This document shows positions 1-47,387 of a stretch of 47,387 nucleotides of DNA, piece after piece (the stretch's first letter is position 1; each line of letters opens with the position of its first letter). This DNA is from Candidatus Kerfeldbacteria bacterium RIFCSPHIGHO2_12_FULL_48_17. Its GTDB lineage: Bacteria; Patescibacteriota; Patescibacteriia; HO2-48-17. The stretch is from assembly GCA_001818775.1 (NCBI GenBank), contig MHKD01000011.1:1-47387 (forward strand), given 5' to 3'. The translations under genes and the position numbers were made by a program. The notes beneath the pieces are model-generated. The model did no database searches. It was not told the DNA's origin and was given only the letters and a program-made list of their open reading frames with translations.

Positions 1-38
1 AAAAACACTTTTAATAAACCGTTTAACGATCAGGCATA

Positions 39-2675
39 ATGCAAGTTCCCAATCTCACCAATAAATCGCAGGAGGCGCTGCAAATGGCACACAGTATCGC
101 TCAAGATTACGGCCAGCAGCAAATAGACTCCCTGCATTTGTTATACGCGCTGTTGCGGCAAAACGACGGCGTCATTCCGCCAATTTTTGATACGCTCAAT
201 GTGCCGCGGACGGAAATGATGAACGATCTGGAAGGTTTGCTGCGTTCAATTCCCCGGGTATCGATGGGAGGCGGTCTGGGGCAGGTGTATGTGACGGAAG
301 ATATGAATCGCACGATGCTCGGTGCCAAAAAAGAAGCGGGAAAACTCAAGGATGAATACATTTCGACCGAGCATTTGTTACTGGGTATGATGCAGTCTGG
401 CGGCAATGCGGCCAAGTTGCTGTCCAGGTACAAGGTCGAATATGACGCGGTTTTGCGCGTGCTGGCCAAAGTCCGGGGCAGTCAGCGCGTTGATTCTCCC
501 GACCCTGAGAGCAAATATCAGAGCCTGGAAAAATACGGCACCAACTTGACACAGCTCGCCAAGCAGGAAAAACTTGATCCCGTCATTGGTCGTGACGCGG
601 AAATCCGTCGCGTGATGCAGGTATTGTCGCGTCGCACCAAGAATAATCCGGTACTGATAGGTGAGCCAGGTACGGGTAAAACCGCCATTGTCGAAGGTTT
701 GGCCCAGCGCATTGTGGCCGGGGATGTGCCCGAGTCGCTGAAAAATAAAGAAGTGATTTCTTTGGATATCGGGTCTTTGCTCGCGGGCGCAAAATTTCGC
801 GGTGAATTTGAAGATCGCCTCAAGGCGGTGCTGAAGGAAATTGACGCTCAGGCCGGTCGCATTATTTTATTTATTGATGAAGTGCACACAATTGTCGGTG
901 CCGGCGGTTCGGAAGGCGCTATCGACGCAGCCAACATGCTCAAGCCACCCCTGGCCCGCGGTAAGTTGCACGCCATCGGCGCAACCACGCTCAAAGAGTA
1001 TCAAAAGTATATTGAAAAAGATGCTGCTTTGGAGCGTCGGTTTCAGCCGGTGTATGTCGGCGAACCGTCACTCGAAGACACGATCGCGATTTTACGCGGT
1101 ATCAAAGAAAAATACGAAGTACACCATGGCGTGCGTATTACCGATGATGCCATTATCGCCGCTGCTGAATTGTCACAGCGCTATATCAATGACCGGTTTT
1201 TACCCGACAAGGCTGTTGATCTGATTGACGAAGCAACGTCAGCCCTGCGTATGGAAATTGACAGTCAGCCCGAAGAGCTTGATCATCTGAAACGCCGCAT
1301 CCGCCAACTGGAAATTGAAAAACAGGCGCTGAAAAAAGAAAAAGGTGGACGCGAAAAGATCAAAGATATTGAAAAAGAGCTGTCGAACATTCAAGAGAAA
1401 GCGCGGCAGTTGGAAATCCATTGGCAGAATGAGAAAAACATCATTACCGCTATACGCGATGCCAAAGCAGGGATCGATCAGCTCAAGAGTGAAGCCGAAA
1501 TGAAAGAACGCGAAGGTGAATTGCGCCGGGTCGCTGAAATCCGTTATGGACAAATTCCCGAACTTGAGAAAAAAATAAAAACTCAGGAACAAAAGCTGGC
1601 AAAAATTCAAAAGGATCACCAGATTTTGAAGGAAGAAGTCACACGCGAAGATATTGCCGCGGTGGTTTCGCGTTGGACGGGTATTCCGGTCAACAAAATG
1701 CTCGAGGAAGAAGCGCACAAATTGGTGGATATGGAAAAAGAGCTGGCGCGTCGGGTAGTTGGTCAGGAAGAAGCCGTCACGGCCGTAGCAAATGCCATTC
1801 GTCGCTCACGGGCAGGGGTCGGCGAAGCCGGTAAACCCATCGGTTCATTTATTTTCATGGGACCAACCGGCGTCGGCAAAACCGAGCTGGCCAAGGCGTT
1901 GGCGGATTTTATGTTCAATGACGAGCAGGCGCTGGTGCGGATTGATATGTCCGAGTACATGGAAAAGCATGCGGTGGCGAGATTGATTGGTTCACCGCCA
2001 GGATATGTTGGTTACGATGAAGGCGGACAGCTGACGGAAGCGGTGCGTCGCCGGCCCTATGCGGTGCTGCTGTTTGATGAAATTGAGAAAGCGCATCCGG
2101 AAGTATTTCATATTTTATTGCAGTTGCTTGATGATGGGCGTTTAACCGATGCCAAGGGACGCGTTGTGAATTTCAAAAACACGATCGTTATCATGACATC
2201 GAACATCGGCAGCGATGTGATTCAGGGCTATGCGCGCAATCAGCGCCAGAATATCGGTTTCAGAGATGATAAAGACGGTAAGAAAAATTCGACAGACAAG
2301 GAAATGCGTGACAAAGTCATGGAATTATTGCACGAACATTTCCGTCCCGAGTTTTTGAACCGAATTGATGAAATTATTATCTTTCATTCGTTGGCGCAGG
2401 CACAGTTGGCGAGAATTGTTGAGTTGCAGCTGGCGCGCGTGGAAAAGCGGTTGGCGGAAAAACGCATAGTGCTGGTTATTGGCGACGGCGTGAAGAAATT
2501 ATTGGCCAAAGTGGGTTATGATCCGGTGTTTGGCGCGCGGCCATTGAAGCGGTTGATTCAGACCAAGATTTTGGACCCGCTGGCTTTGGAGATTATTGCC
2601 GGCAAAGTCAAAGAAGGGCAGAAGGTGGCGGTGGATGTGAAAAAGGGGAAAGTGGAATTCAGTGTGAAAAAATAG
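39..2675 (+). CDS. clpB: ATP-dependent disaggregase ClpB
   Basis: AAA+ chaperone that, in its family, threads aggregated proteins through a hexameric pore together with DnaK. The order is an N-terminal Clp repeat domain (about 1-145), the first ATPase domain with Walker A GEPGTGKT at 208-215 and Walker B ending DE at 280-281, a long charged coiled-coil middle domain (about 400-530), and the second ATPase domain with Walker A GPTGVGKT at 608-615, then a C-terminal D2-small domain. The middle domain separates ClpB from ClpA, and the 878-residue length fits ClpB (E. coli about 857). No good ribosome-binding site precedes the ATG, and only 38 bases of upstream sequence are visible, so the promoter and start are not fully assessable. 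It converges on the esterase gene with a 3-base gap. Identification is secure; ClpC is the only alternative and fits less well. Confidence 0.95.
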
Positions 2676-2678
2676 CCA

Positions 2679-3443
2679 TTAATCCCATCTTAAAAATTCA
2701 ATTATGGCTTCCACGATTTTTTTTTGTTCGTGGTCGTTTGTTAAAATATGCTGATTATCATTCAAGAGCAGTTGTTTTTTTCTCTCGTCTGGAGTTTTAA
2801 TGGTTTGCATTATGAAAGCACTGCTTTTTGGATGAATAAGGGGGTCCTGTAATGATTGAATCGTATATATCGGGTGAACGATATGAGAAAGCGCTTTTTT
2901 TGTTTCCTCGATGCCACGTAAAAGCTCCTTTAATCCCTTATACGGCCATACGCTATATGCGCCCGTTTCAGCGTAATATTTTGCGCCCTCAGGGTGGTCA
3001 TGCAGATTTTCTTTGTGGAATTTTTTTAGGCGGGAAAGAATGGGCAATGCTGCCCTAATAAACGTTTTGCGCCTGAGAAAAATCGGTGTGCCCAGGCATA
3101 TGATTTTTTCAACATTCTCCGGATGCTCAGCGGCGCAGGTAATCGCCAAATTTCCACCCATGGAAACACCCAGGCAGTGCACCTTTCCATATAAATGGCG
3201 CGCGGATATAGTGGTCTCGTGAATGGCCTTTTTCCAATCTTCCCATGTTACGCGCAGAAGGTCATCAGGATGTGTGCCGTGACCCGGCAACCGTGGCACG
3301 ACAACGGAAAATCCCTTCTTTTGCAGTTCCTGAGCAAGAGGTTTCACTGCACTGGGAGTGCTCGTAAACCCATGTATAATGATAATAACCTCTTCTCCTC
3401 CCTCCAGTGAAAAACCTTCCATGTTCTCGCTGTTTCCGCCCAT
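2679..3443 (-). CDS. Alpha/beta-hydrolase, carboxylesterase/monoacylglycerol-lipase type
   Basis: Serine hydrolase of 254 residues resembling the Est30/monoacylglycerol lipase group. Visible features are the oxyanion-hole segment HGFTSTP (24-30), the nucleophile elbow GVSMGG with Ser94, and a likely triad completed by Asp200 (SLQDPL) and His232 (DNQHIL). There is no signal peptide, so it should be cytoplasmic. It starts 26 bases after the response-regulator stop and is probably the last gene of the long minus-strand operon running from 10.26 kb. A lipid or acyl-ester substrate would suit an operon that also carries a CoA-ligase-like gene and an alpha-oxoamine synthase, but that is inference from context. 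The fold and triad are well supported; the substrate is unknown. Confidence 0.85.
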   Translation of the reverse strand: MGGNSENMEGFSLEGGEEVIIIIHGFTSTPSAVKPLAQELQKKGFSVVVPRLPGHGTHPDDLLRVTWEDWKKAIHETTISARHLYGKVHCLGVSMGGNLAITCAAEHPENVEKIICLGTPIFLRRKTFIRAALPILSRLKKFHKENLHDHPEGAKYYAETGAYSVWPYKGLKELLRGIEETKKALSHIVHPIYTIQSLQDPLIHPKSSAFIMQTIKTPDERKKQLLLNDNQHILTNDHEQKKIVEAIIEFLRWD

Positions 3444-3469
3444 AATATTATTCGCTAAAAATCAACCAG

Positions 3470-3844
3470 CTACTTTAACATACTCTTGATTTTTTCGACA
3501 AGTTTATTGGGGTCAATCTGCGCTTTCACGATGTACTCTTTGGCGCCCAGCTTTTTCGCCTGGGCTATGGTGCTATCTTTCGTGAGGTTGGAAAAGATCC
3601 AGACTGGAATATCGCGGGTTTTTTTGTTTTTTTTGAGTTGCCTGAGGACTTCAATGCCGTCCATGTCGGGCATGACGAGATCAAGAAGTATGATTTTCGG
3701 CTGCTGACTTTTCGCCACAACCAGAGCGTCTTTTCCCCTCCGCGCGCCGATGGTACGCAGGTCTTCCAACTCAAATTTTGTTGAGTAGAGAAGTATTTGA
3801 TCGGGGTCGTCCTCTACGAGGAGAACATCCGGATTATCTTTCAT
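3470..3844 (-). CDS. Single-domain response regulator (CheY-like)
   Basis: Receiver domain only, 124 residues, with no DNA-binding or enzymatic output. The acidic pocket is EDD at 11-13, the phosphoacceptor is Asp55 (LLDLVMPD), the switch Ser85 lies in IFSN, and the conserved Lys107 lies in YIVKAQ. It begins 10 bases after the stop of the histidine kinase gene, so the two form a cognate pair in one transcript. With no effector domain, its output must be a protein-protein contact or relay to another protein, as for CheY or LqsR-like regulators. The receiver assignment is firm; the partner output is not visible here. Confidence 0.93.
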   Translation of the reverse strand: MKDNPDVLLVEDDPDQILLYSTKFELEDLRTIGARRGKDALVVAKSQQPKIILLDLVMPDMDGIEVLRQLKKNKKTRDIPVWIFSNLTKDSTIAQAKKLGAKEYIVKAQIDPNKLVEKIKSMLK

Positions 3845-3854
3845 ATATTTTCGT

Positions 3855-6098
3855 TTAAGACTGAGACGATGGGTGTTTTGTTATTGCGTTTGCGCCATTA
3901 ACCTTCGTTTTTGCCGCGGGGAGTTGGATGGAAAATATTGATCCCTTGTTTTCCACGCTTTCAACTGATACTTTTCCGCCCGGGTGGTTTTCCATGATTT
4001 GCTTCACTATAAAAAGACCAAGTCCCGAACCATCGGTATACATATCTATGGCATTTTTCGCGCGCATGAATTTGTCAAAAAGTTTAGGGAGATCCGCTTT
4101 TGGTATACCGATTCCGGTATCCTCGACCGATATAATAACCGTTTGGTTTTTAGAGCTCTCGGTTTTCACGCTCACTTGTATTTTTCCTTTTGCAGTATAG
4201 CGCAAAGCATTCGATATGAGATTACCGACCGCCTGTTCAAGATATTTTATATTTGTCAGAATTTTGGGAATGGATTTGCTTGGTTGTTCAAAGATCAATT
4301 TCAGTTGCTTTTTTTCCGCTTCCAGTAAGAATTCTTTCACCACTTTTTCAAGAAATTCAACGGGATCGATGACATCCTGAAGAACGAAACCGAAATTTTC
4401 CGCGTCCATTTCAGACGCCGCAAGAATGTCATTGATGATAAAGTCAAGTTTTTTCCCCTTGGTGTACGCATTTTCTATAAATTCTTTATGTTTTTCTTTT
4501 GGCAGACGATCAAGATCACCATCACGCAACATTGATAGGGTGCCATTAATAACCGATACCGGAGTTCGGAGCTGATGTGAAGCGATATCAAGAAATTCGG
4601 AACGGATTTTCAGCAGTTTTTTGAGATGAGTATTGGTTTTTGTAAGATTTTGTGTAGCCTTGGTAACTTCAATTTGCAATAGGGCGTTGAATTTTTTTGT
4701 TTCTTCGTACAGTTGCGCGTTTACCATGGCGATGGATGCCTGATTGGCTATATTTCGCAACAGGCGCAAATCTTCCAGTGTAAATGCGTCATGGGAGAGC
4801 TTGTCACCAAAAAATATCAGTGCAATTATTTTTTTGTGGGAAATTATGGGTACAAGAACGGCGATTTTAAGTTGAGTGAGTTCTTTTTTACAGATCAGAA
4901 GTGGTGCCACATATTTTTTTGCCGTCTTTTGCGTCAGATCTTCAATTTCTTCGCGCACAAGAATATCTTTGTATTCAGTCAGAAACTGATAAAGAGAATC
5001 GTTCTTCAGGAGTTCTGTAATATCCTGATGTTTCATGCCAGCGGTTTTTTTGACTGTGCAGTAGCCATGAGTTTGTTGGTCTTTTTCTTTACAGAGTACA
5101 AAAGTGTATCGCTCCGTACCCAGAGCCTGTTTCATGGTTTTTACAATCGTTGTAATTATTTGGTTTAGCTCAAGTGTTTGGGCAAGATCACGGCCGACGC
5201 GTTCGGTGATTTCCTGTGGGTCATAGAGAGACGTGAAAAAGTAACGGTTCGCAAGTTTCAGAAACCATTTCCGTAAGTATTGAAACAGAACAATACCGGC
5301 AATGAGCGCAACCGGACCCATGATGGATTCCGGCACTATTTTTCCATAGGCCAGGTTTCCGTAGATGATGAATAAGGAGATGATTACCGTGAAGACAAGC
5401 GCCCCGCCGACAACAAATATTTTGCGGAGGAAGATGCGGATGTCAAAGAGTCGATAGCGAATCATAGCATAACCAGAAGCTGCGATAAAAAATACTGAAC
5501 TTGGCGAGTCCAAAGGAATAAATGTTTCTATACCAAACAGTGGTAATAAAAAGTTCAATGTTCCTGTTGTGATACCAAAACCATACATTCCATACATCAC
5601 ATACTTTAACTGCAATTTCAAAATACCGGAACTTTTTTTATAGGTTAGATACAGCTTACCGAGTATCCAAAATATGAGAAAAATTGAATAAAAAGAAAAT
5701 ATATTAAATCCTTTTCCAAACGTTCCTTCAAAACCACCGATAAAAGTTTTTTCCGCATTTTTTATTATAAAATCTGTATATCCGAGAATAAAAAATATAG
5801 CACCTGATAGATAAATGAGTAATATTTTGTATTTGTTTTTTCTATCGTTTATTAGAACGAGAATCCAGACCAGTGCTGATGGAGCCAGTAATGCACCTGC
5901 GGCATAGCAATTACGAACCCAGAAAGTGTACGGTTGTAATGTTATTAAAATATTTGTCACTATCCAATAAGCCGTCAACCAGGCAAAGATGGTAAAGCTA
6001 ATGTTTAAAAAGGATCGGTTTTTTAATATAGCTAATATTCCTATAATCAAGGCAAGAAAAGCAGCTAAATATATTATTGCCGACAACAGTAAATTCAT
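3855..6098 (-). CDS. Membrane sensor histidine kinase (7TM-type sensor, GAF, HisKA, HATPase)
   Basis: Sensor kinase of 747 residues. The N-terminal 260 or so residues hold about seven to eight hydrophobic helices, ending at a conserved RYRLFDIRIFLRK segment. A GAF-like domain (about 300-450) and a coiled coil follow. The HisKA box carries the phosphoacceptor His508 (IASHQLRTP), and the HATPase has Asn630 in the N box (ISNALRYT), a G1 motif DTGIGIP and a G2 motif GSGLGLF. The kinase core therefore looks complete. The membrane plus GAF part is homologous to the two receptor-like proteins encoded upstream, which lack the kinase core. The gene starts one base after the stop of the 27-codon epimerase remnant and is followed by its response regulator. 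Function as a membrane sensor is secure; the ligand is unknown, and the nearby oxoamine synthase makes a self-produced signal a possibility. Confidence 0.93.
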   Translation of the reverse strand: MNLLLSAIIYLAAFLALIIGILAILKNRSFLNISFTIFAWLTAYWIVTNILITLQPYTFWVRNCYAAGALLAPSALVWILVLINDRKNKYKILLIYLSGAIFFILGYTDFIIKNAEKTFIGGFEGTFGKGFNIFSFYSIFLIFWILGKLYLTYKKSSGILKLQLKYVMYGMYGFGITTGTLNFLLPLFGIETFIPLDSPSSVFFIAASGYAMIRYRLFDIRIFLRKIFVVGGALVFTVIISLFIIYGNLAYGKIVPESIMGPVALIAGIVLFQYLRKWFLKLANRYFFTSLYDPQEITERVGRDLAQTLELNQIITTIVKTMKQALGTERYTFVLCKEKDQQTHGYCTVKKTAGMKHQDITELLKNDSLYQFLTEYKDILVREEIEDLTQKTAKKYVAPLLICKKELTQLKIAVLVPIISHKKIIALIFFGDKLSHDAFTLEDLRLLRNIANQASIAMVNAQLYEETKKFNALLQIEVTKATQNLTKTNTHLKKLLKIRSEFLDIASHQLRTPVSVINGTLSMLRDGDLDRLPKEKHKEFIENAYTKGKKLDFIINDILAASEMDAENFGFVLQDVIDPVEFLEKVVKEFLLEAEKKQLKLIFEQPSKSIPKILTNIKYLEQAVGNLISNALRYTAKGKIQVSVKTESSKNQTVIISVEDTGIGIPKADLPKLFDKFMRAKNAIDMYTDGSGLGLFIVKQIMENHPGGKVSVESVENKGSIFSIQLPAAKTKVNGANAITKHPSSQS

Positions 6099-6099
6099 G

Positions 6100-6183
6100 C
6101 TATTTTTTTAGTTTTTCAATAAGTTTCTTGACCAGATAGTAACCTAGAAAACCTGTGCCACCAGTGACAAAGTTTTTGCTCAT
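6100..6183 (-). pseudogene. N-terminal remnant of an NAD(P)-dependent epimerase/SDR (27 codons)
   Basis: A short frame reads MSKNFVTGGTGFLG and then about 13 residues ending in a lysine run and TAG. TGGTGFLG is the Rossmann dinucleotide-binding loop found at the start of extended SDR/epimerase enzymes, which are normally about 300 residues. Its ATG overlaps the TGA of the oxoamine synthase (ATGA), and its TAG sits one base before the kinase ATG. The natural reading is that an epimerase/ketoreductase once followed the synthase and was replaced by the kinase-regulator pair. The tiny frame may persist as a translational-coupling bridge. A standalone 27-residue protein is unlikely to fold as an enzyme. 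Confidence 0.7.
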
Positions 6184-7370
6184 ACGAGTATTTGTGATTT
6201 AAGAGCTGTGCAGACTTCAATAAGACGATCCATGTGCTTTTGTGTGTGTGTAGCCATGACTACGCAGCGAATTCTGGCTTTGCCTTTTGGCACGACTGGC
6301 CATCTTACACAAGGTGCTAAAATACCGGCTTCGAAAAGTTTTTCCGAAAAATGAATCGCTTTTGCTTCATCGCCGATGAGTATTGGTATGATGGGTGTTT
6401 CTGTTTCCAAGACATTTAGGTTGTTCTTACGGAGGTTTTCTATCAAGTACGTAGTGTTATTTTTTAATGAACGCACTATATGTGGATTTTCTGAAATAAG
6501 ATGAATTGCTTCTAGCGTGACGGCGGAAGCCGCTGGTGGAAGTGCTGTACTGAATATATACGAACGAGCCGTGATTCGTAAATAATCTATAAGGTTTTTG
6601 GTTCCTGCTATATATCCCCCGATGCTACCAAATGCTTTACTTAAGGTGCCCATTAAAATTGGGATATCCCTAGGTGGTATTCCAAAGTGTTCTGTCACAC
6701 CACGGCCGGTTTTTCCTAAAACCCCTATAGAGTGCGCTTCGTCGACCATGAGCATTGCTCCATATTTTTTTGCCAAGTCTACTACCTCCGGCAGTGGCGC
6801 AATATCACCGTCCATACTGAAAACGGCATCCGTAACAATAATTTTTCTTTTGTTTTCATGTTTTTTGAGTATACTCTCAAGTCCGTTGATGTCTTTATGT
6901 TTGTATATTTTTACCTCTGTTTTTGCGAGAGCACAACCATCGATGATACTAGCGTGATTAAGCTCCTCGCTTATAATGAGTGTCTTTTTTTTAAAAAGCC
7001 GGAACATATTTATTCCATTAACAAGAGCTGATATCGTTCCCACGTTTGTCATGTAGCCGGTGGCAAAAACGATCGCTGACTCGGTACCAAGGAACTGAGC
7101 TAGGGATTTTTCAAGTTTTTCGTGTACATTAATGTTGCCTGATATCAGTCGAGATGCTCCAGTGCCAACTCCGTAATGTTTGATAGTTTCTATTGCAACT
7201 TGTTTAAGACGTTCATGGTTTGCCAATCCAAGATAATCATTAGAACAGAAAAGGATGATTTTTTTACCATTAATTATGATCTCCGGATCTATGGCGGAGT
7301 CAATCGTTCGAACGATAGGATAGTAGTGGTTATCCTTGATTTTTTTTAACAATTTTTCTATTTCTAACAT
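6180..7370 (-). CDS. PLP-dependent alpha-oxoamine synthase (BioF/KBL/SPT/CqsA family)
   Basis: Enzyme of 396 residues, full length for the family. Members condense an amino acid with an acyl-CoA or acyl-ACP to form an alpha-aminoketone. Visible marks are SNDYLGL near the N-terminus, the glycine-rich GTGASRLISG loop, the HASIIDG segment, the PLP-contacting DEAHS, and the Schiff-base lysine Lys245 in GTLSKAFGS. The DEAHSIGVLGKTGRG context reads closer to serine-palmitoyltransferase-like or CqsA-like members than to KBL. No other biotin gene is nearby, so a BioF role is not favoured. The gene lies 24 bases after a receptor-like gene and overlaps the epimerase remnant by an ATGA. Family membership is firm. 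Product class (sphingoid-like base, aminoketone signal or other) is open. Confidence 0.9.
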   Translation of the reverse strand: MLEIEKLLKKIKDNHYYPIVRTIDSAIDPEIIINGKKIILFCSNDYLGLANHERLKQVAIETIKHYGVGTGASRLISGNINVHEKLEKSLAQFLGTESAIVFATGYMTNVGTISALVNGINMFRLFKKKTLIISEELNHASIIDGCALAKTEVKIYKHKDINGLESILKKHENKRKIIVTDAVFSMDGDIAPLPEVVDLAKKYGAMLMVDEAHSIGVLGKTGRGVTEHFGIPPRDIPILMGTLSKAFGSIGGYIAGTKNLIDYLRITARSYIFSTALPPAASAVTLEAIHLISENPHIVRSLKNNTTYLIENLRKNNLNVLETETPIIPILIGDEAKAIHFSEKLFEAGILAPCVRWPVVPKGKARIRCVVMATHTQKHMDRLIEVCTALKSQILV

Positions 7371-7394
7371 CTAAGTTTATTTTGTTCAGTGTTT

Positions 7395-8810
7395 TTAGTT
7401 TGTTTTCTGATTTGGATAGCCATATCGGTCATACACATTGCGCATGGTGATGTCATAGGTGACCAACCAACGGAGCATTCCTTCCATCTTTTTTCGTAAT
7501 CCTTCAATATTCATATATTCGTCTGATGACCAAGCCTCATTGTTTTCTCGATCACCGAGTAACAAAAGTCCGGAATATATCCCTTCTTGTTCCAACGGTA
7601 AAACCAGACTGATGTTATGTTTTTTCAGTTTGGCAGAGAAATCCTGTTGTTTATGGTAGTTTTTGAAATAATTTTTGGCCAGCAGACCCTGTTTCTTTTT
7701 TTCAAAAAATGTCCATATTTCGTCATAGAAACTTCTGGTTATGTAGATTTTTTTCGGATAGAAAAATAACTGCTCATCGGATCGTGGAACGAGACGTATG
7801 AATAATGCAGCAGTTTCCAGCTGCAATGTGCGCGCAATGCTCTCAAGGATGGCAGGGATTTTTTGATTGAGTGTTCCGGTTGTCTGCGTTTCCGCTTTAA
7901 TTTTACTGAGCAGTTCGATGATGTCTATATCATACGCCGGCCACAGACGATCGATGAGATTCCTGATGAGTTTTTTCAGAGTATCGAAGAAAAGTGTCAC
8001 TGCCAGAATCAAAACGATGAGCACTTGCCATTCCTGAACGGCTATGTAAGGACCCAGAACAGATTTCAGCAATAAAAAACCGTATATGAAGACTGACAGG
8101 GTGATAAAGAGTGAAGCCCCGTAGATGACTCCACGCCGGATGATAAGCTGTAAATCGAACAGACGGTGCCGCAGAATGGCATAGGCAAAACTTGAAAGAA
8201 AAATAAGCGAAGCGGGCACGTCAATCCAAATAAAACGGTCATAGCCGGTGAAAAGCGGCACCAGAAGGCTGAAAGCAAGAGGAAAAATGGCAAAGCCTAG
8301 TACACCAAATAGAATGATTTTAAGCTGCGGTTTATTTTTGGTAGTTGATTTTTTTAATTCCTGAATAATGCGGAAAGATAAGAGGATAATAAGGGCTGCT
8401 TGATACGCGGTGTAAAAGGGAAAGAGTACGCCATATTTACCATCGCTGTAGCCCAGAGCGTAGTTATGCACGTCGTATTTTATTAAATCATTTATCAACG
8501 GCAGTATGAAGAAAGTCGTCCCGAGGGAGACGAGAATAATAAGATACTTTTTGTTGCATTGTTGTTTTGTGAAGTATTCAAACCAAATAAGAGCTATAGG
8601 TGTCATGAAGGCAGGAATCGAGTAAGCTAGCCGCATAAAAATAATGTTCTGCATTATACCCTCTAAAGTATTGGTTAGGATGGAAAACATTATTATAAGA
8701 GCGAGCACCCCGAAAAGTCGATGTTCAATTTTTTTACCTGTTTTCAGGACAAAGATACCAAGTATCAAGCTGAAGAAAAATCCGAATATATAAATGGCGA
8801 GCGGGGGCAT
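7395..8810 (-). CDS. Receptor-like membrane protein: multi-TM sensor plus GAF-like domain, no kinase (copy B)
   Basis: 471 residues. The first 280 or so form about eight hydrophobic helices. They include the segment ILRHRLFDLQLIIRR, which aligns with RYRLFDIRIFLRK in the neighbouring histidine kinase. A cytoplasmic, GAF-like domain (about 290-450) follows, and the protein then ends. There is no HisKA box, no ATP-binding N or G box and no other output domain. It is a close paralogue of the gene just upstream (24-base gap) and was clearly formed by tandem duplication. It may act as a co-receptor, a decoy or a ligand-binding partner for the kinase encoded three genes downstream. The domain reading is good; the role is inference. 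Confidence 0.8.
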   Translation of the reverse strand: MPPLAIYIFGFFFSLILGIFVLKTGKKIEHRLFGVLALIIMFSILTNTLEGIMQNIIFMRLAYSIPAFMTPIALIWFEYFTKQQCNKKYLIILVSLGTTFFILPLINDLIKYDVHNYALGYSDGKYGVLFPFYTAYQAALIILLSFRIIQELKKSTTKNKPQLKIILFGVLGFAIFPLAFSLLVPLFTGYDRFIWIDVPASLIFLSSFAYAILRHRLFDLQLIIRRGVIYGASLFITLSVFIYGFLLLKSVLGPYIAVQEWQVLIVLILAVTLFFDTLKKLIRNLIDRLWPAYDIDIIELLSKIKAETQTTGTLNQKIPAILESIARTLQLETAALFIRLVPRSDEQLFFYPKKIYITRSFYDEIWTFFEKKKQGLLAKNYFKNYHKQQDFSAKLKKHNISLVLPLEQEGIYSGLLLLGDRENNEAWSSDEYMNIEGLRKKMEGMLRWLVTYDITMRNVYDRYGYPNQKTN

Positions 8811-8834
8811 AGATATGCGTTAAAAATAATTATG

Positions 8835-10259
8835 CTATCTTGCACTCTGATTTGAATGACTATATTGATCAGATAGATTGCGCATGGTGATGTCATGGGT
8901 GACCAACCAACGGAGCGTTCCTTCCATCTTTTTTCGCAAGCCGTCAATGTTTCTCAATTCATCCGGCCCCCATGCTTCACCGGTTTTTCGATTCCCAACT
9001 AACAAAAGTCCGGAATATATCCCTTCTTGTTCCAACGGTAAAACCAGACTGATGTTATGTTTTTTGAGTTTAGCAGAAAAATCTTGTTGTTTATGGTAAT
9101 TTTTATAATAGTTCCTGGCCAGCAGACCCTGCTTTTTCGTTTCAAAAAACGTCCAAATTTCCTCATAAAAACTTCTGGTTATGTAGATTTTTTTCGGATA
9201 GAAAAATAATTGTTCATCGGATCGTGGAACGAGACGTATGAATAATGCAGCAGATTCCAGCTGCAATGTGCGCGCAATGTTCTCGAGGATGGCAGGGATT
9301 TTCTGATTGAGTGTTCCGGTTGTCTGCGTTTCCGCTTCAATTTTACTGAGCAGTTCGATGATGTCTATATCATACGCCGGCCAGAATCGATTTATGACTT
9401 TCCTGATGAGATTTTTCAGGGTATCGAAGAAGAGTGTCACAGCCAGAATCAAAAGTAGGAGCACTTGCCATTCCTGAACGGCTATGTAAGGACTCAGAAC
9501 AGATTTCAGGAATAAAAAACCGTATATAAAAATTGACAGCGTGATAAAGAGCGAAGCCCCGTAGATGACTCCACGCCGGATGATAAGCTGTAAATCGAAC
9601 AGACGGTGCCGCAGGATGGCATAGGCAAAACTTGAGAGGAAAATAAGTGATGCTGGAATCTGAAGCATAACAAGGTGATTATAGCCAATGACAAGAGGGA
9701 GTAAAAGGCTGAACACAAGAGGGAAAATTGCAAAGCCTACCACACCAAATAGAATGATTTTAAGCTGCAGTTTATTTTTGGTAGTCGATTTTTTTAATTC
9801 CTGAATAATGCGAAAAACTAGCAAAATAAAAAGAGCCGCTTGATACGCGGTGTAAAAAGGCAAGAGCACACCACTCTTACCGTCAGTGTAGTAGTCTAGG
9901 GCGTAATTATGCACGTCGTATATTATTAACTTATCTATTAACGGCACTATAAAGAAAATTGTCCCTAAAAAGATGAGAACAGCCAGATATTTTTTGTTGC
10001 AGTGCTGTTTCGTAAAGTATTCAAACCAAATAAGAGCTACAGGCGTCATTAAAGCGGCTGCTGAGTAAGTAAGTTCTGTAAAAGTAATACTTCGCAACAC
10101 TCCCATAAGGATATTGAACAATATCCACAGCATTATTATCAGTGACAGAAGACCAAAGAGTTTGTGTTCTATCTTTCGCCCGGCCCTTAAAACAAAAATT
10201 CCGAGCGCAAGACTGAAAAAAAATGCAAAAATGTAGATAATGAGTGGGATCATAGACAT
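8835..10259 (-). CDS. Receptor-like membrane protein: multi-TM sensor plus GAF-like domain, no kinase (copy A)
   Basis: 474 residues and the tandem paralogue of the preceding entry, with the same layout: about eight membrane helices, the RHRLFDLQLIIRR linker, a GAF-like domain, and no kinase. By eye the C-terminal halves are nearly identical even at DNA level (three differences in the 60 bases at 7801 and 9241), whereas the first membrane helices have diverged strongly. It is the first gene of the minus-strand operon, with a plausible sigma-70 promoter about 50 bases upstream. No SD site precedes the ATG. That the divergent part holds the ligand pocket is a guess. Confidence 0.8.
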   Translation of the reverse strand: MSMIPLIIYIFAFFFSLALGIFVLRAGRKIEHKLFGLLSLIIMLWILFNILMGVLRSITFTELTYSAAALMTPVALIWFEYFTKQHCNKKYLAVLIFLGTIFFIVPLIDKLIIYDVHNYALDYYTDGKSGVLLPFYTAYQAALFILLVFRIIQELKKSTTKNKLQLKIILFGVVGFAIFPLVFSLLLPLVIGYNHLVMLQIPASLIFLSSFAYAILRHRLFDLQLIIRRGVIYGASLFITLSIFIYGFLFLKSVLSPYIAVQEWQVLLLLILAVTLFFDTLKNLIRKVINRFWPAYDIDIIELLSKIEAETQTTGTLNQKIPAILENIARTLQLESAALFIRLVPRSDEQLFFYPKKIYITRSFYEEIWTFFETKKQGLLARNYYKNYHKQQDFSAKLKKHNISLVLPLEQEGIYSGLLLVGNRKTGEAWGPDELRNIDGLRKKMEGTLRWLVTHDITMRNLSDQYSHSNQSAR

Positions 10260-10305
10260 GCGTTAAGAATAAATAAAATCCTGAAGACGCCCATCTCTGC
10301 TTAAC

Positions 10306-10333
10306 ACAGTATCTTTTCTGGTAAGTTTGTCAA
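10306..10333 (-). promoter_or_regulatory. Promoter of the receptor/synthase/kinase operon
   Basis: On the minus strand a perfect -35 TTGACA (10328-10333) is followed after 16 bases by TACTGT (10306-10311), then about 46 bases to the ATG at 10259. It would separate this operon from the CoA-ligase-like gene upstream. The -10 is only a moderate match. Confidence 0.5.
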
Positions 10334-10412
10334 ACCGTCAGCGTCTCCCAACAAAAAATTTCATAGATTTCGGCCATATTCCACAAATATGTAAACAGCG
10401 GCTGACAATTGT

Positions 10413-11834
10413 TTAAACGCGTCTGTCCACAATCCTTTTTTCTTTCAATTCACTTTCCATACCCAGTGCGTTGATGAGCAGTTGGCGATCATGCATGTTT
10501 ACCACAGGGCGCACCGCGAGTTCTCGGGCTACATATTCTTCCACCATAACATCACAGGCGGTGCATTCCTCCCCGTGCACACAGGCGACATTCACATGAA
10601 GTTCATCCAACTCAAACACGTCATTATCTTTTTTACGAATTTCCACCTGCCATTCATCTATCTCTTTCATTCCATTTAATAAAGGGTAAAAAGCGTTGAG
10701 ATTCACCAGTTCGCCTTTCACTTTGCTCAATCGTAGTTCCTTGTGTTCGGATTTTCGTTCAATTTCGTAGTGTAAACGCGGCGTCGTTCGCCCGCAGTGC
10801 GTACATGGCTCGTATGTTAATCCTGCGCACATATCCCCTGTCCGGTAACGCATCACCGTTGAACCACGCCAGTCCAGAGCAGTGTACACTATCTCACCCG
10901 GTTGCCCTTCTTTGACACGCTGTCCTTCTTCATCAACCAGTTCTACAAATTCAAGGTCTGGGTAGAGGTGATAGCCACTTTCTTCATGGCACTGCACCCA
11001 GGCTGTTTTCGCTTCCGTTGAGGCAAAAGTTGATAATATCGTTACGTCGGGAAACATTCCTTTGATTTTTTCGCGGAGTCCAGGTGAAACCCTTTCGCCG
11101 CCAAAAATTATGTGCCGAAGTTTTGGAAAGTTTCTTCCCTGGCGTTTTGCTTCTTTTACAAGATGATAACCATAGCCCGGTAAGGATATAAGAATCGTTG
11201 CTTCCATTTTTTGCAGCGCGTTCAGAATTTTTTCAGTACCGAGAATTTTACCACCGCCTGTATGAAGACAGCGTATTCCGACTGCTTCGGTTGCTTTTTG
11301 CACCTGCCAAAAGGCAAGATGGGGAGCAAAAGGGAAGGCATTGACTACTATGTCTTCTTTAGCGAGACCGGCTGTTTGAAAAATACGGCTGCCGGTTTGC
11401 GCAAGGGTCGCCAGATCGCGTGCTGAATAGAGAAAGGGAATTTGGGCGGAGCTTCGGCCGGTTGTGAAGTGTATGTGAATCGGTTTGAATTCTCTTTCCA
11501 GCGATTCATGTAGATTACCTGTGATCATGTATTTTATCAGGCGCGATTTTGGGTAATGTTTTTTTATTGCTGCCGTGTCGGGCTGCAGAATAAACTGACG
11601 GGGTTTGTCAGGAATATTTTCTGTTGGGAGAATATCCTGTTTGGAAATAAGAGGAATTTTTTGCAGATCGCCCGTGTTTTGTATATCCGACGGTTTTATT
11701 GCGTGTTTTTTCAGGTGATCGCGGAGGAAAGGATGGAAAGGCAAAAGGTGCTTTATAAAAAAGCGCAGTTTTTTGTTTTGGATATTTTCGATTTTTCGCC
11801 TGGGTAGGCGCGACAGGGTTTCCCAGTTTTTCAT
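10413..11834 (-). CDS. Adenylate-forming enzyme, phenylacetate-CoA ligase (PaaK)-like
   Basis: 473 residues of the ANL superfamily in the PaaK-like branch, which activates a carboxylic acid as an acyl-adenylate and usually passes it to CoA. Visible motifs are the phosphate-binding FTTGRSS, the STFASTEA segment near the adenine site, GEIVYT, and YRTGDM with the ribose-binding Asp. A Cys pair (PCTHCGR) typical of PaaK-like proteins follows. A C-terminal domain from about residue 370 is somewhat divergent and Cys-containing. It lies upstream of the oxoamine synthase operon on the same strand and divergent from a TrmB-like regulator. It could supply the acyl thioester that the synthase needs, but this is inferred from proximity. 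The family call is solid; the substrate is unknown. Confidence 0.82.
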   Translation of the reverse strand: MKNWETLSRLPRRKIENIQNKKLRFFIKHLLPFHPFLRDHLKKHAIKPSDIQNTGDLQKIPLISKQDILPTENIPDKPRQFILQPDTAAIKKHYPKSRLIKYMITGNLHESLEREFKPIHIHFTTGRSSAQIPFLYSARDLATLAQTGSRIFQTAGLAKEDIVVNAFPFAPHLAFWQVQKATEAVGIRCLHTGGGKILGTEKILNALQKMEATILISLPGYGYHLVKEAKRQGRNFPKLRHIIFGGERVSPGLREKIKGMFPDVTILSTFASTEAKTAWVQCHEESGYHLYPDLEFVELVDEEGQRVKEGQPGEIVYTALDWRGSTVMRYRTGDMCAGLTYEPCTHCGRTTPRLHYEIERKSEHKELRLSKVKGELVNLNAFYPLLNGMKEIDEWQVEIRKKDNDVFELDELHVNVACVHGEECTACDVMVEEYVARELAVRPVVNMHDRQLLINALGMESELKEKRIVDRRV

Positions 11835-11934
11835 AAACTAGTGCAAAAATCCGCAAGTTAATATTGGCATTTATACCTTTACTATGACAAATTTTACTTG
11901 TTTTGGCAATGTGGGTGCTGGTGTCGAATTTTTA

Positions 11935-11963
11935 TTGACAAGATAATCATTTTATGTCATTAT
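11935..11963 (+). promoter_or_regulatory. Promoter of the TrmB-like regulator gene
   Basis: A perfect -35 TTGACA (11935-11940) and, after 17 bases, CATTAT (11958-11963) preceded by TG at the extended -10 position. The predicted start of transcription is about 4 bases before the ATG, so the 5' leader would be almost absent. Confidence 0.5.
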
Positions 11964-11965
11964 CT
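11941..11965. promoter_or_regulatory. Putative TrmB operator (inverted repeat)
   Basis: AGATAAT (11941-11947) and its exact inverse ATTATCT (11959-11965) are separated by 11 bases. They lie across the spacer and -10 of the regulator's own promoter, between the divergent regulator and CoA-ligase genes. The geometry suits a dimeric repressor controlling one or both genes. Confidence 0.5.
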
Positions 11966-11973
11966 AGGTACTT

Positions 11974-12726
11974 ATGAATGCTAATATTCCTCTCAAATCA
12001 AAGTTAAAAACCCTGGGCCTGAGTGATAATGAGGCTGATGTGTATATTTTTCTTTTGCATGAAGGTCAGGCCTCGGCCAAAGAGATTTTTCGTTCCTTGT
12101 CTTTGACGCGGGCGACTATTTACAATATTTTGGATGACCTCACGGATTTTGGTCTTTTGTCTTCTGTTCAGCAGAGTAACAAAAAAATCTATATCTGTGA
12201 ATCTCCAACGAATCTGCAGAATTTTATTCACAAACGCTTTGAACAGCTTAAAATACAGGAAAGATTGTTGGCTGATAGTATGTCGCAATTTATGGCGGAA
12301 TTTCAAAAGAGTCGAACGGACTGGCCTCAGGTGACATTTTTTGAAGGTATGGAGGGTTTGATTGCCTGTCAGGATGAGCTGATACGGAGTAGGCCGAAAA
12401 AAGCTTACGAAATAGTGAATATGGATCTTAATCCTTTTAAGGTGGATTTAAGAGAGGCTGAACATACTAAACATAAAATTCAGTTTGAATCGATCTATAC
12501 CTCAGAAAAGGGCGAAACCTTAGATCCTAAAAGTAAAGACAGTTATTTTCTACCGCGATCAGTTTTTTCAAATTTTAATATAGAAATTGTTATTTACCGT
12601 AACAGAGTGCTTATCAGTACGGTAGAACATAAAATCAGAACCATCGTTATAGACAATGAAGAAATCGCAGATGCTTTTTTGGATATTTTTCATATCATTA
12701 AGGAAAAAGCAAAAGAGAAAAAATAA
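11974..12726 (+). CDS. TrmB-family transcriptional regulator
   Basis: 250 residues. The N-terminal winged helix (about 8-75) has LGLSDNEADVYIFLLHEGQASAKEI-type sequence and the recognition helix SLTRATIYNILDDL, which is characteristic of TrmB. A short coiled coil (about 85-110) leads into an effector domain of about 140 residues with FFEGMEGLIACQDE. Family members are usually sugar- or metabolite-responsive repressors. It is transcribed away from the PaaK-like gene, and an inverted repeat overlaps its promoter, so autoregulation and control of the neighbouring operon are plausible. The ligand is unknown. Confidence 0.87.
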   Translation: MNANIPLKSKLKTLGLSDNEADVYIFLLHEGQASAKEIFRSLSLTRATIYNILDDLTDFGLLSSVQQSNKKIYICESPTNLQNFIHKRFEQLKIQERLLADSMSQFMAEFQKSRTDWPQVTFFEGMEGLIACQDELIRSRPKKAYEIVNMDLNPFKVDLREAEHTKHKIQFESIYTSEKGETLDPKSKDSYFLPRSVFSNFNIEIVIYRNRVLISTVEHKIRTIVIDNEEIADAFLDIFHIIKEKAKEKK

Positions 12727-13143
12727 AAGTAGGCAGTTACATACAATGAGAGAAAGTAAAAAATTATATGTAACCATCTGATTAGCCTTCGTTGCCACTG
12801 CTGGAGCATACATACTCTGTGATTCCATATCTGATAGGATATCGTTTTCGATAAGGTACAAAATTTAGAATCACTTTGTTAATGTGGGTTAACATTATTT
12901 CCTCTTGCGGTTTGGTTTTTGATGTTATTCATCTAATATAAGGGTAACTTTCTATTAGTTATTTGTCAATATAAACTAACAGTATAAATACATATAGAAA
13001 TTTAATACGCTAAAAATAAATAAAAATATACATTTATAGAATAGTTGTATAATTTATATTTGACATATTCTATAGAATAAGCTAAGTTACTTTATACACA
13101 CTACGTCATTAGGAGTAGGAGTTCTCAGTATTTAACATAAAGT
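12727..13143. other. AT-rich gene-free stretch
   Basis: 417 bases without a convincing gene. An imperfect terminator-like hairpin follows the regulator gene: GTTACATA at 12736-12743 pairs with TATGTAAC at 12767-12774 across a 23-base loop. The stretch from about 12940 to 13090 is strongly AT-rich. Within it TTGACA (13060-13065) is followed at once by the perfect 14-base palindrome TATTCTATAGAATA (13066-13079), a possible operator in the spacer of a promoter whose -10 (TAAGTT, 13083-13088) is weak. This would serve the 116-residue gene at 13144. Confidence 0.5.
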
Positions 13144-13494
13144 ATGCAACGGAGGGAAAAATTACCAGCCCAGCCTGATTATCCACAGGATGATATATAC
13201 ATACAGGACGCTCAAAAAGACAGTTACCACCTGAGGCAGTTTATAAGAACGCTTGCCAATATCACACAAGAGAGACACATTCACGAAATTTTTTCTTCAC
13301 TTTATGATCCTTTTGAGATAAAGGGATTGGGAAAAAGATTTTGTTTTCTGAAACAAATGCTCAACGATATCAAAGAGCCACCGCACCCCCTGCTTCGACC
13401 GGACGATCGTTTTGCCTGGGCCAAGGTGGCTCTTATGTTTCGTTATAAAAAAAGTAAATCCCTTCTTAAAAAAATTATAGAAAAAGCTGACTGA
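13144..13494 (+). CDS. Hypothetical basic protein, 116 residues
   Basis: No family recognised. The first 75 residues are charged and probably helical. The C-terminal 40 are compact and distinctive, with PPHPLLRPDDRF, then AWAKVALMF and a lysine-rich tail. The DNA for that C-terminal part is duplicated almost perfectly 2.86 kb downstream, and the two base differences are both silent. That suggests the segment is real coding sequence. A strong terminator hairpin overlaps the stop codon. There is no SD site, as for many native genes here. It stands immediately left of the RiPP cassette, so it may be the gene disrupted or used when that cassette arrived. Confidence 0.6.
   Translation: MQRREKLPAQPDYPQDDIYIQDAQKDSYHLRQFIRTLANITQERHIHEIFSSLYDPFEIKGLGKRFCFLKQMLNDIKEPPHPLLRPDDRFAWAKVALMFRYKKSKSLLKKIIEKAD
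13365..13485 (+). repeat. 121-bp direct repeat, copy 1
   Basis: Matches 16223-16343 at 119 of 121 positions. It covers the last 40 codons of the 116-residue gene, up to a run of A. The two mismatches fall at third codon positions (Phe TTT/TTC and Ala GCC/GCT). Copies 1 and 2 bracket the radical SAM/RiPP cassette. Confidence 0.95.
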
Positions 13495-13511
13495 AGTTTC
13501 AGGCAGCTTTT
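13482..13511 (+). terminator. Terminator of the 116-residue gene
   Basis: AAAAGCTG (13482-13489) pairs with CAGCTTTT (13504-13511), with an inner stem CTGA/TCAG around AGTT. The stop codon TGA lies in the inner stem. The A-rich and T-rich arms would let it act in both directions. Confidence 0.75.
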
Positions 13512-13642
13512 CGGGATTATATCTTTTTGCCAAGGTTGAGATACTGATGGGTAGCAAGGATGTTTCAGAGTCGGCGCAGAAGCGGCTGCTTTTTTAAGGA
13601 TGAGTAGAGCCGTCGCTTCTCAAAATGTGGATAACTTTACTC

Positions 13643-13670
13643 TTGTGCAATCCTCTAATTTTGTTATTAT
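13643..13670 (+). promoter_or_regulatory. Promoter of the RiPP cassette
   Basis: An extended -10 TG-T-TATTAT (TG at 13662, hexamer 13665-13670) lies 16 bases after the partial -35 TTGTGC (13643-13648). Predicted transcription starts near 13677, leaving a leader of about 60 bases before the first small ORF. Confidence 0.5.
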
Positions 13671-13738
13671 CAATGTAGATGTTTTTCAGATTATCCGAAC
13701 TCAACAGCGTAGCGACGCAAAAACCATAAGAGGTTTAT

Positions 13739-13837
13739 ATGTGTAAACGTTCTTTGAAAACATGTTTGATGACACTGGTTCTCATCTGTCTACCCGGACC
13801 GGTCGTCTGGTCGGACACAGGACAGACGCGGTTATAG
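13739..13837 (+). CDS. Small signal-peptide-like ORF (32 aa) leading the RiPP operon
   Basis: ATG at 13739 preceded by AAGAGG at SD distance. The product starts MCKRSLKTC, continues with the hydrophobic stretch LMTLVLICLPGPVVW and ends about nine residues later. It is basic at the N-terminus with a hydrophobic core, like a signal peptide or a membrane microprotein. It lies between the predicted promoter and the radical SAM gene, 34 bases upstream of the latter. It could be a secreted or membrane accessory peptide of the cassette, a leader peptide, or a fortuitous frame. Its CCGGACC/GGTCGG segment can fold into a short hairpin. Existence as a gene is uncertain. Confidence 0.4.
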   Translation: MCKRSLKTCLMTLVLICLPGPVVWSDTGQTRL

Positions 13838-13871
13838 CGTTGCTAAAACAAGCAGAAAGGAGGAGTTCATC

Positions 13872-15224
13872 ATGTCAACTAGACTCAGCGCACCCGTAGA
13901 CGTCCAAATTGAGCTGACACAAACTTGTAATTGGCAGTGTCGTCATTGTTACAATTTCTGGCGTCCAGCTCAGACAACAACGAATCTCAGTCAACATCTT
14001 TCCTGCGATAATATTATTCACATCGTGAAGGAGCTCGCCTCGAATCAAGTCCCATCAATCACAATTACCGGCGGTGAACCGTTTTCTCGGCGTAGAGAAA
14101 TTTTTATGCTACTGGAAATGACTAAGAAGGCTGGTATTCACGCATCAATCAACACAAATCTTAGTCTTGTGGGAAAAGAAGACATTGAAAAGCTCGTTGA
14201 CGAATATAACAATGTATCGATTCTCTTCTCACTTTTGTCAGCAGATGCGGCAGAGCACGAACGTCTTGCCGGTGCTCCGAGTGGCACTTACACCAAAGTA
14301 ATTAACACAGCAGCCTTAATTATCCAGCGTGGAATTCCAGTAAGTTTAAATATGGTTCTCATGCGAGAAAATCTTCATGCAATGGAGATCACTGCCCGCC
14401 TTGCTAAAAGACTTGGTACGCGCACATTTTGCGCGACCAAGGTACTCCCTAATACTCATGCGCCTGATGGTACACTTCTTCTTTCAGCAGAGGAGGTGCA
14501 TTGGTCTCTCGCTGAACTGATGCGGATTGAGGAACTGCTCGATATCCCTGTTGACATTTTAGGTTGTTATCCAAGATGTCTCCTTGTGGGCACGTCTGCG
14601 CACCAACGTTTTTCACATCGCACCTGCGTTGCTGGCTACACAACCGTTACTATCGGCGCCGATGGAGGTGTGCGACCATGCTCCCACATGGAAATGAGTT
14701 ACGGGAGTATATTTCACGAACCGCTCATTGATATCTGGGAGAAAATGGACGGCTGGCGCGAGGGTGAATTTATTCCAGAACAATGTCGTAATTGTTTGTT
14801 CCTGTCCGCATGCAGAGGAGGTTGTCGTGTTAATACACTTACGCCTGGTTTGCACAATATGGATTTTTATGCCGACCCACAGCGTCTGACCAGCTTACCA
14901 CAAAAATGTCTTACTCCCCGTATACCGGAAGAGACAAGTGATATTGTAGCCAAGTCTATAATGTGTCCGCAAGTGAAGTTTCGCAAGGAACCTTTTGGAG
15001 CGTTGATTTACACAACCAACCCCCTTGCCATCATGTTGGTAAATCACAGCACGATCGACTTTCTTATGAATGTGGCGGAAAAAAGAGAGGATTTTGACTT
15101 ATTTTCCTTCCTCGAGCAATCAGGTGCGAGAACTGAGGCAGAACGGCGTGGTGTCAAGTACCTTTATCAAAAACTCGTTCGGAAGGGATTTCTTATAACA
15201 CTAACCGAGCATGAAAGGAGGTGA
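13872..15224 (+). CDS. Radical SAM/SPASM peptide maturase with C-terminal PqqD-like recognition domain
   Basis: 450 residues. The radical SAM domain binds its [4Fe-4S] cluster through C19-x3-C23-x2-C26 (CNWQCRHC), with the SAM-binding TGGEP at 66-70. A SPASM domain follows with cysteines at 252, 270, 305, 308, 314 and 318 for auxiliary clusters. Residues about 364-447 (KFRKEPFGALIY, then AIMLVNHSTIDFL) resemble PqqD, the RiPP precursor recognition element. This layout is typical of enzymes that crosslink Cys or other side chains in ribosomal peptides (sactipeptides, ranthipeptides). It has a strong SD, AAAGGAGGA. Its stop codon lies inside the SD of the next gene, a four-cysteine peptide that is the obvious substrate. 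The enzyme class is secure; the exact chemistry is not. Confidence 0.92.
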   Translation: MSTRLSAPVDVQIELTQTCNWQCRHCYNFWRPAQTTTNLSQHLSCDNIIHIVKELASNQVPSITITGGEPFSRRREIFMLLEMTKKAGIHASINTNLSLVGKEDIEKLVDEYNNVSILFSLLSADAAEHERLAGAPSGTYTKVINTAALIIQRGIPVSLNMVLMRENLHAMEITARLAKRLGTRTFCATKVLPNTHAPDGTLLLSAEEVHWSLAELMRIEELLDIPVDILGCYPRCLLVGTSAHQRFSHRTCVAGYTTVTIGADGGVRPCSHMEMSYGSIFHEPLIDIWEKMDGWREGEFIPEQCRNCLFLSACRGGCRVNTLTPGLHNMDFYADPQRLTSLPQKCLTPRIPEETSDIVAKSIMCPQVKFRKEPFGALIYTTNPLAIMLVNHSTIDFLMNVAEKREDFDLFSFLEQSGARTEAERRGVKYLYQKLVRKGFLITLTEHERR

Positions 15225-15229
15225 TAATT

Positions 15230-15391
15230 ATGCAACAAGAAATTTTTGATGAATTAGTCGATTCGGATGAACACAATGAACAGAGAGAAGTGTTCGCTGA
15301 AGTATCGCTATTCGACGCAGAGATGGTCGGTGGCGATGAAAGCGGTGACTGCGCTTGTTTCAATTGTGATGGAAATCCTTGTCACAAATGA
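15230..15391 (+). CDS. Candidate RiPP precursor peptide, four-Cys core (53 aa)
   Basis: ATG at 15230 is preceded by AAAGGAGGTGAT, an essentially perfect anti-SD complement that also contains the stop of the maturase gene. The first 33 or so residues are acidic and leader-like (EIFDELV, then VSLFDAEMV). A Gly-Gly pair follows at 34-35, then an 18-residue tail with Cys 41, 43, 46 and 51 (CACFNCDGNPC) ending CHK. The leader/GG/Cys-rich layout directly after a SPASM maturase with an RRE is what is expected of a thioether-crosslinked peptide substrate. The strong ribosome site implies high output. Leader cleavage after GG is inferred. No dedicated transporter or C39 protease is visible in the window. 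Confidence 0.85.
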   Translation: MQQEIFDELVDSDEHNEQREVFAEVSLFDAEMVGGDESGDCACFNCDGNPCHK

Positions 15392-15419
15392 TTATTTGAT
15401 GCACATTTTTCGTAACATC

Positions 15420-15446
15420 AAGGGGAGGTTTATTACACTTCCCCTT
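15420..15446. terminator. Bidirectional terminator between precursor and peptidase genes
   Basis: AAGGGGA at 15420-15426 pairs with TCCCCTT at 15440-15446 around a loop of about 13 bases. It lies 28 bases after the precursor stop and immediately after the peptidase stop on the other strand. A T-rich stretch follows on the plus strand. Confidence 0.6.
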
Positions 15447-15447
15447 C

Positions 15448-16122
15448 TTATTTTACAAAATATTTTTTGAAATCTGCCATCACATCATGGGGATTATCAC
15501 CGAAATAGAGTGGAATACTTGTTACGGAAAAACGTGTTAATTTATGGGAATTTATTGCTGCAATAAATTTTTTCCATCCGTACAACCTTACAAAAAACAT
15601 AACGAGCAAACCGGCAATATTATAGCCGTTGTATTTTGCGGCAAATTTCCAGGAAACACCCCTGAACGGTATGTTTTTCTGCGCGATTTTTTTCCAATCC
15701 GTGGTTGATATGGAAGGTTTAAAGATTTGAGCTGCAACATATACCGATATTCCTTCCTTTAACCAATCCGACAATTTTGGATTTAATATATTTATATAAA
15801 GATGGGTCATTTCATGCAATAGTACCTGGCTTAATGTCTTCTTTGATGTGATACTGTCTTTATTATCAAATATGTAAATACAGGAGGTACTGTTTTTGGG
15901 CACATGAGCTATGAACCAGGTTGGCACCTTTTTAGTGGGAAGCGTTTTTAAAAAAGAGTTTTTATTTCGAAAAATGTGAACTGTAAGAGAAAGAAGCTGA
16001 ACAGGAAACATTCTAGCCAGTTTTTGCATATTTGAATGAGTATGCCTGATGTAAAAATCCTTTTGATATGTTCCTGGTTCGAATACAAATTTTATTTTTG
16101 TTTTCCGTCTTCTGTTGGTCAT
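15448..16122 (-). CDS. Putative zinc metallopeptidase (HExxH, gluzincin-like)
   Basis: 224 residues with HEMTH as the zinc-binding HExxH and a downstream WLKEGISVYVA in which the Glu can be the third ligand. This spacing fits gluzincins of the MA clan (M1-like fold, minimal size). The N-terminus is basic with no clear signal peptide; one hydrophobic segment (AGLLVMFFVRLYG) lies near the C-terminus. It converges on the RiPP operon, shares a terminator with it, and lies between the two 121-bp repeats, so it belongs physically to the same cassette. Leader removal from the precursor, or degradation of the modified peptide, are natural hypotheses but unproven. The catalytic motif is clear; the substrate is unknown. 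Confidence 0.75.
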   Translation of the reverse strand: MTNRRRKTKIKFVFEPGTYQKDFYIRHTHSNMQKLARMFPVQLLSLTVHIFRNKNSFLKTLPTKKVPTWFIAHVPKNSTSCIYIFDNKDSITSKKTLSQVLLHEMTHLYINILNPKLSDWLKEGISVYVAAQIFKPSISTTDWKKIAQKNIPFRGVSWKFAAKYNGYNIAGLLVMFFVRLYGWKKFIAAINSHKLTRFSVTSIPLYFGDNPHDVMADFKKYFVK

Positions 16123-16160
16123 AGTGTAATTTCGTCTCTCGTGATTTTTAATTCCTTATC

Positions 16161-16189
16161 ACTATATCAAAAGTGGCGAATAATGTCAT
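16161..16189 (-). promoter_or_regulatory. Promoter of the metallopeptidase gene
   Basis: On the minus strand ATGACA (16184-16189, five of six) is followed after 17 bases by TATAGT (16161-16166, five of six). The ATG lies about 38 bases downstream. This gives the peptidase its own promoter. Confidence 0.55.
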
Positions 16190-16222
16190 TATTGCGCAAT
16201 GCGTTTTATATCGAGTTCCCAG

Positions 16223-16343
16223 CGATATCAAAGAGCCACCGCACCCCCTGCTTCGACCGGACGATCGTTTCGCTTGGGCCAAGGTGGCTCTTATGTTTCG
16301 TTATAAAAAAAGTAAATCCCTTCTTAAAAAAATTATAGAAAAA
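16223..16343 (+). repeat. 121-bp direct repeat, copy 2 (detached 3' end of the 116-residue gene)
   Basis: Second copy of 13365-13485. It is still open, reading DIKEPPHPLLRP onward to IIEKNSR with a stop at 16353-16355. It is joined upstream to unrelated sequence, so it encodes only the C-terminal 40 residues. A chimeric 60-codon frame from 16173 is possible, but it has no visible ribosome site. It marks the right edge of the cassette. Confidence 0.9.
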
Positions 16344-16351
16344 AACAGTCG

Positions 16352-16498
16352 TTAATATTTTCGAGATAGGCTCATGGTTCGGATGTATTTTATCATGTCA
16401 TTTACATCTATTTTTGAAGTATTGGGATTGCCACTCATAAATCGTAGTGGGTATAGAATGGCATCTTCCTTATTGGATTCGGTAAGTGTGTTGTCCAT
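16352..16498 (-). CDS. Small hypothetical ORF downstream of metG (48 aa)
   Basis: ATG at 16498, 12 bases after the metG stop and co-directional with it, running MDNTLTESNKED and on to a basic end, SLSRKY. Composition is protein-like (ILYPLRFMSG, then IDVNDMIKYIR), and the frame ends at the outer edge of the right 121-bp repeat. It could be a genuine small protein cotranscribed with metG, or the surviving start of a longer gene cut when the repeat-bounded cassette inserted. No family is recognised and there is no SD site. Confidence 0.4.
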   Translation of the reverse strand: MDNTLTESNKEDAILYPLRFMSGNPNTSKIDVNDMIKYIRTMSLSRKY

Positions 16499-16510
16499 GC
16501 TATCAAAATA

Positions 16511-18238
16511 TCATTCTTTCACTAAATCGTTGAGATTATATGGTTTTGTCAATTCTTTCTTGATTTCTTCAAGTTTCTCAATTTCAATCTTCTCATATAA
16601 TGGTTTTGGCTTATGAATTCTGTGACCCTTGGAAATATCCATCTTGGAAGCTTTTTCCCAAATTTCAGGCGTGTCCAGTGAGCCGCTAAAGTTCAATTGA
16701 TTATTCCAAAGTTCCTGCATTCCGGTTGGCATAATTGGCGACAAAACAATTGCCAAAGATTTTGCTAAGTTAAGGGTGATGTATAAAACCTTTTTTGCAG
16801 ATTCCAAATCTCCTTTTTTTACCAGCGACCAGGGTTCTTTCCTGTCCAAATAGACATTCCCTTCTCTGGCGTAATCAAGCATTTTTTGATATGCCGCTCG
16901 AAATTCCGTTTTGAACAACAATTTACCAATCTCTTCTGGGGTTGTTTTAATGGACGAAATCAGGTTTCTGTCCAACTCATCGTTATTGGTCAACTGTTCT
17001 GCGTCAATACCGAGGGAGCCATTAAAATTATTCCAGATTACATTCAGTGTTCGATTGAAAAAATTTCCGATTTTACCGATTACCTCACTGTTTGTGTGCA
17101 GCCGATACTCGTTCCATTGGAACAGTGAATCTTTGGTTTCCGGAATAACTGAAGTCAGGTACGCCCTGAGTGTGTCGATATTAATGTCAGAATTTAATAT
17201 ATTGTAGCAAAACACGCCAACTCCCTTGCTTTTGGAAAATTTTTTTCCTTCATAGTTGAGATAATGGAATCCGACTATCTTATAGGGCATGGAGTATCCG
17301 CCGTGAGCTATCAGCATGCCCGGCCAAAAAATTGTGTGAAACGGTATATTATCTTTTCCTAAAAAATGAAATATCTTGCTTTTAGTATTTTTCCAATATC
17401 GCTCATAATACTGATTACCCAATTCTTTAGTGAAGGTGATATATCCGATCGGTGCGTCAAACCATACATAAAAAACTTTATTTTTAAACTCCGGAACAGG
17501 AACACTCACCCCCCAAGTCAAATCTCTGGTTATTGATCTGGGTTTGAGTCCGTCGTCAATCCATTTTTTTGCGATACTGTATACGTGATTGTTCCAGATT
17601 CCTTTTTTACTCTCCACCCATGCGTCAATTTTTTTCGATAATTTCTCCAAATCGAGAAACAAATGAGGTGAGAGTTTGTATGTTGGAATTTCACCACATA
17701 TCCTGCATCGTGCATCAATTAACTCACCCGGATTGATGACAGTGCTGCATGTTTCACACTGGTCGGCGTATGCCGATGTGTAGCCGCATGTTGGACACGT
17801 ACCAATCACAAATCGATCCGGCAGAAACAGTGAATCGCGTTGGCAAAAGTACATCTTCAATTCTTCTCTGTGCAGATAAACTCCTTTGGCATCAATCACC
17901 TTAAAAAAATCCTTTGTCACTTCATGGTGAATCGATTTCGATGTTCTGGAATAATTGGTATAGCTGATATTCAGCTTCTTATATACATTTTTGTGAATTG
18001 CGTGTAAACGATCCGTTAATTGTTTCACAGGAATTCCCAATTCCTGAGCCGCGATCACCGACGGCGTGCCGTGTTCATCTGATCCCCCGATAAATGTAAC
18101 GTCGTGTCCCTTTGCTCTGCAGAAACGATAAAAGATATCGGCTGGAAGATGAGAGCCGACAATATGGCCCAGATGGGGCACGTTATTGATGTAGGGCAAT
18201 GCGGCGGTGATAAGTATGGTTTCTTTTTCCGTAGGCAT
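16511..18238 (-). CDS. metG: Methionyl-tRNA synthetase
   Basis: Charges tRNA-Met. The start was placed at the ATG giving MPTEKETILITAALPY, because the frame further upstream is unconserved and overlaps prmC; the protein is then 575 residues. Visible are the class I HIGH-type motif PHLGHIVG, the substrate segment GSDEHGTPS, two CxxC pairs of the zinc knuckle (CPTC/CETC and CRIC), and the KMSKS-type motif KFSKS. An anticodon-binding helical domain follows, without the C-terminal tRNA-binding (Trbp111-like) extension. It begins 10 bases after prmC, in the prfA-capA-prmC-metG run. Identification is secure. Confidence 0.95.
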   Translation of the reverse strand: MPTEKETILITAALPYINNVPHLGHIVGSHLPADIFYRFCRAKGHDVTFIGGSDEHGTPSVIAAQELGIPVKQLTDRLHAIHKNVYKKLNISYTNYSRTSKSIHHEVTKDFFKVIDAKGVYLHREELKMYFCQRDSLFLPDRFVIGTCPTCGYTSAYADQCETCSTVINPGELIDARCRICGEIPTYKLSPHLFLDLEKLSKKIDAWVESKKGIWNNHVYSIAKKWIDDGLKPRSITRDLTWGVSVPVPEFKNKVFYVWFDAPIGYITFTKELGNQYYERYWKNTKSKIFHFLGKDNIPFHTIFWPGMLIAHGGYSMPYKIVGFHYLNYEGKKFSKSKGVGVFCYNILNSDINIDTLRAYLTSVIPETKDSLFQWNEYRLHTNSEVIGKIGNFFNRTLNVIWNNFNGSLGIDAEQLTNNDELDRNLISSIKTTPEEIGKLLFKTEFRAAYQKMLDYAREGNVYLDRKEPWSLVKKGDLESAKKVLYITLNLAKSLAIVLSPIMPTGMQELWNNQLNFSGSLDTPEIWEKASKMDISKGHRIHKPKPLYEKIEIEKLEEIKKELTKPYNLNDLVKE

Positions 18239-18248
18239 ATGTTTAATT

Positions 18249-19115
18249 TTATTTTTTGAGCTTGATTTCGGCCACGCGTTCAATACCGGCCAGGTCTTTG
18301 TGAAAAGTAGCATTTGCTTTAACACTCCGGGCAAGTCGTTGCATAAGCGGTGCCTGGCGGTGCCCAATTTCCAGAAAAATCCGCCCACCGGGTGTGAGAT
18401 GGTCGCGGGCTTGGTCGAGAAATTTTTTAAAAAATTGCCGCGGTGTCATATTGTTCGGTGCCAAAGCCAGGCGCGGTTCAAAGTGCAAACCTCGTTTGCC
18501 CGCTTCTTGTCGAGTTAAATAGGGTGGATTGGACACAATCACGTCGTAGCGGCCCAAGCGCGCTGATGCCAACAGATCCGAATGCACAAATTTTACCTGC
18601 GCACCCAAACGACGCGCATTTTTTCGTGCCACCTGCAAAGCTGCCCCGGAAATATCCGTGGCCATAACTTCTGCCGTGGGAAAATGTTTCTTGATACTTA
18701 CCGCCACGCACCCCGAGCCGGTACCAATATCCAAAACGCGCAATGTGCCGCCGCCGAGCCCGCACAACCGCAAAAAATCCAAAACCCGCTCCACGAGAAT
18801 TTCCGTATCGGGCCGGGGTATCAACACTGCTCGACTCACGCTAAAATCCAGACCAAAAAATTTCCGCACGCGCGTAATATAGGCTACGGGTTCACCGCCG
18901 CCACGGCGCCGCAGCAAAGACCGAAAACGTCGTAACTCACCAGCCATCAAAACACGGTCACTATGCGCAAACATATATTCACGTGACCGACCCAATACCA
19001 ACCCAAGTAATACTTCCGCATCTAAATCCGGCGTCGCTCCAACAGTCGCTCCACTACCTGCTCCCGCAGTTTTCAAATCTTTCCGCGCCCAAACCAGCGC
19101 CTGTTGAATATTCAT
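18249..19115 (-). CDS. prmC: Release factor glutamine methyltransferase PrmC/HemK
   Basis: N5-methylates the Gln of the GGQ motif in release factors. 288 residues: an N-terminal helical domain that binds the factor (to about 85), the SAM-binding LDIGTGSGCVAVSI, and the diagnostic NPPY in VSNPPYLTRQE. It is encoded in the same run as prfA, its substrate, and separated from it only by the CapA-like gene. The region is GC-rich compared with the neighbouring metG. Identification is firm. Confidence 0.94.
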   Translation of the reverse strand: MNIQQALVWARKDLKTAGAGSGATVGATPDLDAEVLLGLVLGRSREYMFAHSDRVLMAGELRRFRSLLRRRGGGEPVAYITRVRKFFGLDFSVSRAVLIPRPDTEILVERVLDFLRLCGLGGGTLRVLDIGTGSGCVAVSIKKHFPTAEVMATDISGAALQVARKNARRLGAQVKFVHSDLLASARLGRYDVIVSNPPYLTRQEAGKRGLHFEPRLALAPNNMTPRQFFKKFLDQARDHLTPGGRIFLEIGHRQAPLMQRLARSVKANATFHKDLAGIERVAEIKLKK

Positions 19116-19118
19116 ATG

Positions 19119-20270
19119 CTAACGCAAAAAACTCAATGAGCCCTGTGCAATATCCTGAGCAATGGCATCATCGCCACGCTGCGCCAGCTCGGTCAGCCAC
19201 GTCGCGCTGTCAGCAGCATTCATAAACTGTGGTTGGCTCAAATCACTCTGCGCTGGGCGAAGAGAGTAATCCACCCGCTCCGGAAAAATTTCCATTTCCA
19301 CCACCAAACCTTGCTGCACATCTTCAGAAAAATACTGATCAAAAATAAAGTTTCCCAGCGAGTAAAAAATCGGCCGCCCGGCATAGACCTCAACTTCCTG
19401 AACCACGTGGGGATGATGGCCAATCACCGCATCGGCACCGGCATCAATAAACCCATGCGCCGCTGCTTGCTGAAAGCCCGCCGACTGCAACTGGTATTCA
19501 TTGCCCCAGTGCACGCTCACCAACACCACATCATCAACACCATTACGCGCCGCACGCACCGTCGCAAAAGCCACCTCTTCATTAAAAGCACGGCTCGTCA
19601 TATTGAACGCGACCCAAACAATACGCTGATCGCGCACCACCATTTCCCGAACATATTCCGGCCCCGCCTGTACCGGATTCCCAACGGCCAGTAGACCAGC
19701 TTTTTCCAACGCCACCTGGGTTTCCGTAAATCCAGCTGCGCCCCTATCATAGGTATGGTTATTGGCCAGTGAAACGATGTCAAAACCAGCGGCAGGCAGC
19801 GCTCCCGGCGTCGTTTGCGGAAAAGAAAACGACAGCGAATTATCCGGAGTTTGCGCGTGCTGAAGGGGGATAGGGCCTTCCAGATTGCCAAAAGCAATAT
19901 CAGCGCCCCGGATATCAGCAGACGTCAGGGTAAAAGGATAATCCAAACCGCGCTGCTTCATTAGTGTTTCGACGTAGCGACCGAGCATGATATCACCGAC
20001 GGCAATAACGCGCACCGGATTTTTATCAGGTGATTGCTCAGGAATCTCACCGGTGCTATTAATATTTTTTTGCGTCGCTGATGGTTGAGGTTTTGGTTTT
20101 GCCGGCTCAGTCGCAATAACAGCCGAATTCACATTTGTGGACGGCGTATTTGTGAGCGGAGCTTGATCAGCGCCGGGAAACAAAGAATGGAAATACCAAA
20201 AACTGGCACCAAAAACAGCAGTCACCAACAACGCCCCAATAAAAATCGAAATAACTATAGATTGCCGCAT
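19119..20270 (-). CDS. CapA-family (PgsA-like) metallophosphatase, membrane-anchored
   Basis: Starts at an ATG giving MRQSIVISIFIGALL (a TTG four codons earlier is possible). One N-terminal membrane helix is followed by a Thr/Pro/Asn-rich linker and a calcineurin-like CapA domain. Visible motifs are AVGDIMLGR, FGNLEGP, SLANNHTYDRG, VHWGNEY, GHHPHVVQ and SLGNFIFDQ, which give the two-metal site and family signature. Family members act outside the membrane in poly-gamma-glutamate or surface polymer synthesis, though many have unknown roles. It is packed between prfA and prmC, with the prmC start 3 bases away. Family is certain; substrate is not. Confidence 0.9.
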   Translation of the reverse strand: MRQSIVISIFIGALLVTAVFGASFWYFHSLFPGADQAPLTNTPSTNVNSAVIATEPAKPKPQPSATQKNINSTGEIPEQSPDKNPVRVIAVGDIMLGRYVETLMKQRGLDYPFTLTSADIRGADIAFGNLEGPIPLQHAQTPDNSLSFSFPQTTPGALPAAGFDIVSLANNHTYDRGAAGFTETQVALEKAGLLAVGNPVQAGPEYVREMVVRDQRIVWVAFNMTSRAFNEEVAFATVRAARNGVDDVVLVSVHWGNEYQLQSAGFQQAAAHGFIDAGADAVIGHHPHVVQEVEVYAGRPIFYSLGNFIFDQYFSEDVQQGLVVEMEIFPERVDYSLRPAQSDLSQPQFMNAADSATWLTELAQRGDDAIAQDIAQGSLSFLR

Positions 20271-20284
20271 ACGTATGCGCAAAA

Positions 20285-21352
20285 TTATTTTTCAGCAGCT
20301 GCTAAAATACGATCAATTTCCACCTTTTTCAAAACACCAATAACCTGGCCCAAGTCGCCATTCAGAATTGGCGCGATGGTGTTCCAGCTCGAGCGGATTC
20401 GATGGTCGGTAATACGGTCCTGGGGAAAATTATAGGTACGGATTTTTTCCGAGCGATCGCCGGTGCCAATCTGTGAACGACGGGCATCGCCGCGTTTTTT
20501 GGCCTCAGCTTCACGGCGTGCAGCCAACAAACGCGTGCGCAAAACGCGCAGCGCCTTTTCCCGGTTTTTGATCTGGGATTTTTCATCCTGACAGGAAACA
20601 ACAAGGCCGCTGGGTATGTGCGTTATGCGCACGGCTGAATCGGTGGTGTTCACGCTTTGGCCACCATGACCACCGGAACGAAACACATCAATGCGCAGAT
20701 CTTCCGCCTTAATTGCTACGTCAACTTCTTCAGCCTGAGGCAGGACAGCCACCGTCGCTGTTGATGTGTGAACGCGACCGGCTTTTTCAGTTTCCGGAAC
20801 GCGCTGCACGCGGTGTACGCCGCTCTCATACTTCATGTCGCGGTAAACGTTCTGCCCGATAATTTCAAACACCACTTCCTTGAAACCACCGACATCGGTT
20901 TTGTTGCTGTGCGCTATCTGTGCCCGCCAGCCCTTTGATTCGGCATAACGGGCATACATGCGGTACAGCTCAGCCGCAAACAGGCTCGATTCATCACCGC
21001 CGGCCCCCGCCCGAATTTCCACCATAATATTTTTATCATCGAGTGGATCTCTGGGAATAACGGCAACTTTGAGCTGCTCTTCAATGGCAGCGAGGTTGGT
21101 TTTGGCGGCAGCGAGCGTTTCCTGGGCCAGCTTGGCGACTTCAGCGTCGGCATCACTTATCATGCTCTGCGCTTCTTCAATTTCCTGACCAGCGGCTTGG
21201 TACTTCTTCACCAGTTCGTAGGTCGGTTTCAGATCATTGTATTCTTTGGACAAGCGCTGCATATTTCGGGTATCAGACAAGACTTCAGGTTGCTGAAGCT
21301 GAAGTTCAATAGCAGTAAATTTTTTTAGAATATCCTGGTAAGGTTTTTTCAT
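20285..21352 (-). CDS. prfA: Peptide chain release factor 1
   Basis: Terminates translation at UAA and UAG. The start was set at the ATG giving [12 protein letters not shown] (355 residues), matching the family N-terminus. Visible are the GGQ motif in [10 protein letters not shown] and, at the stop-codon-reading tip, PET in [14 protein letters not shown], the RF1-type tripeptide class rather than the SPF of RF2. It is followed 14 bases later by the CapA-like gene, with prmC one gene further. A hairpin terminator separates it from rpmE upstream. Confidence 0.95.
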
Positions 21353-21397
21353 AGAAATCAGTCCAAAATATAAATCAGGCGCTAAACGCATAAAACA

Positions 21398-21428
21398 AAA
21401 TCCCGATACATGTATTGTATCAGGATTT
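21398..21428 (-). terminator. Terminator after rpmE
   Basis: AAATCC (21398-21403) with GATAC pairs with GTATC and GGATTT (21423-21428), with one internal mismatch. On the minus strand the stem is followed by TTGTTTT. It lies 18 bases past the rpmE stop and 45 bases ahead of prfA, so it may attenuate read-through into prfA. Confidence 0.7.
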
Positions 21429-21445
21429 GGAGTGGAATTCCAAAG

Positions 21446-21763
21446 CTACGCCGACAGGCTGGTGCTTTTCAGAACCTTTTCTGCGAGTGGCGTGTCATCC
21501 TCAACTTTTTTCTTAGCAGGCTTTTTCGCCTTTTTCAGAGCTGACTTGGTGGCTTGCATTTCCTTAACACGTGCCTGTTTGGCCTGGTACTTTTCAACGC
21601 GGCGGGCGGTATCAATAAGCTTCTGTTTGCCGGTATAAAAAGGGTGGCACTTTGAACAAATTTCAACCTGGATAGCCTCAATAGTTGAGCCAACCATAAA
21701 CGTATTTCCGCACGCGCAGGTAACCTGAGTTTGCTGGTAGCCGGGGTGAATATCCTTTTTCAT
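21446..21763 (-). CDS. rpmE: 50S ribosomal protein L31, zinc-binding form with long tail
   Basis: Begins [19 protein letters not shown], with a CxC pair and a later CSKC (zinc-coordinating C+ type) followed by HPFYTGKQK, the L31 signature. The protein is 105 residues against about 70 in most bacteria. The extra C-terminus is Lys/Ala-rich and low in complexity ([10 protein letters not shown]), like tails on other CPR ribosomal proteins. It has a promoter divergent from that of rpsB and is closed by a hairpin terminator. Confidence 0.94.
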
Positions 21764-21795
21764 ACAAACCTAAAATAGAGAAATCAAGTGAATTT

Positions 21796-21823
21796 ATAGT
21801 ACCATATTCCGCACAAAAGTCAA
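21796..21823 (-). promoter_or_regulatory. rpmE promoter
   Basis: On the minus strand TTGACT (21818-21823), a 16-base spacer, and TACTAT (21796-21801) with TG at the extended -10 position. It is divergent from the rpsB promoter about 15 bases away. Confidence 0.55.
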
Positions 21824-21837
21824 TTCTGCCCCAAAGC

Positions 21838-21865
21838 TTGCAAAAATATAAAAATATGTTAGAAT
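21838..21865 (+). promoter_or_regulatory. rpsB-tsf promoter
   Basis: TTGCAA (21838-21843), a 16-base spacer, and TAGAAT (21860-21865) with TG at the extended -10 position. The predicted leader is about 135 bases, long enough to hold a regulatory structure, although no clear one was found by eye. Confidence 0.6.
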
Positions 21866-22007
21866 AAAGTCCATCTTATTATATATTCTCTCAGTAGAGG
21901 TCTTGAACCCTTTGCCTGTGTATTTCTTTGCTAAAGTAAGGAAAAAATGCAGGAAATAATGCCCTACTCAGTCCTGCTCAAGGACAGAGAAATTAAAGAA
22001 AGGAACA

Positions 22008-22751
22008 ATGAAAAAAGTTACTCTCATGGATCTCCTGAAAAATGGAGTCCACTTTGGCCACCAGGCCGCGAAATGGCACCCACGCATGAAGCCATATATC
22101 TTCACGACGCGCAGCGGTGTCCATATTATTAATCTGGAGAAAACACTTGAGCATCTGGAAAGCGTGTCACAATTACTCAAAGAAATGACAGCCGCAGGCA
22201 AAACGATTTTATTCGTTGGCACCAAGCGTCAGGCCAAAGACATTGTCAAAAAATACGCCGAAGATTGCGGTATGCCCTATATCACTGAACGGTGGCTCGG
22301 TGGTTTGTTCACCAACTTCACCACGGTTTCCCGACTGATGCGCAAACTCACCAAATTGAAAGCCCAGAAAGAATCGGGCCAACTGGACAAATACACCAAG
22401 AAAGAACAGGTTGAATTCGCCAAAGAAATCGCCAAGCTGGAAAAATTCGTTGGTGGTATTGAAAACATGAACACACTCCCTGATGTCGTATTCGTTGTCG
22501 GGGTTCGGGAAGAAAAAACCGCCATTCGTGAGGCTTCAAAAAAACATATTCCAATTTTGGCGATTGTTGACACCAACGTCAATCCCGATGACATGAAATG
22601 GATTATTCCGGGGAACGATGATGCGACCAAGTCGCTGGAACTCATAGTAGGCACGCTCGCCGAAGCGATTAAAGAGGGTCGCGCCAATAGGAAAGTAAAA
22701 GTGGAGACCAAACCCGAAACCATCGCCAAAGCAGTCCAGGCCAACGCCTAA
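22008..22751 (+). CDS. rpsB: 30S ribosomal protein S2
   Basis: 247 residues beginning MKKVTLMDLLKNGVHFGHQ, with the family segments GVHIINLEKT, LFVGTKRQAKD, ERWLGGLFTNFTT, LPDVVFVV and VDTNVNPD. AAAGAAAGG stands before the ATG as a usable ribosome site. tsf follows 50 bases later, the usual bacterial rpsB-tsf pair. Confidence 0.97.
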   Translation: MKKVTLMDLLKNGVHFGHQAAKWHPRMKPYIFTTRSGVHIINLEKTLEHLESVSQLLKEMTAAGKTILFVGTKRQAKDIVKKYAEDCGMPYITERWLGGLFTNFTTVSRLMRKLTKLKAQKESGQLDKYTKKEQVEFAKEIAKLEKFVGGIENMNTLPDVVFVVGVREEKTAIREASKKHIPILAIVDTNVNPDDMKWIIPGNDDATKSLELIVGTLAEAIKEGRANRKVKVETKPETIAKAVQANA

Positions 22752-22801
22752 AAGGCCACCGCCTAAACACGAAGTAACAAGTCAGTCTAACGAAAAACTC
22801 T

Positions 22802-23419
22802 ATGTCGGAAATTACCGCCGCCCTCGTACAAAAACTCAGAAACATGACCGGTGCCGGGATTATGGATGCGAAAAAAATCCTGACCAAGACCAAGGGCGAT
22901 ATTGCCAAAGCCGTCGAAGAACTGCGCAAGAGTGGACAGGCAAAGGCGCTCAAAAAGCAGGACCGCGCCGTAAGTGAAGGTCTGATTGATGCCTATATTC
23001 ATGGTACCGGGAAAGTCGGAGCCATGGTACAGGTGAAATGCGAAACCGACTTCGTCGCCAGAAACGAAGAATTTAAGGCACTGGCTCATGACATCGCGCT
23101 GCAGGTGACGGCTATGAACCCACAGTATGTATCGCCAAAAGATATTCCGCAGGAGGTTATTGATAAGGAAAAGGAAATTTATCGGGCGCAGCTGAAGGCC
23201 CAGAAAAAACCGGAAAAAGCGATTGAAAAAATCGTCGAAGGAAAATTGCAAAAATATTTTTCCGAAGTCTGTTTACTCAAGCAAAAGTTTTTCAAAAATG
23301 ATACGGTGACGATCGAAGACCTCATTACTGAGAAAATTGCAAAATTGGGAGAAAACATTCAGCTCGCCGGTTTTACCCGCGTGGAGTTGGATGGGAGCCG
23401 GACATGCAATAGCAAATAA
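22802..23419 (+). CDS. tsf: Translation elongation factor Ts
   Basis: GDP-exchange factor for EF-Tu. 205 residues, close to the short (thermophile-type) form rather than the 283 of E. coli. The UBA-like N-terminus (MSEITAALVQKLRNMTGAGIMD, split by family position) is followed by the EF-Tu-contacting TDFVAR. A core with one dimer domain ends AGFTRVELD. It lies in an operon with rpsB upstream and a TPR gene 10 bases downstream. Confidence 0.96.
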   Translation: MSEITAALVQKLRNMTGAGIMDAKKILTKTKGDIAKAVEELRKSGQAKALKKQDRAVSEGLIDAYIHGTGKVGAMVQVKCETDFVARNEEFKALAHDIALQVTAMNPQYVSPKDIPQEVIDKEKEIYRAQLKAQKKPEKAIEKIVEGKLQKYFSEVCLLKQKFFKNDTVTIEDLITEKIAKLGENIQLAGFTRVELDGSRTCNSK

Positions 23420-23429
23420 CCACATATAT

Positions 23430-24221
23430 ATGCTTATTGACTGGATCATTTTGGGGGTGGCGGCAGCTGCGTTTCTCGCGCTCGTGGTTATTTTCATCAG
23501 AAAATTTCCGCATGCGGCTTCACTTGATCTGAAGTCCATCCCGAAGCATGTGCAAAAAGAGATGAAAACGGCCCTCATCGAAGAAAGGCTTGAGCGGAAG
23601 ATCGCTAACGGATTTAAAAGTATTTTTGCCAAAACTGAAGCCGGCCGCAGGCAATTCGGCGCAATTATGCGCAGCTGGCAGGCCAAGATAAAGAAACTGG
23701 AAGAAAAGTATAAAGAGAGTAACACGCCGAAAACCGCGCAGGCAAAAGAGGAAAGTCGCAAAAAAGTTTCGACACTTTTGGAAGAAGCCACGAAATTTTT
23801 CCAGGCCGAAAATTACGCCGAAGCTGAGAGAAAATACATTGAAGCCGTGAGCCTGGATCATAAAAATGTCGGTGCGTATGATGGACTGAGTCAAGTGTAT
23901 ATCGCGCAAAAAAATTGGAAAAATGCTGAGGAAACACTCGCGTTCGTGATTAAGATGAATCCTGATGATGACCACGCGTATTTGATTCTGGCGAATGTTT
24001 TACAGGAGCTTGATAAAATGCGTGATGCGCTCGACATGGTCAAGAAAGCGGTGCATCTAAATCCGAAAAATCCGAAAAATATTGCCGCGTTGATTGAAAT
24101 AAGCCTGACGTTCGGGGAAAAATTTACCGCCAGGAATGCTGTGCAAAGAATGAAGCAGGTGAATCCGGAAAATCAGAGGATCAAGGAATGGGAAGAAAAA
24201 ATCGCGCAGATGGGGAAGTAG
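23430..24221 (+). CDS. Membrane-anchored TPR protein
   Basis: The start was chosen at the ATG 10 bases after tsf, giving MLIDWIILGVAAAAFLALVV, a single N-terminal membrane anchor. A basic region with coiled-coil character (about 60-130) leads into at least three TPR-like units (about 135-255: AENYAEAERKYIEAVSLD, then NWKNAEETLAFVIKMNPDD, then KMRDALDMVKKAVHLNP). TPR proteins scaffold complexes, and the cytoplasmic repeats suggest a membrane-tethered adaptor. Cotranscription with rpsB-tsf is likely; the partner is unknown. Confidence 0.85.
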   Translation: MLIDWIILGVAAAAFLALVVIFIRKFPHAASLDLKSIPKHVQKEMKTALIEERLERKIANGFKSIFAKTEAGRRQFGAIMRSWQAKIKKLEEKYKESNTPKTAQAKEESRKKVSTLLEEATKFFQAENYAEAERKYIEAVSLDHKNVGAYDGLSQVYIAQKNWKNAEETLAFVIKMNPDDDHAYLILANVLQELDKMRDALDMVKKAVHLNPKNPKNIAALIEISLTFGEKFTARNAVQRMKQVNPENQRIKEWEEKIAQMGK

Positions 24222-24238
24222 TGTTGGAAAGTAGTTTA

Positions 24239-24356
24239 GAGATTTCGTGGTTTGTGCAGTTCGAGGCCAGTGCGAGGAGCGGAGAGAGCTGTACTGAAAG
24301 GTACAGCGATGAGCACCGGAGCGCTCAACGAAGAAATACGCAAACCACGAAATCTC
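24239..24356. repeat. 118-bp palindromic element with 16-bp perfect terminal inverted repeats
   Basis: GAGATTTCGTGGTTTG at 24239-24254 is exactly inverted at 24341-24356. Inside are a perfect 7-bp hairpin GCTGTAC/GTACAGC (24288-24307) and GAGCG/CGCTC arms. It ends two bases before tRNA-Thr. It has no coding capacity and no clear target-site duplication. It could be a MITE/REP-like element or a structured RNA. Confidence 0.8.
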
Positions 24357-24358
24357 CT

Positions 24359-24431
24359 GCCGTTGTAGCTCAGTTGGTAGAGCAGCTCCATGGTAAGGAG
24401 CAGGTCGGCGGTTCAAATCCGCCCAACGGCT
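24359..24431 (+). tRNA. tRNA-Thr (GGT)
   Basis: Acceptor GCCGTTG pairs with CAACGGC. The D arm is GCTC/GAGC, the anticodon stem is GCTCC/GGAGC with loop ATGGTAA (anticodon GGT), and the T arm is GGCGG TTCAAAT CCGCC. CCA is not encoded. Confidence 0.96.
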
Positions 24432-24473
24432 CAGAGTTGTATGAGATTGAACTTTAAAAGACAAAGCAGTATG

Positions 24474-24502
24474 TTTACATGTACCTAGGGGTTTGGTATA
24501 AT
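24474..24502 (+). promoter_or_regulatory. Promoter giving a leaderless transcript for the HTH/endonuclease-like ORF
   Basis: TTTACA (24474-24479), a 17-base spacer, and a perfect TATAAT (24497-24502) six bases before ATG 24509. Transcription should begin at or next to the A of the ATG, which decides the start codon of the gene. Confidence 0.75.
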
Positions 24503-24508
24503 TTTCTC

Positions 24509-25159
24509 ATGGCGACAATTAACGAAAAAGAATATGAAAATATACGAAACCTCTACCAAGAGCGACGATTAAGTATGCAAGAAATAAGTGAAATATATAA
24601 AGTCCCACTTGATGCAATTGTTTATTTCTTCAAAAGACATAAAATTCCAAGGCGTAATCGCACCGAAAGCAACAGAATATTATTCGAAAGAAAAGCCACT
24701 GCCTTCAAAGTAAAGGAAAAGCTGTCTGCACATGAGGAAAAATTGAGAATCGCCGGAGTAATGCTCTATTGGGCTGAAGGATCAAATGCATTGACCGCGG
24801 ACAAGGTTGACTTTGTCAACAGTAATCCTGAAATGATTATGCTTTTTATGCAATTTCTCAGGAAAATCTGCAGAATTGATGAAACCAAGCTTCGTGTGCT
24901 TCTGTATTGCTATGCAAATCAAAATAAAGAATACCTGAAAGATTTTTGGTCTTCTGTAACAAATATACCAATTACAAAATTCACAAAACCTTATGTAAGG
25001 GAGGACTATAAACCAGAGAAAGAAGGACGAATGAAATATGGTCTTATACACATAAGGTATTATGAAAAAAAGCTACTTCTTTTACTCTGGAAATGGCGAA
25101 AGGAAATAGCTAAAGAATTAGGGGTGGATACCAAAGTGGTTAAATGGACTAGACTGTAA
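24509..25159 (+). CDS. HTH plus putative LAGLIDADG-like endonuclease protein, 3' end inside tRNA-Tyr
   Basis: 216 residues from the leaderless ATG (MATINEKEY). An N-terminal helix-turn-helix (about 12-50, RRLSMQEISEIYKVPLDAIV) is followed by a domain with GVMLYWAEGSNA and VDFVNSNPEMIMLFMQFLRK. That layout recalls single-motif LAGLIDADG homing endonucleases, with the acidic residue of WAEG in the catalytic position, but this is inference. It is paralogous to the gene at 26485. The final 12 codons and the stop lie within the tRNA-Tyr gene, and the TAA stop overlaps the GTA anticodon. tRNA-Thr lies just upstream. Existence is supported by the strong promoter and the paralogue. An alternative is a tRNA-linked regulator without nuclease activity. 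Confidence 0.75.
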   Translation: MATINEKEYENIRNLYQERRLSMQEISEIYKVPLDAIVYFFKRHKIPRRNRTESNRILFERKATAFKVKEKLSAHEEKLRIAGVMLYWAEGSNALTADKVDFVNSNPEMIMLFMQFLRKICRIDETKLRVLLYCYANQNKEYLKDFWSSVTNIPITKFTKPYVREDYKPEKEGRMKYGLIHIRYYEKKLLLLLWKWRKEIAKELGVDTKVVKWTRL

Positions 25160-25204
25160 ATCTAGTGGCCAACGCCTTCGTAGGTTCGAATCCTACTCCA
25201 CCCA
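25122..25204 (+). tRNA. tRNA-Tyr (GTA)
   Basis: Acceptor GGGTGGA/TCCACCC, anticodon stem CTAGA/TCTAG with loop CTGTAAA, a long variable arm (class II) as expected for bacterial tRNA-Tyr, and T arm GTAGG TTCGAAT CCTAC. Its first 38 bases are also coding sequence of the ORF at 24509. Confidence 0.96.
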
Positions 25205-25237
25205 CAGAAAATTAACTTCACGCCTTACATAACAACT

Positions 25238-26002
25238 ATGGAAATATTTTTCAGCATTTTGCCGTTTGTGCTCGCGCTTTTGATTCTTGGTCTGCGCGTT
25301 ATTAACCAGTACGAACAGGGGGTTGTGCTCACGCTTGGTCGCTACACCGGCACCCGAAAACCCGGCCTCACCTGGGTTTTTATTGGCATTCAGCGCATGA
25401 ACAAAGTTGATATGCGCATTACCACGATTGATATTCCCAAGCAGGAAGTGATAACGAAAGACAATGTTCCGGTCATGATCAACGCCGTCGTCTATTTTCA
25501 GGTGAAGTCGGCCGAGAATGCGACGCTGAATATTAAGGATTATACGTTGGCCGTTTCACAATACTCACAGGCCGCGCTGCGTGATGTGATCGGTGGTGTG
25601 GAACTCGATGCCATTTTGTCTGAGCGGGAAAAAATCGCTGAAGAAATTCAGAACATCGTGAAAAAGGCGACCGACCCCTGGGGCATTTATGTCACGGATA
25701 TTAAAATTCAGGACATTGAACTGCCGGCCGATATGAAACGCATCATGGCCAAACAGGCTGAGTCTGAGCGCGAACGCCGGGCCGTGATTATTCGCGCCGA
25801 AGGTGAATACGCGGCTGCCGAGCAACTTTCGCGAGCGGCCGAAAAGCTCAGCCAGATTCCGGGAGGTATTTCCATGCGTACCCTGCAAACCATAGAAAAA
25901 CTCAGTGGCGATCCATCAAAAGCCACCATTTTCGCCCTACCTATTGAGTTTTATGAAGGCATAAAGACCCTAACGGAGTATTTCAAGGCCAAGGGGAAAT
26001 AG
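25238..26002 (+). CDS. Slipin/stomatin-like SPFH-domain membrane protein
   Basis: 254 residues. An N-terminal membrane hairpin segment (EIFFSILPFVLALLIL) is followed by an SPFH/band-7 domain with NQYEQGVVLTLGRYTGTRKPG, VDMRITTIDIPKQEVITKDNV and the RDVIGGVELDAILSEREKI segment. A helical region rich in Glu, Arg and Ala (about 165-210) supports oligomerisation. Prokaryotic slipins form membrane microdomain rings and are often paired with a NfeD protease; no NfeD gene is adjacent here. It lies between tRNA-Tyr and tRNA-Thr. The family is secure. Confidence 0.93.
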   Translation: MEIFFSILPFVLALLILGLRVINQYEQGVVLTLGRYTGTRKPGLTWVFIGIQRMNKVDMRITTIDIPKQEVITKDNVPVMINAVVYFQVKSAENATLNIKDYTLAVSQYSQAALRDVIGGVELDAILSEREKIAEEIQNIVKKATDPWGIYVTDIKIQDIELPADMKRIMAKQAESERERRAVIIRAEGEYAAAEQLSRAAEKLSQIPGGISMRTLQTIEKLSGDPSKATIFALPIEFYEGIKTLTEYFKAKGK

Positions 26003-26021
26003 GTAATCTCGGCCGTAAGGC

Positions 26022-26050
26022 TTGAAAAAATCCGTTATTTATGCTAGAGT
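26022..26050 (+). promoter_or_regulatory. Promoter of the tRNA-Thr(TGT)-rpmG unit
   Basis: TTGAAA (26022-26027), a 17-base spacer, and TAGAGT (26045-26050) with TG at the extended -10 position, 43 bases before the tRNA. Confidence 0.55.
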
Positions 26051-26093
26051 AAAAAAGTTCAAAACGGAAACAGGGGAGTTACGTTTGGCCCGC

Positions 26094-26165
26094 GCCGGAA
26101 TAGCTCAATGGTAGAGCAACTGTTTTGTAAACAGTAGGTCGTCGGTTCAAATCCGACTTCCGGCT
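26094..26165 (+). tRNA. tRNA-Thr (TGT)
   Basis: Acceptor GCCGGAA/TTCCGGC, D arm GCTC/GAGC, anticodon stem ACTGT/ACAGT with loop TTTGTAA, and T arm GTCGG TTCAAAT CCGAC. rpmG follows 62 bases later; tRNA-Thr or tRNA-Trp next to rpmG is a common bacterial arrangement. Confidence 0.96.
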
Positions 26166-26227
26166 CACACGCCGCCCAAGCGGGTTGTGCGCTAATAGTG
26201 GATAGTAAATTATTTTTTTATAACGTT

Positions 26228-26389
26228 ATGTCACAAGACAATCGCATTGACCTGGAATGCACCGAATGCAAACACAAAACCCACACCAGCAAAAAGAATA
26301 AGAAAAAACTTCGCAACGCCGGTCGTTTGGAATTGATGAAGCATTGCAAATTCTGCAAAAAGCATACACTGCATAAGGAGACGAAGTAA
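26228..26389 (+). CDS. rpmG: 50S ribosomal protein L33
   Basis: 53 residues from ATG 26228 ([17 protein letters not shown]). Two CxxC pairs (CTEC and CKFC) mark the zinc-binding form of L33, and the length matches the family. An upstream in-frame ATG at 26198 would add ten hydrophobic residues with no family support, so the shorter start was chosen. Confidence 0.95.
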
Positions 26390-26484
26390 TAAGGAGATTT
26401 CGGGTTTCGTAAAGTATTTACCGCGGCACCTTGATATGATAACCTAGATATACAGTTATGTGACTATTGTTTTATATCCAATTC

Positions 26485-27156
26485 ATGGTCAGGAAACCAC
26501 AAGAGTACAAAAAAGTCCGAAACCTCAGAAAGACGGGAAAATCTTTAGCCGAAATTAGTAGGAAACTGAGAATATCAAAATCAACGGCTTCTTTATGGTG
26601 CAGTAACGTGGTATTGTCGAAAAGGGCAAAGGATATTCTTAAATGGAAAGGGGAAAAGGGAAGAGCCAGGGGATCAAAGACTTTAAGAAACAAACGTAAA
26701 GCGGTGGAAAGAGAGATTCAGAAGAAGGCCTACCACGTTGTGAAAGGAATGAAATTTAACAAAAGCATATATGAAGCACTTTGTACGCTACTGTATATAG
26801 CTGAAGGAGTAACAGAAGTGAGTTATGGTCCCGGCTTTACAAATTCTGATCCGGGGTTGGTGCGGTTATATCTTTATTATTTAAGAAATTCATTCAACCT
26901 TGATGAGGGAAAATTCAGAGTTTGTGTTCATCTCCATAGCTATCACAATAAAAATAAGCAACTTACCTATTGGTCAAAAGTAACAAAAATTCCCCTCAGC
27001 CAATTTTTAAAACCGTATGAAAAAAAGAACGGTGGCAAGAGAATAAGAGAGAACTATCAGGGCTGTGTATCAATACGATATTACGATTCAAAGATTTCAA
27101 AAGAGCTGAGATACATATACTTGGCTTTATTAAAAAGGCATGGGCGCGTAGCTTAA
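26485..27156 (+). CDS. HTH plus putative LAGLIDADG-like endonuclease protein, 3' end inside tRNA-Trp
   Basis: 223 residues from ATG 26485 (MVRKPQEYKKV). A TTG six codons earlier is possible. The HTH reads GKSLAEISRKLRISKSTASLWCS. The second domain has LLYIAEGVTEV, FTNSDPGLVRLYLYYLRNSF and KVTKIPLSQFLKPY, matching segment by segment the ORF at 24509 (LYWAEGSN, FVNSNPEMIMLFMQFLRK, SVTNIPITKFTKPY). The last four codons and the stop fall in the tRNA-Trp acceptor and D-arm sequence. Two paralogues each running into a different tRNA suggest a family that spreads to, or is maintained at, tRNA loci. Nuclease function is inferred, not shown. Confidence 0.75.
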   Translation: MVRKPQEYKKVRNLRKTGKSLAEISRKLRISKSTASLWCSNVVLSKRAKDILKWKGEKGRARGSKTLRNKRKAVEREIQKKAYHVVKGMKFNKSIYEALCTLLYIAEGVTEVSYGPGFTNSDPGLVRLYLYYLRNSFNLDEGKFRVCVHLHSYHNKNKQLTYWSKVTKIPLSQFLKPYEKKNGGKRIRENYQGCVSIRYYDSKISKELRYIYLALLKRHGRVA

Positions 27157-27215
27157 TTGGCTAAAGCATCGGTCTCCAAAACCGAGGACTGTAGGTTCAA
27201 GTCCTACCGCGCCTG
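27142..27215 (+). tRNA. tRNA-Trp (CCA)
   Basis: Acceptor GGGCGCG/CGCGCCT with a G-T first pair, anticodon stem TCGGT/ACCGA with loop CTCCAAA, and T arm GTAGG TTCAAGT CCTAC. Its first 15 bases are also coding sequence of the ORF at 26485. Confidence 0.94.
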
Positions 27216-27255
27216 CTAAAAGGGCGCATAACCCAGACTAAAGCAAAATAAATTT

Positions 27256-27942
27256 ATGGATATTCTCTTATCCCTGCTTGATTTTTTCCTGCACCTCGAC
27301 GTTCATCTGAGCGCCTTAATTGCCTCATACGGAGTCTGGGTATACGGTATCCTTTTTTTGATTATTTTTGCGGAAACGGGTTTTGTGATTATGCCCTTTC
27401 TGCCGGGGGATTCACTGCTGTTTGCCGCCGGAGCTTTTGCCGCGACCGGATCATTTCATGTCATGTGGCTTTTTGTTTTGCTCACGGTGGCCGCCATCAT
27501 CGGCGACAGTGTAAATTATTGGATTGGACACAAACTTGGTCCACGGGTATTCAAAGAAAATGTACGCTTTCTCAAAAAAGAATACCTCACCCGCACGGAA
27601 GCGTTCTACGAAAAGCACGGGGGTAAAACCATCATCATCGCCCGTTTCATGCCGATTATCCGTACCTTTGCTCCATTTATCGCCGGTATCGGTAAAATGC
27701 GCTACGGCAGTTTCATTGCCTATAATATTTTCGGCGGAGTCCTGTGGATCGGCCTCTTCGTTTTTGGTGGTTACTTTTTCGGCAATATCTCCGTCATTAA
27801 AGAAAATTTTGAATACGTTATCATCGGAATAATCATTCTTTCTCTTGCGCCCGGTGTCGTGCATTATATAAAAAGCAAAATGGCTGCCAAAGCAGGAGCT
27901 CAGCCGGTAGCGCAAGAAGACAACAAAGAAAAAATTTCATAA
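27256..27942 (+). CDS. DedA-family membrane protein
   Basis: 228 residues, five to six membrane segments. Family marks include ETGFVIMPFLPGDSLLFAAG, the GDSVNYWIGHKLG segment, and the arginine motif RFMPIIRTFAPFIAGIGKM. DedA/VTT proteins are linked to lipid flipping (undecaprenyl phosphate or phospholipids) and membrane homeostasis. The C-terminal tail is cytoplasmic and charged. The next gene starts two bases after the stop, so the pair is translated together. Confidence 0.93.
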   Translation: MDILLSLLDFFLHLDVHLSALIASYGVWVYGILFLIIFAETGFVIMPFLPGDSLLFAAGAFAATGSFHVMWLFVLLTVAAIIGDSVNYWIGHKLGPRVFKENVRFLKKEYLTRTEAFYEKHGGKTIIIARFMPIIRTFAPFIAGIGKMRYGSFIAYNIFGGVLWIGLFVFGGYFFGNISVIKENFEYVIIGIIILSLAPGVVHYIKSKMAAKAGAQPVAQEDNKEKIS

Positions 27943-27944
27943 AA

Positions 27945-29357
27945 ATGCCCGGCGTACGAAATTCAAAAACCAATCTCTCACCCTGGCTGCACCAGCTCAA
28001 AAGAACGCGCCAGGTGGCAAAAATTTCCGGTGACGTAAAAACCGATGTGATTATTATTGGTGGGGGAATTGCCGGGGTGGTCACGGCCTACTACACACTG
28101 AAACTCACCGATAAAAGAGTCGTGCTGCTCGAAGCGAACAAGGTGGCGCATGGAGCAACCGGGCACAATGCCGGTCAGCTTGCCAGTTATTTCGAGCGGC
28201 CATTTTCGGATATTGTCCGTGAATTTGGAGAAAAAATGGCAGCCGATGGCCAGCAAGCTGTTGATTCCGCCTGGATCTTGCTGGAAGAAATTTTCGAAGA
28301 TGCCAAATTACAGACACCGTTCTGGCAATTCACCGGCTATGCCGGTTGTAGTACCGTAAGTGACGTGGTGACGCATTTACGGGATATTTTTTATCAGCGT
28401 CGCTCCGGCATCGCCAAAGAATCGCTGCTGATTGCGGAAGAACATGTGAAAGAATGCCACATACCCAAAGAACTCAAAGACAGTTACACTACACTGCCGC
28501 AAAAAGATATACTCGCACTCCTGGAAACAAAAAATAAAAAGTATGTAGCCGCTTTGGTGAAACGCAAGGGCTGCATGAACAGTGCTTTATTCACAGAAGA
28601 ATTGGTGGCGTATTTATTGCGCGTCTACACAAAACGTTTTACCCTGATTGAGCATGCGCCAGTCAGGCGTATTGCTCTGCACAAAGATGAAGCGGTTATG
28701 GAAGTGGACACGAAAACGCGGCGCACTCATACGGTTACGGGCAAGCGCGTGATCCTTTGTACAAATGGTTTTGAAAAAATAATGATCGCCGATATTGCCG
28801 GTGGCACTGATATCGATGGCAGTTTTCATCACCTGGTGCAGGGTTCGGTTGGATGCATGGCCGGATATCTGGAAGAACATGACGCATCGCCGGTAGCTAT
28901 CAGTTATCTGCCGGAAAATGCCGGCGCTGGTAATGGCGGAACACAGCAAGCCGAACCATATTTTTATCTGACACGTCGGCCGTTTGAAAAGAAGGGGACA
29001 AAAGATGTCAATCTGATTTGCGTCGGCGGACCGGAAGCACTGCTGGATGACACGAATAAATACTCGCATGAACATCCCTACCCGGAAGAGGCAGGAAAAA
29101 TGATCGATAAATTTTTGAAAAAAAATTACCGTCGGGCACCTGGACGGGTAAAATATGCCTTCAAGTGGCACGGTCTCATGGGTTATACACCCAATGGCCT
29201 GCGCTGCGTTGGTTTTGAACCGCGAAATCCCGTACTTATGTATAATCTTGGGTGCAATGGAGTGGGTATTTTACCGTCTATATTCGGCGGAAAAAGAATT
29301 GCCCTGTTGCTTCAGGGCAGAAAACTTTCACCATCGATTTTTGATCCCAGAACCTAA
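27945..29357 (+). CDS. FAD-dependent oxidoreductase of the DAO (amine/amino-acid oxidase) family
   Basis: 470 residues. The N-terminal Rossmann FAD-binding motif is GGGIAG (39-44, in DVIIIGGGIAGVVTAYY), with the ribose-binding acidic residue Glu63 in LLEANKVAHG. GATGHNAGQ contacts the flavin as in glycine oxidase and PuuB-like enzymes, and the C-terminal FAD segment is WHGLMGYTPNGLRCVG with GCNGVG. The middle of the protein (about 170-330) shapes the substrate site and shows nothing diagnostic. It is coupled to dedA, 2 bases away. Oxidation of an amine or amino acid is the family expectation; the substrate is unknown. Confidence 0.87.
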   Translation: MPGVRNSKTNLSPWLHQLKRTRQVAKISGDVKTDVIIIGGGIAGVVTAYYTLKLTDKRVVLLEANKVAHGATGHNAGQLASYFERPFSDIVREFGEKMAADGQQAVDSAWILLEEIFEDAKLQTPFWQFTGYAGCSTVSDVVTHLRDIFYQRRSGIAKESLLIAEEHVKECHIPKELKDSYTTLPQKDILALLETKNKKYVAALVKRKGCMNSALFTEELVAYLLRVYTKRFTLIEHAPVRRIALHKDEAVMEVDTKTRRTHTVTGKRVILCTNGFEKIMIADIAGGTDIDGSFHHLVQGSVGCMAGYLEEHDASPVAISYLPENAGAGNGGTQQAEPYFYLTRRPFEKKGTKDVNLICVGGPEALLDDTNKYSHEHPYPEEAGKMIDKFLKKNYRRAPGRVKYAFKWHGLMGYTPNGLRCVGFEPRNPVLMYNLGCNGVGILPSIFGGKRIALLLQGRKLSPSIFDPRT

Positions 29358-29404
29358 GGAATTCCGACCGCGATTTTGCTGCCGCGCACAGGAGCCGACA
29401 GCAA

Positions 29405-31210
29405 CTATTTTTTCAGCGCCCGCAGCGCATTCAATATAACCACAATATCAATTCCTTCCTGAATCAGGGCACCAGCCACAGGGACAATGAAACCAAAAGC
29501 AGCGCCGAGCATGCCCACCGTCGACAGGGCAATGCCGCCATATATACTCTGACGCGCAATCCGGAGAGTTCGGTGCGAAGCATCAAACAACTCCACCACA
29601 TCGGCCATATCATGACCCAAGACCGCCACATCGGCGGCTTCGATGGAAGCGCCGTTTTCCGTTCCGGAAAAAACCACGCCAACATCGGCCAGAGCCAAAG
29701 CTGGAGCGTCATTTAGGCCGTCACCCACCATCACCACTGTGTGGCCGGCCGCCTGCTCTTTCTTGATTATGGAGTATTTTTCCTCAGGCGACTGTTCAGT
29801 ATGCATTTCCACATCCATGCCACGAAACACCTTTTCGGCATTTTTCTTTTTATCGCCCGTAATCACGGCTACGCGCACGCCCTGTTTTTGCAGTTTCCGC
29901 AGAATACCGGCTGCACCCTTTTTCAAAACGTCGGAAAAATGAAAACGCGCCGTCTCGACTTTGTCACGCATCATTGCTAAAGCCATGCCACGTTCGCCAT
30001 CTTTGGCGGCACGGATGTGCCAGCGCGCCCCATCAACATCACCTTCTATGCCTTTTCCAATGCGCTCAGAAATATTTTCCGCATGCGCAAATTTTACGTT
30101 ACGCTTCCGGGCTTCTGCAACGATGGCTCGGGCCAACGGATGCAAAGAATGTATCTCAATGCCGGCCGCCACCGCGAGGATGTCTTCAGCGCTTTTCACG
30201 CCCTTCTCGCGCCAGGCCTTCTCACTGCCGCGCGCACCCGCACGCTTCTGCCGACCCAACAGCTCAACTTCCAGCAGTCGAGGCTCACCAAGCGTCAGTG
30301 TGCCGGTTTTATCAAAAAACACCACATCGGCTTTATGCAAATTTTCAAACGCCGCCGGTTTGCGCAAAATAATCCCGGCCCGCGCCGTCCGCGACATGCC
30401 GCTGACAAACGCCACCGGAGCGGCAATGATCAGGGGGCAGGGAGTAGCAATAACCAAAATCGCCAGCAGCCGCACCACATCACCCGTCACAGCAAAGGCC
30501 ACACCGGCGATGACAAATGTCACCAGAGTAAAAAAGAAATTGGCGCGTTCGCTCAGACGTACCGTGCGCGCCGGATGTTCGCGGGCATACTCAACCAGGT
30601 TAACAATCTTATGATAGGTAGAGGAAGAGAAATCACCGACAACTTTCAGCTCCAGACTGGCGCCAACGTTTACTGAACCGCTTTTCACGAAGGTGTCGGA
30701 AGCAATCGTTATCGGAGCCGCTTCGCCGGTCAGATTCGAAAGATTGAGAACAACTTCCTGTGGCGAACGCACCATTCCATCAAGCGGTACGATTTCATCG
30801 CGCTTGATCATGATCACATCACCCTCGCGCACCTTTTGAATCGGCGTCTCAACGTACGTTCCAGCCCGGCGGACCAGGCAATATTTTGGAATGGTATCGC
30901 TGAGTTTTTTCAAAGCCGTTTGCGCGCGACTGGACGCGAATACCTCCAAAGCCGCCCCGGTCGTGAACATCAGGGCAATCACACTACCCGCCAAATATTC
31001 ACCTGAATACACAGAAACAAGCAGAGCCAAAAAGGCGATATAGTCGAGGCTGTAGCGTTTTTCACGGATGCTTTCGTAAGAGTTGTGGATGATCTTACCG
31101 ACACCGATGGCCAGAGCCGCCAAAAACGCCAAACGAACACCGAATAGGCCCATCAGGAGCAGGACAAAAACCAACGCCGGGAGAAAAAAAATAGTCTGAT
31201 TTCGTTTCAT
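29405..31210 (-). CDS. P1B-type heavy-metal transporting ATPase (TPC motif)
   Basis: 601 residues. It lacks an N-terminal metal-binding domain. Visible are the actuator TGEA (161-164), the transmembrane metal motif TPCPL (256-260), the phosphorylated Asp300 in DKTGT, the nucleotide-binding His-Pro in HSLHPLA, and GDGLNDAPAL. A TPC transmembrane motif is the mark of the P1B-5 subgroup, reported in other bacteria to move nickel and iron. This makes nickel a candidate, and a nickel superoxide dismutase is encoded at the end of the window. The -10-like TACAAT lies six bases before the ATG, predicting a leaderless mRNA. The ATPase family is certain; metal specificity is inference. Confidence 0.92.
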   Translation of the reverse strand: MKRNQTIFFLPALVFVLLLMGLFGVRLAFLAALAIGVGKIIHNSYESIREKRYSLDYIAFLALLVSVYSGEYLAGSVIALMFTTGAALEVFASSRAQTALKKLSDTIPKYCLVRRAGTYVETPIQKVREGDVIMIKRDEIVPLDGMVRSPQEVVLNLSNLTGEAAPITIASDTFVKSGSVNVGASLELKVVGDFSSSTYHKIVNLVEYAREHPARTVRLSERANFFFTLVTFVIAGVAFAVTGDVVRLLAILVIATPCPLIIAAPVAFVSGMSRTARAGIILRKPAAFENLHKADVVFFDKTGTLTLGEPRLLEVELLGRQKRAGARGSEKAWREKGVKSAEDILAVAAGIEIHSLHPLARAIVAEARKRNVKFAHAENISERIGKGIEGDVDGARWHIRAAKDGERGMALAMMRDKVETARFHFSDVLKKGAAGILRKLQKQGVRVAVITGDKKKNAEKVFRGMDVEMHTEQSPEEKYSIIKKEQAAGHTVVMVGDGLNDAPALALADVGVVFSGTENGASIEAADVAVLGHDMADVVELFDASHRTLRIARQSIYGGIALSTVGMLGAAFGFIVPVAGALIQEGIDIVVILNALRALKK

Positions 31211-31252
31211 GGAAGTATTGTAGCCTGAACGGAGAAATTTTGCTAATGTTTG

Positions 31253-31846
31253 TTATTTTTTGAATTTTTTTTTGAACCACCACAGGACGACGATCATAAG
31301 CGCACCCAGTGAGTCAAGCAGGAGATCATTGGCCGTATCAAAGCCGTCACCCAAACGGTGTGAGCCGGTAAAAAAATCTTCGATATATTCGGAAATTTCG
31401 TAAACCGTTCCGAACGTGATGACCAGACACACCGTAAACGTCAGCAGAAACCGCCGGGAATAGCGTTTCGAAACGCCAACTTCCAACAGATGCCACACCA
31501 GAACGGTCGCGCTGATGGAAGCAAAAAAATGCAAAAACGCATCATAGTGGGGAATGCGCGCATACAAAAAAAAGAAGTCCCCAAAAGCATCCAGGTAGAC
31601 GGAAGTGACTGCTATCAGGATGACCCATCTGGCACGGATGCTGGCATGACGTCGCTCCAAAAAGGACTGCGCCAACTCCAGAAAAATCCAAACAGCAGCA
31701 GAGGTGAACAAAAGACCAAGCGAAGTAAACTGCGGTTGGTACGGTATGATGTGGATCACTGCTAAAAACTCAACGGTAGCCAGTATGGCCAAAGGAATCC
31801 GCCAAAACCAGCGTATATATTTGTGTTTTTTAGTTTTTGTTGCCAT
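31253..31846 (-). CDS. YjdF/DUF2238-like membrane protein
   Basis: 197 residues with about five membrane helices. VYEISEYIEDFF and DTANDLLLDSLGALMIV resemble the conserved C-terminal part of the YjdF (DUF2238) family, whose function is unknown. It is divergent from the VKOR gene. TAAAAT (31853-31858 on the minus strand) lies six bases before the ATG, again predicting a leaderless message. The P-type ATPase gene follows downstream on the same strand after 42 bases. Confidence 0.75.
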   Translation of the reverse strand: MATKTKKHKYIRWFWRIPLAILATVEFLAVIHIIPYQPQFTSLGLLFTSAAVWIFLELAQSFLERRHASIRARWVILIAVTSVYLDAFGDFFFLYARIPHYDAFLHFFASISATVLVWHLLEVGVSKRYSRRFLLTFTVCLVITFGTVYEISEYIEDFFTGSHRLGDGFDTANDLLLDSLGALMIVVLWWFKKKFKK

Positions 31847-31883
31847 GGGTATATTTTACCACGCACAAGCTGTTTACGAAAAT

Positions 31884-31913
31884 TTTACAAACGCGACTGA
31901 TAAAGTTTATAAT
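31884..31913 (+). promoter_or_regulatory. Promoter giving a leaderless VKOR mRNA
   Basis: TTTACA (31884-31889), an 18-base spacer, and a perfect TATAAT (31908-31913) six bases before ATG 31920. It fixes the start well inside the longer open frame, which would otherwise run antisense into the divergent gene. Confidence 0.75.
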
Positions 31914-31919
31914 ACCGTT

Positions 31920-32912
31920 ATGGAAACACAAATACTCGACATCATTACCCTCGCTGCCAGCCTCGGTGGTTTTTTCATTGCGGCATATATTTTCAGAAAA
32001 AAAGAAAAGAAGCAGGTCTTGGCCTGTCCTATTGGAGCCAGCTGTGACCTGGTGGTTAAAAGTGAGCATTCGCAATTTTTTGGGATCAGACTGGAAATCC
32101 TCGGCATGATCTACTATGGAATTGTTTTCGCTTCAGCAGTGTTTTTTTTGCTGGCACCGGATCTCGGCACGCAAACAATCAAACTTTTATTTATTGCCCT
32201 CAGTGCAACGGCGTTTCTGTTTTCTCTCTACCTGACATTTCTTCAGGCCTTTGTCATTCGCGACTGGTGTTCATGGTGTCTGCTATCAGCCGGCATGACG
32301 ACGGTGATTTTACTGACAACATTTATAGGCGCCAACGCCAACATCATTGACACATTGGCGGCAATTCACGATTCGCTGATAGTGTTTCATGTATTGGGTG
32401 TGGTGCTGGGTTTTGGTGGAACGGTTATGGCCGACATTATGTTTTTTAAATTTTTGAAAGACGGCAAGGTTTCGACATTTGAAAATGACGTGCTGCGTAC
32501 GATCAGCCAGGTAATTTGGTTTGCCCTGGCTTTGCTTCTTTTGACCGGTGCCGGGCTGTTTGTGGCCGAGATGGAACTGTTGAGCGGCAGTCCGAAGTTT
32601 TTGACGAAAATGGTGGTCGTCGGGGTCATTCTGGTGAACGGAGCTTTGCTGAATATTTTTATTGCTCCACATTTTGAAAAAATTATATTCGGCGGCGTCG
32701 GTGCAGATGAGCAATTGATTCGTTTCAGGCGTCTCAAAAAACTGGCTTTTGCGCTGGGGGCGATCTCAACCCTTTCCTGGGGGTCGGCGTTCTTGCTGGG
32801 GGCATTGCGGCGGATTCCCATGGATTTGGGCACGGCTCTGGGTGTGTATGGGGCGGTTTTGTTGATCGGAGTGATGGTTTCACAAATCATGGAGCGGCGG
32901 ATGCGACGATGA
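31920..32912 (+). CDS. VKOR-domain thiol oxidoreductase fused to a second membrane domain
   Basis: 330 residues from the promoter-defined ATG (METQILDIITLAASLG). The first 130 or so form a VKOR four-helix unit with the loop cysteines C36 and C42 (CPIGASC) and the active-site C117-x2-C120 (WCSWC). It should reoxidise periplasmic thiols using quinone, supporting disulfide formation. Residues about 150-330 are a further four to five helices (HVLGVVLGFGGTVMADIMFF, then a loop and more helices) resembling small heme or quinone membrane domains. No thioredoxin domain is fused. Secreted Cys-rich proteins encoded nearby (FecR type, TSP3 type) are plausible clients. The VKOR part is confident; the second domain is not identified. 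Confidence 0.82.
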   Translation: METQILDIITLAASLGGFFIAAYIFRKKEKKQVLACPIGASCDLVVKSEHSQFFGIRLEILGMIYYGIVFASAVFFLLAPDLGTQTIKLLFIALSATAFLFSLYLTFLQAFVIRDWCSWCLLSAGMTTVILLTTFIGANANIIDTLAAIHDSLIVFHVLGVVLGFGGTVMADIMFFKFLKDGKVSTFENDVLRTISQVIWFALALLLLTGAGLFVAEMELLSGSPKFLTKMVVVGVILVNGALLNIFIAPHFEKIIFGGVGADEQLIRFRRLKKLAFALGAISTLSWGSAFLLGALRRIPMDLGTALGVYGAVLLIGVMVSQIMERRMRR

Positions 32913-32948
32913 TGCGGGGTTGATGCGGGGGTATTCGGCAACAGACCC

Positions 32949-32977
32949 TTGACAAAAGAGAGGCCGCGCGCTACAAC
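32949..32977 (+). promoter_or_regulatory. Promoter upstream of the hemolysin III gene
   Basis: A perfect TTGACA (32949-32954), a 17-base spacer, and TACAAC (32972-32977). It is followed at once by a hairpin, AAAGCCAGG/CCTGGTTTT (32978-33001, one G-T pair) with a short T run. That hairpin may end VKOR transcription or sit at the very start of the new transcript. Confidence 0.5.
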
Positions 32978-33024
32978 AAAGCCAGGTATTTTCCTGGTTT
33001 TCTTTTACAAAAGGAGGGCTGGCG

Positions 33025-33690
33025 ATGGAAAGATTCGCAGAACGATTCGCAGATCCGTTGAGTGCGGTGACACACATTTTCGGAGTGTTTATCGCCATGG
33101 TTGGAGGGGTGACACTGGTGTTTTGCGCCATAAGTCAGGGTAATGATCATTTATTGGCGCTTACGGTATACGCGTTTTGGGGTGTTGGCATGTTTACGGG
33201 GAGTGCCGTCTATCACACGGTGAAATGCTCCCCAGAAACTCGGGCATTTTTGCGGAAGATAGACCACGTGTGCATTTTCGGATTTATTGCCGCCACGTAC
33301 ACACCGGTATGCGTGATCGCGCTGAAGGACAACGGAGGCACGGGAGTGCTGTTGGCGGCCTGGGCCATGGCGATCGGTGGGGGAAGTCTGAAGCATTTCT
33401 GGAAAAAACAGCCGAAGGTTATCAGTTATATCATATATTTGGTGGCCGGTTGGCTGGTGGTATTGGCAGCGCCATTTTTACCGCGGTCTTTGCAGGAGGC
33501 TATGCCAAAAACATTTACGCCATTGCTGATAGGTGGTTTATTTTACACAGTAGGGGCGCTCATTGACGGCCTCGGTGAGTTGCTGGGAAAAAGGTACAAA
33601 TTTCACGGTTGGGGAGGACATGAGATTTTTCACGTGTTTGTTTTGGCGGGGTGGGCCGTTCATTTTTATATGAACTGGCAGCTTATTTAA
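33025..33690 (+). CDS. Hemolysin III/PAQR-family membrane protein
   Basis: 221 residues, seven membrane helices. Family residues are visible: DPLSAVTHIFGVF near the N-terminus, SAVYH, the DHVCIFGFIAATYTP segment, and a C-terminal GGHEIFHVFVLAGWAVH whose histidines and the early His/Asp form the predicted metal site. It has a clear SD (AAAGGAGGG), unlike many neighbours. PAQR proteins are membrane-embedded hydrolase-like proteins; the bacterial role is not defined and true hemolytic activity should not be assumed. Confidence 0.93.
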   Translation: MERFAERFADPLSAVTHIFGVFIAMVGGVTLVFCAISQGNDHLLALTVYAFWGVGMFTGSAVYHTVKCSPETRAFLRKIDHVCIFGFIAATYTPVCVIALKDNGGTGVLLAAWAMAIGGGSLKHFWKKQPKVISYIIYLVAGWLVVLAAPFLPRSLQEAMPKTFTPLLIGGLFYTVGALIDGLGELLGKRYKFHGWGGHEIFHVFVLAGWAVHFYMNWQLI

Positions 33691-33717
33691 GGGAAGGAGG
33701 GATTGGTAAATTATAGG

Positions 33718-33757
33718 GAAGAACCAGGCTTTTGGGTCAGGTTCTTCATTTATTTTT
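33718..33757 (+). terminator. Terminator of the hemolysin III gene
   Basis: A perfect 8-bp stem GAAGAACC/GGTTCTTC (33718-33725 with 33740-33747), followed by ATTTATTTTT. Confidence 0.8.
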
Positions 33758-33836
33758 GGCTTTACAAAGGGGTGTTTTTATTGTATTATGACGATACGTT
33801 TTTGTATGTGTTTTCTCGAAAAAATTAGGTGCGGAC

Positions 33837-33954
33837 CCCGAATTATCGGGCCCCGCAAACGAGGTGCGGAAGGAGTGAAACGACTGAGCACGCGTTTGTG
33901 GGGAAAAGGAGAAATACCGCGAAAGCCGGAGTGAACAAACGAATGTTTGGTCAC
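33837..33954. repeat. Hairpin-rich segment upstream of tRNA-Asp
   Basis: Three consecutive stems in about 118 bases: CCCGA/TCGGG (33837-33850); an 11-bp arm pair CCCCGCAAACG/CGTTTGTGGGG with one G-T pair (33851-33903); and GTGA-CAAAC/GTTTG-TCAC (33931-33954). There is no coding potential. It recalls the element beside tRNA-Thr(GGT) in position and character, though the sequences differ. Confidence 0.65.
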
Positions 33955-33979
33955 ACAGGCTGGAGCGAAATTTCGACGT

Positions 33980-34053
33980 GGGGTTGTAGCTCAGTTGGTT
34001 AGAGCGTCTGCCTGTCACGCAGAAGGTCGCGGGTTCGAGTCCCGTCAACCCCG
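33980..34053 (+). tRNA. tRNA-Asp (GTC)
   Basis: Acceptor GGGGTTG/CAACCCC, anticodon stem TCTGC/GCAGA with loop CTGTCAC, T arm GCGGG TTCGAGT CCCGT with one G-T pair, and discriminator G. Confidence 0.96.
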
Positions 34054-34054
34054 C
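34037..34054 (+). repeat. 18-bp direct repeat, copy 1 (3' end of tRNA-Asp)
   Basis: GAGTCCCGTCAACCCCGC, the T-arm to acceptor end of tRNA-Asp, recurs exactly at 34213-34230. Confidence 0.9.
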
Positions 34055-34060
34055 TGATAT

Positions 34061-34090
34061 AAAAAAGAATGCCATATGGGCATCTTTTTT
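34061..34090 (+). terminator. Terminator of tRNA-Asp
   Basis: AAAAAAG plus ATGCC pair with GGCAT plus CTTTTTT around a 5-base loop, with one bulged A. Confidence 0.75.
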
Positions 34091-34212
34091 ATTACATTGA
34101 GATGATGGAGGGACGAGAAGGCGACCGTAGCGCTTGCGCCAGTGGCGCAAGGAAACGGCGCCTGGCTGCGAAGGAACTCCGAGTCGGCTTGCGACGAGGA
34201 GTGGGTGAGCAG

Positions 34213-34230
34213 GAGTCCCGTCAACCCCGC
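34213..34230 (+). repeat. 18-bp direct repeat, copy 2 (attachment-site-like)
   Basis: Exact copy of the last 17 bases of tRNA-Asp plus one base, 176 bases downstream of the original. It is not part of a second tRNA gene. A duplicated tRNA 3' end is the classic footprint of integrase-type insertion. Confidence 0.85.
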
Positions 34231-34296
34231 CATTCGATACTTCGGCCGGAATCAGTATTTACAAAATTGGAAAACGGAAGTAATATAAAAAAGTAG

Positions 34297-34320
34297 GGCG
34301 TCCAAAACGCCTTATTTTTA
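34297..34320 (+). terminator. Rho-independent-like terminator
   Basis: GGCGT (34297-34301) pairs with ACGCC (34307-34311), followed by TTATTTTTA. No gene upstream explains it except the tRNA-Asp region. Confidence 0.5.
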
Positions 34321-34386
34321 TTAAAAATTCATTGATTTCCAACCAAAAAAATGCTAGGGTAAAATGAAATTATATAAAATATTCAA

Positions 34387-35313
34387 ATGGAAAATAAGAA
34401 CAATCAAATAATCATTTATAAAAGCACCGATGGGCAGACAAAGATTGAAGTGACGCTGGAAAATGAAACCGTTTGGCTTACGCAAGATCAAATGGCAGAG
34501 CTTTTTGATAAGGCAAAATCGACTATAAATGAACACATACAAAACGTCTATTATGAAAAAGAGCTTATTTTAGAAGAAACTATGAGAAAATTCGGAAATT
34601 CCGAATTTTCTACCAAGCCGACAAATTACTATAATCTGGACATGATCATCTCCGTCGGTTATCGTGTTAATTCTTTGCGGGGCACGCAATTTCGTATCTG
34701 GGCAACGAAAAAATTAAGGGAATATATTGTGAAAGGATTCGTGATGGATGATGAGAGGTTGGAAAATGGAAAAGTGGCGAAAACCTATTTTCAAGAATGG
34801 GAAGAACGAATCAGAAAAATCAGAACGTCGGAAGCTAATTTTTATCAAAAGATAAGAGATGTTTTTGCTACAAGCGTAGACTATAATGCTAAAGCGGATT
34901 ACGCGAAAAAGTTTTTTGCAATGGTGCAAAACAAATTTCATTTTGCCATTACCGGTTTGACGGCGGCGGAAATAGTGGCCAATCGAGTGGATGCGGCTAA
35001 GGAGAATTTAGGACTCACTAACTGGAAAGGCAAAATCATTACCCGAGAACAAGCGGAAATTGCGAAAAATTATTTGGAAGAGTTGGAGCTCAAACGATTA
35101 AATTTATTGGTGGAGCAATTTCTTTCGTTTGCTGAATTACAGAGTGTGGAACAAAGAGTTATGTATATGAAAAATTGGATTGAAAAGCTGGATGGGTTTC
35201 TTGTTTTGAACGATAAAGAAATTTTGGAAAATGCAGGAAATATAAGACGAAAAGACATGGAGAAGAAAGTGCGCCGAGAATTGGCAAAATTCAATCAAAA
35301 ATACTTAAAATAA
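34387..35313 (+). CDS. RhuM-family (virulence RhuM) protein
   Basis: 308 residues matching the RhuM family: the N-terminal TKIEVTLENETVWLTQDQMAELFDKAKSTINEHI segment (DNA-binding-like, related to phage antirepressor folds), then YYNLDMIISVGYRVNSLRGTQFRIWATKKLREYI, and a C-terminal helical part with NRVDAAKENLGL. Named from Salmonella pathogenicity island genes, the family is widespread in mobile and defence-like regions and its biochemical role is not known. TAAAAT lies exactly six bases before the ATG, predicting a leaderless mRNA. It lies next to a tRNA with a duplicated 3' end, which suits horizontal origin. Confidence 0.88.
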   Translation: MENKNNQIIIYKSTDGQTKIEVTLENETVWLTQDQMAELFDKAKSTINEHIQNVYYEKELILEETMRKFGNSEFSTKPTNYYNLDMIISVGYRVNSLRGTQFRIWATKKLREYIVKGFVMDDERLENGKVAKTYFQEWEERIRKIRTSEANFYQKIRDVFATSVDYNAKADYAKKFFAMVQNKFHFAITGLTAAEIVANRVDAAKENLGLTNWKGKIITREQAEIAKNYLEELELKRLNLLVEQFLSFAELQSVEQRVMYMKNWIEKLDGFLVLNDKEILENAGNIRRKDMEKKVRRELAKFNQKYLK

Positions 35314-35430
35314 AGTATGACATTTCTATTTCCTGTTGACATTCCAATATTTTCATTTGACAGAAAAACACGTCTCGCCTAACGTGTACGTGCGACTCAT
35401 TGAAAAACCTTTAGACGAAGGAGAAAAGTG

Positions 35431-36660
35431 ATGAAATTGAAATGGAGTGTTATGGGAAGATTGTTTTTTATCGCCTTGATAACCATGGGTTTGCCGCCGT
35501 GGTGTCAGGACAGCGACGATGACGGCATTCTTGATAGGGTTGATAACTGCCCACAGGTGGCCAACATTGATCAAAAAGACAGTGATTTTGATCACGCTGG
35601 TGATGCCTGCCAGGTTTTTTTGGCGGTGTTTGGATATGACTGGGATGCGCACGGGTATGATGTTCGTGCGGTCAGTGACGGTGGCTATATCGTGGTTGGT
35701 GAAATCACGAACGCAACCCGGGATGCGTTTATAGTGAAAACCGACGCGTTTGGCAATGAACTGTGGAACAAATCCTTCGACAATGGCAGGATGGACAGCG
35801 CGCGTTCGGTGGTGGAAATTTCGGTCGGGAAATATATCGTCATGGGCACGGAAGAAGCAAACGGGATGTCGCGGATGTTCGTTATTGCGCTCGATCCCAG
35901 CGGAAATCAGGAATGGAAAAAAACGTTCATGGAGGGTTCCGGCAGCAATGAGTTTGGTCGCGGTCTCACCAAAAAAGACAATAGCATTATGGGAGTGAGC
36001 ACGGGCACCGACGCCAATGGGGCGATCTACAATCGTTTGCTCGGCCTGGACGAAGCAGGTAATGTTTTACAAAATACACTGATTGTGCACGGCGATTTTC
36101 AGTTTCGCACCATTGATGCGCGTTCAGCGGGATATATTGTTTGTGCCGAAGCGGAAAGTATGGATCATATTTCGTCGTGGGTGGCGCAGTTCGACAGCGG
36201 AGGCACCATCGTGGCGGAAAAAGATTTTCTCGATGGTGGCTGTAAGAACATTGCGACGCTGGCGGATGACGGCGCCATGTTAATAGGCGAGCTCGCGACC
36301 GAGGAGGGAAAGCAGCTCATATTGAGAAAATTCAACGCTGACCTTGGACATCTCTGGTTCAAGGAATACGGAAACCCGGGCGAAGATGAAGTTGGTCGCG
36401 CCGCGAGTGAGGCTGCAGACGGTGGATATTTCGCCGTCGGAAGTACAAAAACAACGGGCACAGAAATTTCCCAGGTGCTCATTATCAAAACAAACAGCGA
36501 TGGCGCCGTTGAGTGGGCACGGAAACTCAATGAGGATAGCGCCGCCGGAACCGGAGAAGCCGTCCGCGGCACACCAGATGGTGGTTTTGTGATGACGGGT
36601 CGGCATTTTGGAGGCGCGCTGCTCTGGAAAAGCGACAGCCAGGGAACGGTGCCGCAATAA
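35431..36660 (+). CDS. Secreted protein with one thrombospondin-3 repeat and propeller-like repeats
   Basis: 409 residues from ATG 35431, with SD GAAGGAG. A signal peptide (KWSVMGRLFFIALITMG) is followed by one calcium-binding TSP3-like unit (DSDDDGILDRVDNCP to DAC, about 24-57). About six repeats then follow, each with the pattern ARSVVEISVGKYIVMGT / EAADGGYFAVGSTKT / GEAVRGTPDGGFVMTG and a strand ending in a polar kinked loop, likely a beta-propeller. Such proteins are exported and probably bind surfaces or calcium. A perfect terminator follows. Ligand unknown. Confidence 0.75.
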   Translation: MKLKWSVMGRLFFIALITMGLPPWCQDSDDDGILDRVDNCPQVANIDQKDSDFDHAGDACQVFLAVFGYDWDAHGYDVRAVSDGGYIVVGEITNATRDAFIVKTDAFGNELWNKSFDNGRMDSARSVVEISVGKYIVMGTEEANGMSRMFVIALDPSGNQEWKKTFMEGSGSNEFGRGLTKKDNSIMGVSTGTDANGAIYNRLLGLDEAGNVLQNTLIVHGDFQFRTIDARSAGYIVCAEAESMDHISSWVAQFDSGGTIVAEKDFLDGGCKNIATLADDGAMLIGELATEEGKQLILRKFNADLGHLWFKEYGNPGEDEVGRAASEAADGGYFAVGSTKTTGTEISQVLIIKTNSDGAVEWARKLNEDSAAGTGEAVRGTPDGGFVMTGRHFGGALLWKSDSQGTVPQ

Positions 36661-36672
36661 TTTGTTTTTTAT

Positions 36673-36707
36673 AAAAGAGGGCACACATGTCTCGCTGCCC
36701 TCTTTTT
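36673..36707 (+). terminator. Terminator after the TSP3/propeller gene
   Basis: AAAAGAGGGCA (36673-36683) pairs with TGCCCTCTTTT (36696-36706) around a 12-base loop, with T continuing. Confidence 0.88.
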
Positions 36708-36726
36708 CAATACATTATTATTTTTT

Positions 36727-36755
36727 TGACAATATACGAAATCGCGCTAAACTTA
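36727..36755 (+). promoter_or_regulatory. Promoter of the SDR gene
   Basis: A perfect TTGACA (36727-36732), a 17-base spacer, and TAAACT (36750-36755, five of six). The ATG is 30 bases after the -10, with no SD. Confidence 0.65.
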
Positions 36756-36784
36756 AGAGTAATCATTTTTAAGAAAAAATATAT

Positions 36785-37579
36785 ATGAAAATTTTATCCC
36801 TCGCACAACTTATAAGTCTCAAAAATAAAACAGCCATCGTAACCGGCGGGGCCATGGGCATCGGTTTTGGCGTTGCGCGCCGATTAGCTGAAGCCGGAGC
36901 CAACGTCGTTATTGCCGATATTGATGGAGAAGTGGGCAAAGCGGCGGCCAAAGAGCTCAAGAACGAGAGTTGGCAGGCGGCATTTGTGAAAACTGATGTC
37001 TCGCGCGAACAAGATATACAAGCAGCCGTTGATTTTACGGTGAAAACCTACGGCGGAATAGATATACTCGTCAACAATGCCGGTATTTATCCAACCATTC
37101 CCATTCGGCAGATGAAACCGGCGGATTTTGAAAAAGTTCTGGCCGTAAATCTGAAAAGTGTGTTTCTTTCGACCAAGGCCGCGGCAGAACAGATGATCCA
37201 ACAAAAACGCGGCGGGAAAATCATTAACATTACCTCCATTGACGCTCTGCATCCATCATCGGTTGGTTTGGCGGTGTATGATGCGTCCAAGCACGGCGTC
37301 TGGGGATTTACCAAAAATACGGCACTGGAATTCGCTCCACACAACATTCAGATCAATGCCATTGCTCCGGGCGGGATAGCAACACCGGGCACGGGCGCAG
37401 GTAAAGCAATCCCTCCGGCCATGGAAGCGATCATCAAAAAATTTATCCAAAAAATTCCCATGAAACGCATGGGTGATCCCGATGATATCGGTAAAGTCGC
37501 ACTGTTTTTGGCTTCGGACCTCTCGAGTTATATGACCGGTTCACAGGTGGTGGTAGATGGGGGCGTATTACTTTCGTAG
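36785..37579 (+). CDS. Classical short-chain dehydrogenase/reductase
   Basis: 264 residues, full length. Cofactor motif TGGAMGIG (in AIVTGGAMGIGFGVARRLAE), an acidic ADID after the second strand that favours NAD over NADP, the structural NNAG, and the active site with Ser in NITSIDA, plus YxxxK in YDASK. The C-terminus (DPDDIGKVALFLASDLSSYMTGSQVVVDGG) is typical of glucose-dehydrogenase or 3-oxoacyl-reductase-like members. Substrate unknown. It has its own promoter and a terminator upstream, so it is probably monocistronic. Downstream is a short remnant of a zinc-ribbon gene. Confidence 0.92.
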   Translation: MKILSLAQLISLKNKTAIVTGGAMGIGFGVARRLAEAGANVVIADIDGEVGKAAAKELKNESWQAAFVKTDVSREQDIQAAVDFTVKTYGGIDILVNNAGIYPTIPIRQMKPADFEKVLAVNLKSVFLSTKAAAEQMIQQKRGGKIINITSIDALHPSSVGLAVYDASKHGVWGFTKNTALEFAPHNIQINAIAPGGIATPGTGAGKAIPPAMEAIIKKFIQKIPMKRMGDPDDIGKVALFLASDLSSYMTGSQVVVDGGVLLS

Positions 37580-37619
37580 ACGTACGGGCTTATCGTGGGG
37601 CCAACTCTGGCCGCAAACG

Positions 37620-37691
37620 TTACAGCATGGTTTTCTCGTAACAAGTCTCGCAAAAGATTTTTTCCGGGCGTTCTGGCGCGTAACTGGTACA
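37620..37691 (-). pseudogene. C-terminal remnant of a zinc-ribbon-type gene
   Basis: The minus strand encodes TSYAPERPEKIFCETCYEKT and then ML and a stop. This matches almost perfectly the C-terminus of the zinc-ribbon protein at 38739 (TSYAPERTEKIFCETCYEKT). Upstream the frame loses similarity. It is best read as the surviving tail of a duplicated or truncated paralogue, with the intervening BRO-N gene between the two copies. Confidence 0.6.
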
Positions 37692-37844
37692 CCAAAAGTA
37701 GAATGGGAGATGATGGAATAAGAAGACTGTGGCGCCAGTTTAAAATAGTGAGGAGCCGTCGCTGTGGCGTCTGGGGACAACTTTTGGTATTGAAAATTTG
37801 TTAAAAAAATGATACCATCCAAAGAAGTCAATAAGTATTTTACT

Positions 37845-38690
37845 ATGAAAAAAGAGTCAAAAAATAAGGTCATAGCCATTTTTGAGGGTCAAAAAATCCG
37901 TCGTCATTGGGATGAGGAAAAAGAACTGTGGTTTTTTTCTGTGATAGATGTGGCCAGAGTCTTAACAGGCAGCGTTGACGCCGGAGCCTATTGGAGAAAG
38001 CTAAAACAGAGGCTCAAAGAGGAGGGAAGCGAGATCGTGACAAAATGTCACGAACTGAAATTTTTGGCTAAAGACGGCAAATATTACCTCTCTGACGCCG
38101 CAGATACCGAAGTCATGCTTCGCCTGATTCAATCCATTCCATCCCCAAACGCCGAGCCCTTCAAGCTCTGGCTGGCGCGCGTCGGATACGAGCGACTGGA
38201 AGAAACCGCCGATCCGGAACTGGCAATCACCCGTGCCCTGAAAACCTATTTGCAAAAAGGCTACAGTCGTGAATGGATAAATCAACGGCTCAAGAGTATT
38301 GAAATTCGTAAAGCCATTACAGATGAATGGGAAAAACGCGGCGTGAAAGAGGGTTTGGAGTTTGCCATTCTGACCAACGAAATCACGCAGGCCTGGGCCG
38401 GTCTCACAACAAAGGAGTACAAAAATCTCAAAGGACTCAAAAAAGAAAATTTGCGGGATAATATGACCAATTTGGAGCTGGTTCTCAATATGCTGGCCGA
38501 AACAGCCACCACCGAAATTTCCGATACACGAGAACCAAAAAATTTGGATGAAAATAAAAACGTGGCTCGCGAAGGCGGAAGTGTGGCTGGCAACGCACGC
38601 AGAGAGATTGAAACCAAAACCGGACGCAAAGCAATCAGCAAAGACAATTTCAAAACCACAAAAAATAAGCGACTTCCCCAAGGTGAATAA
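37845..38690 (+). CDS. BRO-N domain (phage antirepressor-like) protein
   Basis: 281 residues from ATG 37845 (MKKESKNKVIAIFEG). A start at 37809 is possible but lies before or in the likely -10 TACCAT. The BRO-N signature is visible as IRRHWDEEKELWFFSVIDVARVL with YWRKLKQRL and SDAADTEVMLRLIQSIPSPNAEPFKLWLARVGYERLEE. A helical middle and a polar basic tail follow. BRO-N proteins come from phages and mobile elements, and CPR genomes often carry them as single genes. The role is probably DNA binding. It overlaps nothing and is followed by a perfect 8-bp palindrome. Confidence 0.85.
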   Translation: MKKESKNKVIAIFEGQKIRRHWDEEKELWFFSVIDVARVLTGSVDAGAYWRKLKQRLKEEGSEIVTKCHELKFLAKDGKYYLSDAADTEVMLRLIQSIPSPNAEPFKLWLARVGYERLEETADPELAITRALKTYLQKGYSREWINQRLKSIEIRKAITDEWEKRGVKEGLEFAILTNEITQAWAGLTTKEYKNLKGLKKENLRDNMTNLELVLNMLAETATTEISDTREPKNLDENKNVAREGGSVAGNARREIETKTGRKAISKDNFKTTKNKRLPQGE

Positions 38691-38692
38691 TG

Positions 38693-38717
38693 AGTTATCG
38701 GCAGATTGTCGATAACT
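38693..38717. repeat. 25-bp inverted repeat between BRO-N and zinc-ribbon genes
   Basis: AGTTATCG (38693-38700) and its exact inverse CGATAACT (38710-38717) with a 9-base centre, three bases past the BRO-N stop. There is no T run, so it is not a standard terminator. It might be an operator or a recombination site. Confidence 0.5.
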
Positions 38718-38738
38718 TACAGAGGATTCGCTGGAATC

Positions 38739-40430
38739 CTAGGCTATCGTTTTTTCATAACACGTTTCACAAAAAATCTTTTCCGTGCGTTCCGGCGCGT
38801 AGCTGGTTGCAAACTGATTACGGCATGGAGCCGCTTCCGCGTGATTATCATGACCAGCAAGAGTACACATGCACTGCCGCTGCCACAGTTGATTCGGATT
38901 ACGAAGCATCATCCGCCGCGCATGTCGGGCATCAGGATGCAAACGCGGCACCGGCACGCCGAGTTTTTTATACAACTCCAATTCCGGTTTGGTAATTTTA
39001 AAATTCTTACCGGTGACCTGGCAGGCAAGTACCTGGCCGCACAGCGAGTCATCAACTTCGCGCACATCATCAGCCACATCAGTCCACGACATCGTTTCTT
39101 TACCGGTAGTGAAGGGTAGCGAATCCGACCATTTCCAGCCCCGCGCCGTCACGGCGGCTTTTTCCAGAGGAAAATATTCCGCCGCCTGTGTTTCATTATA
39201 CGCCGACAACGCCAGCGCCACCGGCGGAAATTCACCATATTCACCGCTCGCACGCATATGTTCAATAATTCGCGCGCGCAAAGCCTTATATTCTTGCGCA
39301 CTGTATTGCTTGTTCAAAATGCAGTAGCTGTTGCGCCCATGCAAAGAAACGCAGCCAAACAATTCCGTCGAATTATGGCACTGATACGTATAATCAGCAA
39401 AACTCAAACCATATCCATACGAAGAAAATTTCACATTACTGGAATTCAAACCAACATTATTCACTTCATAGAGCCATTCACCGGTATTTCCAAACAACGA
39501 CACGTCCATACTGTCTTTCAAATGCAGCACGTCATGTGAATAGGCGCAGTTTTCCGAAAACTTTGCCGTAAACGACTGAAAACAATTTTTGCTGTTCAAA
39601 AAATAATCACCACTGCAGTCTTCGGAATTTTTTGCGTGTTGAAAACGACGCGGAAAGCCCAGCTTAAAGGTTTCAAAATCGCGCGCCAACGTGGTAACAG
39701 CCGCCGCCGAACCAAGGTTGAATTCACGCATCCGTTGTTCATATTCCTCGCGTGAGTATTGCACGTTCTTAATGCAGTATGATTTATTCCGTAAACCCAC
39801 GCTCATAAAACAATTCTGACAGCCGCGGCAGTCATACAAAAACGCACTGTCAACACAATCGCTCGAATTTTGCGAATAGCGCAGGTTGTAACATTTGAAA
39901 CATTCTTCACATTCATAACACTGCTCACATTCATTGCAGTGTGAACAATCCAGACAGTCACGACTTTTCTGCAACCAATACGAATAGTAGCAATTTTCAT
40001 TAAAGCTGCTGCAAAAAACGAGATAAACATTTTTGTTGTTGCCGGCAGCATGCGCATAGTCACTGTTTTCACAGTTCGACTGCAGCAAAGCCGGCATCGG
40101 CGTGGCGTACAAAACTTCCTGCCACTGATCAAAAAACGGCCGCGCAAAATCAAAGTCACGTCCGTTGTCCAGCGGGTTCCACGTGTCTGACCGCCAACAC
40201 GTTATGCAGTAGACTGGCCAAGGTGTGCCAGCCGGATAAATACTGACGATGCTTTTCTGACACAAATCACAGCTGCGCTTATACAACACCCGTTCATTGC
40301 GCCAGGCCATGCGCCGCTGACGGCGACAGGAAGGACACAAAGTTGGCTCAGGAACCGCCAGCTTCTGGTAAAATTCACGGTCCTGAGCGCGCGGTTCAAA
40401 TGATTGTTGACACTGAAGGCATGATTTCAT
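38739..40430 (-). CDS. CPR-type cysteine-rich zinc-ribbon protein
   Basis: 563 residues with about 37 Cys. An N-terminal ribbon (CLQC, then CPSC) is followed by a second (CDLC, then CITCW). A long central region repeats a pattern of about 8-20 residues such as CENSDYAHAAGNNKNVY, DCLDCSHCNECEQC, YDCRGCQNCF and NCYYSYWLQKS. These stacked Cys/Asn/Tyr repeats suggest a right-handed beta-helix with cysteine ladders. A further ribbon and the tail YAPERTEKIFCETC end the protein. There is no signal peptide, so the cysteines are probably in the cytoplasm and metal-loaded. The type recurs in Patescibacteria with no known function. A remnant of a paralogue lies at 37620. Confidence 0.85.
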   Translation of the reverse strand: MKSCLQCQQSFEPRAQDREFYQKLAVPEPTLCPSCRRQRRMAWRNERVLYKRSCDLCQKSIVSIYPAGTPWPVYCITCWRSDTWNPLDNGRDFDFARPFFDQWQEVLYATPMPALLQSNCENSDYAHAAGNNKNVYLVFCSSFNENCYYSYWLQKSRDCLDCSHCNECEQCYECEECFKCYNLRYSQNSSDCVDSAFLYDCRGCQNCFMSVGLRNKSYCIKNVQYSREEYEQRMREFNLGSAAAVTTLARDFETFKLGFPRRFQHAKNSEDCSGDYFLNSKNCFQSFTAKFSENCAYSHDVLHLKDSMDVSLFGNTGEWLYEVNNVGLNSSNVKFSSYGYGLSFADYTYQCHNSTELFGCVSLHGRNSYCILNKQYSAQEYKALRARIIEHMRASGEYGEFPPVALALSAYNETQAAEYFPLEKAAVTARGWKWSDSLPFTTGKETMSWTDVADDVREVDDSLCGQVLACQVTGKNFKITKPELELYKKLGVPVPRLHPDARHARRMMLRNPNQLWQRQCMCTLAGHDNHAEAAPCRNQFATSYAPERTEKIFCETCYEKTIA

Positions 40431-40505
40431 AAGGGCACTCTAACACAACCATAAGCGGTAGTAAAATTTTAAGTGAGGCTAAATTTTTCGTGCAAAGCTC
40501 TTCGT

Positions 40506-40535
40506 TAGACAGAACAGGTGAAGAAATTGTATAAT
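40506..40535 (+). promoter_or_regulatory. Promoter of the leader-peptide/FecR transcript
   Basis: TAGACA (40506-40511, five of six), an 18-base spacer, and a perfect TATAAT (40530-40535), six bases before ATG 40542. Confidence 0.7.
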
Positions 40536-40541
40536 TTCTCC

Positions 40542-40574
40542 ATGACAGATACACTTACAAAATCAAAAAAATAA
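40542..40574 (+). CDS. Ten-codon leaderless upstream ORF before the FecR gene
   Basis: ATG at the predicted transcription start reads MTDTLTKSKK and stops at TAA, two bases before the ATG of the FecR-domain gene. A leaderless start followed by close reinitiation would let ribosomes reach the main gene, which has no SD. It could be a coupling device or an attenuator, or a chance frame. There is no sign that the peptide itself matters. Confidence 0.45.
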   Translation: MTDTLTKSKK

Positions 40575-40576
40575 AT

Positions 40577-41803
40577 ATGAGAAAAATTTTTTTACTTGCG
40601 GGCATGGTGGCGATTCTTTTTATCGTTGCGCCTCCAGATGTTGGGGCCGAAGTCTATGACCTGGACGCGCTGACTGGTGGAACGGATGATCAGAATACCG
40701 ACGGAAGTGCGGTTGAGACTGCCGATGACGGTGCGGACGATCAGGCTGATCAAGACGCCGGCGCTGATACAGGCGATGATGCGGCTGTTGACACCAACAC
40801 AGACACACCAACCAATGCCAACATCAGCACCGGCGAAGAAGGTGAAGAAACGGATGAAACCGCCGTCACTATGGCTGAGTGCATCATTTTCCAAAGATTG
40901 GAGATTTACGACCGTCGCTGCGATGAGCTCACGCGCGGACTCGACTGTCCCAACTATGCAGAATGTCTGCAAACGTGCGAGCAGGATAAAAAGATCTGTT
41001 TTGTGGTGGTTGCGAAAAAGACAGATCAGCCGTACAAAGTTTGCAGCAACTACTATAATACCTGTACAGATCGTTGCTCTGCCCTGAATCCGCAGTGCAG
41101 TAAAAAATACCCACCGCGAAACATGGAGGGCACCGTGAAAGAGCTCAACCTCACCAACTCCACCGGCGATGTCCGTGTCACTTACCTCGACAATCCCACA
41201 CCGGCGGGCATGGAGGAAGTAACGGACAACCGAGCCATTCAGGTGGGCGCAACTATCTTTACGGGCGAAAAAGGTTCCACCACCGTCGTCCTGCCGAGCG
41301 GTATCACGCAGGTTATCGGTCCGAATTCCTATTTCCGCATCGCCGATTATTACACCGGCGACAATGTTGATGAAACCTACACCATACTCAAAAACGGAAG
41401 CGTCCGGACGAAAATAGACAAACAGGGCGATAAAACCGTGGAATATGTGGTTATCACACCACTGTGGAAGGTCGAAGCCAAAGGCACGGAATTTGAACTC
41501 ACGGTCGAAGCCAATGGCACGACGCAGCTGACAACGGACTCCGGCGAAGTGCAGCTCCGCGATCACGAAGATCAGCTCGTTGCCGCAGTTCCGGCCGGTG
41601 AAAGCATCACTACGGACGGATCGGGTAGTATCAGCGCAAACAGTGAAGGCGTGTTTTTTCCGAGTAAATGGGCATATTACAAAGACGCTTACGGCACAAT
41701 CGCGCTCGTGGTCGGAGTCGTCGGAGTGATTTTGTTGGTGGTGATTATTTTACTTCTTTGGCACAGCCGGCGCAAAATACAACGGAAAAAACGCCGGATC
41801 TGA
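40577..41803 (+). CDS. Exported FecR-domain protein with C-terminal membrane anchor
   Basis: 408 residues. Signal peptide (KIFLLAGMVAILFIVAPP), then a very acidic linker rich in Asp, Thr and Ala (about 25-95), then a Cys-rich module (about 100-170: ten or more Cys, with CPNYAECLQTC and CSNYYNTCTDRC). A FecR-like beta domain (about 180-340) carries VGATIFTGEKGSTTVVLPSG and EAKGTEFELTVEANGTTQL. Last come a membrane helix (IALVVGVVGVILLVVIILLLW) and a basic tail. The extracellular cysteines probably pair, and the VKOR protein in this window could help. A hairpin terminator follows. The FecR part is solid; the role in envelope signalling is inferred. Confidence 0.82.
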   Translation: MRKIFLLAGMVAILFIVAPPDVGAEVYDLDALTGGTDDQNTDGSAVETADDGADDQADQDAGADTGDDAAVDTNTDTPTNANISTGEEGEETDETAVTMAECIIFQRLEIYDRRCDELTRGLDCPNYAECLQTCEQDKKICFVVVAKKTDQPYKVCSNYYNTCTDRCSALNPQCSKKYPPRNMEGTVKELNLTNSTGDVRVTYLDNPTPAGMEEVTDNRAIQVGATIFTGEKGSTTVVLPSGITQVIGPNSYFRIADYYTGDNVDETYTILKNGSVRTKIDKQGDKTVEYVVITPLWKVEAKGTEFELTVEANGTTQLTTDSGEVQLRDHEDQLVAAVPAGESITTDGSGSISANSEGVFFPSKWAYYKDAYGTIALVVGVVGVILLVVIILLLWHSRRKIQRKKRRI

Positions 41804-41842
41804 CAGTTTGATCTCAAATGAGAGATGCTGTCGAAAAAAACA

Positions 41843-41882
41843 AAAAGGCCAGGGATATAGAGAATATTCACTGGTCTTTTTT
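41843..41882 (+). terminator. Terminator of the FecR gene
   Basis: AAAAGGCCAG (41843-41852) pairs with CTGGTCTTTT (41871-41880) with one G-T pair, and further T follows. Confidence 0.75.
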
Positions 41883-41905
41883 ATTAAGAACGTTCGAAGG
41901 GGCCG

Positions 41906-42646
41906 TTAAAATTTGTACAAACCCCCCTTTACTGATAATTTCGCAAGATAGGCTGCAACACTCTCTTCCTGGCTATAGCCTAAAACGACGGCGGCCTTCT
42001 GCGCATGCGCCTTACGGAGGACGATCAGCGTTTTCGCAATAGCGATTTCCGTACGGACTTTGAGTAAAATACCGCTTAAAAGCGCCAGGTGAGTCGCTTC
42101 ATCCTGGCCGGCAGGAGAATAATCAAGAAGCGCCAGGTACAGTCGAAGCAGATGCTCATCCTCTGCTCCTATAAATGTGGTGCCGCACATGTCACGGCAG
42201 TACACGAGAAAACCTATGACCCCATCAAGCGATGAATTTTTCGAAAGAAAATCCACGGCCTGCAGAGGAGTCATTCCATCTCCCTTTTGTTCGGCGGCCA
42301 AGGCCATCTTTTGAGCGAGCGACTCAAATGTATACCTCTCAAGTGAGCTGCCTGCCTGGGAAATAACGGCATAAGTCGCTTCCTGAAAAAATCTTTTCAT
42401 GGCAAGCTGATCCGCCTCGACATCCTCAAGTGTGGCCGGTATCTTGTTCCCGATATCAAGGCTATGCTGCAAAAAAACATCAAGGGAGATATCCTTATTT
42501 TCTCCAGCCACGAAGGGCGCGTCAGTAAGAATATTTTTGTAATCGTCCATGTGCTCACTAACAGCGCCCAGAGCGTCGGCAAGATCGCTGTATTTCATGT
42601 TGACAGACTTTTCGGCCAGATTGACAGCAGCAGGCTTATATGGCAT
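41906..42646 (-). CDS. Hypothetical helical protein
   Basis: 246 residues from the ATG giving MPYKPAAVNLAEK; a later ATG (MKYSDL) is also possible. No family recognised. It is soluble and mostly alpha-helical by composition, with acidic and small residues and one CRDMC pair (YCRDMCGTTF). There is no signal peptide and no membrane segment. It converges on the FecR gene and diverges from the gene at 42752, sharing about 100 bases of upstream sequence with it. Start uncertain. Confidence 0.6.
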   Translation of the reverse strand: MPYKPAAVNLAEKSVNMKYSDLADALGAVSEHMDDYKNILTDAPFVAGENKDISLDVFLQHSLDIGNKIPATLEDVEADQLAMKRFFQEATYAVISQAGSSLERYTFESLAQKMALAAEQKGDGMTPLQAVDFLSKNSSLDGVIGFLVYCRDMCGTTFIGAEDEHLLRLYLALLDYSPAGQDEATHLALLSGILLKVRTEIAIAKTLIVLRKAHAQKAAVVLGYSQEESVAAYLAKLSVKGGLYKF

Positions 42647-42751
42647 GATGTGGCGGTTACTGGATGTTCCAGTGACTTTTTGCAAAATTGAACAGAAAAA
42701 TTCGAGTCCGCAAAAAATCAATGCGGCTCATTGAAAAAAGAGGGAAAGGTT

Positions 42752-43960
42752 ATGAAGACTATTGCGAGTTTTTTCGATGCGGTTATTGGAATGATGATGG
42801 GGTGGTTGCGTGATATGACGGTGATGGGGTTTTGGGTGTTGGCCCTAAGCCTCATGATTTTTTCGGGTATAGTGTGTATTGGGAAGATACCGGCTGAGGC
42901 GCAGGAGGCAGAACAGAAGCAGGTGACGGTTGTAGAAAAAGCGCCGGAACCATGCCCGGCAGGATTTGAGGATGTCAGCTTTATCGAGGACCCTTATGGA
43001 GTATACGCTCCCCAAATGGGGCGATACATTTACGTATGGGATTACTCGAATCCCATGAACCAAACGAGGATGCAGGCCGCCGGAAAAGCCATGAAGGGAG
43101 AGAGCTTTGAGGAAGTCTGCGGCTGCCAATACGGTGAACAGATTATGTTTTGGCTCAATGGCGCTTGGGAACGATTTTTTGTTCCGATTGAGTGGACAGT
43201 TCCCGATTACGAAGCGTTTCAGAAAAAAGCCGCAGCTGCTTGGAAGGACAACCAGCAAGAATTTATTCCCGGGTGGCCCAAGGAACTGGCACTTGGGATC
43301 GAGGATGAAAATCTGGGTATTTGGATGCTCGGTGAAAATGAACGGTGGTTTAACCACCAATTATTCTACAACGACCGCTATGATGCCCTGCGGTTCACTC
43401 TCGGGTTCTACGCCCAGTATTCCTTCAAGGTAGCCGGGACCAGGGTATTAAGGTTTGCTGCCCTGGGGATGAAGTATAAAACCCGCTCTTCCTTCCTCAA
43501 TGGCACTGAGTTAGGGTATGTGGACATGCTGACTATGATTCGCAGCCGGGTGGGAAGGAAAGTACTCGGTGTCATGGCCAAGGTACTCGAAAAACCGGAA
43601 AAGGTTCGCCTGCTGCGCCAGCAAAGCCTATTTTTTGAGGAATTCAACCCCTTGACGTCCAACACGCTGCGCTATTTAAGGGACGTTTTCGGGAAAGAAA
43701 AACTTGAGACTGAGATACAAACAGCCTACTGCGCTGCCAAAACTTTCGATCCCAACAAGATCAAAGCCGGCGCTGAGTACAGCAAGGCCATAAAATTGTT
43801 TGGGTACTGGCCCGCTTGGTTGGCGCGGCGCACCAACGGCCTCAACGATTTGGGCGCCTACGAGCCCAAGAAAAATTGGAAGGAGATCAGCAAAGAGCTG
43901 GAGCTCCTTTTTGAAAAATTTATCACGCATGCAGGGCTTGGCCTGCAGAAATGCCCATGA
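42752..43960 (+). CDS. Hypothetical membrane-anchored extracellular protein
   Basis: 402 residues from ATG 42752, supported by SD GAGGGAAAGG. An N-terminal anchor (MGFWVLALSLMIFSGIVCIG, about 24-43) follows a short cytoplasmic start. The rest is soluble, aromatic-rich (many Trp and Tyr: YIYVWDYSNP, WLNGAWERFF, FGYWPAWLARR) with a few Cys (CPAGF, CGCQYG). The composition is that of an extracellular globular domain, and no family is recognised. It shares a 17-base motif upstream of its ribosome site with the TSP3/propeller gene at 35431. A structured inverted repeat and a strong terminator follow. Confidence 0.6.
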   Translation: MKTIASFFDAVIGMMMGWLRDMTVMGFWVLALSLMIFSGIVCIGKIPAEAQEAEQKQVTVVEKAPEPCPAGFEDVSFIEDPYGVYAPQMGRYIYVWDYSNPMNQTRMQAAGKAMKGESFEEVCGCQYGEQIMFWLNGAWERFFVPIEWTVPDYEAFQKKAAAAWKDNQQEFIPGWPKELALGIEDENLGIWMLGENERWFNHQLFYNDRYDALRFTLGFYAQYSFKVAGTRVLRFAALGMKYKTRSSFLNGTELGYVDMLTMIRSRVGRKVLGVMAKVLEKPEKVRLLRQQSLFFEEFNPLTSNTLRYLRDVFGKEKLETEIQTAYCAAKTFDPNKIKAGAEYSKAIKLFGYWPAWLARRTNGLNDLGAYEPKKNWKEISKELELLFEKFITHAGLGLQKCP

Positions 43961-43968
43961 AGAGGTTG

Positions 43969-44042
43969 GATTCGGAACCTTATACCTCTCTTGAGGTCGC
44001 ACGGGGGCGACCAGTCTGCGAGAGGCACAAGGCTTCCGAATC
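43969..44042. ncRNA. Candidate structured RNA or palindromic element (74 nt)
   Basis: Nested stems along one axis: GATTCGGAA/TTCCGAATC (9 bp, perfect), CCTT/AAGG, CCTCTC/GAGAGG, and GGTCGC/GCGACC around an ACGGGG loop. It lies between the stop of the gene at 42752 and a strong terminator, so it would form the 3' end of that mRNA or a processed RNA. It may instead be a REP-like element. Function unknown. Confidence 0.5.
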
Positions 44043-44063
44043 AAAATATATGGCACACTATAG

Positions 44064-44100
44064 AGAATACGCACATGGAGGTATGCGTATTCTTTTTTTT
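44064..44100 (+). terminator. Strong rho-independent terminator
   Basis: A 10-bp perfect stem AGAATACGCA/TGCGTATTCT (44064-44073 with 44084-44093) and a run of T to 44100. Confidence 0.92.
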
Positions 44101-44131
44101 GGGAAAAATATTGGAAAAGCAAAAATTTTGA

Positions 44132-44165
44132 CAAAAAGAAAAGCGATACGTGAAAGGGTATCGCT
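44132..44165 (-). terminator. Terminator of the TSP3 gene
   Basis: On the minus strand, AGCGATAC/GTATCGCT (44142-44165) followed by TTTTCTTTTTG. A weaker hairpin, GTCGGT/ACCGAC (44191-44209), lies between it and the stop. Confidence 0.75.
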
Positions 44166-44253
44166 GAGGGAAGGAAAGGTTCGAGAGGAGGTCGGTATAA
44201 GGAACCGACAAAAGGAGAAGGAAAGTGCAGGGGAAAAGAAAGGGGGAGCGAAA

Positions 44254-45159
44254 TTATTCGCAATCGTCACCTACGCCATTGGCATCGTCATCGGTTTGCA
44301 GCCAATTGGAAGTTTGCGGGCAGTTGTCGCAGGCATCACCGAAGCCGTCGCCGTCAAAATCAGCCTGATCAGGATTGGAAATAACTTTGCAATTATCGCA
44401 GGCATCGCCAACTTCATCGGTATCATCATCAGTTTGTTCAACGTTGATGTTGAAATCACAATTATCGATGTCATTATTGATGCCATCAAGATCCCAATCG
44501 TTTTCCCAATCGCAGGCGTCACCAACTTTATCGCCGTCGGTATCAGCTTGATCAGGATTGACCATATCAGGACAATTGTCAGTGGGTTGGCAGATGCCGT
44601 CGTTGTCGTAATCGACACAATCGTCACAAGCATCGTCAACACCGTCGTTGTCCCAGTCACCGCCAAAATCATCAGCATTGGGACAGCTGTCGCAGACATC
44701 GCCACGGTAATCTTCATCTTCATCAGCCTGATCGGCATTGGCAATCATGTAACAGTTGTCACAATAATCACCAACTTTATCGTCATCGGCATCGAATTGG
44801 TCTTGATTATAGTATTCAGGGCAGTTGTCTGCATCGTTGAGAATTGTGTCGTTATCAATGTCGTCGTCACAGGCGTTGCCCATTTCATCGTCATCCCAAT
44901 TGTATTGATCTGCATTGGCAACATTAGGGCAATTGTCATCGACATCGACAACTTCATCGCCATCAACATCCTGACAAGCATCTCCTAAAGGATTATTTTT
45001 GTCAGTATCTTCTTGACCAGGGTTGGCATCATAGACGCAGTTGTCAGCTTGATTGCTGACGCCATCGCCATCAAGGTCGGCCAAGTAGCAGCTGGGTGCT
45101 GCGAAAAGGATTGTGGAAAAGAGAACAACGATTGTTGCGAGAATTTGATTTGTTTTCAT
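44254..45159 (-). CDS. Secreted thrombospondin type 3 repeat protein
   Basis: 301 residues with SD GGAG before ATG 45159. A signal peptide ([20 protein letters not shown]) is followed by about nine TSP3-like calcium-binding units, each Asp-rich with a Cys pair ([23 protein letters not shown] and so on), to the end. There is no anchor, though the Cys after the signal sequence may be lipidated (the lipobox is poor). Such domains bind many calcium ions in rigid extracellular stalks. The related gene at 35431 has one such unit. Calcium binding is inferred from family; the role in attachment is speculation. Confidence 0.88.
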
Positions 45160-45244
45160 GACAAAATCTCCATGCCCGAATTACGTCGGGGCCGCGATAT
45201 AGATTTTCAAAGAAACAATTTCTTTATTTGGTTTGGTATTTTTT

Positions 45245-45277
45245 GAGCAGTTTTTCATCGACTGCTCGTGATATAAT
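45245..45277 (+). promoter_or_regulatory. Palindrome and extended -10 promoter
   Basis: GAGCAGT (45245-45251) is inverted at 45261-45267 (ACTGCTC). Three bases later comes TGATATAAT, an extended -10 with a perfect hexamer at 45272-45277. The palindrome covers the position where a -35 would be, so it could be an operator. It points toward the gene at 45458, with a long leader. Confidence 0.45.
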
Positions 45278-45382
45278 ACGACACCCCCACCCCACCATTA
45301 CACTTTCCATAATTTTGGCTAATATAAAGCAAAAAAAAACGTAAAGAATACGTCAAAAATCAGCCCGCCACCGCGCCCATTT

Positions 45383-45411
45383 TCGCCACTACAGCCAAAT
45401 ATTGCTATACT
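45383..45411 (+). promoter_or_regulatory. Second promoter candidate for the DUF5671-like gene
   Basis: TCGCCA (45383-45388), a 17-base spacer, and TATACT (45406-45411) with TG at the extended -10 position. It would leave a leader of about 40 bases. Confidence 0.5.
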
Positions 45412-45457
45412 TACGGAAATAGTCTCCCTAACATTAAAAAGGCTTCACGCCACCACT

Positions 45458-46435
45458 ATGCCAAAACAAAAGTCAGCCGCGCCAAAAAATGCCGGCAAAA
45501 AAAGCAGCGGTCCCAAAAGTGTCTTCCTCCACATCCTCATGATCGTGCTCCTCTATATGAGCATCATCAGCAGCATCACCGTCATTTTCCAGTACATTAA
45601 CATTCTCCTTCCCGATCCACTCGGCTACGATTCGCAAGCAACCATCTTCAACAGTATTCGTTTGTCAAGCGCTGTACTCCTCATCGCTTTTCCCGTGTTT
45701 CTCTATGTCGCCCATCTCATCAACAAAGACATGGCCGGCAACAGCGACATTCAACAATCAAAATCGCGTCGTTGGTTGCTGCACTTCACCATCTTTGCCA
45801 CCGCGCTCACCATTATCATTGACCTCATCACGCTCGTCTATAATTTTTACAGCGGCGATCTGCAGACCAACTTTCTCCTCAAGGTCCTGACCGTCATCGT
45901 CATTGCCGCCGCCGTACTTGGCTACTACCGTTTTGAACTCAACCGTACTGATCCCAAAAGTCACACCGTAAAAATTTCAGCCATCATCGCCAGCGTGCTG
46001 ATTGCCATAACCATCATCGCCGGATTTTTTGTGGCGGGGACACCGGAAACACAGAGGCAGGTGCGATTTGATTATCAACGTATAAATGATTTACAGAGTA
46101 TCCAATCACAGGTGGTTTTTTACTGGCAACAAAAAAAGACACTCCCGGCCAATTTCGAAGCACTCGCAAGTGGAGTCGATGGTTTTATCGCAGCAAAAGA
46201 TCCGGAAACACAAGAGGATTATGAATATGAAAAGATAAGTGATCTGAAGTTCAAACTTTGTGCCGACTTTGATACATTATTGGAGCAATTCGAGGGTACT
46301 CTTGAACCCTCTCCATATAGCAACCCTGAATTAAAGGGAAGTCAGAGTTGGTATCATCCTGCCGGAAGACATTGCTTCACGCGCGAAATTGATCCGACAC
46401 TTGATAGCTCGAACGCGGGAAAAGTGCCGCTGTAA
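45458..46435 (+). CDS. DUF5671-like multi-TM membrane protein
   Basis: 325 residues. A basic, Lys/Ser-rich N-terminus of 20 residues is followed by a conserved-looking segment, VFLHILMIVLLYMSIISS, and FQYINILLPDPLGYD, characteristic of DUF5671 proteins of CPR bacteria. Five to six membrane helices reach about residue 205. A soluble C-terminal domain (about 210-325) has one pair of Cys (KLCADF, RHCFT) and looks extracellular. No function is known for the family. A strong two-way terminator follows. Confidence 0.75.
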   Translation: MPKQKSAAPKNAGKKSSGPKSVFLHILMIVLLYMSIISSITVIFQYINILLPDPLGYDSQATIFNSIRLSSAVLLIAFPVFLYVAHLINKDMAGNSDIQQSKSRRWLLHFTIFATALTIIIDLITLVYNFYSGDLQTNFLLKVLTVIVIAAAVLGYYRFELNRTDPKSHTVKISAIIASVLIAITIIAGFFVAGTPETQRQVRFDYQRINDLQSIQSQVVFYWQQKKTLPANFEALASGVDGFIAAKDPETQEDYEYEKISDLKFKLCADFDTLLEQFEGTLEPSPYSNPELKGSQSWYHPAGRHCFTREIDPTLDSSNAGKVPL

Positions 46436-46460
46436 ATCGGCAACAACCGCGGTTAAAATA

Positions 46461-46508
46461 AAAACTCACTTCCTAAACGTCCTAAACGCGGGAAGTGAGT
46501 TTTCCTTT
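46461..46508. terminator. Bidirectional terminator between the DUF5671-like gene and sodX
   Basis: AAAACTCACTTCC (46461-46473) pairs perfectly with GGAAGTGAGTTTT (46491-46503). The sodX stop (46482-46484) lies in the loop, so its last codons form one arm. Confidence 0.88.
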
Positions 46509-46895
46509 TATACTTGTGAGCGCCAACCAACCAAAGCTGCGGCTGTCTTCACTGCCGGTGTCGACTGCGCCTTCAATCCACAACGTCCGTTCACCGCTGG
46601 CCGTCACTTTAATATTCCGTACGAATTTAATAATTTCGATCCGGCGAAAGGGGTGATCAGCCAGCACATAATCACCAACCATAATCGCTCCCGATTTTCC
46701 GGATGCCGAATCCAGTGTCTGAAAAAAAACCGTATCACCATCGCGCAAAAACGGCTGCAAAGAAGAACCCACGACACGCCGCCGCTGCCGCCGGCCGCGC
46801 AGCCACAACACAAAGTCAGACAAACGGAAACGGGGTAAAGGGGGTAATGGGTCGTTGTCCTGGCGCGGGAGCAGATGCGAGCGGGGATTTTTCAT
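46482..46895 (-). CDS. sodX: Nickel-type superoxide dismutase maturation protease (S26 signal-peptidase-like)
   Basis: 137 residues, soluble, signal-peptidase I fold. The catalytic Ser45 is in GSSLQPFLRDGD (the GxSMxP-type box), the general-base Lys90 in EIIKFVRNI, and the C-terminal box is SEDSRSFGWL (115-124), as in SodX and other S26 enzymes. It lacks membrane anchors, matching cytoplasmic SodX. It follows sodN by 27 bases and would remove the sodN leader so that the mature N-terminal His can bind nickel. An alternative general S26 role is less likely given this neighbour. Confidence 0.85.
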   Translation of the reverse strand: MKNPRSHLLPRQDNDPLPPLPRFRLSDFVLWLRGRRQRRRVVGSSLQPFLRDGDTVFFQTLDSASGKSGAIMVGDYVLADHPFRRIEIIKFVRNIKVTASGERTLWIEGAVDTGSEDSRSFGWLALTSIKGKLTSRV

Positions 46896-46922
46896 GTCGG
46901 TAGATGTCGATCGCCACAGCGT

Positions 46923-47387
46923 CTAAACCACCGCCGTCATCCACGGTACTTCACGATTTTTGGTGGTCCAAAACATTTCATGAACTTTTTTCACTGCAGC
47001 AAGGAGTTCCTGGGCGTGTTCGCCGCTGATTTCATGTTTGCAGGCCGAAGCAGCTTTGGCCGCCATCCAAAAAGTTTCATGTAAATCCGGAAATTTGGCC
47101 ACATGTTCCGGTTTAAAATAATCCGTCCACAGCACGAGTAAATGATGCTTGGCGTTTTCGGCTTCGTCTTCTTTGATACGGATATAGCGCGTCAACGTAT
47201 TGAAATAGGCCAGATCAGCTGCCGGGTCACCACCTGCGGCGGGGCGCTTCAGTTCCAGGATTTTTTTTGTCATTGCGACAACAGCTTCAGCCGCCACGCG
47301 GGCCTGAGCCGGGTCATAGACACCACACGGGCCATCGCAGTGGGCATGCACCACGGCCGCCGGCGAGATTTTTTCCAGCGCTGAAAA
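46923..47387 (-). CDS. sodN: Nickel superoxide dismutase (5' end beyond the window)
   Basis: The frame runs off the right edge, so the start and first leader codons are missing. The visible leader ends SPAAVVHA and is followed by the nickel-hook sequence HCDGPCGVYDPAQAR, in which mature His1, Cys2 and Cys6 bind nickel. The rest (about 135 residues, four-helix bundle type: KILELKR, DLAYFNTLTRYIRIKEDEAE, HHLLVLWTDYFKPEH) matches NiSOD. Gly replaces the Leu usual at position 4. It should convert superoxide to oxygen and peroxide in the cytoplasm. The processing protease is next to it. Confidence 0.93.
   Translation of the reverse strand, partial: FSALEKISPAAVVHAHCDGPCGVYDPAQARVAAEAVVAMTKKILELKRPAAGGDPAADLAYFNTLTRYIRIKEDEAENAKHHLLVLWTDYFKPEHVAKFPDLHETFWMAAKAASACKHEISGEHAQELLAAVKKVHEMFWTTKNREVPWMTAVV

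Follow-up and report, generated by a model that had tools for sequence, protein, structure and literature searches.

Thioether formation is the commonest reaction of SPASM enzymes on cysteine-rich peptides, and two groups of such products are distinguished by the attachment of the cysteine sulfur, which is joined to an alpha carbon in sactipeptides and to aspartate or glutamate away from the alpha carbon in ranthipeptides, where the known PapA core displays the spacing CX3D. The maturases of both groups (PapB, AlbA, SkfB, StsB and SCIFF systems) carry an N-terminal recognition domain. The tiny bacteria of the CPR make up a very large share of bacterial diversity, are for the most part uncultured and episymbiotic, and are the source of few known specialised metabolites. 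The nearest precedent for the locus described here is found in graspetide loci of the CPR, which can include SPASM and zincin genes; these loci fall into branches 1 and 2, the latter often encoding a SPASM maturase and peptidases of the zincin superfamily. They are defined by their ATP-grasp enzyme, and for branch 2 most precursors have not been found (PMC8939145). In other RiPPs, metallopeptidases including M1 enzymes are leader peptidases (PMC10885120, PMC13039773). A literature search retrieved no description of the family reported below, which does not exclude that it has been described elsewhere.

The window, i.e. the whole stretch of DNA analysed, is a contig of 47,387 nt from a 1.22-Mb genome, the nearest relative of which (G001) is from the same family. 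Positions 13872–16122 encode a radical SAM/SPASM maturase, a Cys-rich peptide and a HExxH zincin (Table 1), in which an earlier note made from the sequence alone had seen a candidate undescribed RiPP cassette beginning at position 13643; the start is misplaced, as the maturase begins about 230 nt further downstream. These genes are interpreted as a minimal RiPP cassette of a Patescibacteria-wide family, in which a Cys-Asp core would be modified by the radical SAM enzyme and freed of its leader by the cytosolic zincin, a reading to which a probability of roughly 0.78 is assigned, chemistry and peptidase role being inferred. That the cassette is a RiPP system at all is very likely, with modification of the core unproven. 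As far as can be judged from sequence, the general RiPP criterion (a short leader-core precursor beside a modifying enzyme, conserved together) is met.

Table 1. Features of the cassette and its flanks (positions in the window)
Feature	Coordinates	Strand	Basis or remark
Left copy of 124-bp direct repeat	13362..13485	+	Copies 98% identical, only two in the genome
Radical SAM/SPASM peptide maturase, 450 aa	13872..15224	+	Pfam PF04055, PF13186; 20 full-length relatives
CxxxCxxC for radical SAM [4Fe-4S] cluster, residues 19-26	13926..13949	+	Cysteines invariant in 21/21 aligned maturases
SPASM domain, C252-x12-G-x4-C270 ... C305-x2-C308-x5-C314-x3-C318	14625..14825	+	Pfam SPASM in 21/21; cysteines (nearly) invariant
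MftB-like RiPP recognition element, residues 364-442	14961..15197	+	NCBIfam TIGR03967; hhalign against MftB
Precursor Shine-Dalgarno AGGAGG, abutting maturase stop TGA (15222-15224)	15216..15221	+	Sequence
Precursor peptide gene, 53 aa, ATG at 15230	15230..15391	+	L021 and L022 conserve it; each of the 21 family loci has an analogue
Putative leader recognition motif VFAEVSLFDAEM	15290..15325	+	Conserved in close trio; fits family leader motif
Core peptide CACFNCDGNPCHK	15350..15388	+	[DE]C-x(1,2)-CFxCDxNPCxK in close trio
Type A zincin of 224 aa, cytosolic, predicted to cleave off the leader	15448..16122	-	BSP/Peptidase_MA_2; N-terminus without a strongly hydrophobic segment
HEMTH zinc-binding motif, residues 103-107, then WLKEG	15802..15816	-	H103, E104, H107, E123 invariant in three close peptidases
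Right copy of 124-bp direct repeat	16220..16343	+	Strong hairpin fold, z -3.7

The assignment of the first gene to the radical SAM/SPASM enzymes is borne out by Pfam (Radical_SAM, E 1.9e-23; SPASM, E 1.7e-7) and by the CxxxCxxC and SPASM cysteines. The 53-residue peptide (MQQEIFDELVDSDEHNEQREVFAEVSLFDAEMVGGDESGDCACFNCDGNPCHK) gave no Pfam or NCBIfam match, and no family in either database covers the precursor or the maturase. Translational coupling of the two genes, as the earlier note had it, is inferred from the precursor Shine-Dalgarno sequence, which adjoins the maturase stop codon. The third product, rightly taken for a HExxH peptidase, shows only weak clan MA Pfam matches, and meets the zincin criterion of that clan by its HEMTH motif and downstream E123, from which catalysis is inferred. 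In the proposed mechanism, the leader of the short peptide would be bound by the C-terminal MftB-like domain of the maturase, the radical SAM cluster and the SPASM auxiliary clusters would modify the Cys/Asp-rich core, and the adjoining cytosolic zincin would then cut off the leader.

A profile search with the close set and one diverged locus as query retrieved full-length maturase relatives (250–900 bits) from 12 of 381 genomes of the class, while a separate sample of the phylum contained them in about 9 of 380 genomes, together with one truncated copy and one with an in-frame TGA. The cassette is found in roughly 2–3% of the sampled species. Outside the close trio (window, L021 and L022), identity to the window maturase is 26–34%, and all family maturases form one clade on the maturase tree (support 100/99). 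The presence of such genes in a CPR genome, which had been considered unusual, is confirmed but not isolated, as about 20 diverged relatives occur across Patescibacteria. The copy with the in-frame TGA (L089:6178-6873; G226:C1:296156-296851) may be a disrupted gene or one in which TGA is recoded as sense. Viral contigs contained a single distant relative (L026), which lacks the recognition domain, while all plasmid matches in tblastn were below 60% identity, the best being mostly of PqqE and MftC types.

The earlier note would have been refuted if precursor and maturase did not occur together in relatives, but a Cys-rich small ORF lies beside the maturase in 21 of 21 aligned family loci by eye and in 18 of 21 by a strict automatic rule, which supports the reading as an undescribed cassette. 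By the same fixed rules, only 6 of 37 other SPASM-type loci of the phylum possess a precursor (Fisher P 2.5e-7). A HExxH protein is encoded within 1.4 kb of the maturase in 19 of 21 family loci against 4 of 37 control loci (Fisher P 1.6e-9); its absence from L061 is uninformative, because the maturase there lies 125 bp from the contig end. Both P values are optimistic, since the scoring rules were fixed only after the first loci had been seen and near-duplicates are present in the family (window/L021/L022 and L079/L084) as well as among the controls, several of which were fetched twice; the contrast itself is not in doubt. L087 (5900-7897) has three Cys/Asp-rich precursor genes that differ from one another, accompanied by two zincins, each of its own type.

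The precursor leaders share a short hydrophobic motif (for example PFAGMKL, IFAAMEI, FGYSSL, GFESL and VFAEVSL), which at 11.3 bits has a higher information content than any of 12 shuffles (maximum 9.99). A cleavage site common to the precursors was not recognised. The GG pair pointed out in the window precursor does not qualify as a feature of the family, as both L021 and L022 have GS in its place, and the pair is ruled out as a cleavage site for the same reason. Cysteine and aspartate account for 24% and 22% of the residues of the family cores, where the dipeptide Cys-Asp occurs 58 times, while shuffled cores give 26.8 +/- 3.7 (z 8.5, about twice chance), Cys-Cys is never observed against 25.8 expected, and CxC is present in 19 of 22 cores; together these features argue for selection on a Cys-Asp pattern, so far as composition and order can indicate it. 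The CACFNCDGNPC-type core had also been called unusual, and an exact-pattern search of 380 genomes of the phylum indeed gave no match outside this genome. The core sequence is therefore rare while the architecture is not, and the window core belongs to a Cys-Asp-rich set without a fixed motif.

The modification would most plausibly consist of thioether crosslinks from the Cys sulfur to a neighbouring residue, with Asp as the most frequent candidate. This is a default reading, resting on the commonest reaction of SPASM enzymes on Cys-rich peptides: the family cores show no excess of the PapA-like CX3D spacing (+4 spacing, 23 observed against 22.6 shuffled), of which the window core contains one (C43 to D47), and there is no close characterised maturase. 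Crosslinking is consequently inferred only, and the odds on thioether chemistry are put at even. The (Cys-Asp)n cores could instead handle metals, as a ribosomal phytochelatin analogue or a metallophore whose metal binding is tuned by a non-thioether modification that leaves free thiols. Sequences such as CDCDCDCD and CYCDCGCDCY, in addition to the composition and the CxC spacing without CC given above, would suit such a function, but few residues of the window core are acidic, the loci showed no recurring metal transporter gene, and extensive crosslinking by the maturase would use up the thiols, which leaves metal handling unlikely though still to be reckoned with.

Leader removal, the last step of the preferred reading, requires a peptidase, and the HExxH proteins of the loci fall by all-against-all BLAST into type A (HExxH ... 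WLxEG; 12 members including that of the window), type B (HELxH ... LKEA; 12 members, mostly without a Pfam match) and the smaller type C, which is common to family and non-family loci; at least two of the groups are unrelated by BLAST. None of the HExxH proteins has an obvious signal peptide. The convergent orientation of the peptidase is found in the three closest loci and two others but does not extend to the rest of the family. At least 8 changes of peptidase type have to be assumed on the maturase tree, and since one zincin type replaces another at the same place, a proteolytic step, most simply leader removal, seems to be functionally required, as inferred from gene content. In their predicted role the cassette zincins resemble AplP and NosP, M1-type proteases that remove RiPP leaders (PMC10885120, PMC13039773), and those of type A carry a gluzincin-like HExxH ... 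WLxEG arrangement, but they have about 205–270 residues, are encoded within the cassette, and at other loci are of a second type mostly unassigned by Pfam.

Beyond the family, unrelated CPR radical SAM maturases with convincing Cys-rich precursors adjoin a HExxH gene as well in L010/L044, L018 and L019, while that of L016 does not; the former loci suggest a general partnership of zincins with CPR peptide pathways. Rather than a leader peptidase, the zincin might be an immunity or turnover protease which destroys the peptide, or the target or chaperone of the peptide, as L057, L060, L080, L083 and L087 each encode two zincins of different types, beyond the need of leader removal. A processing step that is required predicts what is seen, namely that at least one zincin is nearly always there while its type is exchanged, and the Cys-rich precursors in L010, L018 and L019 have zincin neighbours too, so that such roles are improbable without being excluded. 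That the zincin acts on the peptide is considered probable, the substrate relationship and leader removal being inferences.

The maturase falls short of the cut-offs of all NCBIfam maturase models shown, including the best match, NirJ2 (97 bits, cut-off 500), the ranthipeptide model PapB NF047865 (52 against 340 bits), the sactipeptide models AlbA (64.5/850), SkfB (67.8/300) and StsB (68.6/625), and MftC (68.1 bits, cut-off 265). As no characterised peptide maturase matches it closely, its reaction cannot be inferred by homology. The cassette has a SPASM maturase, a recognition element and a Cys-rich peptide in common with ranthipeptides and sactipeptides, but it differs from them in these scores, in the C-terminal position of the recognition domain, in the Cys-Asp core and in the zincin partner.

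About 87 C-terminal residues of the maturase match MftB TIGR03967 (E 2.7e-7; 30.8 bits, equivalog cut-off 33) over model positions 8–83 of 85, and the same model matches 7 of 10 tested family members (best 3e-8). Hhalign against a single MftB sequence gave E 1e-4, compared with 0.23 or higher for 20 column shuffles. The order bbb-aaa, a defining trait of recognition elements (PMC12710340), appears in this domain in an AlphaFold model of low confidence; the AlphaFold models, at mean pLDDT 49.6 and 52.5, are too poor for a fold search of maturase or peptidase. By these profile matches, and without binding data, the maturase is assigned a C-terminal MftB-like RiPP recognition element. The PqqD-like domain of the earlier note accordingly survives as a recognition element, but of the MftB kind; PqqD homology is not significant by Pfam (0/21) or hhalign.

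The likeness of this domain to the mycofactocin chaperone, over almost its whole length, and the weak matches of PqqE and mycofactocin maturase models to the rSAM-SPASM part would be expected if the maturase made a cofactor-like small molecule from the peptide, comparable to PQQ or mycofactocin, and not a bioactive peptide. MftB is, however, a separate protein, and the cassette precursors match no NCBIfam precursor model, MftA included. Cofactor precursors have conserved core residues, whereas the cores here are variable as well as long and repetitive; with no downstream redox enzyme seen travelling with the cassette either, such a product is very doubtful.

The RiPP cassette proposed here resembles the CPR graspetide loci in its occurrence in CPR genomes and in the SPASM and zincin genes that those may have, but its precursor, recognition domain and peptidase association are defined without ATP-grasp. 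An ATP-grasp gene lies within 5.5 kb in only 3 of 22 loci and none is near the window cassette, so the graspetide criterion is not met. The two kinds of locus can co-occur, as MvdD-like ATP-grasp genes are located near the cassette in L021, L058 and L080. In L058 (12476-13667) the MvdD-like ATP-grasp, about 2 kb from the cassette, adjoins a small ORF with PFFLDFALILPD, which is like a graspetide leader motif.

L021 (Parcubacteria GW2011_GWC1_45_13) and L022 (Kerfeldbacteria) have the three genes of the window in identical content and order, their products being 73–75% (maturase), 58–66% (precursor) and 61–63% (peptidase) identical to those of the window. In the three close genomes the triad is a block of about 2.3 kb with unrelated flanks. 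L021 and L022 share 86% nucleotide identity over 5890-8231 and none elsewhere in loci of about 10–13 kb, while the release-factor protein (prf) of their genomes is only 52% identical; because of this disparity, the cassette seems to be transferred horizontally in one piece, as far as comparison of these loci allows. Prf was taken as the yardstick, metG being unsuitable, as the window metG is itself poorly matched in relatives. The methionyl-tRNA-synthetase-like gene of the window (16511-18388, minus strand) is 26–37% identical to its best matches in two relatives and may be foreign.

The window cassette is flanked by the 124-bp direct repeats of Table 1, found nowhere else in the genome, and an Rfam search of the region gave no match. 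An ORF at 13144-13494 shows weak Trp-repressor-like similarity (below cut-off), which stops where the left repeat starts; neither an empty site nor a relative of this interrupted ORF was found in two related genomes. Serine-recombinase-like genes or fragments, identified by eye, are located upstream in L022 and L084. No dedicated exporter or recurring transporter was seen in the cassette neighbourhoods.

The precursors of the close trio differ by a one-codon in-frame indel between the first two cysteines, and their dN/dS of 0.19–0.26 in two of three close pairs (dS being saturated in the third) places them, on codon evidence, under purifying selection. Neither short ORFs nor HExxH motifs are in principle rare, but the view that the small ORFs are non-coding and their HExxH neighbours accidental, for which no specific result speaks, can be set aside in the face of the conserved frame and low dN/dS, the enrichment over controls and the non-random core signature.

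The recurring three-gene kit suggests that a class of modified peptides has been overlooked and offers small, expressible gene sets for finding what CPR cells make; it also adds a new SPASM maturase branch, whose recognition domain is unusually placed and whose cores follow a Cys-Asp code, and generalises the idea of soluble zincins as RiPP processing enzymes of the CPR. A more far-reaching proposal, which is speculative, is that of an unrecognised, horizontally exchanged RiPP class common in Patescibacteria, in which a new SPASM branch and interchangeable cytosolic zincins would yield phytochelatin-like metal-binding or host-directed peptides from Cys-Asp-repeat cores. Elsewhere in the window, the minus strand of 2679-11834 encodes a response regulator, a GAF histidine kinase, a BioF/Kbl-type synthase, a PaaK/FlxY-like AMP ligase and an alpha/beta hydrolase, as well as a tandem pair of membrane proteins that have the 7TM part of a sensor kinase and nothing else of it, and is possibly a set of autoinducer- or lipid-forming genes with their own sensors in a CPR genome.
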